47,529 bases of DNA, taken from the NCBI GenBank assembly GCA_945862385.1, contig CAMAXV010000003.1, forward strand, positions 220,522 to 268,050, read 5' to 3'. This document shows positions 1 through 47,529 of the stretch, one piece after another; the first letter of the stretch is position 1, and the number at the start of each line of letters is the position of its first letter. Under the pieces are notes generated by a model. It searched no databases. It saw nothing but the letters and a program-made list of their open reading frames with translations, and was not told the origin of the DNA. The stretch comes from Chitinophaga pinensis (GTDB lineage: Bacteria; Bacteroidota; Bacteroidia; Chitinophagales; Chitinophagaceae). Both the position numbers and the translations under genes were made by a program.

Positions 1-1422
1 AAATTGCTTACTGAAATCCCACCTTTTGAAACCTGCAATTTCAAATCTTCCTATATGACATAAACCCTGGACTATTCTGAACCCCATGAGGCGGTACCTC
101 AGCCGATTGAAAAAAAGATTACCTTCTCTTCTTAAGGGGACCAATAATTCATGCTTTATTGCTTTCATCCATTTTAGCAGATTACTCCCTGCAAGGTCTT
201 TTAAAAAACAGAATAACTTGCTGAATTGAAGCGTGAAAAGATAATGTAATCCGAGCATAGGGGCATCCCATGAAACGGTATAATTACTCATTTTGGCAAC
301 CATCATCGTCCTGACCCCTTCATCCTTTGCTAGTGAAAATACACCATCTATCCAGAAAGTATTCGGCTTAACAAGGCACCGTACAAGCTGAAAAGGCTCA
401 TTCTCAGTAAAGCCATTTGCGATATCTGAATCCGGAAAATTCAGGAATCTGGCATCTATATTTGTAAACTGGGAGATAAACCTCCTTGCAGGTTCATCTT
501 CCCTGATGCGTTCCTGTTTTTCTGGGGGAAATAAATTGATAAATTTGGGATAGGATGTAAATGTCTTTAAGGTTCGACCAGCTATCAATAATTCCCGGGA
601 GGCAAAATAGCAAAGCATGGAAGAATCCAGACCTGCACTGAGAAAAAGTCCAGCCGTTTCATTGCCAAGCCGGGTTCTTACTGCAGCTGCATAGGTAGAT
701 TTAAACAATGTAATGTAATCTTCATCCTCCTTAAACAGCAATTCCTGATTTTCCGGAACAAGCGGATACTGTTTGAAAATCGAAATGTTGTGCCCAACCT
801 TTACTACTTCTCCCCTTTTCAGTGAATACAATCCCTGAATAACTGTTTTACCATCATCCAACTTACCAGACTTTAATCCCAACTTAAAAAACTGCTCAGG
901 ATCAATGGTCATTTCAAAGCTCAAATGATTGAATAACCTCGGATCTATTGAAAAATAAAGGAATCCATCATGCTGCAAATAAAACATAGCACTGGCGCCA
1001 ATGGGATCTCTGAAAAGAAAAAGCTCCTTTTTTAGTTCATCAAACAATACAAATGACCAGTCTCCTTCAAGCTGATCCACAAATTCAATACCCCACTTTT
1101 CAAAGGCACGCATGATCAAAACAGAATCCTGCGTTTCCAGCAAAGCTTGGTGTCTGATGCCTAGCTTATCCCCCAGTTCATCGCGGTAGTCAAGCCTGAA
1201 ATATCCTGCAAGGACAAACCGCTTGCAACTACTTATCTGAATTGCAGGCAGGCCTCGTTGGTCCTCAGACTGCCGGGTTTCAGCAACCCAGCAACCAAAC
1301 TGACCAGATTTGTATTTTTTTACATCGACGCAGGTTGACTCAAAAAAATCACCTGCATCCAGCGGTGTTTTCTCACCTTCACCGGTCCTATCAACCTGAA
1401 AAAATCCACCAAAAATATTCAT
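1..1422 (-). CDS. Asparagine-synthetase-like lasso peptide cyclase (C protein), 3' end cut by window edge
   Basis: The reverse strand is open from an ATG at 1422 to the window edge, giving 474 residues without a stop. The N-terminal part resembles a class II glutamine amidotransferase (FEKWGIEFVDQLEGDWSF, FRDPIGASAMFY) but begins MNIFGGFF, so the catalytic Cys2 of true glutaminases is missing. The ATP-pyrophosphatase P-loop SAGLDSS lies near residue 261. Lasso cyclases of this family activate an Asp or Glu side chain by adenylation and close the macrolactam ring; they do not need glutamine. The ATG overlaps the B2 stop (ATGA), so the two are probably translationally coupled. Family members are usually around 600 residues, so roughly the last fifth is missing here. 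Cyclase rather than true AsnB is inferred from the neighbours and the missing cysteine. Confidence 0.88.
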   Translation of the reverse strand, partial: MNIFGGFFQVDRTGEGEKTPLDAGDFFESTCVDVKKYKSGQFGCWVAETRQSEDQRGLPAIQISSCKRFVLAGYFRLDYRDELGDKLGIRHQALLETQDSVLIMRAFEKWGIEFVDQLEGDWSFVLFDELKKELFLFRDPIGASAMFYLQHDGFLYFSIDPRLFNHLSFEMTIDPEQFFKLGLKSGKLDDGKTVIQGLYSLKRGEVVKVGHNISIFKQYPLVPENQELLFKEDEDYITLFKSTYAAAVRTRLGNETAGLFLSAGLDSSMLCYFASRELLIAGRTLKTFTSYPKFINLFPPEKQERIREDEPARRFISQFTNIDARFLNFPDSDIANGFTENEPFQLVRCLVKPNTFWIDGVFSLAKDEGVRTMMVAKMSNYTVSWDAPMLGLHYLFTLQFSKLFCFLKDLAGSNLLKWMKAIKHELLVPLRREGNLFFNRLRYRLMGFRIVQGLCHIGRFEIAGFKRWDFSKQF

Positions 1423-1847
1423 ATTCCGATTTCAGGTTTATATGACCTTCCAAACCAGGCAACTGCAGTGTACTTATTTTTCATCCCGGAACCAGTTAAC
1501 ACAAAATGCCCACAACGCAACCAGGCATGTGCGTTTAGCTTACCGTCTTCTTTTGACAAACCGAAATAAATAGTTGCCGGAATCATCCTGCGGCGGCATA
1601 ATACCATGCCTGTAAGGGCCTGATCATAACAATTGCTGTCATGGAGCGCATATTTGACTGCCCTTCGCATAGCAGTTTTTAAATGCGGGAGGCAATCCGC
1701 CGAGATCTCAACATCGGGAGTTTCTACCTGTGCGTCCCCAAGCTCACCTGCTATTTGCTGAAATGGGGTAAACAGAATCCTGAACCTGGACCAATGCAAT
1801 AACATCCAGGCTTCAAGAAATAGTTTCAATTGATTTGTTTTAATCAT
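1419..1847 (-). CDS. Lasso peptide biosynthesis B2 protein (transglutaminase-like leader protease)
   Basis: This 142-residue protein matches the Transglut_core3 (lasso B2) family. The conserved catalytic Cys sits in SNCYDQA (about residue 73) and the His in AHAWL (about residue 107), with the usual run of arginines and IPA between them. In lasso systems B2 cleaves the leader peptide once the B1 protein has delivered the precursor. The ATG at 1847 is chosen because it overlaps the stop of the PqqD-like gene by ATGA; an upstream TTG at 1862 is possible but would give a larger overlap. The downstream cyclase is coupled the same way. Family assignment is secure; the actual substrate is not visible. 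Confidence 0.9.
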   Translation of the reverse strand: MIKTNQLKLFLEAWMLLHWSRFRILFTPFQQIAGELGDAQVETPDVEISADCLPHLKTAMRRAVKYALHDSNCYDQALTGMVLCRRRMIPATIYFGLSKEDGKLNAHAWLRCGHFVLTGSGMKNKYTAVAWFGRSYKPEIGI

Positions 1848-2116
1848 TTGTCTTCCAGACAACGAATAACTTTAAGGTCAAGCATCTTTTTGATCAGGAT
1901 ATCAGTCTCATCCAGACATTGTTCACGATTTACATCATACTCAGTTATCAGGTAATCTGCCAGTTCATCGACTGTTTTTCCATCTTTCAACAATTCCCAG
2001 ATTATTGAAGCAACAGAATTCAAACCAAAGTAAAAACCTGATTCAATATCCATCATCACAACCTCATCATCAATTTTGGACTGCACTACTTGCTTGCTTT
2101 GGATATAGCGGCACAT
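1844..2116 (-). CDS. PqqD-family RiPP recognition element (lasso B1 protein)
   Basis: The 90-residue protein has the PqqD fold signature: an N-terminal strand region with the phrase ESGFYFGLNSVASIIWELL, then TVDELADYL and a helical C-terminus ending in LDLKVI. PqqD-like domains bind the leader peptide of RiPP precursors and present it to modifying enzymes. In lasso clusters a free-standing copy (B1) partners the B2 protease, which is exactly the gene that follows and overlaps it by four bases. It begins 11 bases after the kinase gene. Alone such small proteins are ambiguous, but the B2 and cyclase neighbours make the B1 call strong. Confidence 0.88.
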   Translation of the reverse strand: MCRYIQSKQVVQSKIDDEVVMMDIESGFYFGLNSVASIIWELLKDGKTVDELADYLITEYDVNREQCLDETDILIKKMLDLKVIRCLEDK

Positions 2117-2127
2117 AATAAGCTAAT

Positions 2128-3036
2128 TTACATCATTATTTGCTGAATAACTTTTTTACCAATTGTATCGATGGAATCAATACCGGCAGGCCGCTTGATT
2201 ACAAATGCAGATGACTGAACGCAAAGTTGTGTAAATACATCAAATAAAATCTGCTTGTGCAAGTCTTCCCGAAAATGATGCCCCCGATAGGCCTCTGCCA
2301 CCAATCTTGAAAAAACATCAACGCCAGATATAGATTGAATGCTAACCTCACCATCCTTGTCTGATTTTTCCAAAAAAAACAAAAACTTTGGAGGCAGTGC
2401 CCTGATATCAAAATCTGAGTGAAAAAAAATACCAAATTTATCTATGCCATCCTGTAGTCTGTGTTTTTTTTCAAACCCAGCTTGGAGTAAATCCATTGTA
2501 GACGACCAGCATTTTATCATTGGATAAGAAGCACGTACCAGAACATCCCTACTGGCTTCATCTATGAATGGCACACATACATCGTCAGAAAAAATCCTTA
2601 TACCCTGTGACTGTAAATACAGTAATAAAGTTGATTTGCCAGCACCTGAAGGGCCAAGAAACATGGCAATACTGCCATCTACATTAATTCCTGAAGCATG
2701 TAATGGTATCATTCCGCGTTGATACAAAACTGCTGCAAAAGCATTGGAGAGACAATACAACCTTACAGCACCCATTTGATGCCCTTTAAGCATCACAATA
2801 CTGATTAACTTACCTGCCTTAACCTCATAAACAGCAACACCATTCACCCGTAGCTGATAATGTTGGGCGCCATTATCAAAATGTTTTTCAGCTGACAGTA
2901 CCGTTTCTCCTTCAATACTACTCGATGTGCCAATCCTTATATAAACATCTGCTTCACCACTGAATTGCATTGGAAAGAGTTCAGGAAACTCAATCAAGGA
3001 TTCTATTTTCAAACCATATGCCAGGTATTGAAACAT
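2128..3036 (-). CDS. HPr-kinase/phosphorylase-like protein of the lasso-like cluster
   Basis: This 302-residue protein carries HPr kinase features in its C-terminal half: HASGI (near residue 113), a Walker A loop GPSGAGKST (128-136) and the acidic FSDDV (149-153). It lacks the N-terminal HprK domain of real HPr kinases, and no HPr gene is nearby. HprK homologues found in lasso clusters such as the paeninodin cluster phosphorylate a serine at the C-terminus of the precursor; that is known for the family, and the same role is inferred here. A perfect Bacteroidota promoter ends about 18 bases upstream of the ATG, so this gene may begin its own transcript with B1, B2 and the cyclase. Confidence 0.85.
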   Translation of the reverse strand: MFQYLAYGLKIESLIEFPELFPMQFSGEADVYIRIGTSSSIEGETVLSAEKHFDNGAQHYQLRVNGVAVYEVKAGKLISIVMLKGHQMGAVRLYCLSNAFAAVLYQRGMIPLHASGINVDGSIAMFLGPSGAGKSTLLLYLQSQGIRIFSDDVCVPFIDEASRDVLVRASYPMIKCWSSTMDLLQAGFEKKHRLQDGIDKFGIFFHSDFDIRALPPKFLFFLEKSDKDGEVSIQSISGVDVFSRLVAEAYRGHHFREDLHKQILFDVFTQLCVQSSAFVIKRPAGIDSIDTIGKKVIQQIMM

Positions 3037-3053
3037 GGTATTTTGTTAGACAT

Positions 3054-3084
3054 CAAATATACAGCACAATTAGAGGTGTTCAAA
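3054..3084 (-). promoter_or_regulatory. Bacteroidota promoter for the kinase-B1-B2-cyclase genes
   Basis: Read on the minus strand this is TTTG (3084-3081), 19 bases, then TATATTTG (3061-3054), an exact match to the TTTG-N19-TAnnTTTG promoter of Bacteroidota. It fills the only gap in the cluster, between the nucleotidyltransferase stop (3086) and the kinase ATG (3036), and predicts a leader of about a dozen bases. Confidence 0.75.
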
Positions 3085-3085
3085 C

Positions 3086-4216
3086 CTATGCAACGTTTTG
3101 ACCTTTTATTTTCCGCCATAAGAAAAGAAAAGGTCTGAGCGGAAAATAAAGAAAGAAAAGAAAATTTGGAAGGGGAAGCAGTTTCCAGTCTTCTGGGCCA
3201 GTCAGGTACTTAAATACTAATGGCAACCCTGCTAATCGTTTATTAAACCCCCACACATAAACAAGCTGAGTAAGCCGCATGCGGTCATTCTCATTGACCC
3301 CGGATAAATGCTGTATACTTTGTAAGATGTGTTCCATTTTACTGCAGTGCATAGATGCAGGCATGCCATTCAAAATCGGCTTTGGAATCGGGATTGAAAA
3401 TAGCTGCCGCATTAGCAACCAGGTTAATTCCAGGTGCGATAGACAATGAAGCTCCTGTGCCCTTTGCCTTACAGCATCCCAATCAAAACTGACAGTATCT
3501 ATCACCTGCAAAATATCACAAAGCCACTTCAGTCTGAACCAGGCATGTTCAGTACCATGCGTACACAGGTAAAGCAATTCCTCAACCCTATCAAGCTTTC
3601 GTACCTCATCCAGACTAAATGCTTTCAACTGTCCCCTGAACCTCCAATGCACTTCAATAACAACATTAAAATGCTGGTTCTTCCTGATATAGGCCAAATC
3701 ATGATTCACTGCCCTGAAAAATGAAAACTGGGAACGACTAAAGTTCAAAATATCAGGATCTGGATAAAAACCCTGATCCAGTAAGGCTTGGTGAAGTTGA
3801 TTTATGCCTGCCTCTTCAACCAGAATATCAATATCCAAAACATGTCTGCCGGCAATATCACCATAATACTTTTCTGCAATTTGCAGTCCTTTCAAAAAAG
3901 TGAATTTGATATTATGCTGATTCAAATAATTTTCAAGCCATGTCTCATAACTTTTGAGTGTCAGCGCCTTCAACCGATTGAAGTCAAATCGGTTCTTTAA
4001 TTCCAGCAATAAACCCGGATATTGGTCTAATTGGTCTTTTAGTGACAGATAAACAAGCGGTGTTATGCGATGACGTTCTGCGAGCACAATCAACACCTCA
4101 GCATCAATTCCCTCCAGAAAGGCAGAATTCCTTCTTTCATATTCAATAAGAGATTGTTTTTGTCTGCAACACGACAAAAGTAACTGGAAAGCAGACGAAT
4201 CAAAACTCATTTGCAT
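3086..4216 (-). CDS. Nucleotidyltransferase family protein (PF14907 type)
   Basis: The 376-residue protein resembles the NTP_transf_5 family found beside lasso and other RiPP genes. The N-terminus has the family phrase LLLSCCR. The nucleotidyltransferase core reads FTFLKGLQIAEKYYG followed by the metal-binding pair in LDIDILV (Asp128 and Asp130), and a helical region follows. In kinase-type lasso clusters this family is thought to modify the phosphorylated peptide further, but the reaction is poorly defined. The start follows the porU stop by nine bases; a second ATG at 4210 is equally possible. It is probably transcribed with porV-porU or from a promoter inside porU. Confidence 0.82.
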   Translation of the reverse strand: MQMSFDSSAFQLLLSCCRQKQSLIEYERRNSAFLEGIDAEVLIVLAERHRITPLVYLSLKDQLDQYPGLLLELKNRFDFNRLKALTLKSYETWLENYLNQHNIKFTFLKGLQIAEKYYGDIAGRHVLDIDILVEEAGINQLHQALLDQGFYPDPDILNFSRSQFSFFRAVNHDLAYIRKNQHFNVVIEVHWRFRGQLKAFSLDEVRKLDRVEELLYLCTHGTEHAWFRLKWLCDILQVIDTVSFDWDAVRQRAQELHCLSHLELTWLLMRQLFSIPIPKPILNGMPASMHCSKMEHILQSIQHLSGVNENDRMRLTQLVYVWGFNKRLAGLPLVFKYLTGPEDWKLLPLPNFLFFLYFPLRPFLFLWRKIKGQNVA

Positions 4217-4225
4217 TGTGATTGC

Positions 4226-7200
4226 TTATCGCATCAGGTACATTTTACCATAACCGCTCTTAAAGTATTTATCCGTATTCATCCCCTCTCTGCTGAGCTT
4301 CTCGATTGATTTCCCATTTATCTCGGCATTTACCCTGTACAAATAAACACCATTTGCCAGTTGCTGTCCAAACTGATCCCTTCCATCCCATTTATAGGTG
4401 GTGATATTCTGACCTATTTGCAATGGCCCAAGTTCCTGAGCACTTATTTCCCGCACAATCTTACCTGTTACAGTAAGGATTTGAATACGCATATGGGTTG
4501 GAAGCACTGAACCTGTTAATGTAAATACGAACGCTGTAGATGTTGTAAAAGGATTAGGATAATTAAGCATGTTTGTGATCATCGGTTTATTGATAACCTC
4601 AAATGAGATATTGTAATCCAAGGCACCTGAAAGATTATTGCTTCTGTCTTTTGCCTGCACACTCAGTTCATAAACGCCATCTGCGGTTAACATAGGCCTG
4701 AAAAGTACTTTCGCAAGATTCTCATTACCTGTTCCGTTGATTACTGCTGGTATAAACTGCATGGTGTCATTATCGAACCTAAGCTGCCTCTGGGATCCAT
4801 CGGGATATTTTAACCTGACAGTAAATAAAGACGTATCGTTAAGTGCAAGGTATTTTGAATCATCTCTAAGGGTCATGAGAATCTCAGGTTTTGAGCTTAC
4901 TATATCCCTGTTGACAATATGCATGCCATCAAACGTTACATCCAAATCCGGAGCCGTATTATCTGAGCCCACAAAAAATCCTTTTATCAAGTAATTATTG
5001 AACTGGAATTGCTCTGGCTGTGCATTCTCGGGATTGAAATTCACCAGAACGGCATTAGCCCCTTTCAGCTTTTCAGTATTTAATGTGTAGTTTAACTGAA
5101 GTGTGTCGCCGGGTACTAATGGTCTTTTCAAGGTGTCAAGTACAAGTCTGGTTTGATTGCCGGCATCAACAATGCCAACCCACACTTTCAGGCTGTCAAA
5201 TGGAACATCAGATATGTTTCTGAATGCCACATTGAGCTTTATCGGGGCACCTGCGTCAGTTGTATCTTTCCATGCCTGCGTCCCCTTACTGATCAAAATT
5301 CCCTCAGGTACTTCATCATAAATCACCTGCATATACCGTGGCTGCCAGGGTGTATTCCATGAAGTATCCCTATAAGCTCGCTTTACCTTTACATAAGGGA
5401 ATCTGGATGCGTCAATCTGTTGCATGGATGAGTCAATACGGAGTGAAGAAGTTTCAAATAATACTTCCTCTGTAAAATCCTTTCTTACACCTACTATGCT
5501 GTGTATCACTTCATCCTGTTGAGAAAGGTCGGGAGAACCTCCATTCCATCGGATCTGTTTCCAGGTTTTAGCCGGACCAATAAGCCCGGTTTCTTCCTCA
5601 CCGGAAGTACCAAGACTGGTATATTGTCCAACATATTTCAAAATAGCATTTGACTGAAGCCCAACCTGCTGTTCTATAACGTCCCAGGTATTATCGACTC
5701 TTTTTTGGCCAACAAAAAGAAAAGGTAATTTTCTTGAAAGAGAATCAACCATATGAAATCCAAGTGCTTTTAGCCTATGATAAAGGCTGTTTTCTCTTCC
5801 GTATTGCAATGTGTCTGACTGCCAGACTGAAATATCATCAAACCTGCTGGTGGCATTCGCAAGGTTCATCATCACAACTAATGTACCTGCAGGGATGGAA
5901 TCAAACATATCCATCATATTCTTTCTGGACGTAGCATTATTGTACCCATACCAGAAAGTGTAAGGCAATAATGGACTACAAAGCTGATTGAAGTCACTTT
6001 TAAATCGACCTGTATTACCTTGAAAAATATTTTTAACGGGCTTCCCCAATTTTGTATCGATCATAACCAACTGGAATGAACCAAAAACCTGAGGACAAAG
6101 CAAAGGAATCAAGGAGGTCTGATCGTTGAAAACACTATTGGGCGAAACATTTTGAATTGCCGTATTCACACGATAATTGTGTTGCTGCTCCCCAAAAATC
6201 AGATTACGTTCCTCACTATACTTTAAATTAGTTTTAATGTTCCGGTTTTGTTGAAAATAATGAGACTGATTCCAGCCTTTTTCACCTCCAGATAAATAAA
6301 CAAATGATGAAGATGCCCAGCTTAATTCGGCACCAGATGCTGAGTTTTGAGCAACCCGCCAGTAGTAAACGGTACTATCCTTCAACAATAATATGGGAGT
6401 AAACTCAACCAATCCACCGGTTGAAGTTCTGGTCTGACTTACCCTGGCTGCTGAATTGAAATATTCGGTGGTATCAACCTGGACAATATAATCTTTGGGC
6501 TGATCAGTAAACTTTCCAACTGAGGCTTTTAAAACAACAGATGCTTTGTTTACAATAGCAAAAGGATAAGGATAAACTGGCCGAATGTCATCTTCATTGA
6601 TGATAAATGTTCGAATAACAGCATTATTGGCTACTGATGTTTCTTTTATTATGCCATCAGGATTTACCTGAACAATTATTTTATTTTGTCCCTTAAACCT
6701 TGTTGGATCCAATTTTACTGGCAGGGAAATGGAGTCTGCAAAAAACAGTCTTCCGATTTTACCCTCGTACAATATTTCCTGCGTGGCATCAGGTAATTCA
6801 TGCAAAATTTTTAACGACACGGAATCAGGACTTGCTCTTCCAATATTGACCACTTTCACCTTTACATCAAATTTAGAATCTGTCATACTGATTGGAGTTG
6901 GACTAACAACCACTGTTGCATCCTCAACTACATAATCAGGCAACTCAGGTGCGTACAATTTTACGGCAGGATCTCCATTTAAGAGGCATTGCTCCATGGT
7001 TATGATGTTGTAAAAATCAGTAGATCCACCCTGCTCCATCACATCTTTTAAGGCATTCAACTGCAGGTTTCCGATAGAAGATCCATAACTCGGGGAGGCA
7101 AGCCTCTTGTAAAGGTTATAGGTGTATAGGTTAAGATAGTTTACAATCCCATAATGTGTGCTGGCCAGAAAACCTATACTTCCTTTATCCGGGGTTAGGA

Positions 7201-9283
7201 TATAATTCTCAGAGATTGATCTCTTCCCTGAATTCAGGCGTAGGCTATCATATATGAAAAAGTTCCCTGCATTACAGCCATTGGCTAGAAACAATGGATA
7301 TTTCCCTGCATTATTGAAGATAATTGGATCATCCAGGTTAAACTCCATCGAACTGGCTGAAGAATGCCCGAAATATGTAATCAGTCCGAGACCTTGATCC
7401 ACCAGATTTCCCAGCAATCCAGAGTTAACCTGCTCAATACCTGCAGGTGTAAGCTTTTCGAATGTGTTTACATGTGCACCAACAAGTGTATCCTGAATAA
7501 CTGACTTTGCCGTATTCATGTACCCATTAATTACACCCTGCAGGTAAGGATCCCCGCCGCCAATGACGTGAGCTACTTTTTTCATCCAGCCTTTTGCAGC
7601 AATTGTCTGTTCTGTGGAGCGAAGATTCTGTTCATGTTGCTTCACTTTATTCAGATAAACAATTATTTCATCCCCATTGGTTACAGATAATCTCCCTACA
7701 GGAATTTCCGGAGTTGGATCATTGTTTTCGGATACAAGAATATTATCTGAACCGGGACTCCCAAATGTTGGAATCAGATTCAACTTTGCAGTTGCAGCTC
7801 TTGACTCATTGATTCTGGATTGATCATAGGTTATTCCCTTGCCTACAAGCAGCAATTGCCTGGGAGGATTCTGAAATTTCTGCCGAGCAAATGCAATAAA
7901 ATTTTTTATCGAAAGGGGATGTTTTTTGATACCCCAGGAAAACTGTTCTTCCAGCTCATCAATTTGGTAAATACCTACCTGATGAGATCCCCCTGCTGAA
8001 CTTTCCCTATATGATTTGTAAAGTGCAACTGGATCTCCTGCACTGCTTGTTCTCAGGGAAGGATGCGTTATTATCATGAAGTCACCTTGCAATGATGCAG
8101 CAGTAAAATCAGTGAAATTTCGTTTTTGCAAATTATTTATAGCCCTTAGCTGCCCGGCTGCATTCATCAACACAAATTGTCTCGTCCCCCCCGGAGGCAC
8201 AGCAAATCTAACAAGCCCGGCAGTTCCAATATCACCCACATATCTTTTTTGCTCTGTGATGTTATATAAAACCGGAGGCTGCCCCTCTGAAGCAAATCCG
8301 CTGATTTCAAGAAAGTTACCGGCAACTGCTGGGGGGAGTGAAAAGGCAAAAAAGGAACTTCCACCAAAATTGAAGTTTCTTGGATAAACGAGTTCATATT
8401 TGGCAACTGTTATCCTGTCTGCTGGAACATTAGCCAGATTTGTTACCCTGATGGTATCAACAGGCCTTCCCAGGAGGCTTGAAGTAACACTAATTTCCTG
8501 AACAGCAGGATTAAAAAGGTCCATTCTGCGTTCCAAAACAGGAGTACCGTTCACTGAAACCCGTAATGATCTTACATTGGGCGCATTACCATAGGCAGCA
8601 ATGCGTAAAACCGGATCTGGTCCGCCTGAAGCCATGTATAAATTGTTATACTGCTCTACCAGCGGAGTGGCGGGTTGAATATTTCTGCTGCTCCAACCTT
8701 CTCCATTGTCGTATGAGGAAGAATAAATATAAACGCCTACCACCGAAGCGAAGCCAGGGTTCAGCTGGTCCCTGAAACTCCGATCCAGGGTATGCATAAA
8801 ATATGGTTCCGGAGGTAAAGCGTTTGCTGCTACATTATTTGCTGCTGCTGATATTCTTGTGTTTCCTGAAGCCGGATTAATTGTAAGAAAATAGGCAACA
8901 GTGTCTGTGTAAAGACTCCAACGGTCTGAAAGTTGAAAAGCCGGATTGTTGTATAATGACGCATCTTGTTTACCATCATTCATCTGCCCATAAAACTCAA
9001 TAAAATCATTGTCACTTAATAGCCCCGTTGAAATACTTGTGTAAAGAGGTACTTCCTTCCCATTCCTCCAAAGCTGAAAACTTTCTGCCGGATTGTTACC
9101 CAATCCAGCGGTCCTCAACACCGCACCTGATATTCTGTAAAGTCCGTCTTGCGCAAGCGTGAACTTATAATATGTTTTGCCGTAATCGATCCAGGCGTTA
9201 TTAAACTGGGCAGTTGTGTTGACTGAAATCAGGATGAACAGGATGACGAAAGAAAAAAGCCGGGATATTTTAGTCTTTTCCAT
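4226..9283 (-). CDS. porU: Type IX secretion system sortase PorU
   Basis: PorU is the cell-surface sortase that removes the C-terminal signal of T9SS cargo and attaches the protein to the outer membrane. The 1685-residue product has a signal peptide ending near NTTAQ, then a gingipain-type (peptidase C25) domain with the catalytic His in YFGHSSASS (about 638) and Cys in NGCNAG (about 667). CARDF-like and Ig-like repeats fill the long middle. The C-terminus has its own sorting-type domain, with YPNPFTTS and a FlgD-like YKWDGRDQFGQ, then GVYLYRV. It is longer than the 1158-residue Porphyromonas protein. Its ATG overlaps the porV stop by one base, so the two are an operon, as in other Bacteroidota. 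Confidence 0.95.
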   Translation of the reverse strand: MEKTKISRLFSFVILFILISVNTTAQFNNAWIDYGKTYYKFTLAQDGLYRISGAVLRTAGLGNNPAESFQLWRNGKEVPLYTSISTGLLSDNDFIEFYGQMNDGKQDASLYNNPAFQLSDRWSLYTDTVAYFLTINPASGNTRISAAANNVAANALPPEPYFMHTLDRSFRDQLNPGFASVVGVYIYSSSYDNGEGWSSRNIQPATPLVEQYNNLYMASGGPDPVLRIAAYGNAPNVRSLRVSVNGTPVLERRMDLFNPAVQEISVTSSLLGRPVDTIRVTNLANVPADRITVAKYELVYPRNFNFGGSSFFAFSLPPAVAGNFLEISGFASEGQPPVLYNITEQKRYVGDIGTAGLVRFAVPPGGTRQFVLMNAAGQLRAINNLQKRNFTDFTAASLQGDFMIITHPSLRTSSAGDPVALYKSYRESSAGGSHQVGIYQIDELEEQFSWGIKKHPLSIKNFIAFARQKFQNPPRQLLLVGKGITYDQSRINESRAATAKLNLIPTFGSPGSDNILVSENNDPTPEIPVGRLSVTNGDEIIVYLNKVKQHEQNLRSTEQTIAAKGWMKKVAHVIGGGDPYLQGVINGYMNTAKSVIQDTLVGAHVNTFEKLTPAGIEQVNSGLLGNLVDQGLGLITYFGHSSASSMEFNLDDPIIFNNAGKYPLFLANGCNAGNFFIYDSLRLNSGKRSISENYILTPDKGSIGFLASTHYGIVNYLNLYTYNLYKRLASPSYGSSIGNLQLNALKDVMEQGGSTDFYNIITMEQCLLNGDPAVKLYAPELPDYVVEDATVVVSPTPISMTDSKFDVKVKVVNIGRASPDSVSLKILHELPDATQEILYEGKIGRLFFADSISLPVKLDPTRFKGQNKIIVQVNPDGIIKETSVANNAVIRTFIINEDDIRPVYPYPFAIVNKASVVLKASVGKFTDQPKDYIVQVDTTEYFNSAARVSQTRTSTGGLVEFTPILLLKDSTVYYWRVAQNSASGAELSWASSSFVYLSGGEKGWNQSHYFQQNRNIKTNLKYSEERNLIFGEQQHNYRVNTAIQNVSPNSVFNDQTSLIPLLCPQVFGSFQLVMIDTKLGKPVKNIFQGNTGRFKSDFNQLCSPLLPYTFWYGYNNATSRKNMMDMFDSIPAGTLVVMMNLANATSRFDDISVWQSDTLQYGRENSLYHRLKALGFHMVDSLSRKLPFLFVGQKRVDNTWDVIEQQVGLQSNAILKYVGQYTSLGTSGEEETGLIGPAKTWKQIRWNGGSPDLSQQDEVIHSIVGVRKDFTEEVLFETSSLRIDSSMQQIDASRFPYVKVKRAYRDTSWNTPWQPRYMQVIYDEVPEGILISKGTQAWKDTTDAGAPIKLNVAFRNISDVPFDSLKVWVGIVDAGNQTRLVLDTLKRPLVPGDTLQLNYTLNTEKLKGANAVLVNFNPENAQPEQFQFNNYLIKGFFVGSDNTAPDLDVTFDGMHIVNRDIVSSKPEILMTLRDDSKYLALNDTSLFTVRLKYPDGSQRQLRFDNDTMQFIPAVINGTGNENLAKVLFRPMLTADGVYELSVQAKDRSNNLSGALDYNISFEVINKPMITNMLNYPNPFTTSTAFVFTLTGSVLPTHMRIQILTVTGKIVREISAQELGPLQIGQNITTYKWDGRDQFGQQLANGVYLYRVNAEINGKSIEKLSREGMNTDKYFKSGYGKMYLMR

Positions 9284-10404
9284 CAGTTTCTATTTTCTTT
9301 TCTAATGAGATTGAAACTCAGTGAAAACACATGTGTGTACAATGGATTGGATTGATTGGCAAGGTTTGTAAAGGCATAATCAATGGTCACCTGCTTCAAT
9401 TTAAATCCAACACCTACACCCGGCTGAAATATCCATATTTTTTTAAGATTAGTGGTATCGCCATCCTTTAACCCTTTTTGAAAGTTATAAACACCCAGAC
9501 GTCCATAAACTAATTTTCTGAATCCAGCTTCCAGTCCAATTCTTGGATCAACATTCAAAACAGATGACGATAAAAGCACATTGCGTTTACCGTCAAATGT
9601 CAAATCCAGGTTAACCTCACCTCCCAATTCCACCGATGGTGTTAACGCTTGTTTATATGCTGCACCGAAAATAAGTCTTGGAGCTGTCAGTTCAGTTGAT
9701 CTAACTGGAATTTCATTGTTTGTGAGGTAAAGAATTTGTTTTTCCCTGTCTGTAAACTTGAAATTCCAGACATTAAATGTCGATGTCAGATCTCTTGCAA
9801 CTATCCCCAACTCCCATCGGGTAGATTTATAGGAAATACCTGCATCCAGGCCAATTCCCCATGCACGGGCAAAGCTCCCAACATTCCGGTGTATTACTTT
9901 AGTGCTTACTCCTATTGCAAGCTTTTTACCATCCTGGTCGTAGAGTTCTTGTCCGTATGAGATTAAAAAAGCATAATCGGCAGATGAAAATGCAGTGATG
10001 TTATTGTAATTGACAGTGCCATCAGGCTCTACCAGATATAACGTATTGGGGATATCATCTACTGCAAACCGGACCAATGATAACCCCAGGGTTTTTCCCC
10101 TGCCAGATATATCATTGAGGGGAATTGCCATAGCGGCAAAATCGTATTTACCGATTCCCGCAAAATACTCTGCATGCATCAGTGATAGAGAAGGATTGTC
10201 TTTCACGGCAGACAAACCTGCCGGATTCCAATATCCGGCAGTAGCATCTGCTACGCCAGCTACCATCGCACCACCCATCGACAGACTTCTGGCTCCCGCA
10301 CCTATATTCAAAAACTCATTGGAATATTTTCTGAATTGAGCATGGGATTGTAGCAAAAAGCCCACACAAAGGAAAAAATTCAGACAATACTTAAAGTTTT
10401 TCAT
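9283..10404 (-). CDS. porV: Type IX secretion system outer membrane protein PorV
   Basis: PorV is a FadL-like outer-membrane barrel that carries T9SS cargo from the translocon to the sortase PorU. The 373-residue product has a signal peptide (MKNFKYCLNFFLCVGFLLQSHAQ). The typical PorV/PorQ N-terminus follows: FLNIGAGARSLSMGGAMVAGVADATAGYWNPAGLS. The ATG at 10404 is preferred over an in-frame one at 10449 because the latter lies upstream of a TAACTTTG promoter element (10421-10414) and adds a charged tail in front of the signal peptide. The stop overlaps the porU start. Confidence 0.93.
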   Translation of the reverse strand: MKNFKYCLNFFLCVGFLLQSHAQFRKYSNEFLNIGAGARSLSMGGAMVAGVADATAGYWNPAGLSAVKDNPSLSLMHAEYFAGIGKYDFAAMAIPLNDISGRGKTLGLSLVRFAVDDIPNTLYLVEPDGTVNYNNITAFSSADYAFLISYGQELYDQDGKKLAIGVSTKVIHRNVGSFARAWGIGLDAGISYKSTRWELGIVARDLTSTFNVWNFKFTDREKQILYLTNNEIPVRSTELTAPRLIFGAAYKQALTPSVELGGEVNLDLTFDGKRNVLLSSSVLNVDPRIGLEAGFRKLVYGRLGVYNFQKGLKDGDTTNLKKIWIFQPGVGVGFKLKQVTIDYAFTNLANQSNPLYTHVFSLSFNLIRKENRN

Positions 10405-10413
10405 CAGATCACA

Positions 10414-10421
10414 CAAAGTTA
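10414..10421 (-). promoter_or_regulatory. porV: -7 element for porV-porU
   Basis: TAACTTTG on the minus strand fits the Bacteroidota TAnnTTTG -7 consensus and ends nine bases before the signal-peptide ATG of porV. No TTTG is found at the ideal -33 position, so the call rests on the -7 match and position. Confidence 0.5.
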
Positions 10422-10495
10422 GGTGGATATCATCCAATTTAACACGCATGGCATACCCTGTTCAAAACGTTTTACGCACTCTTATATTGCTCATT

Positions 10496-10526
10496 TTTGC
10501 GGGTTTCCACTTCTATGCTACATTTG
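10496..10526 (+). promoter_or_regulatory. tyrS: Bacteroidota promoter for tyrS
   Basis: TTTG at 10496-10499, 19 bases, then TACATTTG at 10519-10526: an exact TTTG-N19-TAnnTTTG promoter. It decides the tyrS start, because the longest open frame would begin at 10497, inside the promoter. Confidence 0.8.
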
Positions 10527-10541
10527 CGCAAAGTTTTAACA

Positions 10542-11828
10542 ATGAGCCTGATAGAAGAACTTAAATGGAGGGGGATGTTGCAAGACATCATGCCCGGAAC
10601 TGCGGAACAACTGGAAAAAGAACCGACTTCAGCCTATATCGGATTTGATCCCACTGCAGACAGTCTGCATATTGGAAGCCTCGTTCCCATTTTACTCCTG
10701 TATCACCTTCAGCAGGCCGGTCACAAACCCTTTGCCCTGATTGGGGGGGCAACAGGAATGGTTGGAGATCCCAGTGGCAAAAGCGAGGAAAGAAATCTCT
10801 TAGATGAGCCTACCCTTCAGAAAAACATTGCATGTGTTCAGAAACAGCTTGAAAAGTACCTTGATTTTAACCCTGAAAGATCAAATTCAGCAGAGATTGT
10901 CAACAATTATGACTGGTTCAAGGGACTTGGATTCATTGAATTTCTCCGTGACGTGGGCAAACATATCACGGTAAATTACATGATGTCTAAAGACAGTGTA
11001 AAAAAAAGGATCGAAGGCGAAACTGGTATCAGTTACACAGAATTTGCCTATCAGCTGATGCAGGGATACGACTTTTACTGGTTGTATAAAAACAAAAACT
11101 GTAAACTTCAAATGGGCGGAAGCGACCAGTGGGGCAATATCACCACAGGCACAGAATTGATCCGCAGGAAAGCAGGCGGTGAAGGATTCGCCTTTACCTG
11201 CCCCCTGATTACCAAGGCCGATGGCGGTAAGTTTGGAAAAACGGAAAAAGGCAATGTTTGGCTGGATCCACAGAAGACCACGCCATTTCAGTTTTATCAG
11301 TTCTGGTTGAATGCTGCTGATGCGGATGCGGAGAAGTGGATAAAGATATTCACCCTGCTTTCTATGGAGGAAATTTCTATCATCATAGATGAACATGCTA
11401 AAGACCCTGGTGCAAGGGCACTCCAAAAAAAGCTTGCGGAATGCATTACCATTTTTGTACACGGACAGGCAGAATTTGAAAGTGCCAGGCAAACTACAGA
11501 ACAATTATTTGGTAAGGGAGAGGATATCAACCTCAGGGAAATGGATGAAGCCCAGCTTCTTGCCGCCATGGAAGGCGTACCGGAACATCAGATTGAAGCT
11601 GCTCATATTGTAACTGGCATAGACGTTGTTTCCTTCCTGTTTGAGTCAGGCATATTTCCTAGCAAGGGAGAAGCCCGCAAGATGGTACAGGGTGGCGGCA
11701 TTAGTATCAATAAAGAGAAAGTCACAGACCATTCCATGTTGATAAATAACGCGTCTCTCCTTTGTTCAGAATATATTGTGGTGCAAAAGGGAAAAAAGAA
11801 TCATTTTCTTGTCAAAAAAGCAGGATAA
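10542..11828 (+). CDS. tyrS: Tyrosyl-tRNA synthetase
   Basis: This class I aminoacyl-tRNA synthetase attaches tyrosine to tRNA-Tyr. The 428-residue product has the HIGH-type motif in DSLHIGSLVP, the tyrosine-site region GGSDQWGNI, the KMSKS-type loop KFGKTEKGN and a C-terminal S4-like RNA-binding domain (FPSKGEARKMVQGGGISINKEKV). Length and order are standard for bacterial TyrS. The ATG at 10542 follows a perfect promoter by 15 bases and gives the usual MSLIEEL N-terminus. It is divergent from porV and followed by tRNA-Gln, which has its own promoter. A 205-codon open frame on the opposite strand is only a shadow of this gene. Confidence 0.97.
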   Translation: MSLIEELKWRGMLQDIMPGTAEQLEKEPTSAYIGFDPTADSLHIGSLVPILLLYHLQQAGHKPFALIGGATGMVGDPSGKSEERNLLDEPTLQKNIACVQKQLEKYLDFNPERSNSAEIVNNYDWFKGLGFIEFLRDVGKHITVNYMMSKDSVKKRIEGETGISYTEFAYQLMQGYDFYWLYKNKNCKLQMGGSDQWGNITTGTELIRRKAGGEGFAFTCPLITKADGGKFGKTEKGNVWLDPQKTTPFQFYQFWLNAADADAEKWIKIFTLLSMEEISIIIDEHAKDPGARALQKKLAECITIFVHGQAEFESARQTTEQLFGKGEDINLREMDEAQLLAAMEGVPEHQIEAAHIVTGIDVVSFLFESGIFPSKGEARKMVQGGGISINKEKVTDHSMLINNASLLCSEYIVVQKGKKNHFLVKKAG

Positions 11829-11852
11829 AACGATTTTTATTACCACTAAAAT

Positions 11853-11883
11853 TTTGGCATAAAAGAATATTTTATTATTTTTG
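11853..11883 (+). promoter_or_regulatory. Bacteroidota promoter for tRNA-Gln
   Basis: TTTG (11853-11856), 19 bases, then TATTTTTG (11876-11883) exactly match the Bacteroidota promoter. The tRNA begins 15 bases after the -7 element. Confidence 0.8.
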
Positions 11884-11898
11884 CCACCCATTTACGGA

Positions 11899-11969
11899 TG
11901 CCCGATAGTATAATGGTAGTACGACAGATTTTGGTTCTGTTTGTCTTGGTTCGAATCCAGGTCGGGCAA
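11899..11969 (+). tRNA. tRNA-Gln (anticodon UUG)
   Basis: The sequence folds into a full cloverleaf. The acceptor stem is TGCCCGA/TCGGGCA, the D arm contains AATGGTA, the anticodon stem is ACAGA/TCTGT with loop TTTTGGT (anticodon TTG), and the T arm is CTTGG-TTCGAAT-CCAGG. The discriminator base is A. It is a single tRNA with its own promoter and terminator. CCA appears not to be encoded. Confidence 0.96.
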
Positions 11970-11980
11970 CAATAAGAAGT

Positions 11981-12012
11981 AAAAAAGTGGTTGATTTTCA
12001 ACCACTTTTTTC
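11981..12012 (+). terminator. Rho-independent terminator after tRNA-Gln
   Basis: The perfect inverted repeat AAAAAGTGGTTGA / TCAACCACTTTTT has a short loop and ends in a T run, 12 bases after the tRNA. The flanking A run makes it potentially active in both directions. Confidence 0.9.
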
Positions 12013-12600
12013 GTTTAAAGAGGTCCCGAAACCCATTTTTCCCCTATTCGTTCCCATATTTTGAGGGAATCAGTTGCCCAGACGAGTCAAATTTTACAAT
12101 CTTAAGTGTTAGAAATAAGTTCTAAATTCACATTCGACTAAACCTACATATACAATATCACATTTCATTTCAGTAGTCGTTCTGAATTCCTGAATAAACA
12201 CTTACAATGATGGAAACAAATACTAAAACCTTGAAAAGAGAATGGATAAGATTCCATATCATTTCGCTGTTCATCTATGGTATCTTCTTCTACTTACTAT
12301 TGAGATACAATTTGTCATACCTAACCCCTAGTCTTGCTGTGCTGCTTATTATTAGGGAGAGAAAATTCAGGAAAGGCAGAAGGAATATAACCTGGAAAGA
12401 ATTGTTTTCGAAATCTTAGAACGGAAGAGGCTAAATCAAAGCATCTCATCAAAACACGCATATAAATCACTTATCTCGTTCTTTCCAATTCCAAAATATA
12501 TCCCGAATAAAGGAGTTTAATTATTGTAAAATAACTAGAATTCCCACAACTCGCTTGTAGAGATGATGACAAAGCATTCAACAAACAGGCTGAATCTGCC
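12013..12600. other. Gene-poor, AT-rich stretch downstream of tRNA-Gln
   Basis: The 588 bases between the tRNA terminator and the next convincing gene hold only one small open frame (12207-12419). No tRNA-end duplication, integrase fragment or inverted repeat was found here. It may be a decayed insertion region next to a tRNA, but nothing in the sequence proves that. Confidence 0.5.
12207..12419 (+). CDS. Possible small membrane protein, unknown
   Basis: This 70-residue frame encodes a basic N-terminus and hydrophobic stretches (about residues 17-31 and 36-47, IISLFIYGIFFYLLL and LTPSLAVLLII), then a basic tail (RERKFRKGRR). It has no recognisable family, no clear promoter and no neighbour in the same direction. 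The topology is that of a small inner-membrane peptide. It could also be a chance open frame in an AT-rich gap. Confidence 0.3.
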   Translation: MMETNTKTLKREWIRFHIISLFIYGIFFYLLLRYNLSYLTPSLAVLLIIRERKFRKGRRNITWKELFSKS

Positions 12601-13212
12601 TTAATTAGCAGGCACCTGCATCATTACCTTTAGGCTTCTTTTTTTAAGCGGAAAAAGAAATCCAATTCCAAAACAGGAGGCATTGTAGTCAGCTTCCAGA
12701 TTGTCGGTATATTTCATGCCCGTATAATTCAGGAAAAAATTATCATATCCGAATTCTATATGTGGTCCTCCTGAAGTGGAAAGCTTAAAGTTATCTATAA
12801 TACCATCCCCTTTAAAGACAATACGCTGTTGTGTAGCATATCCTGTGGATGCCCACCATTTGGGACTAAAATGCACAACACCTGAAAAACGCATGGGAAA
12901 TCGGGTAAGCGTAATATTTGCGTTTGTTGCAGCAGTGGTAACATATTTATAGCCCAAAACCGAGCGTATACTTAAAAATTTGTTAAACCCGTATTCCAGA
13001 CCCACCAGTATAGAACCACCTTGTCCTGCATTAACCGACTGATCTTCACCATTGGTAAAATAAACCTGTGCTACCTGATCTCCTCCCAACTCCAATGCAC
13101 CACCTAATGAAAGGGTCAACCCTTTCTTTACTTCCTGTGAAAATCCAGATGCTGAAAAAATGACAACAAAGGTCATAGCCATGTAAACTGACTTGCAAAA
13201 ATTGAATCTCAT
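12601..13212 (-). CDS. Small outer-membrane beta-barrel-like protein, unknown
   Basis: The 203-residue product has a signal peptide ending near SGFSQ. Alternating strand-like segments with many aromatic residues and glycines follow (SLGGALELGG, ILVGLEYGFNKFLSIRSVLGYKYV), as expected of an eight-stranded barrel. No specific family is recognised. It is the last gene after the ICMT-like gene, with about 20 bases between them, so cotranscription with cmoA is likely. The ATG at 13212 is preferred because it is adjacent to the signal peptide; an ATG two codons upstream (13218) is also possible. Confidence 0.65.
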   Translation of the reverse strand: MRFNFCKSVYMAMTFVVIFSASGFSQEVKKGLTLSLGGALELGGDQVAQVYFTNGEDQSVNAGQGGSILVGLEYGFNKFLSIRSVLGYKYVTTAATNANITLTRFPMRFSGVVHFSPKWWASTGYATQQRIVFKGDGIIDNFKLSTSGGPHIEFGYDNFFLNYTGMKYTDNLEADYNASCFGIGFLFPLKKRSLKVMMQVPAN

Positions 13213-13231
13213 AACCAATTTGATTTTCTGA

Positions 13232-13957
13232 TTATTCCGTAAATTTTCCTGATTTCTTTAAGTAACGAACAAGCGCATAACCTATTGCAAGCGCAGGAAT
13301 AACAATCCACAGTAACTGATTGGCATGCTCCCGGTCGCTATTGAGAAGCTGTTCGTTGTATTTGAGTAAAATCAACAAGGCAATACCCGCCAGCCACACA
13401 AACTGGGTATTGTATTCCTTCAGGATCCACCTCCGCCCGTTGAACTCCATTGAAGCGAAGGTCTTACTCAAACCGGATATGTTGGGAATCCACCTGTTGA
13501 CAGTTCCGCAATAAGTATCAAACGCTTTTCCGAATTTACTGCGCAGGAAATTCTCTTCTGCTAGAACAATGGCCTGGTAGATAAAAAGGAATAAAGGCAT
13601 CACGATACCAACATAATAGAGAGAATTAGCGAGTAATCCAACCCCCAGTAACATCAGAATATTGCCAACATAAAGTGGATTTCTGCAATGGCTGAAAATA
13701 CCCGTAGTGACAAGGTCGTCTGCATATACTTTTTTATCCTTCCCGCCACGTACAATGTAGGCAAGGCCAATTGTAGCACCCCGAACTGCCTGTCCCAATA
13801 CAGTCACAAACAAACCTCCGGCCAACGGCCAGTACCAGTAGTGTTCTCCACAGGAACTTGCAGTAAAAAGCTCAGGAGAAGGAAGAAACAACAATCCATA
13901 AAGTAGAATGAAAAGCCAGTTTCTGTACCTGAAAAAAAAGTTACCTATTTGTATCAT
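13232..13957 (-). CDS. Isoprenylcysteine carboxyl methyltransferase (ICMT)-like membrane protein
   Basis: The 241-residue protein has several membrane segments and the SAM-binding C-terminal signature of the ICMT/phospholipid methyltransferase superfamily: HCRNPLYVGNILMLLGVGLL (about 96-115) and later EENFLRSKFGKAFDTYC. The far C-terminus has another two hydrophobic segments (FVWLAGIALLILL, LLWIVIPALAIGY) that look like an extra domain. Substrates of bacterial members are mostly unknown and include lipids and isoprenoids. The ATG overlaps the cmoA stop by four bases, so both are probably made together. A role linked to cmoA is inferred only from this coupling. Confidence 0.78.
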   Translation of the reverse strand: MIQIGNFFFRYRNWLFILLYGLLFLPSPELFTASSCGEHYWYWPLAGGLFVTVLGQAVRGATIGLAYIVRGGKDKKVYADDLVTTGIFSHCRNPLYVGNILMLLGVGLLANSLYYVGIVMPLFLFIYQAIVLAEENFLRSKFGKAFDTYCGTVNRWIPNISGLSKTFASMEFNGRRWILKEYNTQFVWLAGIALLILLKYNEQLLNSDREHANQLLWIVIPALAIGYALVRYLKKSGKFTE

Positions 13958-14682
13958 GATTCTTTTTTTGCGATGAATCCGGAAAAGTTATACCATTTAA
14001 AAAACACTTCTACTGTTCTGAAACCAACTTCTTTGAGTAAAGTTATATTTTCACTCAATTTATAGGGTATGAGTACGTTTTCAAGCGCCTCTCTCTTTTG
14101 AGAGATCTCAAGTTCACTGTACTGATTCCTCCTTTTGAAATTGTAATAGTATTTGATGAAATCCCTGTTGAAGTCTGTTTCTTCTGCAAGGATTTTTTCA
14201 ATGATGATTAAAACACCACCGGGCCGCAGTTGCTCCTGAATTGAACGGAGTAGCCTTTCCCTCACAATTGGTCTTATGAACTGCAGGGTAAGACATAGGA
14301 TTACAACAGATGCATCTTTCATGGGTACATTCCCGGAGTTGAGGTCAGCTACTTCCAGTGAGTAAGGCCGGGTCATACCCATCTCATCTAATTTTGCCTT
14401 ACATTTTTCAAGCATCGGCTCCGAATCATCAATACCTACAAATTTGATATGCTGAGGTACTGTCTGATCCATCATAATCATGGTAGCTCCTGTTGAACAA
14501 CCAAGGTCATAAATAACGCCGTCTGCACCACAATGATCTGCTGCCAGTTCAGACATCATCCTTTGCATTTCCACATAATAAGGAACTGAACGAGTGACCA
14601 TGTCGTCAAATACTCCGGCTACTTTATTGTTAAAGGAAAAGTCGTATGCCTGTTTGAACGGTTCATCAAAAATCTTATCCAT
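13954..14682 (-). CDS. cmoA: Carboxy-S-adenosyl-L-methionine synthase CmoA
   Basis: CmoA uses prephenate to convert SAM to carboxy-SAM, the donor for uridine-5-oxyacetic acid in tRNA wobble positions. The 242-residue product matches E. coli CmoA in length and along its sequence: FDEPFKQAYDFSFNNKVAGVFDDMVTRSVP-type N-terminus, SAM motif YDLGCSTGATM (58-68), and the C-terminal YSELEISQKR that is nearly identical in E. coli. No cmoB lies beside it; an ICMT-like methyltransferase takes its place downstream. A -7-like CATATTTG (one mismatch) lies about 17 bases upstream. Confidence 0.9.
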   Translation of the reverse strand: MDKIFDEPFKQAYDFSFNNKVAGVFDDMVTRSVPYYVEMQRMMSELAADHCGADGVIYDLGCSTGATMIMMDQTVPQHIKFVGIDDSEPMLEKCKAKLDEMGMTRPYSLEVADLNSGNVPMKDASVVILCLTLQFIRPIVRERLLRSIQEQLRPGGVLIIIEKILAEETDFNRDFIKYYYNFKRRNQYSELEISQKREALENVLIPYKLSENITLLKEVGFRTVEVFFKWYNFSGFIAKKES

Positions 14683-14711
14683 GTTTGCTGCTTTATATCA
14701 AATATGATTAA

Positions 14712-15872
14712 TTATGCGAGTGCCTGCAGAATCTCCTCAAGGATATCCTGCGGATGTTCAAGTCCAACTGAAAGTCTGATTAATCCTGGCGTAATTCCAA
14801 CTGCTTGCCTCTCATCTTCTGTTAATTTGGAATGTGTAGTGCTGGCAGGATGTGAGGCAATGGTTCGGCTATCTCCAAGGTTATTCGTCATGGATAACCA
14901 TTTCAAGCTATTGAGAAACTTCCTTCCGCCTTCAAGTCCTGATTTCAACTCAAAAGTGAGTATTCCACCACCATTAAACATTTGTTTTCTGGCAACATCA
15001 AAACGGGTATGCGATGGCAGGAATGGATATTTAACCCAACTGAGCGCTGCATGATTTTCAAGTCCATTTGCAATGTAAAGTGCATTTGATGCATGCTTTT
15101 CCATTCTCACAAACAATGTTTCCAGACTTTTTGAGAGCACCCAGGCATTAAACGGACTTAAAGAAGGACCGGTATTTCTGATAAAAAGGTAAAGTTGCTT
15201 AATCAGGTCTTTTTTACCAACCACTACTCCACCGAGTACCCTACCCTGACCGTCTATGAATTTTGTGGCCGAATGCAATACCAGGTCTGCCCCGAATTTT
15301 ATGGGCTGTTGAACAGCCGGGGTGGCAAAGCAATTGTCCACCACAAAAAGTATTCCATGCTTTTTACACAAAGCTGCAACATACTCCAGATCGATAACAT
15401 CAAGTCCAGGATTGGATGGCGTCTCTACATAAAGCATTTTAGTACTGGGCCGAATCAATGCTTCTATGGATTCCGGCTTATTCATATCAAAATAACTATA
15501 TGTAATTCCCCATTTGGGCAAGTACTTGGTCAGGATGGTATGGGTGGATCCGAAAACAGCAGATGCAGAAATGATATGATCTCCTGAAGCCAGGAATGTC
15601 ATAAAACAGGCACTTACAGCAGCCATACCCGTGGCAGTGGCAATGCCGTCTTCAGCTCCTTCAAGAAGGCATACTTTTTTTATAAATTCATCCACAGATG
15701 GATTTGAAAACCGAGAATAAATATTCACATCAAGGTTGTCATCTGCAAAAGCTGCTGCCATGTCCTCTGCAGTATCATAAACGAAACTGCTTGTCAGGAA
15801 TAAAGGTGTTGAATGTTCCTTTTCTCCTGTTCTTTCCGTTTGTGTGCGTATCGCAAGTGTTTCTGGACGCAT
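14712..15872 (-). CDS. metZ: O-succinylhomoserine sulfhydrylase (Cys/Met metabolism PLP enzyme)
   Basis: This trans-sulfuration family enzyme most likely makes homocysteine directly from an O-acylhomoserine and sulfide. The 386-residue product begins ETLAIRTQTERTGEKEHSTPLFLTSSFVY, typical of MetZ. It has IYSRFSNPSVDEF for substrate and PLP contacts, and the PLP lysine is K204 in HSATKFIDGQGRVLGG. Cystathionine gamma-synthase and methionine gamma-lyase are close relatives, so the exact substrate is inferred. It sits eight bases after the OsmC gene, probably one transcript. Confidence 0.88.
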   Translation of the reverse strand: MRPETLAIRTQTERTGEKEHSTPLFLTSSFVYDTAEDMAAAFADDNLDVNIYSRFSNPSVDEFIKKVCLLEGAEDGIATATGMAAVSACFMTFLASGDHIISASAVFGSTHTILTKYLPKWGITYSYFDMNKPESIEALIRPSTKMLYVETPSNPGLDVIDLEYVAALCKKHGILFVVDNCFATPAVQQPIKFGADLVLHSATKFIDGQGRVLGGVVVGKKDLIKQLYLFIRNTGPSLSPFNAWVLSKSLETLFVRMEKHASNALYIANGLENHAALSWVKYPFLPSHTRFDVARKQMFNGGGILTFELKSGLEGGRKFLNSLKWLSMTNNLGDSRTIASHPASTTHSKLTEDERQAVGITPGLIRLSVGLEHPQDILEEILQALA

Positions 15873-15880
15873 AGTTATTT

Positions 15881-16327
15881 TTAATCTTGTTGAATTTTCA
15901 CTTCTTCACCATTGAGGATAACCCTGAAGGCAATCTCTGCGCCTGCAACCCTGAGTGTTTCAGCAACTGAACAATATTTTTTCAGAGAAAGATCAACAGA
16001 CCGATATGCTTTGGCAGGATCAATATTACCTGATAACCTGAACTCAATCTGAATAGCCTTCCAAAGCGATGGTTCAACTCCTTCTTCCCTCTGACCGTCA
16101 ATGTCAATTTCAAGACCATCCAGCTGTTGCCTTTGTTTTTTTAGTATGCTGACGATATCTACAGAGCTGCATCCACATACTGCTGCCAAGAGGGTTTGCA
16201 TGGGTCGGAATCCAGAACCATTACCGCCCTGTTCGGTGGGAATATCCATTCTCATCACATGTCCCTGAGTGTCAGTGACATCCATACCATAATTACCATC
16301 TGCCAGCTTAGCTGAGATCAATGCCAT
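15881..16327 (-). CDS. OsmC family protein
   Basis: OsmC/Ohr proteins are small thiol peroxidases or related redox proteins. The 148-residue product has both expected cysteines, in AAVCGCSSVDIVSIL and KKYCSVAETL. The sequence after the start is typical of the YhfA-like branch: LADGNYGMDVTDTQGHVMRMD. The open frame extends upstream to 16510, but that part is not OsmC-like and lies upstream of a -7 element, so the ATG at 16327 is used. It leads the metZ gene; a sulfur or peroxide connection is only suggested by that pairing. Confidence 0.87.
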   Translation of the reverse strand: MALISAKLADGNYGMDVTDTQGHVMRMDIPTEQGGNGSGFRPMQTLLAAVCGCSSVDIVSILKKQRQQLDGLEIDIDGQREEGVEPSLWKAIQIEFRLSGNIDPAKAYRSVDLSLKKYCSVAETLRVAGAEIAFRVILNGEEVKIQQD

Positions 16328-16343
16328 AAAAATTAATTGAGTG

Positions 16344-16351
16344 CAAATATA
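16344..16351 (-). promoter_or_regulatory. -7 element for osmC-metZ
   Basis: TATATTTG on the minus strand fits TAnnTTTG and ends 17 bases before the OsmC ATG. No good -33 match was found. It rules out the longer upstream start. Confidence 0.5.
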
Positions 16352-16426
16352 CGTTTTGAAAAGCAATTGACCTTTGAGGGGTAAGATCCACTTGCATTTG
16401 GTAAAAAATCTAAATAGATTTAACCT

Positions 16427-16666
16427 ATGGAAGCGGCATATGTTGTTGAGATTCATGAAAAGATTGCTGAACTGGAAGCCCGGCTCAAAATGGCAGAAAC
16501 AGAAAAGCAAAAATTAAACAACCAGATGGGGATGCTGAGCCGTGAAAACGAGATACTAATGAACGCCCTGGATAAACTTTATGCAAAAGAGCAGGAGCTC
16601 AGTCAGGCATTATCCAAGATACTTTTGCTTGAGAAAAAATTAATGCTCATGGCAGGAAAAGGGTAA
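16427..16666 (+). CDS. Small coiled-coil protein, unknown
   Basis: The 79-residue product is almost entirely one predicted coiled coil, with heptad-spaced Leu, Ile and Met from about residue 8 to 74 (IHEKIAELEARLKMAETEKQKLNNQMGML) and a short AGKG tail. It lies divergently from the OsmC gene and ends three bases before the rmlD stop on the other strand. It is not the shadow of another gene, and its composition fits a real protein. No family is recognised; a cell-division or envelope adaptor would be typical of such peptides, but that is speculation. Confidence 0.6.
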   Translation: MEAAYVVEIHEKIAELEARLKMAETEKQKLNNQMGMLSRENEILMNALDKLYAKEQELSQALSKILLLEKKLMLMAGKG

Positions 16667-16669
16667 TGG

Positions 16670-17539
16670 CTAACCTTTAATGCTTTCATTTAACTCATCT
16701 ATACATTTACGGAGACTTTCTTTCCAGGGCTTAAGTTCAATGCCATAGGTCTCACCTATTTTATGCTTATCCATTACACTATACTGGGGTCTTATAGCAG
16801 GCGTAGGATATGCTGACGTTGGAATGGGATTGACGTTACAACTACTTCCGGAGATTCTGCTTATTTCAAGCGCAAACTCAAACCAGGAAGTCTGGCCTTC
16901 GTTTGAAAAGTTATAAACACCCGGGTGCCAATCCTTGAAACTTATGATATGCATGATGCATGTGGCAAGATCTGCTGCATACGTTGGAGAACCGAGCTGA
17001 TCAGAAACAACACTGATCTCCGACCGCTCTTTCATAAGCCGTAGCATAGTCTTCACAAAATTGTGCCCATAAACCGAATAGACCCATGATGTTCGAATGA
17101 TAACAGCAAGTGGATCATTTTTTATTGCTGCGACTTCCCCATCGAGTTTAGTTCTGCCATATACAGATAGAGGTCCGGTTGGATCAGCTTCGATATAAGG
17201 TCTGGTACCATCGCCTGAATAGACATAATCGGTAGAAATATGTATAAAGCGACAATTTGCAGCTTCAGCAACGGCAGACAGGATATCGACAGATTCAGTA
17301 TTGACAAGTTTGGCCAATGCGTTTTCCGATTCTGCTTTATCAACAGCAGTATATGCGGCGCAGTTTATGCAAAAATCAGGTTTGAATTCATCAAAAAAAT
17401 GTCTGACCAATTCAAAATGATGAATGGGCATATCTTCTCTTGACAAAAAGAGAAATTCGTATGCTGAAAATTGAACAGCGATGTCTCTAAGTTCTTTACC
17501 AAGCTGGCCGTTGGCCCCGGTAACCAGAATTCTCTTCAT
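16670..17539 (-). CDS. rfbD: dTDP-4-dehydrorhamnose reductase
   Basis: RmlD makes dTDP-L-rhamnose in the last step of the pathway. The 289-residue short-chain dehydrogenase has the nucleotide motif VTGANGQLGKEL at the N-terminus, the family phrase CINCAAYTAVDKAE, the Ser in STDYVYSG and the catalytic YGRTKLDGE. It is the last gene of the six-gene nucleotide-sugar operon and starts eight bases after rmlC. The convergent coiled-coil gene ends three bases away, leaving no room for a separate terminator. Confidence 0.95.
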   Translation of the reverse strand: MKRILVTGANGQLGKELRDIAVQFSAYEFLFLSREDMPIHHFELVRHFFDEFKPDFCINCAAYTAVDKAESENALAKLVNTESVDILSAVAEAANCRFIHISTDYVYSGDGTRPYIEADPTGPLSVYGRTKLDGEVAAIKNDPLAVIIRTSWVYSVYGHNFVKTMLRLMKERSEISVVSDQLGSPTYAADLATCIMHIISFKDWHPGVYNFSNEGQTSWFEFALEISRISGSSCNVNPIPTSAYPTPAIRPQYSVMDKHKIGETYGIELKPWKESLRKCIDELNESIKG

Positions 17540-17547
17540 AAACTTAA

Positions 17548-18096
17548 TTAAAATCCGGTTTCAAGGCCGGTAAATCCCGGCAGTTGCAGGTCTTTTTCCG
17601 ATACAATCTCTTCAGATTCATTGACCTGCCAGTCAATTTTTAAAACGGGATCATTGTATTTAATCCCAAGCTCACTTGATTTGTTGTAAACGCCGTCACA
17701 TTTATACATTACTTCCGCAGTTTCAGTCAACACAGAGAAACCGTGAGCAAATCCTCTCGGAATGAGCAACTGCATTTTATTCTCAGCTGTAAGTTCAATT
17801 GCAAATACCTTACCATAAGTAGGTTGCTCTGATCTCAGATCCACAACTACATCAAGAATCCTTCCGGATAAAACCCTAACCAGTTTGGCTTGGGCATGGG
17901 GTGGTTTTTGAAAATGAAGTCCACGTATAACACCTTTTTGGGAGAATGACTGATTATCCTGCACCCACTGATGTTGTAATCCTGACTGTTCAAATCTGTC
18001 TGCATTATAGCTTTCAAAAAAGAATCCCCGCTCGTCACTGTATACAGCTGGAGTAAGAACCAGCAATCCTTCAAACCCTGTTAACTCTATTTTCAT
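17548..18096 (-). CDS. rfbC: dTDP-4-dehydrorhamnose 3,5-epimerase
   Basis: RmlC epimerises the 4-keto sugar made by RmlB. The 182-residue cupin protein has the substrate loop DERGFFFESYN, the catalytic His61 in GVIRGLHFQKPPHAQAKLV and the Tyr region MYKCDGVYNKSSE. Length is typical. It lies two bases after rmlB and eight before rmlD, so translation within the operon is tightly linked. Confidence 0.96.
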   Translation of the reverse strand: MKIELTGFEGLLVLTPAVYSDERGFFFESYNADRFEQSGLQHQWVQDNQSFSQKGVIRGLHFQKPPHAQAKLVRVLSGRILDVVVDLRSEQPTYGKVFAIELTAENKMQLLIPRGFAHGFSVLTETAEVMYKCDGVYNKSSELGIKYNDPVLKIDWQVNESEEIVSEKDLQLPGFTGLETGF

Positions 18097-18098
18097 AA

Positions 18099-19148
18099 TC
18101 AGCGTGCCTGGTATTGGTCATGATAATATTGCTGATAAGCCCCGGATGTAATGTGCTCAACCCACTGTGAGTTATCAAGGTACCAGTCAATTGTTTTCTC
18201 CAGACCTTCTTCAAATTGCAAAGATGGCGTCCAGCCTAACTCCTGGTTGATTTTTGTTGCGTCTATGGCATACCGCTTATCATGACCAGCCCTGTCTTTC
18301 ACATAAGTTATCAGCTTAGCACTCTCGCCTTCAGCTCTGCCTAGCTTTCTGTCCATTATTTTACACAGCAAGTGAACAATATCTATGTTCTTCCATTCAT
18401 TGAAGCCTCCAATATTGTACGTTTCACCCAGTTTACCGGTATGAAAAACGACATCAATGGCTTTTGCATGATCTTCTACCCATAACCAGTCTCGCACGTT
18501 ATCTCCTTTACCGTATACAGGTAATGGCTTGGAATTTACTATATTGTTGATCATCAGCGGAAGGAGTTTCTCCGGAAACTGATGTGAACCGTAATTATTG
18601 GAGCAATTGGATATTACTACCGGCAAATTGTATGTGTGGTGATACGCGTTTACCAAGTGATCCGAAGACGCCTTGGAAGCAGAATAGGGAGACCTTGGAT
18701 CATATGACGTCTCTTCGGTAAAAAAACCTGTTTCCCCAAGTGAGCCATAAACTTCATCTGTTGATACATGGTAGAAAAGTTTCCCTGACTCACCATGCCA
18801 GTGCTTTTTAGCAGCATTCAAGAGTACTGCTGTTCCCAGAATATTCGTCTTTACAAAAGAGAGCGGATCCATGATGGAACGGTCCACATGACTTTCTGCA
18901 GCAAGATGTATTACCGCATCGAAATGTTGGCTGCTGAAAAGGTTGTCAATGAAGTTTTCATCCGTAATATCCCCCTTTACAAAACTATAGTTGGCAGCAT
19001 GCGCAATGTCTAGGAGGTTCTCCAGATTTCCGGCATAAGTAAGTGCATCCAGATTTGTAATCTGGTAATCAGGGTACTTATTAACAAAGAGCCGTACTAC
19101 ATGAGAACCTATGAAGCCAGCACCGCCTGTTATCAAAACTTTTTTCAT
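18099..19148 (-). CDS. rfbB: dTDP-glucose 4,6-dehydratase
   Basis: RmlB dehydrates dTDP-glucose to the 4-keto-6-deoxy sugar. The 349-residue product has the NAD motif [11 protein letters not shown], the phrase [27 protein letters not shown] and the catalytic [12 protein letters not shown]. The start overlaps the stop of the preceding decarboxylase gene by four bases. The pathway's first enzyme, RmlA (glucose-1-phosphate thymidylyltransferase), is not in this operon or window. Confidence 0.96.
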
Positions 19149-20125
19149 CTGCTTACGAATTCTTTGGGTTGCTTTACCAGTTCTTCCGGAGGCAAAGATT
19201 TGAAATAATCGTAAGTTATTTTCAATCCTGTTGCCCTGTCAACTTTTGGCTCCCAGCCTAGTAATTCCCTGGCTTTGGTTATATCAGGCTTCCGCTGTTT
19301 GGGATCATCTGCAGGGAGTGGCTTGAAAACAATCTTGGTTTCTGCACCGGTAAGCTTCAGAATTTCTTCTGCAAACTCCAGCAGACTTATTTCTGAGGGA
19401 TTTCCTATGTTGACAGGATACGGATAATCACTCATCAGTAGCCGGTAAATTCCTTCAATCAGGTCATCTACATAACAGAAAGACCTTGTTTGGGAACCAT
19501 CCCCAAAAACAGTCAGATCCTCTCCTCGCAAAGCCTGTCCAATAAATGCTGGCAATGCACGCCCATCGTTTAGCCTCATTCGCGGACCATACGTGTTGAA
19601 TATTCTTATTATCCTTGTTTCTACCTGATGAAAGGTATGATAGGCCATGGTAATGGATTCCATGAACCTTTTGGCTTCATCGTAAACACCTCTTGGTCCA
19701 ACAGGATTAACATTACCCCAGTACTCTTCGTTTTGTGGATGAACCAAAGGATCACCATAAACTTCAGAAGTGGATGCCACTAGCATTCTGGCGCCCTTTG
19801 CCCTTGCCAGACCAAGACAATTATGTGTACCCAAAGCACCTACCTTGAGGGTTTGAATAGGTATTTTGAGATAGTCAATCGGACTGGCAGGAGATGCAAA
19901 GTGAAGGATATAATCTATATTACCCGGCACATGTATGAACTTGGAAACATCGTGGTGATAGAATTCAAACTCCTTTAATTTAAAAAGATGTTCTATGTTA
20001 CGGAGATCCCCCGTAATGAGGTTATCCATTCCTACTACGTCAAAGCCTTCCCTTATAAATCTGTCACAAAGATGTGAGCCAAGAAAACCTGCAGCTCCGG
20101 TAATAAGAACACGTTTATTAGACAT
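19145..20125 (-). CDS. UDP-glucuronate decarboxylase (UDP-xylose synthase)
   Basis: This extended SDR enzyme oxidises and decarboxylates UDP-glucuronate to UDP-xylose. The 326-residue product has [14 protein letters not shown] at the N-terminus, [15 protein letters not shown], the UXS phrase [18 protein letters not shown] with the catalytic Tyr and Lys, and [10 protein letters not shown]. It directly follows ugd, which supplies its substrate, with three bases between them. UXS rather than a UDP-glucose epimerase is supported by the PRGxYDEAKR motif. Confidence 0.93.
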
Positions 20126-20128
20126 AAA

Positions 20129-21445
20129 TCAGTTATTAGATTTGAAGTTTCGGCCTATGCTTTCATAATGAAATCCAAGCTCACTGATGCTCTTCACATC
20201 AAACAGATTCCTGCCATCAAATATCGCTTTTCTTTTCATAGCCCTTACGATTTTCAAAAAATCAGGCGTCCTGAACTCATTCCATTCAGTTGCAATAATC
20301 AGAGCATCCGCACCTTCCAGTGCTTCATACTGATTCTCTGCAAAAGCAATATTTTCACCCATTAATTGTTTTACGTTGGGCATAGCTTCAGGATCAAAAG
20401 CAGTTACCGTAGCACCTTGGGCCAACAAAGACTCAATAATATAAAGTGCCGGTGCCTCCCGGATATCATCTGTATTGGGTTTGAAGGCTAGTCCCCAAAG
20501 TGCGAAATGCTTTCCTTTGAGATCACCGTTGAAAAAATTGCTGATCTTCGGCATAAGATGGAGCTTCTGCTTTTCATTGACGTCCATTACCGCATTAAGT
20601 ATCTGAAAATCATATTCAGCTTCCTTGGCACTTTTTACCAGCGCTTGAACATCCTTGGGGAAACAGCTTCCACCGTAGCCAATTCCGGGAAACAAAAATC
20701 TTTTTCCGATTCTGTCATCACTGCCTACTCCCAGCCTGACCATGTCTACATCTGCACCTAACCTCTCACACAATTGTGCGATTTCATTCATGAATGATAT
20801 CTTGGTAGCCAGAAAAGAATTTGCGGCATATTTGGTTAATTCGGCAGATCGAACGTCCATATAAATCAATGGGTTGCCAGAACGAACAAAAGGTGCATAC
20901 AGCTCTGCCATCAGCTTTTTGGCTTTTTCAGAATCCGTGCCAATAACAACCCTGTCAGGTTTCATAAAATCGTCAACAGCTACACCTTCCCGGAGAAATT
21001 CGGGGTTTGAGACAACATCAAAATCTACTTTTGCATGTTTAGCAATGGCACTTTTAACCTTTTCTGCTGTTCCTACAGGAACGGTGCTTTTATCTACAAC
21101 AACTACATAGTCGTTCAGCATGAGTCCAAGTTCATGTGCTACGCCAAGCACATATTTCAGGTCTGCTGAGCCATCCTCACCGGGTGGTGTAGGTAATGCC
21201 AGGAATAATATCTTGGAATCCTGTATACCCTCCTTGAGGTCAGTTGTGAATCGAAGGCGCTGCTCCTTAAGATTGCGCAGGAAAATCTTTTCCAGTCCGG
21301 GCTCATAAATAGTGATTTCTCCGGATTTGAGTTTATCTACCTTTCGCTGATCTATGTCAACACAAGTTACTTCGTTACCCGTTTCTGCAAAACAGGTTCC
21401 TGTTACAAGTCCTACATAGCCAGTACCAATAACGGTAATTTTCAT
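20129..21445 (-). CDS. ugd: UDP-glucose 6-dehydrogenase
   Basis: Ugd oxidises UDP-glucose to UDP-glucuronate using two NAD. The 438-residue product starts MKITVIGTGYVGLVTGTCFAE, carries VDKSTVPVGTA and EFLREGVAVDDF. The catalytic Cys is in GIGYGGSCFPKDVQAL, followed by WGLAFKPNTDDIREAPA. The ATG at 21445 places the nucleotide fold at the very N-terminus, as in the family; an upstream in-frame start at 21475 would overlap the aminotransferase gene. Its product feeds the decarboxylase just downstream. Confidence 0.96.
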   Translation of the reverse strand: MKITVIGTGYVGLVTGTCFAETGNEVTCVDIDQRKVDKLKSGEITIYEPGLEKIFLRNLKEQRLRFTTDLKEGIQDSKILFLALPTPPGEDGSADLKYVLGVAHELGLMLNDYVVVVDKSTVPVGTAEKVKSAIAKHAKVDFDVVSNPEFLREGVAVDDFMKPDRVVIGTDSEKAKKLMAELYAPFVRSGNPLIYMDVRSAELTKYAANSFLATKISFMNEIAQLCERLGADVDMVRLGVGSDDRIGKRFLFPGIGYGGSCFPKDVQALVKSAKEAEYDFQILNAVMDVNEKQKLHLMPKISNFFNGDLKGKHFALWGLAFKPNTDDIREAPALYIIESLLAQGATVTAFDPEAMPNVKQLMGENIAFAENQYEALEGADALIIATEWNEFRTPDFLKIVRAMKRKAIFDGRNLFDVKSISELGFHYESIGRNFKSNN

Positions 21446-21461
21446 GGATGATGAGTTTATT

Positions 21462-22592
21462 TTATTGTTGCACAAAAGACTTTACTGACTCAATAATCAA
21501 CTCCTGTTGATCCTGATCCAACTCGGTATGAATAGGAAGAGATACTACCCGTTCAGTCAGCCAGTCCGTTACTGGCAAATCAACATCAGGTAAATTCAGA
21601 AAAGAGAACATCTTCTGGCGATGAGCTGGTACAGGATAGTAAATCATGGAAGGAACACCCTCCGAAGCAAGGTATTCAACAAGTCCATCACGGTCAACCT
21701 GCTCAAGAATCATTGTGTATTGGTGAAATACATGGATATTCCCCAAAGCAGTTTTTGGTGTGGTCAAGGACTTTATACCTTCAAATGACTTGTTGTAATT
21801 TGCAGCTGCCATGCGCCTGGATTGATTATATTCATCCAAATAACGCAGTTTTATCCGTAAAATTGCGGCCTGTATAGTATCCAGCCTCGAATTACATCCT
21901 ACAACATCATGATAATAGCGTTTGCTTTGTCCATGATTGGCAATCATTTTGATTTTCCTGGCAAGTTCCCCATCATTTGTCATCAGTGCCCCACCGTCAC
22001 CAAAACATCCAAGGTTCTTTGATGGGAAAAATGAGGTACACCCGATATGTCCAATTGTTCCAGTTTTCCTTATCCCCTCACTCCCCATGTCTATGGTTGC
22101 CCCTATGGCCTGCGCATTGTCTTCTATGACATACAATCCAAACTCTTTTGCAATTGCCATAACAGACTGCATATCTGCTGCCTGACCGTACAAGTGAACC
22201 GGCACTATGGCTTTTGTCCGCGGAGTTATCGCCTTTCTCACTTCTTCAGGATTCAAGCAAAATGTAATTGGATCAACATCTACAAAAACAGGTTTCAACC
22301 TGAGTAGAGCCATAACTTCTGTTGTGGCTATATAAGTAAATGATGGCGTAATCACCTCATCACCCGGCTGAAGCTCAAGTGCCATCATGGCAATCTGAAG
22401 GGCATCGGTTCCATTGGCGCAGGGGATTACATGTTCAGATTGAAGGTATTCCCCAAGTTCGAGGGCAAAATCACCAACGGCCTTACCATTGATGAATGCA
22501 GTTGCATCGAGTGTTTCATGGATAGCTTTATCGACTTCAGACTTTATTTTTAGGTATTGACGTTTGAGATCAACCATTTGTATAGGTACCAT
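21462..22592 (-). CDS. DegT/DnrJ/EryC1/StrS sugar aminotransferase
   Basis: PLP enzymes of this family transfer an amino group to a keto sugar nucleotide. The 376-residue product has CANGTDALQIAMMAL, PSFTYIATTE, the Asp in VIEDNAQAIGA and the PLP lysine K192 in FFPSKNLGCFGDGGAL. The overall pattern is close to WbpE-type enzymes that act on UDP-3-keto-glucuronate derivatives, which would fit the ugd gene next door, but the substrate cannot be read from sequence. It is first in the operon; an ATG five codons in (22577) is an alternative start. It diverges from waaA. Confidence 0.9.
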   Translation of the reverse strand: MVPIQMVDLKRQYLKIKSEVDKAIHETLDATAFINGKAVGDFALELGEYLQSEHVIPCANGTDALQIAMMALELQPGDEVITPSFTYIATTEVMALLRLKPVFVDVDPITFCLNPEEVRKAITPRTKAIVPVHLYGQAADMQSVMAIAKEFGLYVIEDNAQAIGATIDMGSEGIRKTGTIGHIGCTSFFPSKNLGCFGDGGALMTNDGELARKIKMIANHGQSKRYYHDVVGCNSRLDTIQAAILRIKLRYLDEYNQSRRMAAANYNKSFEGIKSLTTPKTALGNIHVFHQYTMILEQVDRDGLVEYLASEGVPSMIYYPVPAHRQKMFSFLNLPDVDLPVTDWLTERVVSLPIHTELDQDQQELIIESVKSFVQQ

Positions 22593-22650
22593 AAGAAATG
22601 AATTGTGCTACGAAATTATGAAAAATACAGGGTTTCCGTTGAATAGGTTG

Positions 22651-22658
22651 TAGTTTTG
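22651..22658 (+). promoter_or_regulatory. waaA: -7 element for waaA
   Basis: TAGTTTTG fits the Bacteroidota -7 consensus and lies 19 bases upstream of the proposed TTG start of waaA. No exact -33 was found. Confidence 0.45.
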
Positions 22659-22677
22659 TGAACCAAATCCTTAAGTA

Positions 22678-23928
22678 TTGTTTCTATATAATCTTTTTAT
22701 AAGATGTTATCTGCTGGCAATCAGGCTGGCATCATTCTGGAGCCCCAAAGCCCGTTTATGGCTGGAGGGCAGAAAGTCTGTTTTTACCCTTTTGCAAGAA
22801 CAAATACAAGCTGGTGGTAAACAAATAATCTGGATGCACTGTGCATCACTTGGGGAGTTTGAACAAGGTCGGCCTTTGCTAGAAAAAATAAAATCTGAAG
22901 ATAAAAACTGCTTCATTTTACTTACTTTCTTCTCACCCTCAGGCTATGAGGTTCAAAAAAAATACAAGGGAGCAGACCTGGTTACCTATTTACCAATGGA
23001 TGGCAAAAAAAATGCAGAAAAATTCCTTGATATTGTCAGACCGTCGTTGGCCATTTTCGTGAAATATGAGTCATGGTTCCACTACCTCAAAACCTTACGA
23101 GACAGAGAGATACCAACATTGCTGATTGCCGCAATTTTCAAAGCCGAACAAAATTATTTTGGTATTTTCGGTGGTTTTCTCAGGCAAATGCTGAATTACT
23201 ACAATCACATTTTTGTGCAGGATAGTCCATCCCTTGAACTCCTTACCCATTACCAAATCAAGTCTGAAGCGAGCATTTCAGGTGATACCCGTTTTGATCG
23301 AGTTCATGAAATTGCATCTGCTCCCTTTGAACACAGCGCTATTGACTCTTTTTGTAAACACAGTCAAGTAATTGTAGCAGGCAGCAGTTGGAAAGAAGAT
23401 GAGGAAATGCTTTCTGAATACATGAAAGATCATCCTGAGATTAAGTCCATCATTGCACCACATGAAATTGATACAAAATCGATTGCCCGATTGCAATCCC
23501 TTTTCCCAAATGGTGTTTTACTTACCGAAGTCAATGAACAGATTGACTCCACAGCCAATGTTCTGATCATTAATACGATGGGGATGCTTTCAAGACTGTA
23601 TAGGTGGAGTACCGTCAGTTATATTGGCGGAGGGTTTAATAAATCAGGCATTCACAACATTCTAGAGGCTGCAGTGTATGGAAAAATAACTGTTTTTGGT
23701 CCCAGCTACCATCGTTCTGGTGAGGCAGAGGCTTTGGTTGGCCTGGGAGGAGCGTTTACTTATGGAGACTATGCTGCACTGAGGGTTATACTGGATAACC
23801 TGTTCAGAAACCCTGAGGAAAGACATAAAGGTGAATCAACTGCGTTACATTTCGTTGACAGGAATCTTGGAGCTACTCATATCATTCTTGATTATATCAG
23901 GAAACTGCCCGGCTTCAACAACCATTAA
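22678..23928 (+). CDS. waaA: 3-deoxy-D-manno-octulosonic acid (Kdo) transferase
   Basis: WaaA adds Kdo from CMP-Kdo to lipid A precursors at the inner membrane. The 416-residue product begins with a hydrophobic anchor (LYNLFIRCYLLAIRLASF) and has the catalytic Glu region HCASLGEFEQGRPL, the GT30 phrases FSPSGYE and ESWFHYL, and the C-terminal GGGFNKSGIHNILEAAVYG and FGPSYHRSGEAE. The start is TTG; no ATG fits, and the anchor would be lost with a later start. It leads the tdk and ccm genes. Confidence 0.93.
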   Translation: MFLYNLFIRCYLLAIRLASFWSPKARLWLEGRKSVFTLLQEQIQAGGKQIIWMHCASLGEFEQGRPLLEKIKSEDKNCFILLTFFSPSGYEVQKKYKGADLVTYLPMDGKKNAEKFLDIVRPSLAIFVKYESWFHYLKTLRDREIPTLLIAAIFKAEQNYFGIFGGFLRQMLNYYNHIFVQDSPSLELLTHYQIKSEASISGDTRFDRVHEIASAPFEHSAIDSFCKHSQVIVAGSSWKEDEEMLSEYMKDHPEIKSIIAPHEIDTKSIARLQSLFPNGVLLTEVNEQIDSTANVLIINTMGMLSRLYRWSTVSYIGGGFNKSGIHNILEAAVYGKITVFGPSYHRSGEAEALVGLGGAFTYGDYAALRVILDNLFRNPEERHKGESTALHFVDRNLGATHIILDYIRKLPGFNNH

Positions 23929-23951
23929 TATCTTAAAAGAAATAATTTTTC

Positions 23952-24509
23952 ATGTTTATTGAACCTCATATAAATAAAGGTGGCTGGATAGAAGTAGTTT
24001 GCGGATCCATGTTTTCGGGTAAAACGGAGGAGTTAATCAGGAGACTTAAAAGGGCTAGAATTGCCAATCTGAGTGTGGGGATTTTTAAGCCAAGTATGGA
24101 TACCAGATACCATGTAGAAAGCATTGTTTCACACAATGACAATATGATTGGTGCTATTCCGGTGCTGGCATCACATGAAATTTTAGAGAAATCAGTGGGT
24201 TTTGATGTAATTGGATTGGATGAAACACAATTTTTTGACCAGGATATCGTAATAGTATGTGAAAAACTTGCCGACCTTGGAAAAAGAGTTATCGTAGCAG
24301 GATTAGATATGGACTATACTGGAAAACCTTTCGGTAAAATGCCTGAACTACTTGCCATTGCTAACTATGTAACAAAACTTCATGCTATTTGTATGCAATG
24401 TGGCGGAACAGCAAGCTATTCTTACAGGATTACAACCAATAAAGACCAGGTTGTTCTTGGAGAAAAAGACCATTACGAAGCACGTTGCAGAAACTGCTTT
24501 AAAAAATAA
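23952..24509 (+). CDS. tdk: Thymidine kinase
   Basis: Tdk salvages thymidine to dTMP. The 185-residue type II enzyme has the P-loop CGSMFSGKTEELIRR (about residues 17-31), the Walker B DETQFFD, the lasso loop region VAGLDMDYTGKPFG and the zinc-binding pairs CMQCGG and CRNCF at the C-terminus. Length and order are standard. It starts 23 bases after waaA. Confidence 0.96.
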   Translation: MFIEPHINKGGWIEVVCGSMFSGKTEELIRRLKRARIANLSVGIFKPSMDTRYHVESIVSHNDNMIGAIPVLASHEILEKSVGFDVIGLDETQFFDQDIVIVCEKLADLGKRVIVAGLDMDYTGKPFGKMPELLAIANYVTKLHAICMQCGGTASYSYRITTNKDQVVLGEKDHYEARCRNCFKK

Positions 24510-24518
24510 AAAAGAAAA

Positions 24519-25181
24519 GTGACCAATATCAACAAGATTAAAGCACTATTACGCAAAGAGCTCCTGCTTGAAACCAGACAACAACATACGTTGTATGGCA
24601 TCATGTTGTATATCGCGTCAACGGTATTTGTAATATACCTGACCATGGAGTCTCCTGACAGTGAAACCTGGAATGGACTTTTCTGGATTACTCAATTATT
24701 TATCTGCATCAATGCTATTGCAAAAAGCTTTTTGCAGGAAGCAAAAGGCAGGATGCTCTATTACTATAGTATTACTCCCCCTTCAGTTTTCATCTTGTCT
24801 AAACTCATATACAATGTTGTACTGATGCTGGTTATGAGCAGTATAAACCTGCTGCTCTATGCTGCTTTTTTAGGTAGCCCGGCTGTTTCATTCCTGCAGT
24901 TTTACCTGATTAGCCTCATGGGTGCTGCCGGTCTCGGACTTATTTTTACAATGCTGGCCGCGATTGCATCAAAGGCTATGCAACAAGCCTCCCTAATGGC
25001 AATACTCGGATTCCCGCTGATTATTCCGCAGCTTTTGCTCATGATTCGTTTGTCAAAAACTGCATTTGCGGAGGTTTTCAGAGAAGGAGTTCCATTACAA
25101 CTGGTTATGTTACTTGCAGCCCTGGATATTCTGATAGTATTGCTTTCAGTAATCCTTTACCCGTTTCTATGGAAAGATTAA
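24519..25181 (+). CDS. ccmB: Heme exporter protein CcmB
   Basis: CcmB is the membrane subunit of the ABC-type complex of cytochrome c maturation. The 220-residue product starts with the family phrase KIKALLRKELLLETRQQ and then has six membrane segments. FLQEAKGRMLYYYSITPPSVFILSKLIYN is the typical stretch after helix 2. The start is GTG, nine bases after tdk. The ATPase CcmA is not in the window. Confidence 0.9.
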   Translation: MTNINKIKALLRKELLLETRQQHTLYGIMLYIASTVFVIYLTMESPDSETWNGLFWITQLFICINAIAKSFLQEAKGRMLYYYSITPPSVFILSKLIYNVVLMLVMSSINLLLYAAFLGSPAVSFLQFYLISLMGAAGLGLIFTMLAAIASKAMQQASLMAILGFPLIIPQLLLMIRLSKTAFAEVFREGVPLQLVMLLAALDILIVLLSVILYPFLWKD

Positions 25182-25226
25182 TCAATTATACAATATTAAA
25201 AATTCGATAAACACAACCCATTTTCT

Positions 25227-25928
25227 ATGCGACTATCCTGGTGGAAATTAACTTCAATCTTTTTATTGGTCTATGCCGTTGTTGGCGGGATGTTTCTTCC
25301 CGTACCAGAACTGCCTCAGCTTGGTGAAACAATCAGAAATCTTTATTATCATGTTTGCATGTGGTTTGCCATGATGATCCTGTTCACCGTTTCAGTGATA
25401 CACAGTATCAAATACCTGCGTAAAGGAGACTACACCCATGATGTAAAAGCAAGGTCGTATGCTGGTGTTGGAACTTACATGGGCATTCTGGGATATGCTA
25501 CCGGAGCAATCTGGGCGAGTTATACCTGGGCTGACCCAAACAATCCGGCCTATGCCTCATTTGGATCAATCATGCGTGAGCCTAAATTGATTGGCGCAGC
25601 TATCGCACTCCTTATTTATGGAGCCTATTTTATCCTCAGAAGCTCCATAAACGACATGGATCAGCGTGCAAGAGTAAGTGCTGTCTATAACATTTTTGCC
25701 TATGCCATGCTCTTCCCCACAATCTGGATTATTCCCCGATTACTGCCAAGTCTGCATCCCGGACAGGAAGGGAATCCTGCACTTAATTTCAACGACATTG
25801 ATTCACGCATGCGCATGGTTTTCTATCCTGCCGTTATAGGATGGACACTCCTCGGTGCCTGGATAGCAACGCTTAAAATCAGATATACAATTTTACTTGA
25901 AAAAAAATGGAATAACAATGAAAAATAG
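25227..25928 (+). CDS. ccmC: Heme exporter protein CcmC-like (CcsA family)
   Basis: CcmC handles heme transfer to CcmE in cytochrome c maturation. The 233-residue product has six membrane helices, LYYHVCMWFAMMI with a conserved His, and the family phrase GYATGAIWASYTWADP near residue 91. The usual tryptophan-rich WWD stretch is weak here: after WASYTW comes a stretch without further tryptophans before REPKLIGAAI. The C-terminal FYPAVIGWTLLGAW has no obvious second His ligand. It lies 45 bases after ccmB and overlaps the next small gene. Confidence 0.85.
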   Translation: MRLSWWKLTSIFLLVYAVVGGMFLPVPELPQLGETIRNLYYHVCMWFAMMILFTVSVIHSIKYLRKGDYTHDVKARSYAGVGTYMGILGYATGAIWASYTWADPNNPAYASFGSIMREPKLIGAAIALLIYGAYFILRSSINDMDQRARVSAVYNIFAYAMLFPTIWIIPRLLPSLHPGQEGNPALNFNDIDSRMRMVFYPAVIGWTLLGAWIATLKIRYTILLEKKWNNNEK

Positions 25929-26127
25929 TATCCTTTCAATCATCTTCATCCTTTTCGCATCTCTTGTAAACGCACAACAAACAGCAGAAGCCAGTCCAAT
26001 GGCATTTGAGATGAGAAGTAATGGCAAAATTTATGTGGTAGTTGCAGTATTGTTAACAATAATGATCGGACTAATACTTTATATCATTAGCGTCGACAAA
26101 AAAATATCCAAACTCGAAAAGGAATAA
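25918..26127 (+). CDS. CcmD-like small membrane protein
   Basis: The 69-residue product has a signal-like N-terminus ending at VNAQ, then [25 protein letters not shown], and a charged tail [11 protein letters not shown]. This arrangement is the one seen in Bacteroidota CcmD-family peptides placed after ccmC. CcmD in other bacteria links CcmC to the ABC complex. The ATG at 25918 overlaps the ccmC stop by 11 bases. Confidence 0.82.
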
Positions 26128-26137
26128 AGAACCTTTG

Positions 26138-26145
26138 TACCTTTG
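26138..26145 (+). promoter_or_regulatory. -7 element for glutamate dehydrogenase
   Basis: TACCTTTG fits the Bacteroidota -7 consensus, 32 bases before the gene's ATG at 26178. It lies upstream of a longer in-frame start at 26148 that would be nearly leaderless. No exact -33 was seen. Confidence 0.45.
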
Positions 26146-26177
26146 CGGTGTTAAAAAAAATCAAAAATTCAATAAAT

Positions 26178-27590
26178 ATGAATCCAGAATATAGTTTTTT
26201 TGATGCCGTTTGCAAAAGTTTTGATAAAGCTTCAAAATTTACCAATTTCGATGCAGGAATACTGGAGCAAATAAAACAATGCAACAGTGTATTGCGCATG
26301 CATTTTCCAGTTAAAATTGGGGATAAAATAGAAGTCATTAAGGCCTACAGGGTCCAGCACTCCCACCATAAGCAACCTTGCAAAGGTGGTATCCGTTTCA
26401 GTGAAATGGTTAACCTGGATGAAGTAATGGCACTTGCAGCGCTAATGACTTACAAATGCGCTATAGTAGACGTTCCTTTTGGAGGCGCAAAGGGTGGAAT
26501 CAGTATTGATCCCAAAAAATATTCCCCCTACGAACTTGAAAAAATAACCAGAAGGTATACCAGTGAACTAATCAAAAAGAAGTTTATTGGTCCTGGTGAA
26601 GACGTACCAGCGCCGGATTATGGCACTGGTGAAAGAGAAATGGCCTGGATTCTTGACACCTATACAGCCATGCATCCGGGAGAAATTGATTCACTCGCAT
26701 GCGTCACTGGAAAGCCCGTTAGTCAGGGTGGAGTTAGAGGTAGAAAAGAGGCAACCGGACTTGGCGTTTTTTATGGTATCCGCGAAGTTTGCAACAATCA
26801 AAAAGTCATGGATCGCCTGGGTCTTTCAATTGGCATTGAAGGGAAGAAAATCATTGTGCAAGGGTTGGGAAATGTAGGATACCATGCCGCAAAGTTTTTT
26901 CAGGAAAATGGAGCAATCATTGTTGGACTGGCAGAATATGAAGGGTCAATATACAATGATTTCGGACTGGATGTTGAAGCGGTCTTTCAGCACCGAAAAT
27001 CCACTGGATCAATACTTGACTACCCGGGAGCTCAAAACTTAGGTAAGAATACTGATGCCTTGGAAGCACCTTGTGATATCCTTGTTCCTGCTGCATTGGA
27101 AAATGTAATCAATGGCGAAAACGCATCACGTGTTCAGGCAAAAATAATAGGCGAAGCTGCAAATGGTCCACTCACCCCTGAAGCTGATGAAATATTAATC
27201 AACAAAGGTGCACTGGTTATACCAGACATGTATTTGAATGCAGGTGGTGTAACTGTTTCCTATTTTGAGTGGGTTAAAAATCTTAGTCATGTCCGCTATG
27301 GTAGAGTTGAGAAAAGGTTCATGGAAAATCAAAACGCCAATCTTGTTTCTCAAATCGAAGAAATGACAGGAAAATCAGTTACCGATATCCAAAAGAAACT
27401 TTTGGTACACGGTCCTGATGAAATAGACCTCGTAAGAAGCGGACTAGAAGACACCATGATCAAGGCTACCAATGAAATCCTCGACTGCTGGATTGGTAAT
27501 CCCGAAATAAAGGATATGAGAACAGCAGCATTTGTTGTTGCGATCAATAAAGTAGGAACAAGCTACTCAGAACTTGGTATATTCCCATAA
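26178..27590 (+). CDS. Glu/Leu/Phe/Val dehydrogenase (glutamate dehydrogenase type)
   Basis: The 470-residue enzyme deaminates glutamate or another amino acid with NAD(P). The substrate domain has [27 protein letters not shown], with the substrate lysines, then [26 protein letters not shown] follows, and the nucleotide domain has [25 protein letters not shown] and the late ASN-type region [11 protein letters not shown] are also present. Glutamate specificity is the most common for Bacteroidota members but is not proven. The gene has its own -7 element and a strong terminator just downstream. Confidence 0.92.
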
Positions 27591-27596
27591 ATTTAT

Positions 27597-28037
27597 TCAC
27601 AAATCAAATGCTGGAAAGCTGGAAATCCAATTTGGGTTTCCAGCTTTTTTTTCTGCCAAATGGCATTCAATGCCGTTTACAATCATCCAATACTTTATAG
27701 GAAGTATCTGCTGGTAGTTGAGAACTTGCATGAGAGATTTGTCATCTAAAATAACATCCGGTGCTTTACATTCAATGATCATCCAGGGTAAATGTTCCTT
27801 GTCATAAATCAATAAATCAAACCGATAGGAATTCCCCAGAATGCAGATCGTTTTTTCAACCGCGATAAAAGCTGGCTGTATTTTATGGTGCCTGATAAGC
27901 CAATGAATTAAGTTTTGTCTGACCCATTCCTCTGGCTGCAGGGCCACCCACCTTTTTCGGATGATATCAAAAATCTGGCGCTGTTCCCGCCATATTCTCA
28001 TCCTGAATTCAGGTTGTGGAAATACCATATCAATCAT
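27597..28037 (-). CDS. Stand-alone HsdR N-terminal domain protein (PD-(D/E)XK fold)
   Basis: The 146-residue protein resembles the N-terminal nuclease-fold domain of type I restriction enzyme R subunits (HSDR_N). It has RFDLLIYD followed by MIIECKAP, the D...ExK core of a PD-(D/E)XK nuclease, and then LNYQQ. No helicase, methylase or specificity gene is nearby, so this is not a restriction system; short copies are common orphans in Bacteroidota. The role is unknown. Its 3' end contains the terminator of the convergent dehydrogenase gene. Confidence 0.82.
   Translation of the reverse strand: MIDMVFPQPEFRMRIWREQRQIFDIIRKRWVALQPEEWVRQNLIHWLIRHHKIQPAFIAVEKTICILGNSYRFDLLIYDKEHLPWMIIECKAPDVILDDKSLMQVLNYQQILPIKYWMIVNGIECHLAEKKAGNPNWISSFPAFDL
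27615..27652 (+). terminator. Terminator of the glutamate dehydrogenase gene, inside the convergent gene
   Basis: AAAGCTGGAAA / TTTCCAGCTTT form an 11-base-pair stem with an 11-base loop and a T run. It begins 25 bases after the dehydrogenase stop and lies wholly within the last coding part of the HsdR-N gene on the other strand. Confidence 0.85.
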
Positions 28038-28053
28038 GCTGCAAAGTAATCAG

Positions 28054-28061
28054 TAATTTTG
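28054..28061 (+). promoter_or_regulatory. -7 element for AMP nucleosidase
   Basis: TAATTTTG fits TAnnTTTG and ends 15 bases before the ATG at 28077. An in-frame TTG at 28059 lies inside it and so cannot be the start. Confidence 0.55.
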
Positions 28062-28076
28062 TTTGGAAAAAGCAAC

Positions 28077-28847
28077 ATGACTAGCAAAGAAGAAATTGTC
28101 AAAAACTGGCTCCCCAGGTATACGGGTATGACATTGGAGGAATTCGGATCTTACATTTTACTGACAAACTTCAGTAAATATGTACACTTGTTCGCAGATT
28201 GGCACCATGCTGATATTAAGGGTACAGACAAACCTATGCAGTCTGCAACAGCAGATGGAATAACCATTATTAATTTCGGCATGGGAAGTCCTACTGCAGC
28301 AACAATCATGGATTTACTAACAGCCATCGAACCAAAGGCCGTCCTTTTTCTGGGTAAATGTGGCGGACTGAAAAAAAGAAACAAAATTGGTGACTTGATT
28401 TTGCCCATCGCAGCGATACGCGGTGAGGGAACATCAAATGACTACCTCCCGGCAGAAGTACCTGCCTTACCTTCATTTGCACTTCAAAAAGCAATTTCAA
28501 CAACCATCAGAGACCATGAACTCGACTATTGGACAGGCACTGTTTATACCACCAACAGAAGAGTTTGGGAACATGATGATGATTTTAAATTATACCTGCA
28601 GAAAATAAGAGCCTACGCCATAGACATGGAAACTGCTACAATCTTTTCTGTAGGATTTGCCAATAAAATACCAACCGGAGCTTTACTCCTGGTAAGCGAT
28701 CAGCCTATGATCCCTGAAGGTGTCAAAACCGAAGAAAGTGATCAAAAGGTTACAGGTAACTTTGTAGAAACGCACCTCAATCTGGGCATAGCATCACTTA
28801 AACAACTTATTAATAACGGCATAACAGTCAAACACCTTAAGTTTTAG
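28077..28847 (+). CDS. amn: AMP nucleosidase
   Basis: AMP nucleosidase splits AMP into adenine and ribose 5-phosphate. The 256-residue product is of the short Bacteroidota type: the nucleoside phosphorylase fold with NFGMGSPTAATIMDLLTAIEP, FLGKCGGLK, and the late substrate motif AIDMETATIFSVGF followed by LLVSDQPM. It lacks the N-terminal regulatory domain of E. coli Amn. It is divergent from the HsdR-N gene. Confidence 0.88.
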   Translation: MTSKEEIVKNWLPRYTGMTLEEFGSYILLTNFSKYVHLFADWHHADIKGTDKPMQSATADGITIINFGMGSPTAATIMDLLTAIEPKAVLFLGKCGGLKKRNKIGDLILPIAAIRGEGTSNDYLPAEVPALPSFALQKAISTTIRDHELDYWTGTVYTTNRRVWEHDDDFKLYLQKIRAYAIDMETATIFSVGFANKIPTGALLLVSDQPMIPEGVKTEESDQKVTGNFVETHLNLGIASLKQLINNGITVKHLKF

Positions 28848-28912
28848 TATTCCAGGTTTATAACAGGTGCATAAATCCGTTTTTCAGATTACGCGACTTG
28901 GTAAAAAAAGCT

Positions 28913-28920
28913 TAATTTTG
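28913..28920 (+). promoter_or_regulatory. queA: -7 element upstream of the queA leader
   Basis: TAATTTTG fits the Bacteroidota -7 consensus. It lies 108 bases upstream of the queA ATG, which implies an unusually long leader for this window. No exact -33 is present. Confidence 0.5.
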
Positions 28921-28925
28921 CAAAT

Positions 28926-29028
28926 TAAATATGCCAAAACAAATCTGATGCCGTAAGATCAGGTTTGCTGGATTAATACCCATATGGGGTGGCTATCGGG
29001 ATTTGTTTCAGGCAGCAAATTTTAACGC
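28926..29028 (+). promoter_or_regulatory. Structured 5' leader of queA, candidate regulatory RNA
   Basis: The leader of about 100 bases contains a 10-base-pair hairpin CAAATCTGAT / ATCAGGTTTG (28940-28967, loop of 8, one G-T pair). A second one, ACCC / GGGT, follows around 28977-28989. A weaker ATTTG / CAAAT pairing near 29001-29021 lies just before the start codon. ATTTG could also pair with CAAAT of the first hairpin, so two exclusive folds are possible. No T run follows, so it is not a terminator. It matches no riboswitch consensus I know, including preQ1 and SAM classes. Confidence 0.4.
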
Positions 29029-30078
29029 ATGAAGTTATCCCAGTTCAGATTCGACTTTCCACTTAATCTCATTGCACAGACACCTGCCAAACGAAGAGAA
29101 GATGCCCGTCTGATGGTCGTGCACAAAGACACAGGGCTTATCGAAAACAAAATGTTCAAGGATGTTTTGGACTATTTCGAAGAGAAAGATGTTTTTGTTG
29201 TTAATAATACCAAAGTATTCCCTGCGAGGATGTACGGGAGAAAAGAAAAAACAGGAGCAAAAATTGAAGTCTTCTTACTCAGAGAGCTCAATAAACAAAA
29301 TAGATTGTGGGATGTAATCGTAGATCCAGCACGTAAAATCAGGGTTGGAAACAAGCTCTATTTTGGTGATGCAGACGAATTGGTGGCAGAAGTAATTGAT
29401 AACACAACTTCAAGAGGAAGAACTATTCGTTTTCTTTTTGAAGGTTCTGATGAGGATTTCAAAGCCATTTTAAACACACTGGGAGAAACACCACTACCCA
29501 AATATATCAAACGCAAACCTGATGAGCTTGATCGTGAGCGTTATCAGACTGTATATGCGAGGCATGAAGGTGCTGTAGCAGCCCCAACAGCAGGTTTACA
29601 TTTTTCAGTGGAATTGATTAAAAGACTTGAGATAGAAGGCGTGCGTTTTGCAGAAATCACCTTGCATACCGGCCTCGGTACTTTCAGGGCAATTGAGGTT
29701 GAAGACCTGAGCAAACATAAAATGGAAGCTGAATATTTTAAGGTTGATGAAACAACCTGCAAAATTGTAAACAAAGCCAAATCTGAAGGTCACAGAATAT
29801 GTTCTGTAGGCACAACTTCGCTTAGGGCGCTGGAGAGTACATTCACAGCTGATAAACTGTTGAAACCTTCTAAAGGATGGACGAATATTTTTATTCACCC
29901 ACCCTACGATTTTTCGATTTGTGATTCATTGATAACCAATTTTCACCTGCCCAAAACATCTTTATTGATTATGGCCTGTGCCTTTGCTGGTTACGACCTT
30001 ACCATGGAGGCTTACAAGAAAGCTATTAAAGACAAATACAGGTTCTTCAGCTATGGCGATGCCATGCTGATAATCTGA
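29029..30078 (+). CDS. queA: S-adenosylmethionine:tRNA ribosyltransferase-isomerase QueA
   Basis: QueA transfers the ribosyl part of SAM to preQ1-modified tRNA to make epoxyqueuosine. The 349-residue product starts [31 protein letters not shown]. It then has [27 protein letters not shown] and the family-specific [18 protein letters not shown] and [25 protein letters not shown] and [15 protein letters not shown]-type sequence (here [15 protein letters not shown]) close the pattern. Length is standard. It has a structured leader and ends at a bidirectional terminator shared with lysC. Confidence 0.97.
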
Positions 30079-30097
30079 CCTATTATATTTTTCCCAT

Positions 30098-30131
30098 AAA
30101 AAGAGCCTCCATAACAGAGGCTCTTTTTTTT
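30098..30131. terminator. Bidirectional terminator between queA and lysC
   Basis: AAAAAGAGCCTC / GAGGCTCTTTTT is a perfect 12-base-pair stem with a seven-base loop, with an A run on one side and a T run on the other. It sits between convergent queA and lysC and can serve both. Confidence 0.92.
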
Positions 30132-30192
30132 ACCAAAGCAAAATGTCTTTAGCTGAGGAATTATATTTTGTAGTGGTAATTCAAAAAAGGAA

Positions 30193-31515
30193 TTAGTCGA
30201 GTCCGAACAACCCATTGTTAAGCGCCTTGAGCGTTTCATTTCGTTCTGCAGTTGGCACAAGAATTGAAACATTGTGTGTGCTTCCCCCAAAACTCACCAT
30301 ATTGATTGGAATATGTGAAAGTGCGCTAAACATATCAGACATAAGTCCCTTTTCCTCAGTTAACTTATTCCCCACAACTGAAACTATTGTTTGTCCAGCT
30401 ATAATTTCAAGATCTCCCAATGGTTGCAGCTCCTTTGATATCTGATCAAGATTCTGGGTATTGTCGATTGTAACAGATACTGCAACCTCAGATGTTGTAA
30501 TCATATCGATAGATGTCCTATACTTCTCAAAAACCTCAAAAATCTTTCTAAGGAACCCATAAGCCAGTAACATTCTGCTACTCTTTATCTTAACCATCAC
30601 TATCCCATCTTTAGCAGCAACTGCTTTTACGCCATTACTATCTGCATCCTTTAAAATAATGGTGCCTTTTGCTTCAGGCTGCATGGTATTAAGGAGCTTA
30701 ACAGGGATATTAAAATGTTGTGCTGGCCATATAGAAGCCGGATGTAAAATTTTAGCTCCGAAATAGGCAAGCTCAGCAGCCTCATCAAAACTCAGCTGTT
30801 CAACAGGTCTGGTTGTTTTTACAATTCGCGGGTCATTGTTATGCATTCCGTCTATATCTGTCCAGATTTCGCAAACGGAAGCCTGAATCGCAGCAGCTAT
30901 AAGTGAGGCGGAGTAATCGCTTCCTCCCCTCTTCAGGTTATCTACCTCCCCTTTGGCATTCCGGCAGATATAGCCCTGGGTAATAAATAGTTTTATAGAG
31001 GAGTTTGCTTCTACAATCTTATTGAGTTTTGCACGAATAGCCAATACCTGCGGTTCATCATTAGCATCAATTGACATAAAGTCCAAAGCAGGTATCAAAA
31101 GATGTTCCAATCCGATTGAATCAAGATAGATCGAAAACAGTTTAGTACTCATCAATTCTCCCTGTGCCAGAATATCCTTATTTAGTGCATCGTTGAATGA
31201 TATCTTAAGGATTATCCGGAGAAATTCAAAATGCTCATTGATGGTGTTAACTGCCCTTTGCTTTATTGCTTCATCTGATAGTAACAGGTCAATAAAGGTG
31301 TTATAATGCTGATGAAGTGTATCAATCAGATTCCCAGCCTTCTCTTTGTCGCCAGCAGCCATGGCATCACCTATGGCCACCAACGCATTCGTAGTGCCAC
31401 TTAATGCACTCAGTACAACTATCTTGGGTTCATTATCCATTGTAATCAGGTCTTTCACCTGAAACATCCTTTCGGGCTTGCCAACTGAGGTGCCGCCAAA
31501 TTTCATTATCTTCAT
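30193..31515 (-). CDS. lysC: Aspartate kinase
   Basis: This enzyme phosphorylates aspartate, the first step to lysine, threonine and methionine. The 440-residue monofunctional product starts MKIMKFGGTSVGKPERM, has FITQGYICRNAKGEVDNLKRGGSDYSA for substrate and ATP binding, EIWTDIDGMHNNDPRIV, and two ACT domains in the C-terminal part (VMVKIKSSRMLLAYGFL and TIVSVVGNKL). It starts 24 bases after the Ldh-family gene, probably the same transcript. An ATG three codons in is an equally good start. Confidence 0.95.
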   Translation of the reverse strand: MKIMKFGGTSVGKPERMFQVKDLITMDNEPKIVVLSALSGTTNALVAIGDAMAAGDKEKAGNLIDTLHQHYNTFIDLLLSDEAIKQRAVNTINEHFEFLRIILKISFNDALNKDILAQGELMSTKLFSIYLDSIGLEHLLIPALDFMSIDANDEPQVLAIRAKLNKIVEANSSIKLFITQGYICRNAKGEVDNLKRGGSDYSASLIAAAIQASVCEIWTDIDGMHNNDPRIVKTTRPVEQLSFDEAAELAYFGAKILHPASIWPAQHFNIPVKLLNTMQPEAKGTIILKDADSNGVKAVAAKDGIVMVKIKSSRMLLAYGFLRKIFEVFEKYRTSIDMITTSEVAVSVTIDNTQNLDQISKELQPLGDLEIIAGQTIVSVVGNKLTEEKGLMSDMFSALSHIPINMVSFGGSTHNVSILVPTAERNETLKALNNGLFGLD

Positions 31516-31539
31516 AAAAATGATTTAACGGGGACGAAG

Positions 31540-32616
31540 TTAAAACTTGATATTGAATTTATCAGCAAGAGATTGCAGATCTTCCAACACCACCGGCAAC
31601 AGCGGAATACCTTCCTCCATGCGCTTTACAGACATTAACCTTTCAGGATCTCCCGGAATGACCACTGGTATATTAGCATTAACGGGCGCTGCCTGTCTGA
31701 AACGAGAGATCCAAAGGTCCATATCCTTTTTAAATGCCACAGCTGTTCTGAATGCATCAATGCGCATAGCGCCTATGAAATGACCAATCCCTTTACCAGG
31801 TTGATTTTCTGGCATTGGAACATATGCGGGAAAAGGAGGAACCCATGGTCCAAAATTTGCACCACTCAAAACACCTGAAAATATATCAACTATTGCGCCA
31901 AGTGCATACCCTTTGTGACTGCCATGTTCCCTATCTCCACCCAGAGGCAATAAAGCTCCCCCGGTTTTCAATGCGTGTGAATCACTTACTGGCAGCCCCA
32001 TAGAATCCTGAATCCATCCCAAGGGAGCATCTTTACCAGTACGTTGCAGTATTTCGAGTTTTCCATTAGCTGCTGTTGTAGTAGCAAGGTCAGCAACAAA
32101 TGGCGGTTCTGATCCCGCAGGCACAGCCACGCAAATTGGATTAGTGCCCAACATGCGTTCCTTTGAAAATGTAGGTGCTACGAGTGCACTTGCATTCGTC
32201 ATAACAACGCCAATCATGTCTCTTTCCAATGCCTTCATTGCATGATGCGCTGCTATACCAAAATGATTGCTGTTGCAAACACTAACCCACCCTGTTCCCA
32301 CAGCTTCCGCCTTTTTGATTGCAACATCCATTGCATAAGCCCCCACAACAAGTCCCAATCCGCTATCTCCATCAACCACTGCTGTTGAAGGTGTTTCATG
32401 AATAAGCTTTATAGCCGGAACAGCATTTATTCTTTTGGCCTCCCATAATCGTATATAACCCGACAATCGTGCAACCCCATGGGAATCAATACCTCTGAGA
32501 TCTGCTGAAATAAGGGTTTCTGTTGCAAGCTTTGCATGTTCAGGAGTACATCCGATTTTCAGGAATATCTGCTCTGTTAAATCAAATAAGTATGGATAGG
32601 TGATATTTTTTCCCAT
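31540..32616 (-). CDS. Malate/L-lactate dehydrogenase family (Ldh) oxidoreductase
   Basis: Members of this NAD(P)-dependent family, unrelated to classical lactate dehydrogenases, reduce 2-keto acids or imines. The 358-residue product has DLRGIDSHGVARL near the N-terminus, SNHFGIAAHHAM with the conserved His, LGTNPICVAVPAG, and DLATTTAANGKLEI. The exact substrate (malate, ureidoglycolate, sulfolactate and others) cannot be told. A -7 element ends only four bases before the ATG, hinting at a leaderless transcript. It is followed by lysC. Confidence 0.9.
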   Translation of the reverse strand: MGKNITYPYLFDLTEQIFLKIGCTPEHAKLATETLISADLRGIDSHGVARLSGYIRLWEAKRINAVPAIKLIHETPSTAVVDGDSGLGLVVGAYAMDVAIKKAEAVGTGWVSVCNSNHFGIAAHHAMKALERDMIGVVMTNASALVAPTFSKERMLGTNPICVAVPAGSEPPFVADLATTTAANGKLEILQRTGKDAPLGWIQDSMGLPVSDSHALKTGGALLPLGGDREHGSHKGYALGAIVDIFSGVLSGANFGPWVPPFPAYVPMPENQPGKGIGHFIGAMRIDAFRTAVAFKKDMDLWISRFRQAAPVNANIPVVIPGDPERLMSVKRMEEGIPLLPVVLEDLQSLADKFNIKF

Positions 32617-32620
32617 TGGG

Positions 32621-32628
32621 CAAAGCTA
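32621..32628 (-). promoter_or_regulatory. -7 element for the Ldh-family gene and lysC
   Basis: TAGCTTTG on the minus strand fits TAnnTTTG. Its last base is only four bases upstream of the ATG, so transcription would begin at or next to the start codon. Confidence 0.45.
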
Positions 32629-32773
32629 TTCTGATTCTGTGAATATTAAAACAATTTACCATTGTATGGGAAAACACCACCAATTTTTCAGAAAAAAACA
32701 GTTTCACACGTTTATTTGACCATTGACAGATTTTACATCTTTCGGAATTTTATTTCATAAATTAAATCTTATG

Positions 32774-33166
32774 ATGAAATTAGAATTAATCGGAAATCTG
32801 GGAAAAGATTGCACAGTCAATGAGGTAAACGGGAGTCATGTTATCAATTTCAGTGTTGCTCATTCTGAAAAAGTAAGGGATCGGGATAATAACTTTGTAG
32901 ACAAAACAAGATGGGTGGAGTGTGCATATTGGACTGACAAAACCGGTGTGGCAAATTTTCTGAGAAAGGGACAACAGATTTATGCTGAAGGATTCCCTGA
33001 TGTTAAAACTTACAACAAGAAAGATGGTACCACCGGCACGTCACTGACTCTTCGTGTCTTGTTATTACAACTTGTTGGTTATAGCCTGCCCGAAGGTTTG
33101 AGTAAGTTTACAGACAAGGAAAAAGACTCTGCCAACCAGGCAGTAGTTGACGACTTGCCCTTTTAA
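32774..33166 (+). CDS. ssb: Single-stranded DNA-binding protein
   Basis: The 130-residue product has the OB fold of SSB: MKLELIGNLGKDCTVNEVNG, VINFSVAHSEK, TRWVECAYWTDK, IYAEGFPDVKTYNKKDG, and ends with the acidic tip DDLPF used to bind partner proteins. The linker is short. The ATG at 32774 is adjacent to another at 32771; an upstream TTG at 32723 adds residues not found in SSB. It stands alone, not next to rpsF-rpsR, and its stop overlaps that of the convergent gene. Confidence 0.93.
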   Translation: MKLELIGNLGKDCTVNEVNGSHVINFSVAHSEKVRDRDNNFVDKTRWVECAYWTDKTGVANFLRKGQQIYAEGFPDVKTYNKKDGTTGTSLTLRVLLLQLVGYSLPEGLSKFTDKEKDSANQAVVDDLPF

Positions 33167-33924
33167 CGGATTTTATTTTTTTCAGGATTACTGAAATAAG
33201 ATTCGAGATTAATTTGGGAAAGACTGTGATCAATCCGGTTGGCAATAATCGGATTGATTACTTTCATAACAGCAACACTCTGATCAATCATGAACTGAAT
33301 TGTTTGAAGTCCGCCTGAATTAAGTCCTGCGTCAACAATGGTATTTTCTTCATTATTCAATAAGTCTTCCTGGATATCAGATAAATCATCCAGTATCAGG
33401 AAATAAGTCATTAAAGCATACCACCCTGCCAAAGCGAGTTGTAAATTAAATCGTGAACTTTTTAATGCAGTTAATGAAAACAGATAGCTATCTGCCCTGT
33501 TCAATGAAGGAAAGGGAGTTCCTAATCTTGACCCTGACTTTTGAACGGGCTTTTTCTGAACCAGATAAGCGCTTAATTCCTGAAAGAGTTCCATTTGTAA
33601 GACATAAGGCTGAACCATTTTACACAACTTTTCTGCATGTTCTATCCATGTAATTTGTTGATGTTCAACCATAGCAGCCTCATGCAAAATCGTTTCATTC
33701 AACCTGAATTGATCATCTGACAGCAACATTGATTTGTCAACTCCCAATCTGAAAAGCATGTCTGCATATATAGGCATGAAATAATACCCTGGTGAGCTGG
33801 GGATATATATTTTTCGATTCTCCCAATAAAGATTTTCTACAGGAACCGTTCTGTTTATAAATGCTTCCCCTATCTCCAGGTCAACACCAAATGACAATTT
33901 CAAATCATCCCTGGTAAGAAACAT
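33163..33924 (-). CDS. Conserved hypothetical protein, unknown function
   Basis: I do not recognise this family. The 253-residue product has no signal peptide and is soluble and largely helical, with one moderately hydrophobic stretch (LQLALAGWYALMTYFLILDDLSDI) near residue 180. A basic linker KKPVQKSGSR is in the middle. The ATG at 33924 is chosen because the longer frame, from 34005, would overlap the DUF4296 gene by 77 bases, whereas this start follows its stop by four. It is last in the bamD operon, and the convergent ssb stop overlaps its stop by two bases. Confidence 0.65.
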   Translation of the reverse strand: MFLTRDDLKLSFGVDLEIGEAFINRTVPVENLYWENRKIYIPSSPGYYFMPIYADMLFRLGVDKSMLLSDDQFRLNETILHEAAMVEHQQITWIEHAEKLCKMVQPYVLQMELFQELSAYLVQKKPVQKSGSRLGTPFPSLNRADSYLFSLTALKSSRFNLQLALAGWYALMTYFLILDDLSDIQEDLLNNEENTIVDAGLNSGGLQTIQFMIDQSVAVMKVINPIIANRIDHSLSQINLESYFSNPEKNKIR

Positions 33925-33928
33925 AGTA

Positions 33929-34300
33929 TCAAGATGGTTTAATGACCCGCCTGGAATATGAATTATCACGTGCTTTTGACGCTCTGGCGTTTGCTGTATC
34001 CGCAATTAATTTAAATTGATCAGGGTGAGCCTGATAATAACGGTAGCTTCGGGTAAATAATGCTGTAGAAACTCGCCTCAATTGCAATGCCTTATCAATT
34101 TCAGCCTGCACGGCACTATCTTTATTTAGAGCAGAATCCTTAAACATATAAGATTCAACAAACCCTTCAGCCAAAGTAATGTCGTTCAAAACATCTGCCA
34201 TTTGATCTTGATTGAGTATATCCTTTGATTGATTGTCATTTTTACAAGCAAACAAGGACATGACGACTATAACCGAACAGAAAAATTTTAAACCCCTCAT
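33929..34300 (-). CDS. DUF4296 domain lipoprotein
   Basis: The 123-residue product has a lipoprotein signal (MRGLKFFCSVIVVMSLFAC) with the acylated Cys at 19. After it comes the DUF4296 pattern: MADVLNDITLAEGFVESYMFKDS, then LFTRSYRYYQAHPDQFKLIAD. Such proteins are found near bamD and rpoZ in Bacteroidota; the function is unknown. The ATG overlaps the stop of the DUF4835 gene by four bases. Confidence 0.83.
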   Translation of the reverse strand: MRGLKFFCSVIVVMSLFACKNDNQSKDILNQDQMADVLNDITLAEGFVESYMFKDSALNKDSAVQAEIDKALQLRRVSTALFTRSYRYYQAHPDQFKLIADTANARASKARDNSYSRRVIKPS

Positions 34301-35244
34301 TTTAAATCCTCCGCGTATTTGGAAGCATTAGCAATATCAAGTCGACCACAAATATCAATAACCCTTGCCTTTTCCTGAGGCAATGCTTTTCGGAACAACT
34401 GGATTATTTCATTTGATTTTCCCTGAAAGAAAAAAGCCATGAACATGAGATTGGGAGTTTCCGCATGCAAAGTATTGAGCATAGACAGTGCAGATAGAAC
34501 CTCTTCCCTGGCAGATAGTTCATCTTCAATCAATTTATCCATCCCTTTCCGATAATACGTATAGATAGCATCATGCGCAAGGGCATAACGTGCATTTTGA
34601 AGGTTTTCAGCAATCCAGTATCTGTTTCGTTGTCCGTCAAAAGGCTTCCAACCTGTTATTGTTCTTCCTTCTGGGGCTGCACTCACAATCTGATTGGCTT
34701 TCTGAAAATAAATATCCCCCCCTCTTGGGGCATATGAATCATAATCCATTCCCAGCAAAAGATCTACATAAAAAGCAAGTATGGCGGTTAAGTTTGCAGA
34801 AAGTGATTCTGTACCAGCAATTCTGTTTTCATTGAATTCCAGTGGCTGAAATTCCACATACCGGAAAACAATATCATTATCCACAAAATTAATTAATGGA
34901 GAAAGGTAATTTGAATTAAAAACTGGTCTTGCTGCCTGAATTGTAAGAGTAGCCTTGTATACATTCGGCTCAACAACCGATTGCAGGTTTAAAAGAAAAC
35001 TACAATCAATTTTTTCATTTATTTCAAATGGGTCACTTGTCCATTTTCGTTTATTCAGGAACGAAATCAAACCTGTTTGCAATGTCTGGAATACTTTTTT
35101 ATCAACAGAACTGCCAATTTGCGCATATACAACATTGACTTTGGCATTAAGTTCCTGCGCACGAAGCTTTGAAAAAAAGAAAACAGCTATAAAACACAAG
35201 AAGACCTGCATTAAAAATGCGGCCTTCCTGATTATGAATAGCAT
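34297..35244 (-). CDS. DUF4835 family secreted protein (PorD-like)
   Basis: The 315-residue product has a signal peptide (LFIIRKAAFLMQVFLCFIAVFFFSKLRAQ). It then shows the DUF4835 pattern: ELNAKVNVVYAQIGSSVDKKVFQTLQTGL, FLNKRKWTSDPF, LGMDYDSYAPRGGDIYFQKA and PFDGQRNRYW. Some annotations name this family PorD and link it to type IX secretion; I recall that name but cannot check it here. The ATG at 35244 follows the rpoZ stop by 13 bases and gives a clean signal peptide; upstream in-frame starts overlap rpoZ. Confidence 0.85.
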   Translation of the reverse strand: MLFIIRKAAFLMQVFLCFIAVFFFSKLRAQELNAKVNVVYAQIGSSVDKKVFQTLQTGLISFLNKRKWTSDPFEINEKIDCSFLLNLQSVVEPNVYKATLTIQAARPVFNSNYLSPLINFVDNDIVFRYVEFQPLEFNENRIAGTESLSANLTAILAFYVDLLLGMDYDSYAPRGGDIYFQKANQIVSAAPEGRTITGWKPFDGQRNRYWIAENLQNARYALAHDAIYTYYRKGMDKLIEDELSAREEVLSALSMLNTLHAETPNLMFMAFFFQGKSNEIIQLFRKALPQEKARVIDICGRLDIANASKYAEDLK

Positions 35245-35257
35245 ATTTTTCAAATGA

Positions 35258-35599
35258 TCAACGGAAAAGATCTTCTTCATTTTTTCTGAAATAAACCTTG
35301 TCCTCCATAAACTCCTGGGTTGCAAGCAAGGCAGGATTAGGCATTTTCTCATACGCCTTTGAAATTTCAATCTGCTCCTTGTTTTCATGTATCTCCTCCA
35401 GACTGTCTGTGTGACTGGCAAACTCTTCCAATTTGTTATGCAACTCTTCTTTTATAGCAATATTAATCTGACCTGCTCTTTTGGCTATGATCGAAATTGA
35501 TTCATATACATTGCCAGTTTTACTTTTGATTTCATTGAGATCTTTTGTTTCTGCAACATTTGTAAGATTATTTCCCAGCTGCCTGCGAAGTCTGCTCAT
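35258..35599 (-). CDS. rpoZ: DNA-directed RNA polymerase omega subunit (Bacteroidota type)
   Basis: The omega subunit helps RNA polymerase assembly. The 113-residue product has the Rpb6/RpoZ core KTGNVYESISIIAKRAGQINIAIKEELHNKLEEF followed by an acidic Bacteroidota-specific tail (SLEEIHENKEQIEISKAYEKMPNPALLATQEF). It overlaps the bamD stop by 32 bases, so it is coupled to it. In many Bacteroidota coaBC follows; here a DUF4835 gene follows directly. Confidence 0.85.
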   Translation of the reverse strand: MSRLRRQLGNNLTNVAETKDLNEIKSKTGNVYESISIIAKRAGQINIAIKEELHNKLEEFASHTDSLEEIHENKEQIEISKAYEKMPNPALLATQEFMEDKVYFRKNEEDLFR

Positions 35600-36392
35600 T
35601 ATTTAGTGATTTTATGTTATTCTTAGACAAAGTTAAGTAACGTTCTGCTTCCTTTAGCAATTTACTTTCAGGAAACCTGTCCTGGAAGTCTTCTACTTCA
35701 ATGATTACCTTGTTATATCGCTCTTCCTGTTTTTCGTCGATACTCATAGCGGCGAAACGAAAGAAAGCCTTGATTGCCATTAATTTATATTCATCTCCTT
35801 TAGGAGAATCAGGATAGTTATTGATTAGCGTAGTATATGCAAGTGCAGCAGCACGAAACTGCCCCACGTTAAAATAAAGCTGGGCAGATAAAAACTCTTT
35901 TACCTCAAGCTTAGCCTGACATTTTGAAATGATCTCTTCCGCCTCTTTATTGCGGGTAGATTCAGGATGCGTATTGATAAATACCTGAAACATGCCAATA
36001 GCCTTAATTGTATTGGATTGTTCAAGTTCTGGCTTGGGTGATTGCTTGTAAAAACAAAATGCCTGCATATACTCCATTTCCTCGGCTCTTGGATTATTGG
36101 CGAAAATCTCAATATAACCTTTAAACAGATTTTCCGCAGTAATATAATCTTTCAGGTTATAATGCGAGTATGCAAAACGATAAAAAAGATCCTCATGCTG
36201 AGGTGTGCCCTTGAATACAGGAAATAATTCCTCAAAGAGAACCTGTGCCTGACGAAACTCTTTTTTGTCGTAATAGGTGTTAGCCATTTTCAGCTTATAC
36301 TCAAAGTCTTTACTCTTAAGTACTTTACCGAATTTGGAACATCCTGTAAGAACTACAATAGTCAGCAAGAAAAATAGCTTATTCCATTTCAT
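35568..36392 (-). CDS. bamD: Outer membrane protein assembly factor BamD
   Basis: BamD is the lipoprotein partner of BamA in outer-membrane protein insertion. The 274-residue product has a lipobox (LTIVVLTGC) and tetratricopeptide repeats: KMANTYYDKKEFRQAQVLFEELFPVFKGTPQHEDLFYRFAYSHYNLKDY, then HPESTRNKEAEEII and NNYPDSPKGDEYKLM. Length is typical. It is first in the operon with rpoZ, DUF4835 and DUF4296. A TAACTTTG -7 element ends eight bases before the ATG, so the leader is very short. Confidence 0.93.
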   Translation of the reverse strand: MKWNKLFFLLTIVVLTGCSKFGKVLKSKDFEYKLKMANTYYDKKEFRQAQVLFEELFPVFKGTPQHEDLFYRFAYSHYNLKDYITAENLFKGYIEIFANNPRAEEMEYMQAFCFYKQSPKPELEQSNTIKAIGMFQVFINTHPESTRNKEAEEIISKCQAKLEVKEFLSAQLYFNVGQFRAAALAYTTLINNYPDSPKGDEYKLMAIKAFFRFAAMSIDEKQEERYNKVIIEVEDFQDRFPESKLLKEAERYLTLSKNNIKSLNNEQTSQAAGK

Positions 36393-36400
36393 GTGAGGTG

Positions 36401-36408
36401 CAAAGTTA
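36401..36408 (-). promoter_or_regulatory. bamD: -7 element for the bamD operon
   Basis: TAACTTTG on the minus strand fits TAnnTTTG and ends eight bases upstream of the bamD ATG. No exact -33 was seen. Confidence 0.5.
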
Positions 36409-36468
36409 AGCTTTTGTGTCTTATGCTAAGATACACTAACCATGTTTTTCTAATGGTTAATCTTGTCA

Positions 36469-36502
36469 TAAAAAAGAATGCCCTCCTATAAGGAAGGCAT
36501 TC
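36469..36502 (-). terminator. Terminator of the barrel-OmpA genes
   Basis: On the minus strand GAATGCCTTCC / GGAGGGCATTC pair with one G-T, followed by a run of Ts (36475-36469). It lies 20 bases after the OmpA gene stop and upstream of the bamD promoter, insulating the two operons. Confidence 0.88.
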
Positions 36503-36521
36503 AATGAATTATACAAAAATG

Positions 36522-37298
36522 TTACTTTTTTGTACTGAGATTTGGGTGAGGAGCAGGAACCGTATTTGGCTCACCGGTATTTTCACCTGTTGCACTCAAG
36601 TCGATAACATTGGCATCGCCCTCTGTTTGACCGTACTTGTTAATCAACCTGTCTGCAGCAATACCCTGCTGTTCTGAAAGGTAAGTAATGATTGCGTTTA
36701 CCCTATCCCAGCTCAGCTGCTGACTGGCTTTTGAAGCCTCGGCATAACCAGTAATGAATACTTTACATACCGGGTTGTTCTTCAGCCTGTCTGCAGTGGA
36801 AGCCAAAATACTTTCTGCATCTTTTGATAATTTAGCTGAACCCTTTGCAAAAGAGACACTTGGAATATTGCCCATGTTGCAGGTTGGAGGTGCTGGAGGA
36901 GGAATAAGTTTGCAGCATGGAGGTTCTGGACATTTACCTACGCCATTGACATCCACCGGCTGGCATTCACTTGGAGTAACCAACTGCTTGTCTTTGAAGT
37001 CTGGAACACCATCTCCATCTGTATCCTTGCTTACACCGTTTGAATTAACCGGAGCACCTGCAGGAGTGTTTGGTTCACGATCAAACTGATCCGTAACGCC
37101 ATCACCATCTGCATCATCCAAAACTACCTTTGGCATTTTCATGCGCTTGGGTGAATTAAGCTCAGAATAAACGAATTCGAGCGGATTTTTCCAGTAAAGA
37201 GGTTCAACTGACTTTGTTTTTTTCTGGGCAAATGTGTCCAGACCTGCGAGCAGGAAGATTCCCAGGAACAGGGCCGAGAGTATATTTTTAATTTTCAT
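36522..37298 (-). CDS. OmpA family protein with calcium-binding type repeats
   Basis: The 258-residue product has a signal peptide ending at DTFAQ, then thrombospondin type 3-like acidic repeats (DADGDGVTDQFD near 62 and DTDGDGVPDFKD near 92). A Cys-Pro linker (CPEPPCCKLIPPPAPPTC) leads to a C-terminal OmpA-like peptidoglycan-binding domain (CKVFITGYAEASKASQQLSWDRVNAIITYL). The domain is slightly divergent; the usual Asp and Arg of the binding site are only partly kept. It lacks a barrel; the preceding gene supplies one, and both probably form a single outer-membrane unit. Confidence 0.88.
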   Translation of the reverse strand: MKIKNILSALFLGIFLLAGLDTFAQKKTKSVEPLYWKNPLEFVYSELNSPKRMKMPKVVLDDADGDGVTDQFDREPNTPAGAPVNSNGVSKDTDGDGVPDFKDKQLVTPSECQPVDVNGVGKCPEPPCCKLIPPPAPPTCNMGNIPSVSFAKGSAKLSKDAESILASTADRLKNNPVCKVFITGYAEASKASQQLSWDRVNAIITYLSEQQGIAADRLINKYGQTEGDANVIDLSATGENTGEPNTVPAPHPNLSTKK

Positions 37299-37328
37299 AT
37301 ATAATGATTTGAAATACTGATGGTAAAA

Positions 37329-38297
37329 TTAGAATAAGTTAATATTGATGCCTATTGAAGTAAAGTTCAGGGCATCATTGCTGTTGGACAGAACTGCTTC
37401 ACCAAGTGGAGTTGCCTGATAACGCTGACCATCAAGCAAATCATCCTTTACAAAAGAAACCCTGTTTTCGATAGCCACATTAACCTTCTTGGAAATTTTG
37501 AATGCCATACCGAGTCCTGCAGTTTGTGAGAACCTGGCAGTCATACCAAAAGCCTTAGGAGCTTGTGTATTGGACTCACCAGCAGTTTCATATGTACCAT
37601 CAAGAAGTGCCTTTACCGCATTTTTTGTATCATTCCTTGTATCCCAAGTGCCATTGGGAATTCCATTGAAGCTGTACTTGGAACCACCTGCATTTTTGGC
37701 ATCAACCATGGTTTTATAAAATGTTGCTCCAACACCCAGAATTGCATACATGGCAAACTTAGGCTCTGCTTTGTGGAACCTGATATTGGTAAAATTGAAG
37801 ACACCTTGGATGCTCAAATCACTGACAGTAGTCTTGTGGTTCAGGAAAATTTTGTCAGTTGGCACATAATAGTTGCCCTGACCATCCTTTGTCCAGCCCT
37901 TATAACCGTTACTAGTCCAAGCAGTATTATTAATATAATTATTAGTCTCTTTCCAGTTCAAACCCTTGGCAGTACCGCGATAGAATTCACCTCTCACTGA
38001 GAAAAGGTATCCCAATGCTTTCCTTGCATGAACACCAAAACCAAAATTTGGTCTTACTGATGCAACATCACCAGCGATGGTTGGAGATCCTATTTTCAGT
38101 CCAAGCTCCCACTGGCTTCTTGGTTTTGCCGGAAAAATATACTGATTATTAAGAAACTCATTGTGCTGAGCCATTCTGGATGGTGGAATAAGCGATGAAT
38201 CTTTCCATTCATTGCCACCTTCAGTGGAACTTTGTGCCTGAGTAGTCATAACCAGGGCCAAAAGACCAAGGATTAGAGAACACTTTTTGATTGTCAT
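37329..38297 (-). CDS. Outer-membrane beta-barrel protein
   Basis: The 322-residue product has a signal peptide (TIKKCSLILGLLALVMTTQAQ) followed by amphipathic strands typical of an OmpA-like or porin barrel (WELGLKIGSPTIAGDV, FGFGVHARKALGYLFSVRGEFYRG, FAMYAILGVGATFY, VNVAIENRVSFV) ending in the aromatic C-terminal residue Phe expected of barrel proteins (INLF). It is 30 bases upstream of the OmpA-domain gene and shares its promoter, which has an exact consensus. The two together resemble a split OmpA. Confidence 0.85.
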   Translation of the reverse strand: MTIKKCSLILGLLALVMTTQAQSSTEGGNEWKDSSLIPPSRMAQHNEFLNNQYIFPAKPRSQWELGLKIGSPTIAGDVASVRPNFGFGVHARKALGYLFSVRGEFYRGTAKGLNWKETNNYINNTAWTSNGYKGWTKDGQGNYYVPTDKIFLNHKTTVSDLSIQGVFNFTNIRFHKAEPKFAMYAILGVGATFYKTMVDAKNAGGSKYSFNGIPNGTWDTRNDTKNAVKALLDGTYETAGESNTQAPKAFGMTARFSQTAGLGMAFKISKKVNVAIENRVSFVKDDLLDGQRYQATPLGEAVLSNSNDALNFTSIGININLF

Positions 38298-38350
38298 ACG
38301 ATGGAGTGTTGGTTTAGATTTAGATTTTTTACTTGAAAAACAAGTTCTTA

Positions 38351-38381
38351 CAAAAGTAGTGTTAATGTTTTAATTGTCAAA
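38351..38381 (-). promoter_or_regulatory. Bacteroidota promoter for the barrel-OmpA genes
   Basis: On the minus strand TTTG (38381-38378), 19 bases, then TACTTTTG (38358-38351): an exact match to TTTG-N19-TAnnTTTG. The leader would be about 48 bases and begins at or near the hairpin ACTTG / CAAGT (38331-38345). Confidence 0.8.
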
Positions 38382-38522
38382 TAAATATACTGCTTTTTAG
38401 CCTATTTTACGATAAATACTGATTAAAATCAAGTACTGCGAATGACTAAATATTAATTTCCGGGGCATGATTTGCCAATATCCACACTTACTTCACAATT
38501 AATTGTAATTTCGCACCCATTC

Positions 38523-39485
38523 ATGAATCCATCGCAATCCATTATAGCTGCAGAACTCAGGCAATTTGAAAGCCTTTTCAAAAATGCCGTTAAGAGTAAT
38601 GCACCAATGCTTGACAGGATTCTGAAATACATAGTCCGCACTAAAGGCAAGCAACTCAGACCCATGTTCGTGTTACTTGCAGCAGGCGTAAGCGGCGGGA
38701 TAAATGAAGTAACCTATAGGGCAGCTTCCGTTGTTGAATTGCTTCACACTGCAACACTGGTGCATGATGATGTTGTTGATGAGGCTTCTGAACGAAGGGG
38801 CTTTTTCTCCATATCAGCATTGTGGAAGAATAAGGCTTCGGTTCTTGTTGGGGATTATCTACTCGCCAAGGGCCTGTTACTTTCATTGGAAAATGGTGAT
38901 TTTAAGATTCTTGAAATTTTATCAGATGCAGTAAGAAAAATGAGTGAAGGTGAATTGCTGCAATTGGAGAAGGCAAGGCTTTTGAATATCAGGGAAAGTG
39001 ATTATTTCACCATCATCCAGAACAAAACTGCATCACTGCTGGCTTCTGCTTGTGCGGCAGGTGCCTATTCTGCCCGCCAGGATCTGGAGATTACAGAAAA
39101 GATGAGGTTGTTTGGTGAAAATACCGGAATCGCCTTTCAAATAAAAGATGATCTCTTTGACTATGGCGATGAAGATGTTGGAAAGCCCACTGGCAATGAC
39201 ATCCGGGAAAAAAAACTCACTTTGCCGTTGATTTTCACGCTTGATCAGGCAGATGCGAAAACGAGGAAATCATTAATTTACATCATCAGGAACAAATACA
39301 AAAGCAAAGCAGACATACAGCGAGTCATTGATACCGTTAAGGAAGCGGGTGGCATTAACTATGCCAGCAGAAAAATGGAAGAATACAAGAATAACGCGAT
39401 TTCCATCCTGCACACCCTTAATGAGAGCCCTGAACGAATGGCACTGGAAGAACTCGTGCGATATACTACGGAAAGGAGGAAATGA
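38523..39485 (+). CDS. Polyprenyl diphosphate synthase (IspB type)
   Basis: This trans-prenyltransferase makes the long-chain prenyl diphosphate for menaquinone side chains. The 320-residue product has RTKGKQLRPMFVLL, the first Asp-rich motif LVHDDVVDEASERRG (DDVVD at 82-86) and the second FQIKDDLFDYGDEDVGKPTGNDIREKKLTLPLI. The ATG at 38523 is used; the frame extends upstream to 38472 but adds no family sequence. It ends two bases before the recJ start. Confidence 0.92.
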   Translation: MNPSQSIIAAELRQFESLFKNAVKSNAPMLDRILKYIVRTKGKQLRPMFVLLAAGVSGGINEVTYRAASVVELLHTATLVHDDVVDEASERRGFFSISALWKNKASVLVGDYLLAKGLLLSLENGDFKILEILSDAVRKMSEGELLQLEKARLLNIRESDYFTIIQNKTASLLASACAAGAYSARQDLEITEKMRLFGENTGIAFQIKDDLFDYGDEDVGKPTGNDIREKKLTLPLIFTLDQADAKTRKSLIYIIRNKYKSKADIQRVIDTVKEAGGINYASRKMEEYKNNAISILHTLNESPERMALEELVRYTTERRK

Positions 39486-39486
39486 T

Positions 39487-41235
39487 ATGGAGGCGCAAAA
39501 AAAACGCTGGAAGGTAAAAGATCTGCCATTGGCGGAGTCTGCTACACTCAGGGAGGCCCTGAATATTCACCCGCTGATATGTGCCCTTTTATGGGACAGG
39601 GGAATTCGGACTTACGATGAAGCAAAATCGTATTTCAGACCTGGAGTTCCTGACCTGCATGACCCGTTTTTAATGAAAGATATGCAGGCAGCAGTCAACC
39701 GCATTTTGGCAGCCATTGATGCCCGGGAGAAGATTCTCATTTATGGAGATTATGATGTTGACGGAACCACTTCCGTTGCCATTGTATTCGACTTTCTACT
39801 GCAGATATATGACCCTGAAATGCTTGAATATTATATACCTAACCGATACCGGGAAGGTTATGGTCTTTCTTCACAAGGCATTGATTTTGCAGTTCTTCAT
39901 GGTCATAGTCTCATGATTCTGCTGGATTGTGGCATTAAATCTGTAGACCTGATTGCAAAAGCCAGAAGCCTGGGGATTGACACCATTATTTGTGACCACC
40001 ATTACCCCGGAGACTCTTTACCAGATGCAGTTGCAATTCTAAACCCAAAACAAAAGGAATGTAACTACCCTTATGCCGATCTCTGTGGTTGTGGTGTTGG
40101 ATTTAAACTAATTCAGGCTATCGCAATCTATCAAAAGCTGCCACAGGAAATATACCTGCCTTATCTAGAATTGGTTGCTACAGCAATTGCAGCTGATATT
40201 GTACCCATTACCGGAGAAAACAGAACACTTGCTTTTTTGGGCATTAAACAGGTTAATACTGCACCCTCAATCGGTATCAAAGCACTAATAGAGCTGTCCA
40301 GACCAGAAAAACAAATCCAGATATCTAACCTTGCTTTTATGATTGGTCCGCGTATCAATGCGGCTGGGAGAATGGATGACGCAAAGAAGGCTGTATCTTT
40401 ATTCATTGAAAAAGACCTGGAAAAAGCAAGGGCAATTGCCGGCATACTCCAGATTGACAATACTTCCCGCAAAGAAGCAGATGCTTCGATAACCATTGAG
40501 GCGCTGGATATGATTAAGCACGACCCTACCTACCTTTCAAAGAAATCTACTGTCGTTTTTTCATCTACCTGGCACAAAGGTGTAATTGGTATTGTTGCCA
40601 GCAGACTCATAGACAAATTTTACAGACCTACAGTGGTACTGACACAAAGTGGTGCATTACTTGCGGGCAGCGCCAGAAGCATTCCTGGTTTCAATATTCA
40701 TAACTGTCTGGAGAGATGTAGCGATCTGCTCGTGAGTTTCGGAGGACATTATTTTGCAGCGGGCATGACTTTGAAGCCTGAAAACCTGGATGCATTCTGC
40801 AACCGGTTTGAATCAATCGCACAGGAAGAGCTTACTTCAGATATGCTGATTCCTGAACTTACCATTGACGTTGAATTGGAACTGGGTGATATCTCCAATG
40901 CTTATTTCAATATCATCAATCAGATGGAGCCATTTGGACCAGAAAACCCCAAGCCGGTTTTTTGCATCCGAAACCTGACTAACCTTGGCTGCAAAATTGT
41001 TAAGGACGACCATGTGAGGTTTGAACTCGGGAAAGCTGGTTTCAGAATTAACGGAATAGGATTTAATATGGCTGAGCTATTCAAAACTTTGAATGAACCT
41101 AAACAATTGGACATAATTTGTACACTTGACGAAAATAATTACCGAGGGAATACCAGTATTCAGCTTCGTGTAATAGATTTTGATATTGCAGGAAAAAGAA
41201 GGGACCAGCTAATGCTGGTCCCGGAACATATTTAG
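39487..41235 (+). CDS. recJ: Single-stranded-DNA-specific exonuclease RecJ
   Basis: RecJ is the 5'-3' single-strand exonuclease of recombination and repair. The 582-residue product has the DHH-family motifs: ILIYGDYDVDGTTS (83-96), the second Asp in LLDCGIKS and CDHHYPGD, and DHHA1-type GGHYFAAGMTL near residue 420, followed by an OB-fold region. An unusually good Shine-Dalgarno (AGGAGG at 39475-39480) lies seven bases before the ATG, rare in this window, and the start follows the previous stop by two bases. A 9-base-pair hairpin lies near the end. Confidence 0.95.
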   Translation: MEAQKKRWKVKDLPLAESATLREALNIHPLICALLWDRGIRTYDEAKSYFRPGVPDLHDPFLMKDMQAAVNRILAAIDAREKILIYGDYDVDGTTSVAIVFDFLLQIYDPEMLEYYIPNRYREGYGLSSQGIDFAVLHGHSLMILLDCGIKSVDLIAKARSLGIDTIICDHHYPGDSLPDAVAILNPKQKECNYPYADLCGCGVGFKLIQAIAIYQKLPQEIYLPYLELVATAIAADIVPITGENRTLAFLGIKQVNTAPSIGIKALIELSRPEKQIQISNLAFMIGPRINAAGRMDDAKKAVSLFIEKDLEKARAIAGILQIDNTSRKEADASITIEALDMIKHDPTYLSKKSTVVFSSTWHKGVIGIVASRLIDKFYRPTVVLTQSGALLAGSARSIPGFNIHNCLERCSDLLVSFGGHYFAAGMTLKPENLDAFCNRFESIAQEELTSDMLIPELTIDVELELGDISNAYFNIINQMEPFGPENPKPVFCIRNLTNLGCKIVKDDHVRFELGKAGFRINGIGFNMAELFKTLNEPKQLDIICTLDENNYRGNTSIQLRVIDFDIAGKRRDQLMLVPEHI

Positions 41236-41263
41236 ATGTAAGGATTTACTCCCAATATTACTA

Positions 41264-43087
41264 TCATTTATCCTGCATCAAAGCTATACTTCTCGTGATA
41301 AATGTTGTGAGCTGACTGCCTTTCAACATGCCTTGTGACAATAAGGCAAGGTCTGCCAGATTCTGCACCTGCCTTTTTTGCTTATCCTCACTCTTTTCTT
41401 TCAGGATTTCACTGAATATGGCATGGTTTCCATTCACTGTCAGGGTAACTTCATCTGGCATACTGGCATAGAAACTGCCCATTGGTCCGCTCATCGCAGC
41501 CATATCTTTCATCCTACGCATGAATTCAGGCCTAGTTGCAATTACAGGGGGAGCATCAGTACTGAGACCCTTGATTTCAACCTGAACAGTTACATTATCT
41601 GCTTTATACTCAAATAGTTCTTTCAACTTTTCTTCCTCCTTTTCAGATAACACGGATTTGGAATCTTCCTGCTTGTCGATAAGGTTATCCGTTATATCAG
41701 CATCAACCCTTGTAAACTGAACATTATCCCACTTGGATTCAATCTGTCCGATAAATGAAGCGTCTACCAGTGTATCCATCTTCACAACTTTGTAGCCTCT
41801 GTCTGTTGCAGATTTAATGTAAGAATCCTGCTGAACCTGATCTGTGGCGTAAAGAATCACAATTTTACCATCTTTATTTTTCTGCAAAGTATCCGCAGCA
41901 GTCCTGTATTCTTCAAGGGTATAAAACTGACCGGAAACAGCATCCTGCATGATATGAAAGCGATCAGCCTTTTCACGGAATTTCTCATCAGTCATCATGC
42001 CATACTTAACAAACAGACCTAGACTCTCCCACTTTTCTTCAAAAGCCTGGCGCTCATTTCTGAAGATTTCATCCAGCTTGTCTGCCACTTTTTTGGTGAT
42101 GTGGTTGTTAATTTTCCTGACGTTTGGATCCCCCTGCAAATAACTTCGGCTTACATTCAGCGGAATATCCGGGGAATCTATGACACCCTGAAGCAGCATC
42201 AGAAATTCAGGAACGATGTCTTTCACTTCATCAGTTACAAAAACCTGGTTGGAATAAAGCTGGATTTTGTCTTTCTGGATCTCGTATGACTGCTTGATTT
42301 TAGGAAAATATAATATTCCGGTGAGTGTAAAGGGATAGTCAACATTGAGGTGTATCCAGAAAAGTGGTGTTTCATTAAAAGGATAAAGACTTTTATAAAA
42401 TTCTTCATAATCCTTTTTTTCGAGTTCTGCAGGCTTCTTAATCCAGGCAGGCTCTGTTACATTGATCTGTTTGTCTTCAAAAAAGATAGGTACGGGAAGA
42501 AACTTACAGAATTTCTCAAGGATGTTCTTGATTTTGAAAGCATCCAAAAACTCTTCACTTTCAGCATTGACATGCAAGGTTATAGAAGTTCCCCTCTCTT
42601 TTTTTTCAGATGGAACAAGTGTGAACTCCGGACTACCATCGCAAGACCAGATTACAGATTCACTGCCGGCCTTATAGGACAATGTTTCCAGCGTAACCTT
42701 TTCACTCACCATAAAACCACTGTAGAAACCCAACCCAAAATGTCCGATGATATTGGCCTCGTTCTGTCCCTTGTATTTTTCAAGAAACTCTTCTGCACTG
42801 GAGAATGCGACCTGGTTGATATATTTATCAACTTCTTCAGCTGTCATACCTATACCACGGTCACTGATTGTTATGGTTTTTGCTTCCTTATCCAGTAGAA
42901 CATCAATCCTCAACTCACCCAATTCCCCGGTAGCTTCTCCTGAAGAGGCATAAGTTTTAAGTTTCTGGGTTGCATCAACGGCATTGGCAATCAATTCACG
43001 TAAAAAAATGTCATGCTCACTGTAAAGGAATTTTTTGATAATCGGAAAAATATTCTCTGTTTGTACACGTATTTGTCCCTTTTGCAT
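41264..43087 (-). CDS. htpG: Molecular chaperone HtpG (Hsp90)
   Basis: HtpG is the bacterial Hsp90. The 607-residue product begins KGQIRVQTENIFPIIKKFLYSEHDIFLRELIANAVDATQKL. It has the ATP-lid and GHKL motifs DRGIGMTAEEVDKYINQVAFSSAEEF and GHFGLGFYSGFMV, then GTSITLHV. The middle domain has YLQGDPNVRKINNHITKKVADKL. The C-terminus ends in a short tail. Length is a little below the E. coli 624. It diverges from rpsF, and its upstream region has a sigma-54-like element (43125-43111). Confidence 0.96.
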   Translation of the reverse strand: MQKGQIRVQTENIFPIIKKFLYSEHDIFLRELIANAVDATQKLKTYASSGEATGELGELRIDVLLDKEAKTITISDRGIGMTAEEVDKYINQVAFSSAEEFLEKYKGQNEANIIGHFGLGFYSGFMVSEKVTLETLSYKAGSESVIWSCDGSPEFTLVPSEKKERGTSITLHVNAESEEFLDAFKIKNILEKFCKFLPVPIFFEDKQINVTEPAWIKKPAELEKKDYEEFYKSLYPFNETPLFWIHLNVDYPFTLTGILYFPKIKQSYEIQKDKIQLYSNQVFVTDEVKDIVPEFLMLLQGVIDSPDIPLNVSRSYLQGDPNVRKINNHITKKVADKLDEIFRNERQAFEEKWESLGLFVKYGMMTDEKFREKADRFHIMQDAVSGQFYTLEEYRTAADTLQKNKDGKIVILYATDQVQQDSYIKSATDRGYKVVKMDTLVDASFIGQIESKWDNVQFTRVDADITDNLIDKQEDSKSVLSEKEEEKLKELFEYKADNVTVQVEIKGLSTDAPPVIATRPEFMRRMKDMAAMSGPMGSFYASMPDEVTLTVNGNHAIFSEILKEKSEDKQKRQVQNLADLALLSQGMLKGSQLTTFITRSIALMQDK

Positions 43088-43110
43088 ATAAAAATATTTT
43101 CATGATTATG

Positions 43111-43125
43111 GCAAAATGAGTGCCA
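43111..43125 (-). promoter_or_regulatory. htpG: Sigma-54 (-24/-12) type promoter candidate for htpG
   Basis: On the minus strand TGGCAC-TCATT-TTGC matches the RpoN consensus exactly, with the GG and GC pairs the required 10 bases apart. The GC lies 24 bases upstream of the ATG, which places the start of transcription about a dozen bases before the gene. No TAnnTTTG -7 element is seen in this gap on the htpG strand. Confidence 0.5.
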
Positions 43126-43149
43126 GACTTAAAAAATGACAAGTTGACA

Positions 43150-43180
43150 TTGGAAAATTGCCAAATTAGTTGTACTTTTG
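43150..43180 (+). promoter_or_regulatory. rpsF: Bacteroidota promoter for rpsF-rpsR-rplI
   Basis: TTGG (43150-43153) and TACTTTTG (43173-43180) fit a -33/-7 pair; the TTG is spaced 20 bases from the -7. The rpsF ATG is at 43214. It is divergent from htpG. Confidence 0.65.
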
Positions 43181-43213
43181 CAACCCATTATCAATTAAAC
43201 AAATACAGGGTTT

Positions 43214-43570
43214 ATGCAAAATTATGAATTGATGGTGATTTTTACCCCTGTTCTGAGTGAGGACGAATTTAAGTCTGCTCAGAAGAAATATGTCGATTTT
43301 ATCACTGCTAGCGGTGGTTCACTCGTACATAGCAACCCCTGGGGGTTGAAATCACTGGCCTACCCCATCCAGAAGAAGACCACAGGTATTTACTGGGTCA
43401 TGGAATATGTAGCGCCATCCGACATGAATGAGAAGCTGAAAATTCAGCTCCTGCGTGACGAGCAGGTTCTCCGTCACATTGTGATCAAACTCGATAAGTA
43501 CGCCGTCGAGTACAACACAAGAAAGAGAAGTGGTGTATCTACAGGAAACGAAAAAGCAGTGGAGGGATAA
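43214..43570 (+). CDS. rpsF: 30S ribosomal protein S6
   Basis: S6 is a small-subunit protein that pairs with S18. The 118-residue product has [19 protein letters not shown] and [50 protein letters not shown], the standard S6 pattern. It is first in the S6-S18-L9 operon, with the spacing to rpsR of only four bases. ssb, which sits in this operon in many bacteria, is elsewhere in the window. Confidence 0.96.
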
Positions 43571-43574
43571 TACC

Positions 43575-43841
43575 ATGGCAAAAGCAAATGAAATCAAGTA
43601 CCTGACGGCCATCAAAACCGAAAAACCTCGGAAGAAATTTTGTAGGTTTAAAAAGTATGGTATCCGTTACATTGACTACAAAGATGCCGAATTTCTCAAG
43701 AAGTTTCTGAATGAGCAGGGTAAGATGTTGCCACGCCGTATCACAGGAAACTCTTTGAAGTATCAGCGTAAGGTATCTGAGGCAATAAAGCGTGCACGTC
43801 AGATGGCATTGTTACCTTATGTAACAGACTTGCTGAAATAG
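43575..43841 (+). CDS. rpsR: 30S ribosomal protein S18
   Basis: S18 binds S6 on the small subunit. The 88-residue product has [64 protein letters not shown], the hallmark pattern. A single Cys is left of the zinc-type set found in some species. The ATG at 43575 is used; an upstream in-frame start at 43530 would overlap rpsF. Confidence 0.97.
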
Positions 43842-43911
43842 TTTTCACCTAATCACCCTAAGGGGTGTGACAGTCTCGGTTAAATGGGATTGGTACACAA
43901 AAAAATCAATT

Positions 43912-44358
43912 ATGCAGATTATTTTAATTCAAGATGTAAACAACCTGGGTGGCGCTAATGAAGTTGTCACTGTTAGGAATGGTTACGCCCGTAATTTTCT
44001 CATCCCCCAGAAGATGGCAGTTGAAGCGTCTTCTTCCAATTTAAAGCAATTGGAAGAGCGTCTGAAGCAAATCAGGAAGAAGGAAGAAAAAATGCTCGCA
44101 GAAATCAATAAAGTTATTGCCGCACTGCAGGAAGGTTCAATTTCAATTGGTGCTAAAACCGGAACTACAGGAAAAATATTCGGAAGCATCACTACAGTCC
44201 AGATTGCTAAAGCTGTACGCGAGCAAAAAGGCTATGAAATTGATCGCCGCAGAATTCACCTCTTAGATGAAATCAAAGAGATTGGTTTATATAAGGCAAA
44301 AGTTGATTTTGGCAACGGCAACGAAGCTGAAATAGCTATGGAGATAGTTGCAGAATAG
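43912..44358 (+). CDS. rplI: 50S ribosomal protein L9
   Basis: L9 is the elongated large-subunit protein at the base of L1. The 148-residue product has MQIILIQDVNNLGGANEVVTVRNGYARNFLIPQKMAVEAS, a long linker helix (LKQLEERLKQIRKKEEKMLAEINKV) and a C-terminal domain with GSITTVQIAKAV. The ATG at 43912 is preferred; the frame extends to 43867 but that adds no family sequence. A strong terminator follows. Confidence 0.96.
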   Translation: MQIILIQDVNNLGGANEVVTVRNGYARNFLIPQKMAVEASSSNLKQLEERLKQIRKKEEKMLAEINKVIAALQEGSISIGAKTGTTGKIFGSITTVQIAKAVREQKGYEIDRRRIHLLDEIKEIGLYKAKVDFGNGNEAEIAMEIVAE

Positions 44359-44378
44359 CAACTTTCCTATATAATTTT

Positions 44379-44408
44379 AAAGCCCCCTGTTTCCAGGGGG
44401 CTTTTTTT
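44379..44408 (+). terminator. Terminator after rplI
   Basis: AAAGCCCCCTG / CAGGGGGCTTT forms a perfect 11-base-pair stem with a four-base loop and a run of Ts. It ends the ribosomal operon 14 bases before the next ATG. Confidence 0.95.
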
Positions 44409-44422
44409 ATTTAGCTTACCAG

Positions 44423-46006
44423 ATGCTAAGGTGTTTAATAACAGCGGAGATAGTCATTGCAATATCTTTTTATTCATGTAATTCGAATGTAAATGGTATT
44501 GATCAGATACAAATGACATGTATAGACACGCTCGACCCGGAAACCGTTGCTGGTAAATTCAGTACGCAGGAAAATCTCTACCTGGATACTGCTGTATTAA
44601 AGCAGTTTTTTAAAAAATTCAATGAATTTAAAGAATACGAAGAATCGGTAAGGAAATTTTATGCCTTGAGGATTTACAAACTTGCCTGGTTTTCTGAAAA
44701 AGGTATAGTTGAACAATCTTCAATACTGTATAACAGAATCCAGGCTATGACTGAGAATGGATTAAAAAAGGAGGTCCACTACCCCATTGAATATATAAAA
44801 GCTATGGAAGCTGAATATCGTGATAGTATTTCCTGGTATGAATTGATGATAACAGCGCAATACCTTCATTTTGCTGAAAAAGTTATTACAGGTCTTCCCA
44901 ATAAGGTGATGGCAGAAAGTCAATGGTATATTCCAAGAAAAAAAGTTGGCTATGGAACTATGCTTGAAAATATGTTATCTGACAGTACCACTGCAATGAA
45001 TAAAATGGTCTACTATCAATACCAATTGCTTAGGGAAAAATTAAAACAGTTGAAAAATATTGAGCAGAAAGGAGGGTGGACCATTCCTGAGAATATCAAA
45101 AAATCACTAAAACTAGGTGATACAGCAAATCAGATAAAGAAATTAAAACTAAGGTTATACCAGGAGGAATACAGTATAAATGATACTTCGAGTATAAATT
45201 TTGCTAAGAATTTAGAGGATGCAGTCAGGCAATTTCAAAAAAACAATGGTTTGAATGCTGATGGCATAATTGGTAAAGGAACAATTAATGTCATGCAGTT
45301 CACAATAAAACAACGCATTGAGCAGGTAATGGTAAACATGGAACGCTGTAGATGGTTGCCTGCCAACACATCCCAAAAATATGTATTGGTAAACATACCT
45401 GAATACAAATTACATGTTATTGAAGATGCTTTAGTCAAATTCTCCATGTCAGTTATTGTTGGAAAGGAGACCAATAAAACCTCAATTTTTAGAAGTAACA
45501 TCACACATATAGTATTTAGTCCATACTGGAATATACCAAAATCAATTTTGAGGAAGGAGATAATACCACTGATAAATAGAAATCCTGAATATATCATTAA
45601 AAATAATATGGAGTGGATTAATGGTCATCTCAGGCAAAAACCGGGACCGGACAATGCTTTAGGTGGAATTAAATTTATTTTTCCCAACCCCTTTAACATT
45701 TATCTTCATGATACCCCTACAAAATATTTATTTGAAAAGGAGAAAAGAAGTTTCAGTCATGGATGTATAAGAATTGGAAATCCCATAGAACTTGCATCAT
45801 ATCTGCTAAAGGGTGAAAACAATTGGACTGATGAAATGATAATTGAAGCCATGAATCGTAAAATGGAACTTGTTATCCCTATTCGTGAAAAAGTACCGGT
45901 ATATATCGTGTATTTTACAGCCTTTGTTGATGCTGACCAAAAATTAAATTACAGAGAAGATATTTATAAGAGAGACAAGCAAATTATCCATATGTTATTA
46001 AAATAG
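44423..46006 (+). CDS. Murein L,D-transpeptidase of the YcbB/LdtD type
   Basis: These enzymes make 3-3 crosslinks or attach proteins to peptidoglycan in the periplasm. The 527-residue product has a lipoprotein-like N-terminus (CLITAEIVIAISFYSC), an N-terminal scaffold domain (YALRIYKLAWFSEKG), a peptidoglycan-binding motif (VRQFQKNNGLNADGIIGKGTINVMQ near 265) and a YkuD catalytic domain with IYLHDTPTKYLFEKEKRSFSHGCIRIGNP (catalytic Cys about 448). The region looks more AT-rich than neighbouring genes. The ATG lies only 14 bases after a strong terminator, so the promoter is unclear; it may overlap the terminator. Confidence 0.9.
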   Translation: MLRCLITAEIVIAISFYSCNSNVNGIDQIQMTCIDTLDPETVAGKFSTQENLYLDTAVLKQFFKKFNEFKEYEESVRKFYALRIYKLAWFSEKGIVEQSSILYNRIQAMTENGLKKEVHYPIEYIKAMEAEYRDSISWYELMITAQYLHFAEKVITGLPNKVMAESQWYIPRKKVGYGTMLENMLSDSTTAMNKMVYYQYQLLREKLKQLKNIEQKGGWTIPENIKKSLKLGDTANQIKKLKLRLYQEEYSINDTSSINFAKNLEDAVRQFQKNNGLNADGIIGKGTINVMQFTIKQRIEQVMVNMERCRWLPANTSQKYVLVNIPEYKLHVIEDALVKFSMSVIVGKETNKTSIFRSNITHIVFSPYWNIPKSILRKEIIPLINRNPEYIIKNNMEWINGHLRQKPGPDNALGGIKFIFPNPFNIYLHDTPTKYLFEKEKRSFSHGCIRIGNPIELASYLLKGENNWTDEMIIEAMNRKMELVIPIREKVPVYIVYFTAFVDADQKLNYREDIYKRDKQIIHMLLK

Positions 46007-46032
46007 CTGTGTAAAATGAACATTTTAAAGAC

Positions 46033-46062
46033 TTTCTTGTTCAACGGTAATTAAACAAGAAA
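46033..46062 (+). promoter_or_regulatory. Inverted repeat before the RRM gene
   Basis: TTTCTTGTT (46033-46041) and AACAAGAAA (46054-46062) are a perfect 9-base inverted repeat with a 12-base loop, ending three bases before the ATG of the RNA-binding protein. It could be an mRNA hairpin near the ribosome site or an operator. No T run follows, so it is not a terminator. Confidence 0.5.
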
Positions 46063-46065
46063 TCT

Positions 46066-46317
46066 ATGAATATTTTTGTAGGAAACATCAATTATAAGCT
46101 GACTAATGAGTCTTTAATGGAGTTTTTTAGTCCCTACGGGCAGGTAACATCAGCCAGAATTGTAATAGACAAAATCACAGGAAGAAGCAAAGGCTTTGGA
46201 TTTGTTGAAATGCCAGATGAACAGGAGGCATTAAAAGCTATTGCCGAACTGCATGAAACAGAAGTAATGGGCAGGAGAATGATTGCGAGTGAAGCCAGAC
46301 CCAATCCACGTGCATAG
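46066..46317 (+). CDS. RRM-type RNA-binding protein
   Basis: The 83-residue product is a single RNA recognition motif: RNP2 is NIFVGNINY (2-10) and RNP1 is SKGFGFVEM. These small Bacteroidota and cyanobacterial RRM proteins bind RNA, and in Bacteroidota some act as global post-transcriptional regulators. The C-terminal tail is short (EARPNPRA), without a glycine-rich extension. The leader holds an inverted repeat next to the start. The convergent apbE gene ends 11 bases away. Confidence 0.95.
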   Translation: MNIFVGNINYKLTNESLMEFFSPYGQVTSARIVIDKITGRSKGFGFVEMPDEQEALKAIAELHETEVMGRRMIASEARPNPRA

Positions 46318-46328
46318 GTTATAAAGAA

Positions 46329-47348
46329 TCAGTTTTCAGGTTTTAAAATATGTTTTTTAAAAAAAGCGTTGGCTGAATCTCTGATATCACCTGAACCTGA
46401 GGTATATACAATATGCAGACCCATATCTGGAAAATTGCTACACAATTTTAAGGCACTATCAAGTCCTAAAACCATCATGCCATTATCAAAAGCATCAGAT
46501 AGTACACATTTAGACGAGAGTACGGTTACTGAAATAATACTATTTTCAACGGTTTTACCTGTACGCGGATCAACGATATGACTTTTCTTACCAATATTCG
46601 TATTTGAATATTTTGATAAACGTCCGGAAGTACTTACGGACAATCCAGAAAGTGCCAATCTTGAAGATGACGTAGTATTAAAATTGTAGTCGCCAGCAGA
46701 AATATACCCAACAACCCATGGCTCTTTGCGACTTTTGAAACCTTTTGTTCGTATCTCTCCTCCAACTTCAACCAGAAAGTCTTGTATGCCCAAAGAACTT
46801 AAATACGCAGAAATAACATCTACGGTATAACCCTGTGCAATGCCGTCTGCATCAAGCTTTAAAGGTGGGTAAGATTTAATAAGGCTGTCACCTTTAATGT
46901 ATATGTTTTGGTAGCCAGAATAGGCCAAAGTAGCTTCAATTTGAGCAGTATCAGGTGCAACTATTTTTCCTGAATTGAATTTTCCCCAAAGTATAGATAG
47001 TGGAAGTGTGGTAATATCGAATGCACCTGCTGTAGCTGCTGAGACAAAATTTGCATGTTTAATCAGTGTGCTAAAATGATCAGTAAGTTGAATAGATCTG
47101 GGCGCATTATTAAATGAATTAATCAGGGAATGAGCTTTATAAAGGGAGAAATTATAATCCATTAAATCAAAGATGCTATCAATTGCTTTTTTATTAACCA
47201 CAGCACTGGCGTAAATGTACTTAATTGAATAGGAAGTTCCCTGGGCTAAGCCAGAGATTTCGTAGGTTTTGTTATCTAAGCCCTTCGGGAAGAAAGAAAA
47301 GAATGGAGTAAAAAGAGAAAAGTAAGTTAGGAAGACGAAATGAAGCAT
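46329..47348 (-). CDS. apbE: FAD:protein FMN transferase ApbE
   Basis: ApbE attaches FMN to Thr or Ser of partner proteins such as Nqr or Rnf subunits, outside the cytoplasm. The 339-residue product has a hydrophobic N-terminus (LHFVFLTYFSLFTPFFSFF) that should export it, then GTSYSIKYI, SAATAGAFDITTLPLSILWGK, the metal/FAD motif LDADGIAQGYTVD, VEVGGEIRTKG and HIVDPRTGKTVENSIISVTV. SDAFDNGMMVLG keeps the conserved Asp. No flavin-dependent partner gene is in the window. A CAAAAATA (TATTTTTG) -7 element lies 19 bases upstream. Confidence 0.93.
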   Translation of the reverse strand: MLHFVFLTYFSLFTPFFSFFPKGLDNKTYEISGLAQGTSYSIKYIYASAVVNKKAIDSIFDLMDYNFSLYKAHSLINSFNNAPRSIQLTDHFSTLIKHANFVSAATAGAFDITTLPLSILWGKFNSGKIVAPDTAQIEATLAYSGYQNIYIKGDSLIKSYPPLKLDADGIAQGYTVDVISAYLSSLGIQDFLVEVGGEIRTKGFKSRKEPWVVGYISAGDYNFNTTSSSRLALSGLSVSTSGRLSKYSNTNIGKKSHIVDPRTGKTVENSIISVTVLSSKCVLSDAFDNGMMVLGLDSALKLCSNFPDMGLHIVYTSGSGDIRDSANAFFKKHILKPEN

Positions 47349-47367
47349 TTAAATAGATAATTAAAGG

Positions 47368-47375
47368 CAAAAATA
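47368..47375 (-). promoter_or_regulatory. apbE: -7 element for apbE
   Basis: TATTTTTG on the minus strand fits TAnnTTTG; 19 bases further upstream lies TTTA, one base off the -33 consensus. It sits between the rRNA terminator and apbE. Confidence 0.5.
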
Positions 47376-47379
47376 GGGC

Positions 47380-47412
47380 AAAAAAAAACCCCACTAAAAG
47401 AAGTGGGGTTTT
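47380..47412 (-). terminator. Terminator of the rRNA operon
   Basis: On the minus strand AAAACCCCACT / AGTGGGGTTTT forms a perfect 11-base-pair stem followed by a long run of Ts. It starts six bases after the end of the 5S rRNA. Confidence 0.93.
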
Positions 47413-47418
47413 AAAGAA

Positions 47419-47529
47419 TATGGCACCTACCTACTCTCCCGGGACGAATCCCAGTACCATCGGCCATGAGGGGCTTAACTGCTCTGTTCGGTATGGGAAG
47501 AGGTGAACACCCTCGGCAAAAGCACCATA
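47419..47529 (-). rRNA. rrf: 5S ribosomal RNA
   Basis: Read on the minus strand the sequence has the universal 5S core (CCATACCGAACAGAGCAGTT, AAGCCCCTCATGG, GGTACTGG) and GGGAGAGTAGG near the end. The 5' TATGGTGC pairs with the 3' GTGCCATA region as the closing helix. It is about 111 bases and ends at the last base of the window, so the 23S would lie further right, out of view. A terminator follows. Confidence 0.93.

Follow-up and report, generated by a model that had tools for sequence, protein, structure and literature searches.

Directly behind porU in Chitinophaga pinensis lie five genes that resemble a kinase-type lasso-peptide set, at the left end of a stretch of 47,529 nucleotides (the window). 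The locus raises the questions of which peptide it makes, what ring, if any, its cyclase closes and why it follows a T9SS sortase gene. Our best explanation, to which we assign as a whole a probability of roughly 0.55, is a kinase-type (paeninodin-like) RiPP locus inserted behind porU, with its precursor gene just beyond the window, a proposed Lys-Asp ring in the product and a replaceable cassette of cyclase tail and precursor. The gene set and the precursor as identified (Table 1) are, taken by themselves, almost certain.

Gene set, precursor and insertion site

Table 1. Features of the locus in window positions (left of the window, base 0 is C3:220521)
Feature	Position	Strand	Assignment
porU	4226-9283	minus	neighbour at the insertion site, counted outside the pathway; named so in the sequence-only reading
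NT	3086-4216	minus	nucleotidyltransferase, NTP_transf_5 family, E 7e-39
K	2128-3036	minus	HprK-like kinase; His113, Lys134, Asp151 and Asp152 invariant in 21 of 21 aligned kinases
B1	1844-2116	minus	PqqD-like leader-binding protein (RRE); PqqD E 2e-17
B2	1419-1862	minus	transglutaminase-like leader protease; Cys78 and His112 invariant in 8 aligned; Transglut_core3 E 7e-19
C	1-1422 in the window, on to -551 (G000:C3:219970-221943)	minus	asparagine-synthetase-like cyclase; whole gene 657 aa
A	-666 to -535 (G000:C3:219855-219986; L002 17856-17987)	minus	precursor peptide, 43 aa, MKEWIKPEIELLPISQTLATCNVVGKVEGIIDANDDIDCAATS; wholly outside the window

Family searches agree with the names that the sequence-only reading had given to the five genes, all of them on the same strand. 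B2 lies above the cut-off of NCBIfam lasso_biosyn_B2 (E 3e-20), and B1, which is above Pfam's cut-off, reaches 59.8 bits with the NCBIfam lasso PqqD model (E 2e-16, cut-off 80). K scores highest with the NCBIfam models of HprK-related kinase A (27.7 bits) and kinase B (23.8 bits), each with a cut-off of 200, while the HPr kinase model itself gives 18.6 bits against a cut-off of 240; the predicted fold of K (mean pLDDT 89) has PEPCK and then HprK/P as its top PDB matches. For C the top NCBIfam match is the lasso cyclase model lass_lactam_cya with 114 bits (cut-off 525), as compared to 104 bits for AsnB (cut-off 267), both below their cut-offs, so that neither is K placed with true HPr kinases nor C with true AsnB. 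The ATP motif of C reads LSAGLDSS, and A376, K377 and S379 occupy positions where 11 of the 12 type-1 sequences have G, Q and G. Loss of a second motif by C was considered and dropped, the same Asn being present in a Paenibacillus cyclase.

Intergenic spacings of 9, 49, 11, -19 and -4 nt, from porU-NT onward, leave no gap for a precursor within the five-gene stretch, and the earlier expectation that it lies beyond the left edge is borne out. A directly follows C and shares 17 nt with it at the cyclase stop, which also rules out a distant precursor. Its leader is of the paeninodin type, with WxxP and a Thr at P+10, and the peptide ends in Ser. Its match to the NCBIfam paeninodin family NF033524 (E 7e-5, 22.5 bits) is below the cut-off of 27, as is that of the L045 precursor (21.3 bits), a Paenibacillus control gives 44.7 bits, and four other type-1 precursors given to the model show no match. 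The precursor stands directly after C in 15 of the 18 genomes with the type-1 locus (that of the window and 14 others); in the remaining three (G170, G180 and G177) the contig stops inside or ahead of C. The ORFs from porU to ribE in the window genome include no ABC exporter or transporter, again as had been noticed from the sequence. An ABC gene is found in 11 of the 16 type-1 loci in which the NT-K stretch is at least partly covered; the top-scoring match to this protein in the window genome is 26% identical.

The type-1 locus occurs in 18 of the 41 genomes of the genus, with porU on the same contig in 14, and in 16 other genomes porU was matched and no type-1 cluster was found. Among eight cluster-free genomes that were read, porU is followed directly by ribE-rpsU in four (L187, L190, L191 and L192) and by other genes in four. 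A second genus (L016, L017 and L113) has a kinase cluster immediately behind porU as well; its gene order and orientation differ, and the site therefore points to a hotspot. The position downstream of the sortase gene, described before as unexpected, thus stands and recurs in relatives, and its oddity is explained by an insertion site behind porU at which the locus has entered the chromosome. That the locus serves the T9SS could be argued from its recurrence beside porU in both genera. However, the empty or differently filled porU sites of the cluster-free genomes and the altered arrangement in the second genus speak against it; no T9SS link is needed, because cluster-free genomes carry ribE-rpsU or other genes in this place, and we reject this explanation as highly improbable. 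A search for related loci with the cyclase as query found nothing, and a scan with B1 as query gave 29 named loci.

Core peptide and putative ring

All 13 distinct type-1 cores (L059 and L183, with the same core as L058, are excluded) have Thr at P+10 followed by a single Lys with Asp at Lys+6 or +7, two Cys and a C-terminal Ser. Between any two of L058, L059 and L183, 11-12 of the final 22 codons are different without a single amino-acid change, while the leaders differ. Among 33 control precursors of other clusters, chosen by eye from leader-pattern matches beside the clusters, the Lys-Asp feature is present in 4, two Cys in none and the C-terminal Ser in 25. Near-copies were removed from these controls (second L019, L064 and L083, three of four L082, first L118 and second L121). 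Loci L061, L063, L075, L077, L079, L080, L081, L086, L088, L091 and L119 gave no convincing leader-pattern precursor, and L046, L052, L053 and L055 lack one owing to a contig end. No other residue-pair rule does as well as Lys-Asp, which holds in 13 of 13 cores, whereas the highest count in 400 shuffles was 11; shuffling overstates the significance since the cores are related. Three cores found once the rule had been noted also obey it (p 0.005).

From these features we infer a pathway in every chemical step. B1 would bind the WxxP leader of A, K would phosphorylate its C-terminal Ser, on which NT perhaps extends the phosphate, and B2 would cut the leader one residue past Thr(-2). C would then activate one Asp and close a ring onto the Lys side chain (Lys-x5-6-Asp) rather than onto the N-terminus, and the two Cys may form a disulfide. 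This Lys-Asp ring is favoured, although it is unproven and we place it slightly below even odds. To our knowledge, no lasso-type cyclase uses a Lys side chain. A literature search over titles and abstract openings, in which subscription journals are largely uncovered, turned up neither Lys-ring lasso cyclases nor cyclase swapping, and nothing on lasso peptides combined with hypervariable, recombining cyclases.

The earlier reading took the genes for a phosphorylated-lasso set, and the kinase-type lasso genes are indeed present. A lasso peptide as the product is nevertheless not established, because the Gly at core position 1 with Asp or Glu at 7 to 9 that was proposed for its precursor is missing in A if cleavage occurs at Thr(-2) as expected, and Asp or Glu at 7-9 is absent from 8 of the 13 distinct cores. 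Numbered from Thr+2, the window core has its acidic residues at 10, 14, 17, 18 and 20, and in the eight such cores the first acid past position 9 lies at 10-16. A lasso cut at Thr(-2), whose N-terminus bonds any available Asp or Glu, would keep the ordinary leader and cut and suits the five cores that have an acid at 7-9; it would require rings beyond nine residues in the other eight, whereas characterised lasso rings have 7-9 residues (PMC13352647), and we consider it improbable. An ordinary lasso with a long, variable leader, in which the residue before Lys is core residue 1 and forms the ring with Asp8 or Asp9 through its amine, deserves more attention. It gives rings of the usual sizes (8 residues in nine cores and 9 in four), and the residue before Lys is G in 5 cores, A, N and S in 2 each, and Q and T in 1 each; a restriction to these six, with a chance of 1.3e-4, would suit an N-terminus. 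But Thr remains fixed at P+10 in all 13 cores while the Thr-to-Lys distance varies from 2 to 14, and this Thr is residue -2 in the numbering of the paeninodin-like PbaA (W -15; PMC13381572). Furthermore, both Cys lie past the expected cut in all 13 cores and flank the Lys-Asp stretch in ten, from which a cut before Lys would remove one Cys. We therefore regard the long leader as unlikely. A Gly1-Asp8 ring, which fits the window core (GKVEGIID) and L012, L051, L054 and L182, was dropped as it needs a shifting leader.

It is also conceivable that no ring forms and the product is a linear phosphorylated peptide, like the LPPs of Bacillota, with C jobless and drifting. Over its last 257 residues C has an identity of only 24-35% in 13 pairs whose kinase identity exceeds 0.60, and LPPs likewise have a kinase, an NT and an RRE (PMC13381572). 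On the other hand, the cyclase frames are open, 37 columns including the ATP motif are invariant across 12 aligned type-1 cyclases, and C and B2 are typically missing from LPP clusters, which rely on a different peptidase (same source); a linear product seems to us improbable.

Variable cyclase tail and precursor

In seven of the eight pairs compared, residues 1-100 of C are 76-100% identical and are followed by strong divergence in the later part of C and in the precursor, beyond which the sequence is conserved again. In the pair L047/L050, for example, identity is 86% for K, 75% for B2 and 86% for XerC, and within C it falls from 94-100% (residues 1-100) through 62% (101-150) to 18-50% later; DNA identity along the locus runs at about 0.85, then 0.17-0.57 and then 0.97 at rpsU. 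In L058/L059 the divergence of C is uniform, with no mosaic. C identity lies within 0.11 of K identity in ten control pairs, which are not independent (L016, L017 and L113 give three and L064 occurs in two); L062 and L064 are cut by contig ends, with one window each at 0.0 or 0.41. The GC content of the remaining C is below that of its first 360 nt in all ten full-length type-1 genes, while the four shortened cyclases show no consistent step. The steps in the window cyclase (0.458 to 0.398) and the L054 cyclase (0.406 to 0.357) are barely above the largest control step of 0.045. Similarity of the cores is correlated with that of the C tails (r 0.46 over 78 pairs), a value set aside since it includes one pair with identical cores. 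The profile matches across the 41 genomes of the genus showed no apparent silent copies of the cassette, which is a weak negative.

Judged from these sequence patterns, replacement of a cassette is probable over fast drift. It is seen in relatives and not in the window genome, which has no close relative in the set. B1, B2, K and the first part of C would form a conserved backbone, on which the precursor is probably replaced, along with the bulk of C after its first part, as one AT-rich cassette. More tentatively, a Lys-Asp side-chain ring with flanking disulfide and terminal phosphoserine, together with such an exchange of the larger, catalytic part of the cyclase and its precursor, could make this a polymorphic recognition locus through which relatives produce private peptides with the same leader-reading machinery, in the manner of agr pherotypes.

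In the variable peptide pathways known to us, it is mostly the peptide that varies while the enzymes stay. At this locus the variation extends to the greater part of the cyclase along with the peptide, in one fixed place and with sharp borders, hinting at a private signal or weapon selected to differ. Type-1 loci thus offer natural matched cyclase-substrate pairs on a common backbone and a route to the determinants of ring choice in lasso-type cyclases. Should the ring be Lys-Asp, it would be a new bond type for lasso-type enzymes. Precursor searches demanding Asp or Glu at 7-9 past the leader would miss most of the type-1 precursors.

Comparison with known systems

The locus shares an HprK-like K, split B1 and B2, C and NT with the paeninodin-type clusters pade, thco and pba and the related bsf (PMC9266682, PMC13381572, PMC10368454). 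Pba has the WxxP leader with Thr at P+10 (PMC13381572), and paeninodin has a C-terminal Ser, which is the phosphorylation site of its kinase; type-1 precursors have the same leader features and terminal Ser. In contrast to the paeninodin type, the precursor lies behind C, the exporter is absent from the window genome, the type-1 core breaks the rule of an N-terminus bonded to Asp or Glu at 7-9 and carries two Cys and a single Lys with Asp at +6 or +7, and the later part of C is hypervariable along with the precursor. The type-1 kinase is predicted to act on the terminal Ser, whereas the related kinases BsfK and LppK phosphorylate Ser3 rather than the last Ser (PMC10368454, PMC13381572).

One Cys pair in the core is also found in the class III/IV lasso peptides, which have one disulfide (PMC13352647). 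However, 10 of the 13 type-1 cores have one Cys ahead of the putative ring, an arrangement impossible for a lasso whose N-terminus is part of the ring. The LPPs have a leader motif similar to that of type-1 precursors, but the leaders are YxxP and the protease is signal-peptidase-like (PMC13381572). The closest parallel to the variation is agr of Staphylococcus aureus, in which the hypervariable block comprises the 3' part of agrB and the whole of agrD, likewise an enzyme tail and a precursor (PMC3673130). The agr variation also takes in part of the neighbouring agrC, whereas a variable receptor was not noticed at the type-1 locus, and the two systems have unrelated chemistry.

Gene set and precursor behind porU

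All five genes claimed by the sequence-only reading are present as described on the minus strand, and the gaps from porU to the cyclase gene measure, in order, 9, 49, 11, -19 and -4 nt. Searches of Pfam and NCBIfam identified the nucleotidyltransferase as NTP_transf_5, B1 as PqqD-like, B2 as a lasso B2 leader protease scoring above the curated cut-off and the kinase as HprK-related. The cyclase is AsnB-like, and its top NCBIfam match is the lasso cyclase, with a score under the cut-off. A true HPr kinase had been named as evidence against such a cluster; the kinase scores 18.6 bits against a cut-off of 240 and is not HPr kinase itself. It contains the His-Lys-Asp-Asp set, which is reported for lasso kinases in the accessible text of PMC9266682 and PMC10368454. 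PEPCK is the first match of its predicted fold, followed by HprK/P.

The precursor had been proposed to lie beyond the left edge, and an ORF was found there in the stretch left of the window, which also completes the window cyclase to 657 aa. A precursor lies at this position in 14 other genomes as well. The window precursor matches the paeninodin family of NCBIfam with an E-value of 7e-5 and 22.5 bits, under the cut-off of 27. In three of the precursors (L058, L059 and L183) pairwise comparison of the final 22 codons shows 11-12 differences and no amino-acid change, while the leaders differ among themselves, which indicates translation of the ORF and selection on its core.

Features at the left edge of the window and in one related locus; C3 is the contig of the window, which spans C3:220522-268050, and the neighbour names ribE, rpsU, xerC, hpf and tuf are putative or rest on homology
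Feature	Position	Strand	Remark
Precursor ORF	C3:219855-219986	same as cyclase	43 aa, overlaps cyclase stop by 17 nt
Genes after precursor		ribE on other strand	in order: ribE, rpsU, xerC, hpf, tRNAs, tuf
Cyclase, part in window	window 1-1422	-	residues 376-379: A, K and S replace the near-invariant G, Q and G of the other aligned type-1 cyclases (three positions)
Cyclase-precursor fusion, L054	4472-6580	-	precursor fused in frame to cyclase end; ATG opens precursor part

Distribution and insertion site

Of 41 genomes of the genus, 25 yielded the kinase, as did 23 in a sample of 394 from the family; 7 of the 23 belong to the genus. Clusters of the window's kind (type 1) occur in 18 of the 41, and porU shares one contig with the cluster in 14 of these 18 genomes, many of which are incomplete. 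The remaining 7 of the 25 carry their kinase clusters elsewhere (type 2). Isolate names, among them Erken and Loclat, hint at lakes as the source. The type-1 kinases group in a single clade (16 rows, support 99/98). Kinase and PorU identities correlate across 10 genomes (Mantel r 0.92), and this agreement indicates that the type-1 backbone is mostly inherited.

A porU match with no type-1 cluster found was seen in 16 genomes, eight of which were inspected downstream of porU. ribE-rpsU follows directly in four (L187, L190, L191, L192), and other genes come first between porU and ribE in four (L185, L186, L188, L189). Six genes from this site were tested: one glycosyltransferase, two PMT-like, two YfhO-like and one sulfatase-like. 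Judged from gene order, the stretch behind porU is an insertion site. In a second genus of the family (L016, L017, L113) a kinase-type cluster of different gene order lies just behind porU, bordered on its other side by rplK.

An ABC transporter gene lies between the nucleotidyltransferase and kinase genes, on the other strand, at 11 of 16 readable type-1 loci. It is absent at the locus from the window genome, L054, L055, L058 and L059; the window genome's best-scoring match to the relatives' protein is 26% identical. The kinase tree places the window, L055 and the L058/L059 pair on early branches, with weak support, and lack of the transporter may therefore be the older state.

Precursors of five type-2 clusters of the genus (L056, L057, L060, L062, L064) are of the Gly1 to Asp7 or Glu8 kind; their ends are DKSG in L060, L062 and L064 and SQ in L057, not Ser. 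Two further clusters (L120, L121) each contain two tandem kinase genes and two precursor-like ORFs ending in His-Thr, not Ser. In Amylibacter marinus (L078) one kinase cluster is surrounded by four precursor-like ORFs that differ from each other; by eye, several of them lack Asp/Glu at 7-9 past the leader Thr.

The variable block and the precursor core

Between loci L047 and L050 the backbone is well conserved (kinase 86%, B1 82%, B2 75%, rpsU 98%, XerC 86% identity), as are cyclase residues 1-100 (94-100%); identity falls to 62% over residues 101-150 and to 18-50% in later 50-residue windows. DNA identity drops from about 0.85 to 0.17-0.57 over the rest of the cyclase gene and across the precursor, then recovers to 0.97 at rpsU, with the same drop and recovery in two further pairs. 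This mosaic pattern is present in 7 of 8 overlapping pairs (first 100 cyclase residues 76-100%), the exception being L058/L059. The last 257 cyclase residues are 0.24-0.35 identical in all 13 pairs with kinase identity >0.60. For comparison, 10 control pairs, some of them not independent, were taken from other clusters; their whole-cyclase identity never departs from that of the kinase by more than 0.11, and the first 100 residues are clearly less conserved in five.

GC content is lower past the first 360 nt of the cyclase in all ten full-length type-1 genes (0.27-0.40 vs 0.41-0.47; steps of 0.05-0.18), and the two parts differ by <=0.045 in six control genes. The four shortened type-1 cyclases have no consistent GC step. 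These (L058, L059, L183, L184; 555-570 aa) are shorter at the N-terminus, and three of them accompany the identical core under purifying selection. Contigs end inside the variable part in 3 of 18 loci (L052, L053, L055), a break that may stem from coexisting alleles or simply from AT-rich sequence. We take the cassette to have been replaced in blocks drawn from a long-standing allele pool. Sharp borders, the GC step and the retention of motifs, with 37 columns invariant across 12 aligned type-1 cyclases, make fast drift of the cyclase tail and precursor the less likely explanation.

All 13 distinct type-1 precursors have WxxP, a Thr exactly 10 residues past the Pro and a C-terminal Ser; after the Thr, every core holds two Cys and one Lys, with Asp at Lys+6 in nine and Lys+7 in four. 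Among 33 control precursors from other clusters, 4 obey this Lys-Asp rule, none has two Cys and 25 end in Ser. A Gly close to the expected start, with Asp/Glu at 7-9 after it, is found in 25 of the 33 controls vs 2 of 13 type-1 precursors. Counted from the second residue after the Thr, the expected core start, Asp/Glu at 7-9 occurs in 5 of 13 cores; the window core, of which it had been predicted, lacks it. Lys-Asp scores highest of all residue pairs and spacings (13 vs <=11 in 400 shuffles), which is a guide and not a probability because the cores are related. The rule also holds in three cores (L054, L182, L184) that came to light once it had been written down (p 0.005).

Trp is residue -15 in the paeninodin-like precursor PbaA in the accessible text of PMC13381572, which would place the type-1 Thr at -2. 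A leader cut at this site would keep both Cys and leave an N-terminal arm of varying length, with Lys as an amine at constant distance from an acid, and these features favour a Lys-Asp ring. Counting against the ring, the residue before Lys could instead be the N-terminus; every core has a small or polar residue there, the kind expected of an N-terminus. The favoured Lys-Asp ring is an inference. By analogy with paeninodin, the C-terminal Ser would be phosphorylated; the accessible parts of PMC10368454 and PMC13381572 describe phosphorylation of Ser3 by BsfK and LppK.

Comparison with known systems

The type-1 locus has the machinery and leader of paeninodin-type lasso peptides, and to this extent the earlier lasso interpretation holds. 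The acceptor spacing that defines lasso peptides was tested and not found, so the product is not to be filed as one; it likely works like one and may be one. The variable block of cyclase tail and precursor resembles the hypervariable block of agr, described in the accessible text of PMC3673130 as the 3' part of agrB, agrD and part of agrC.
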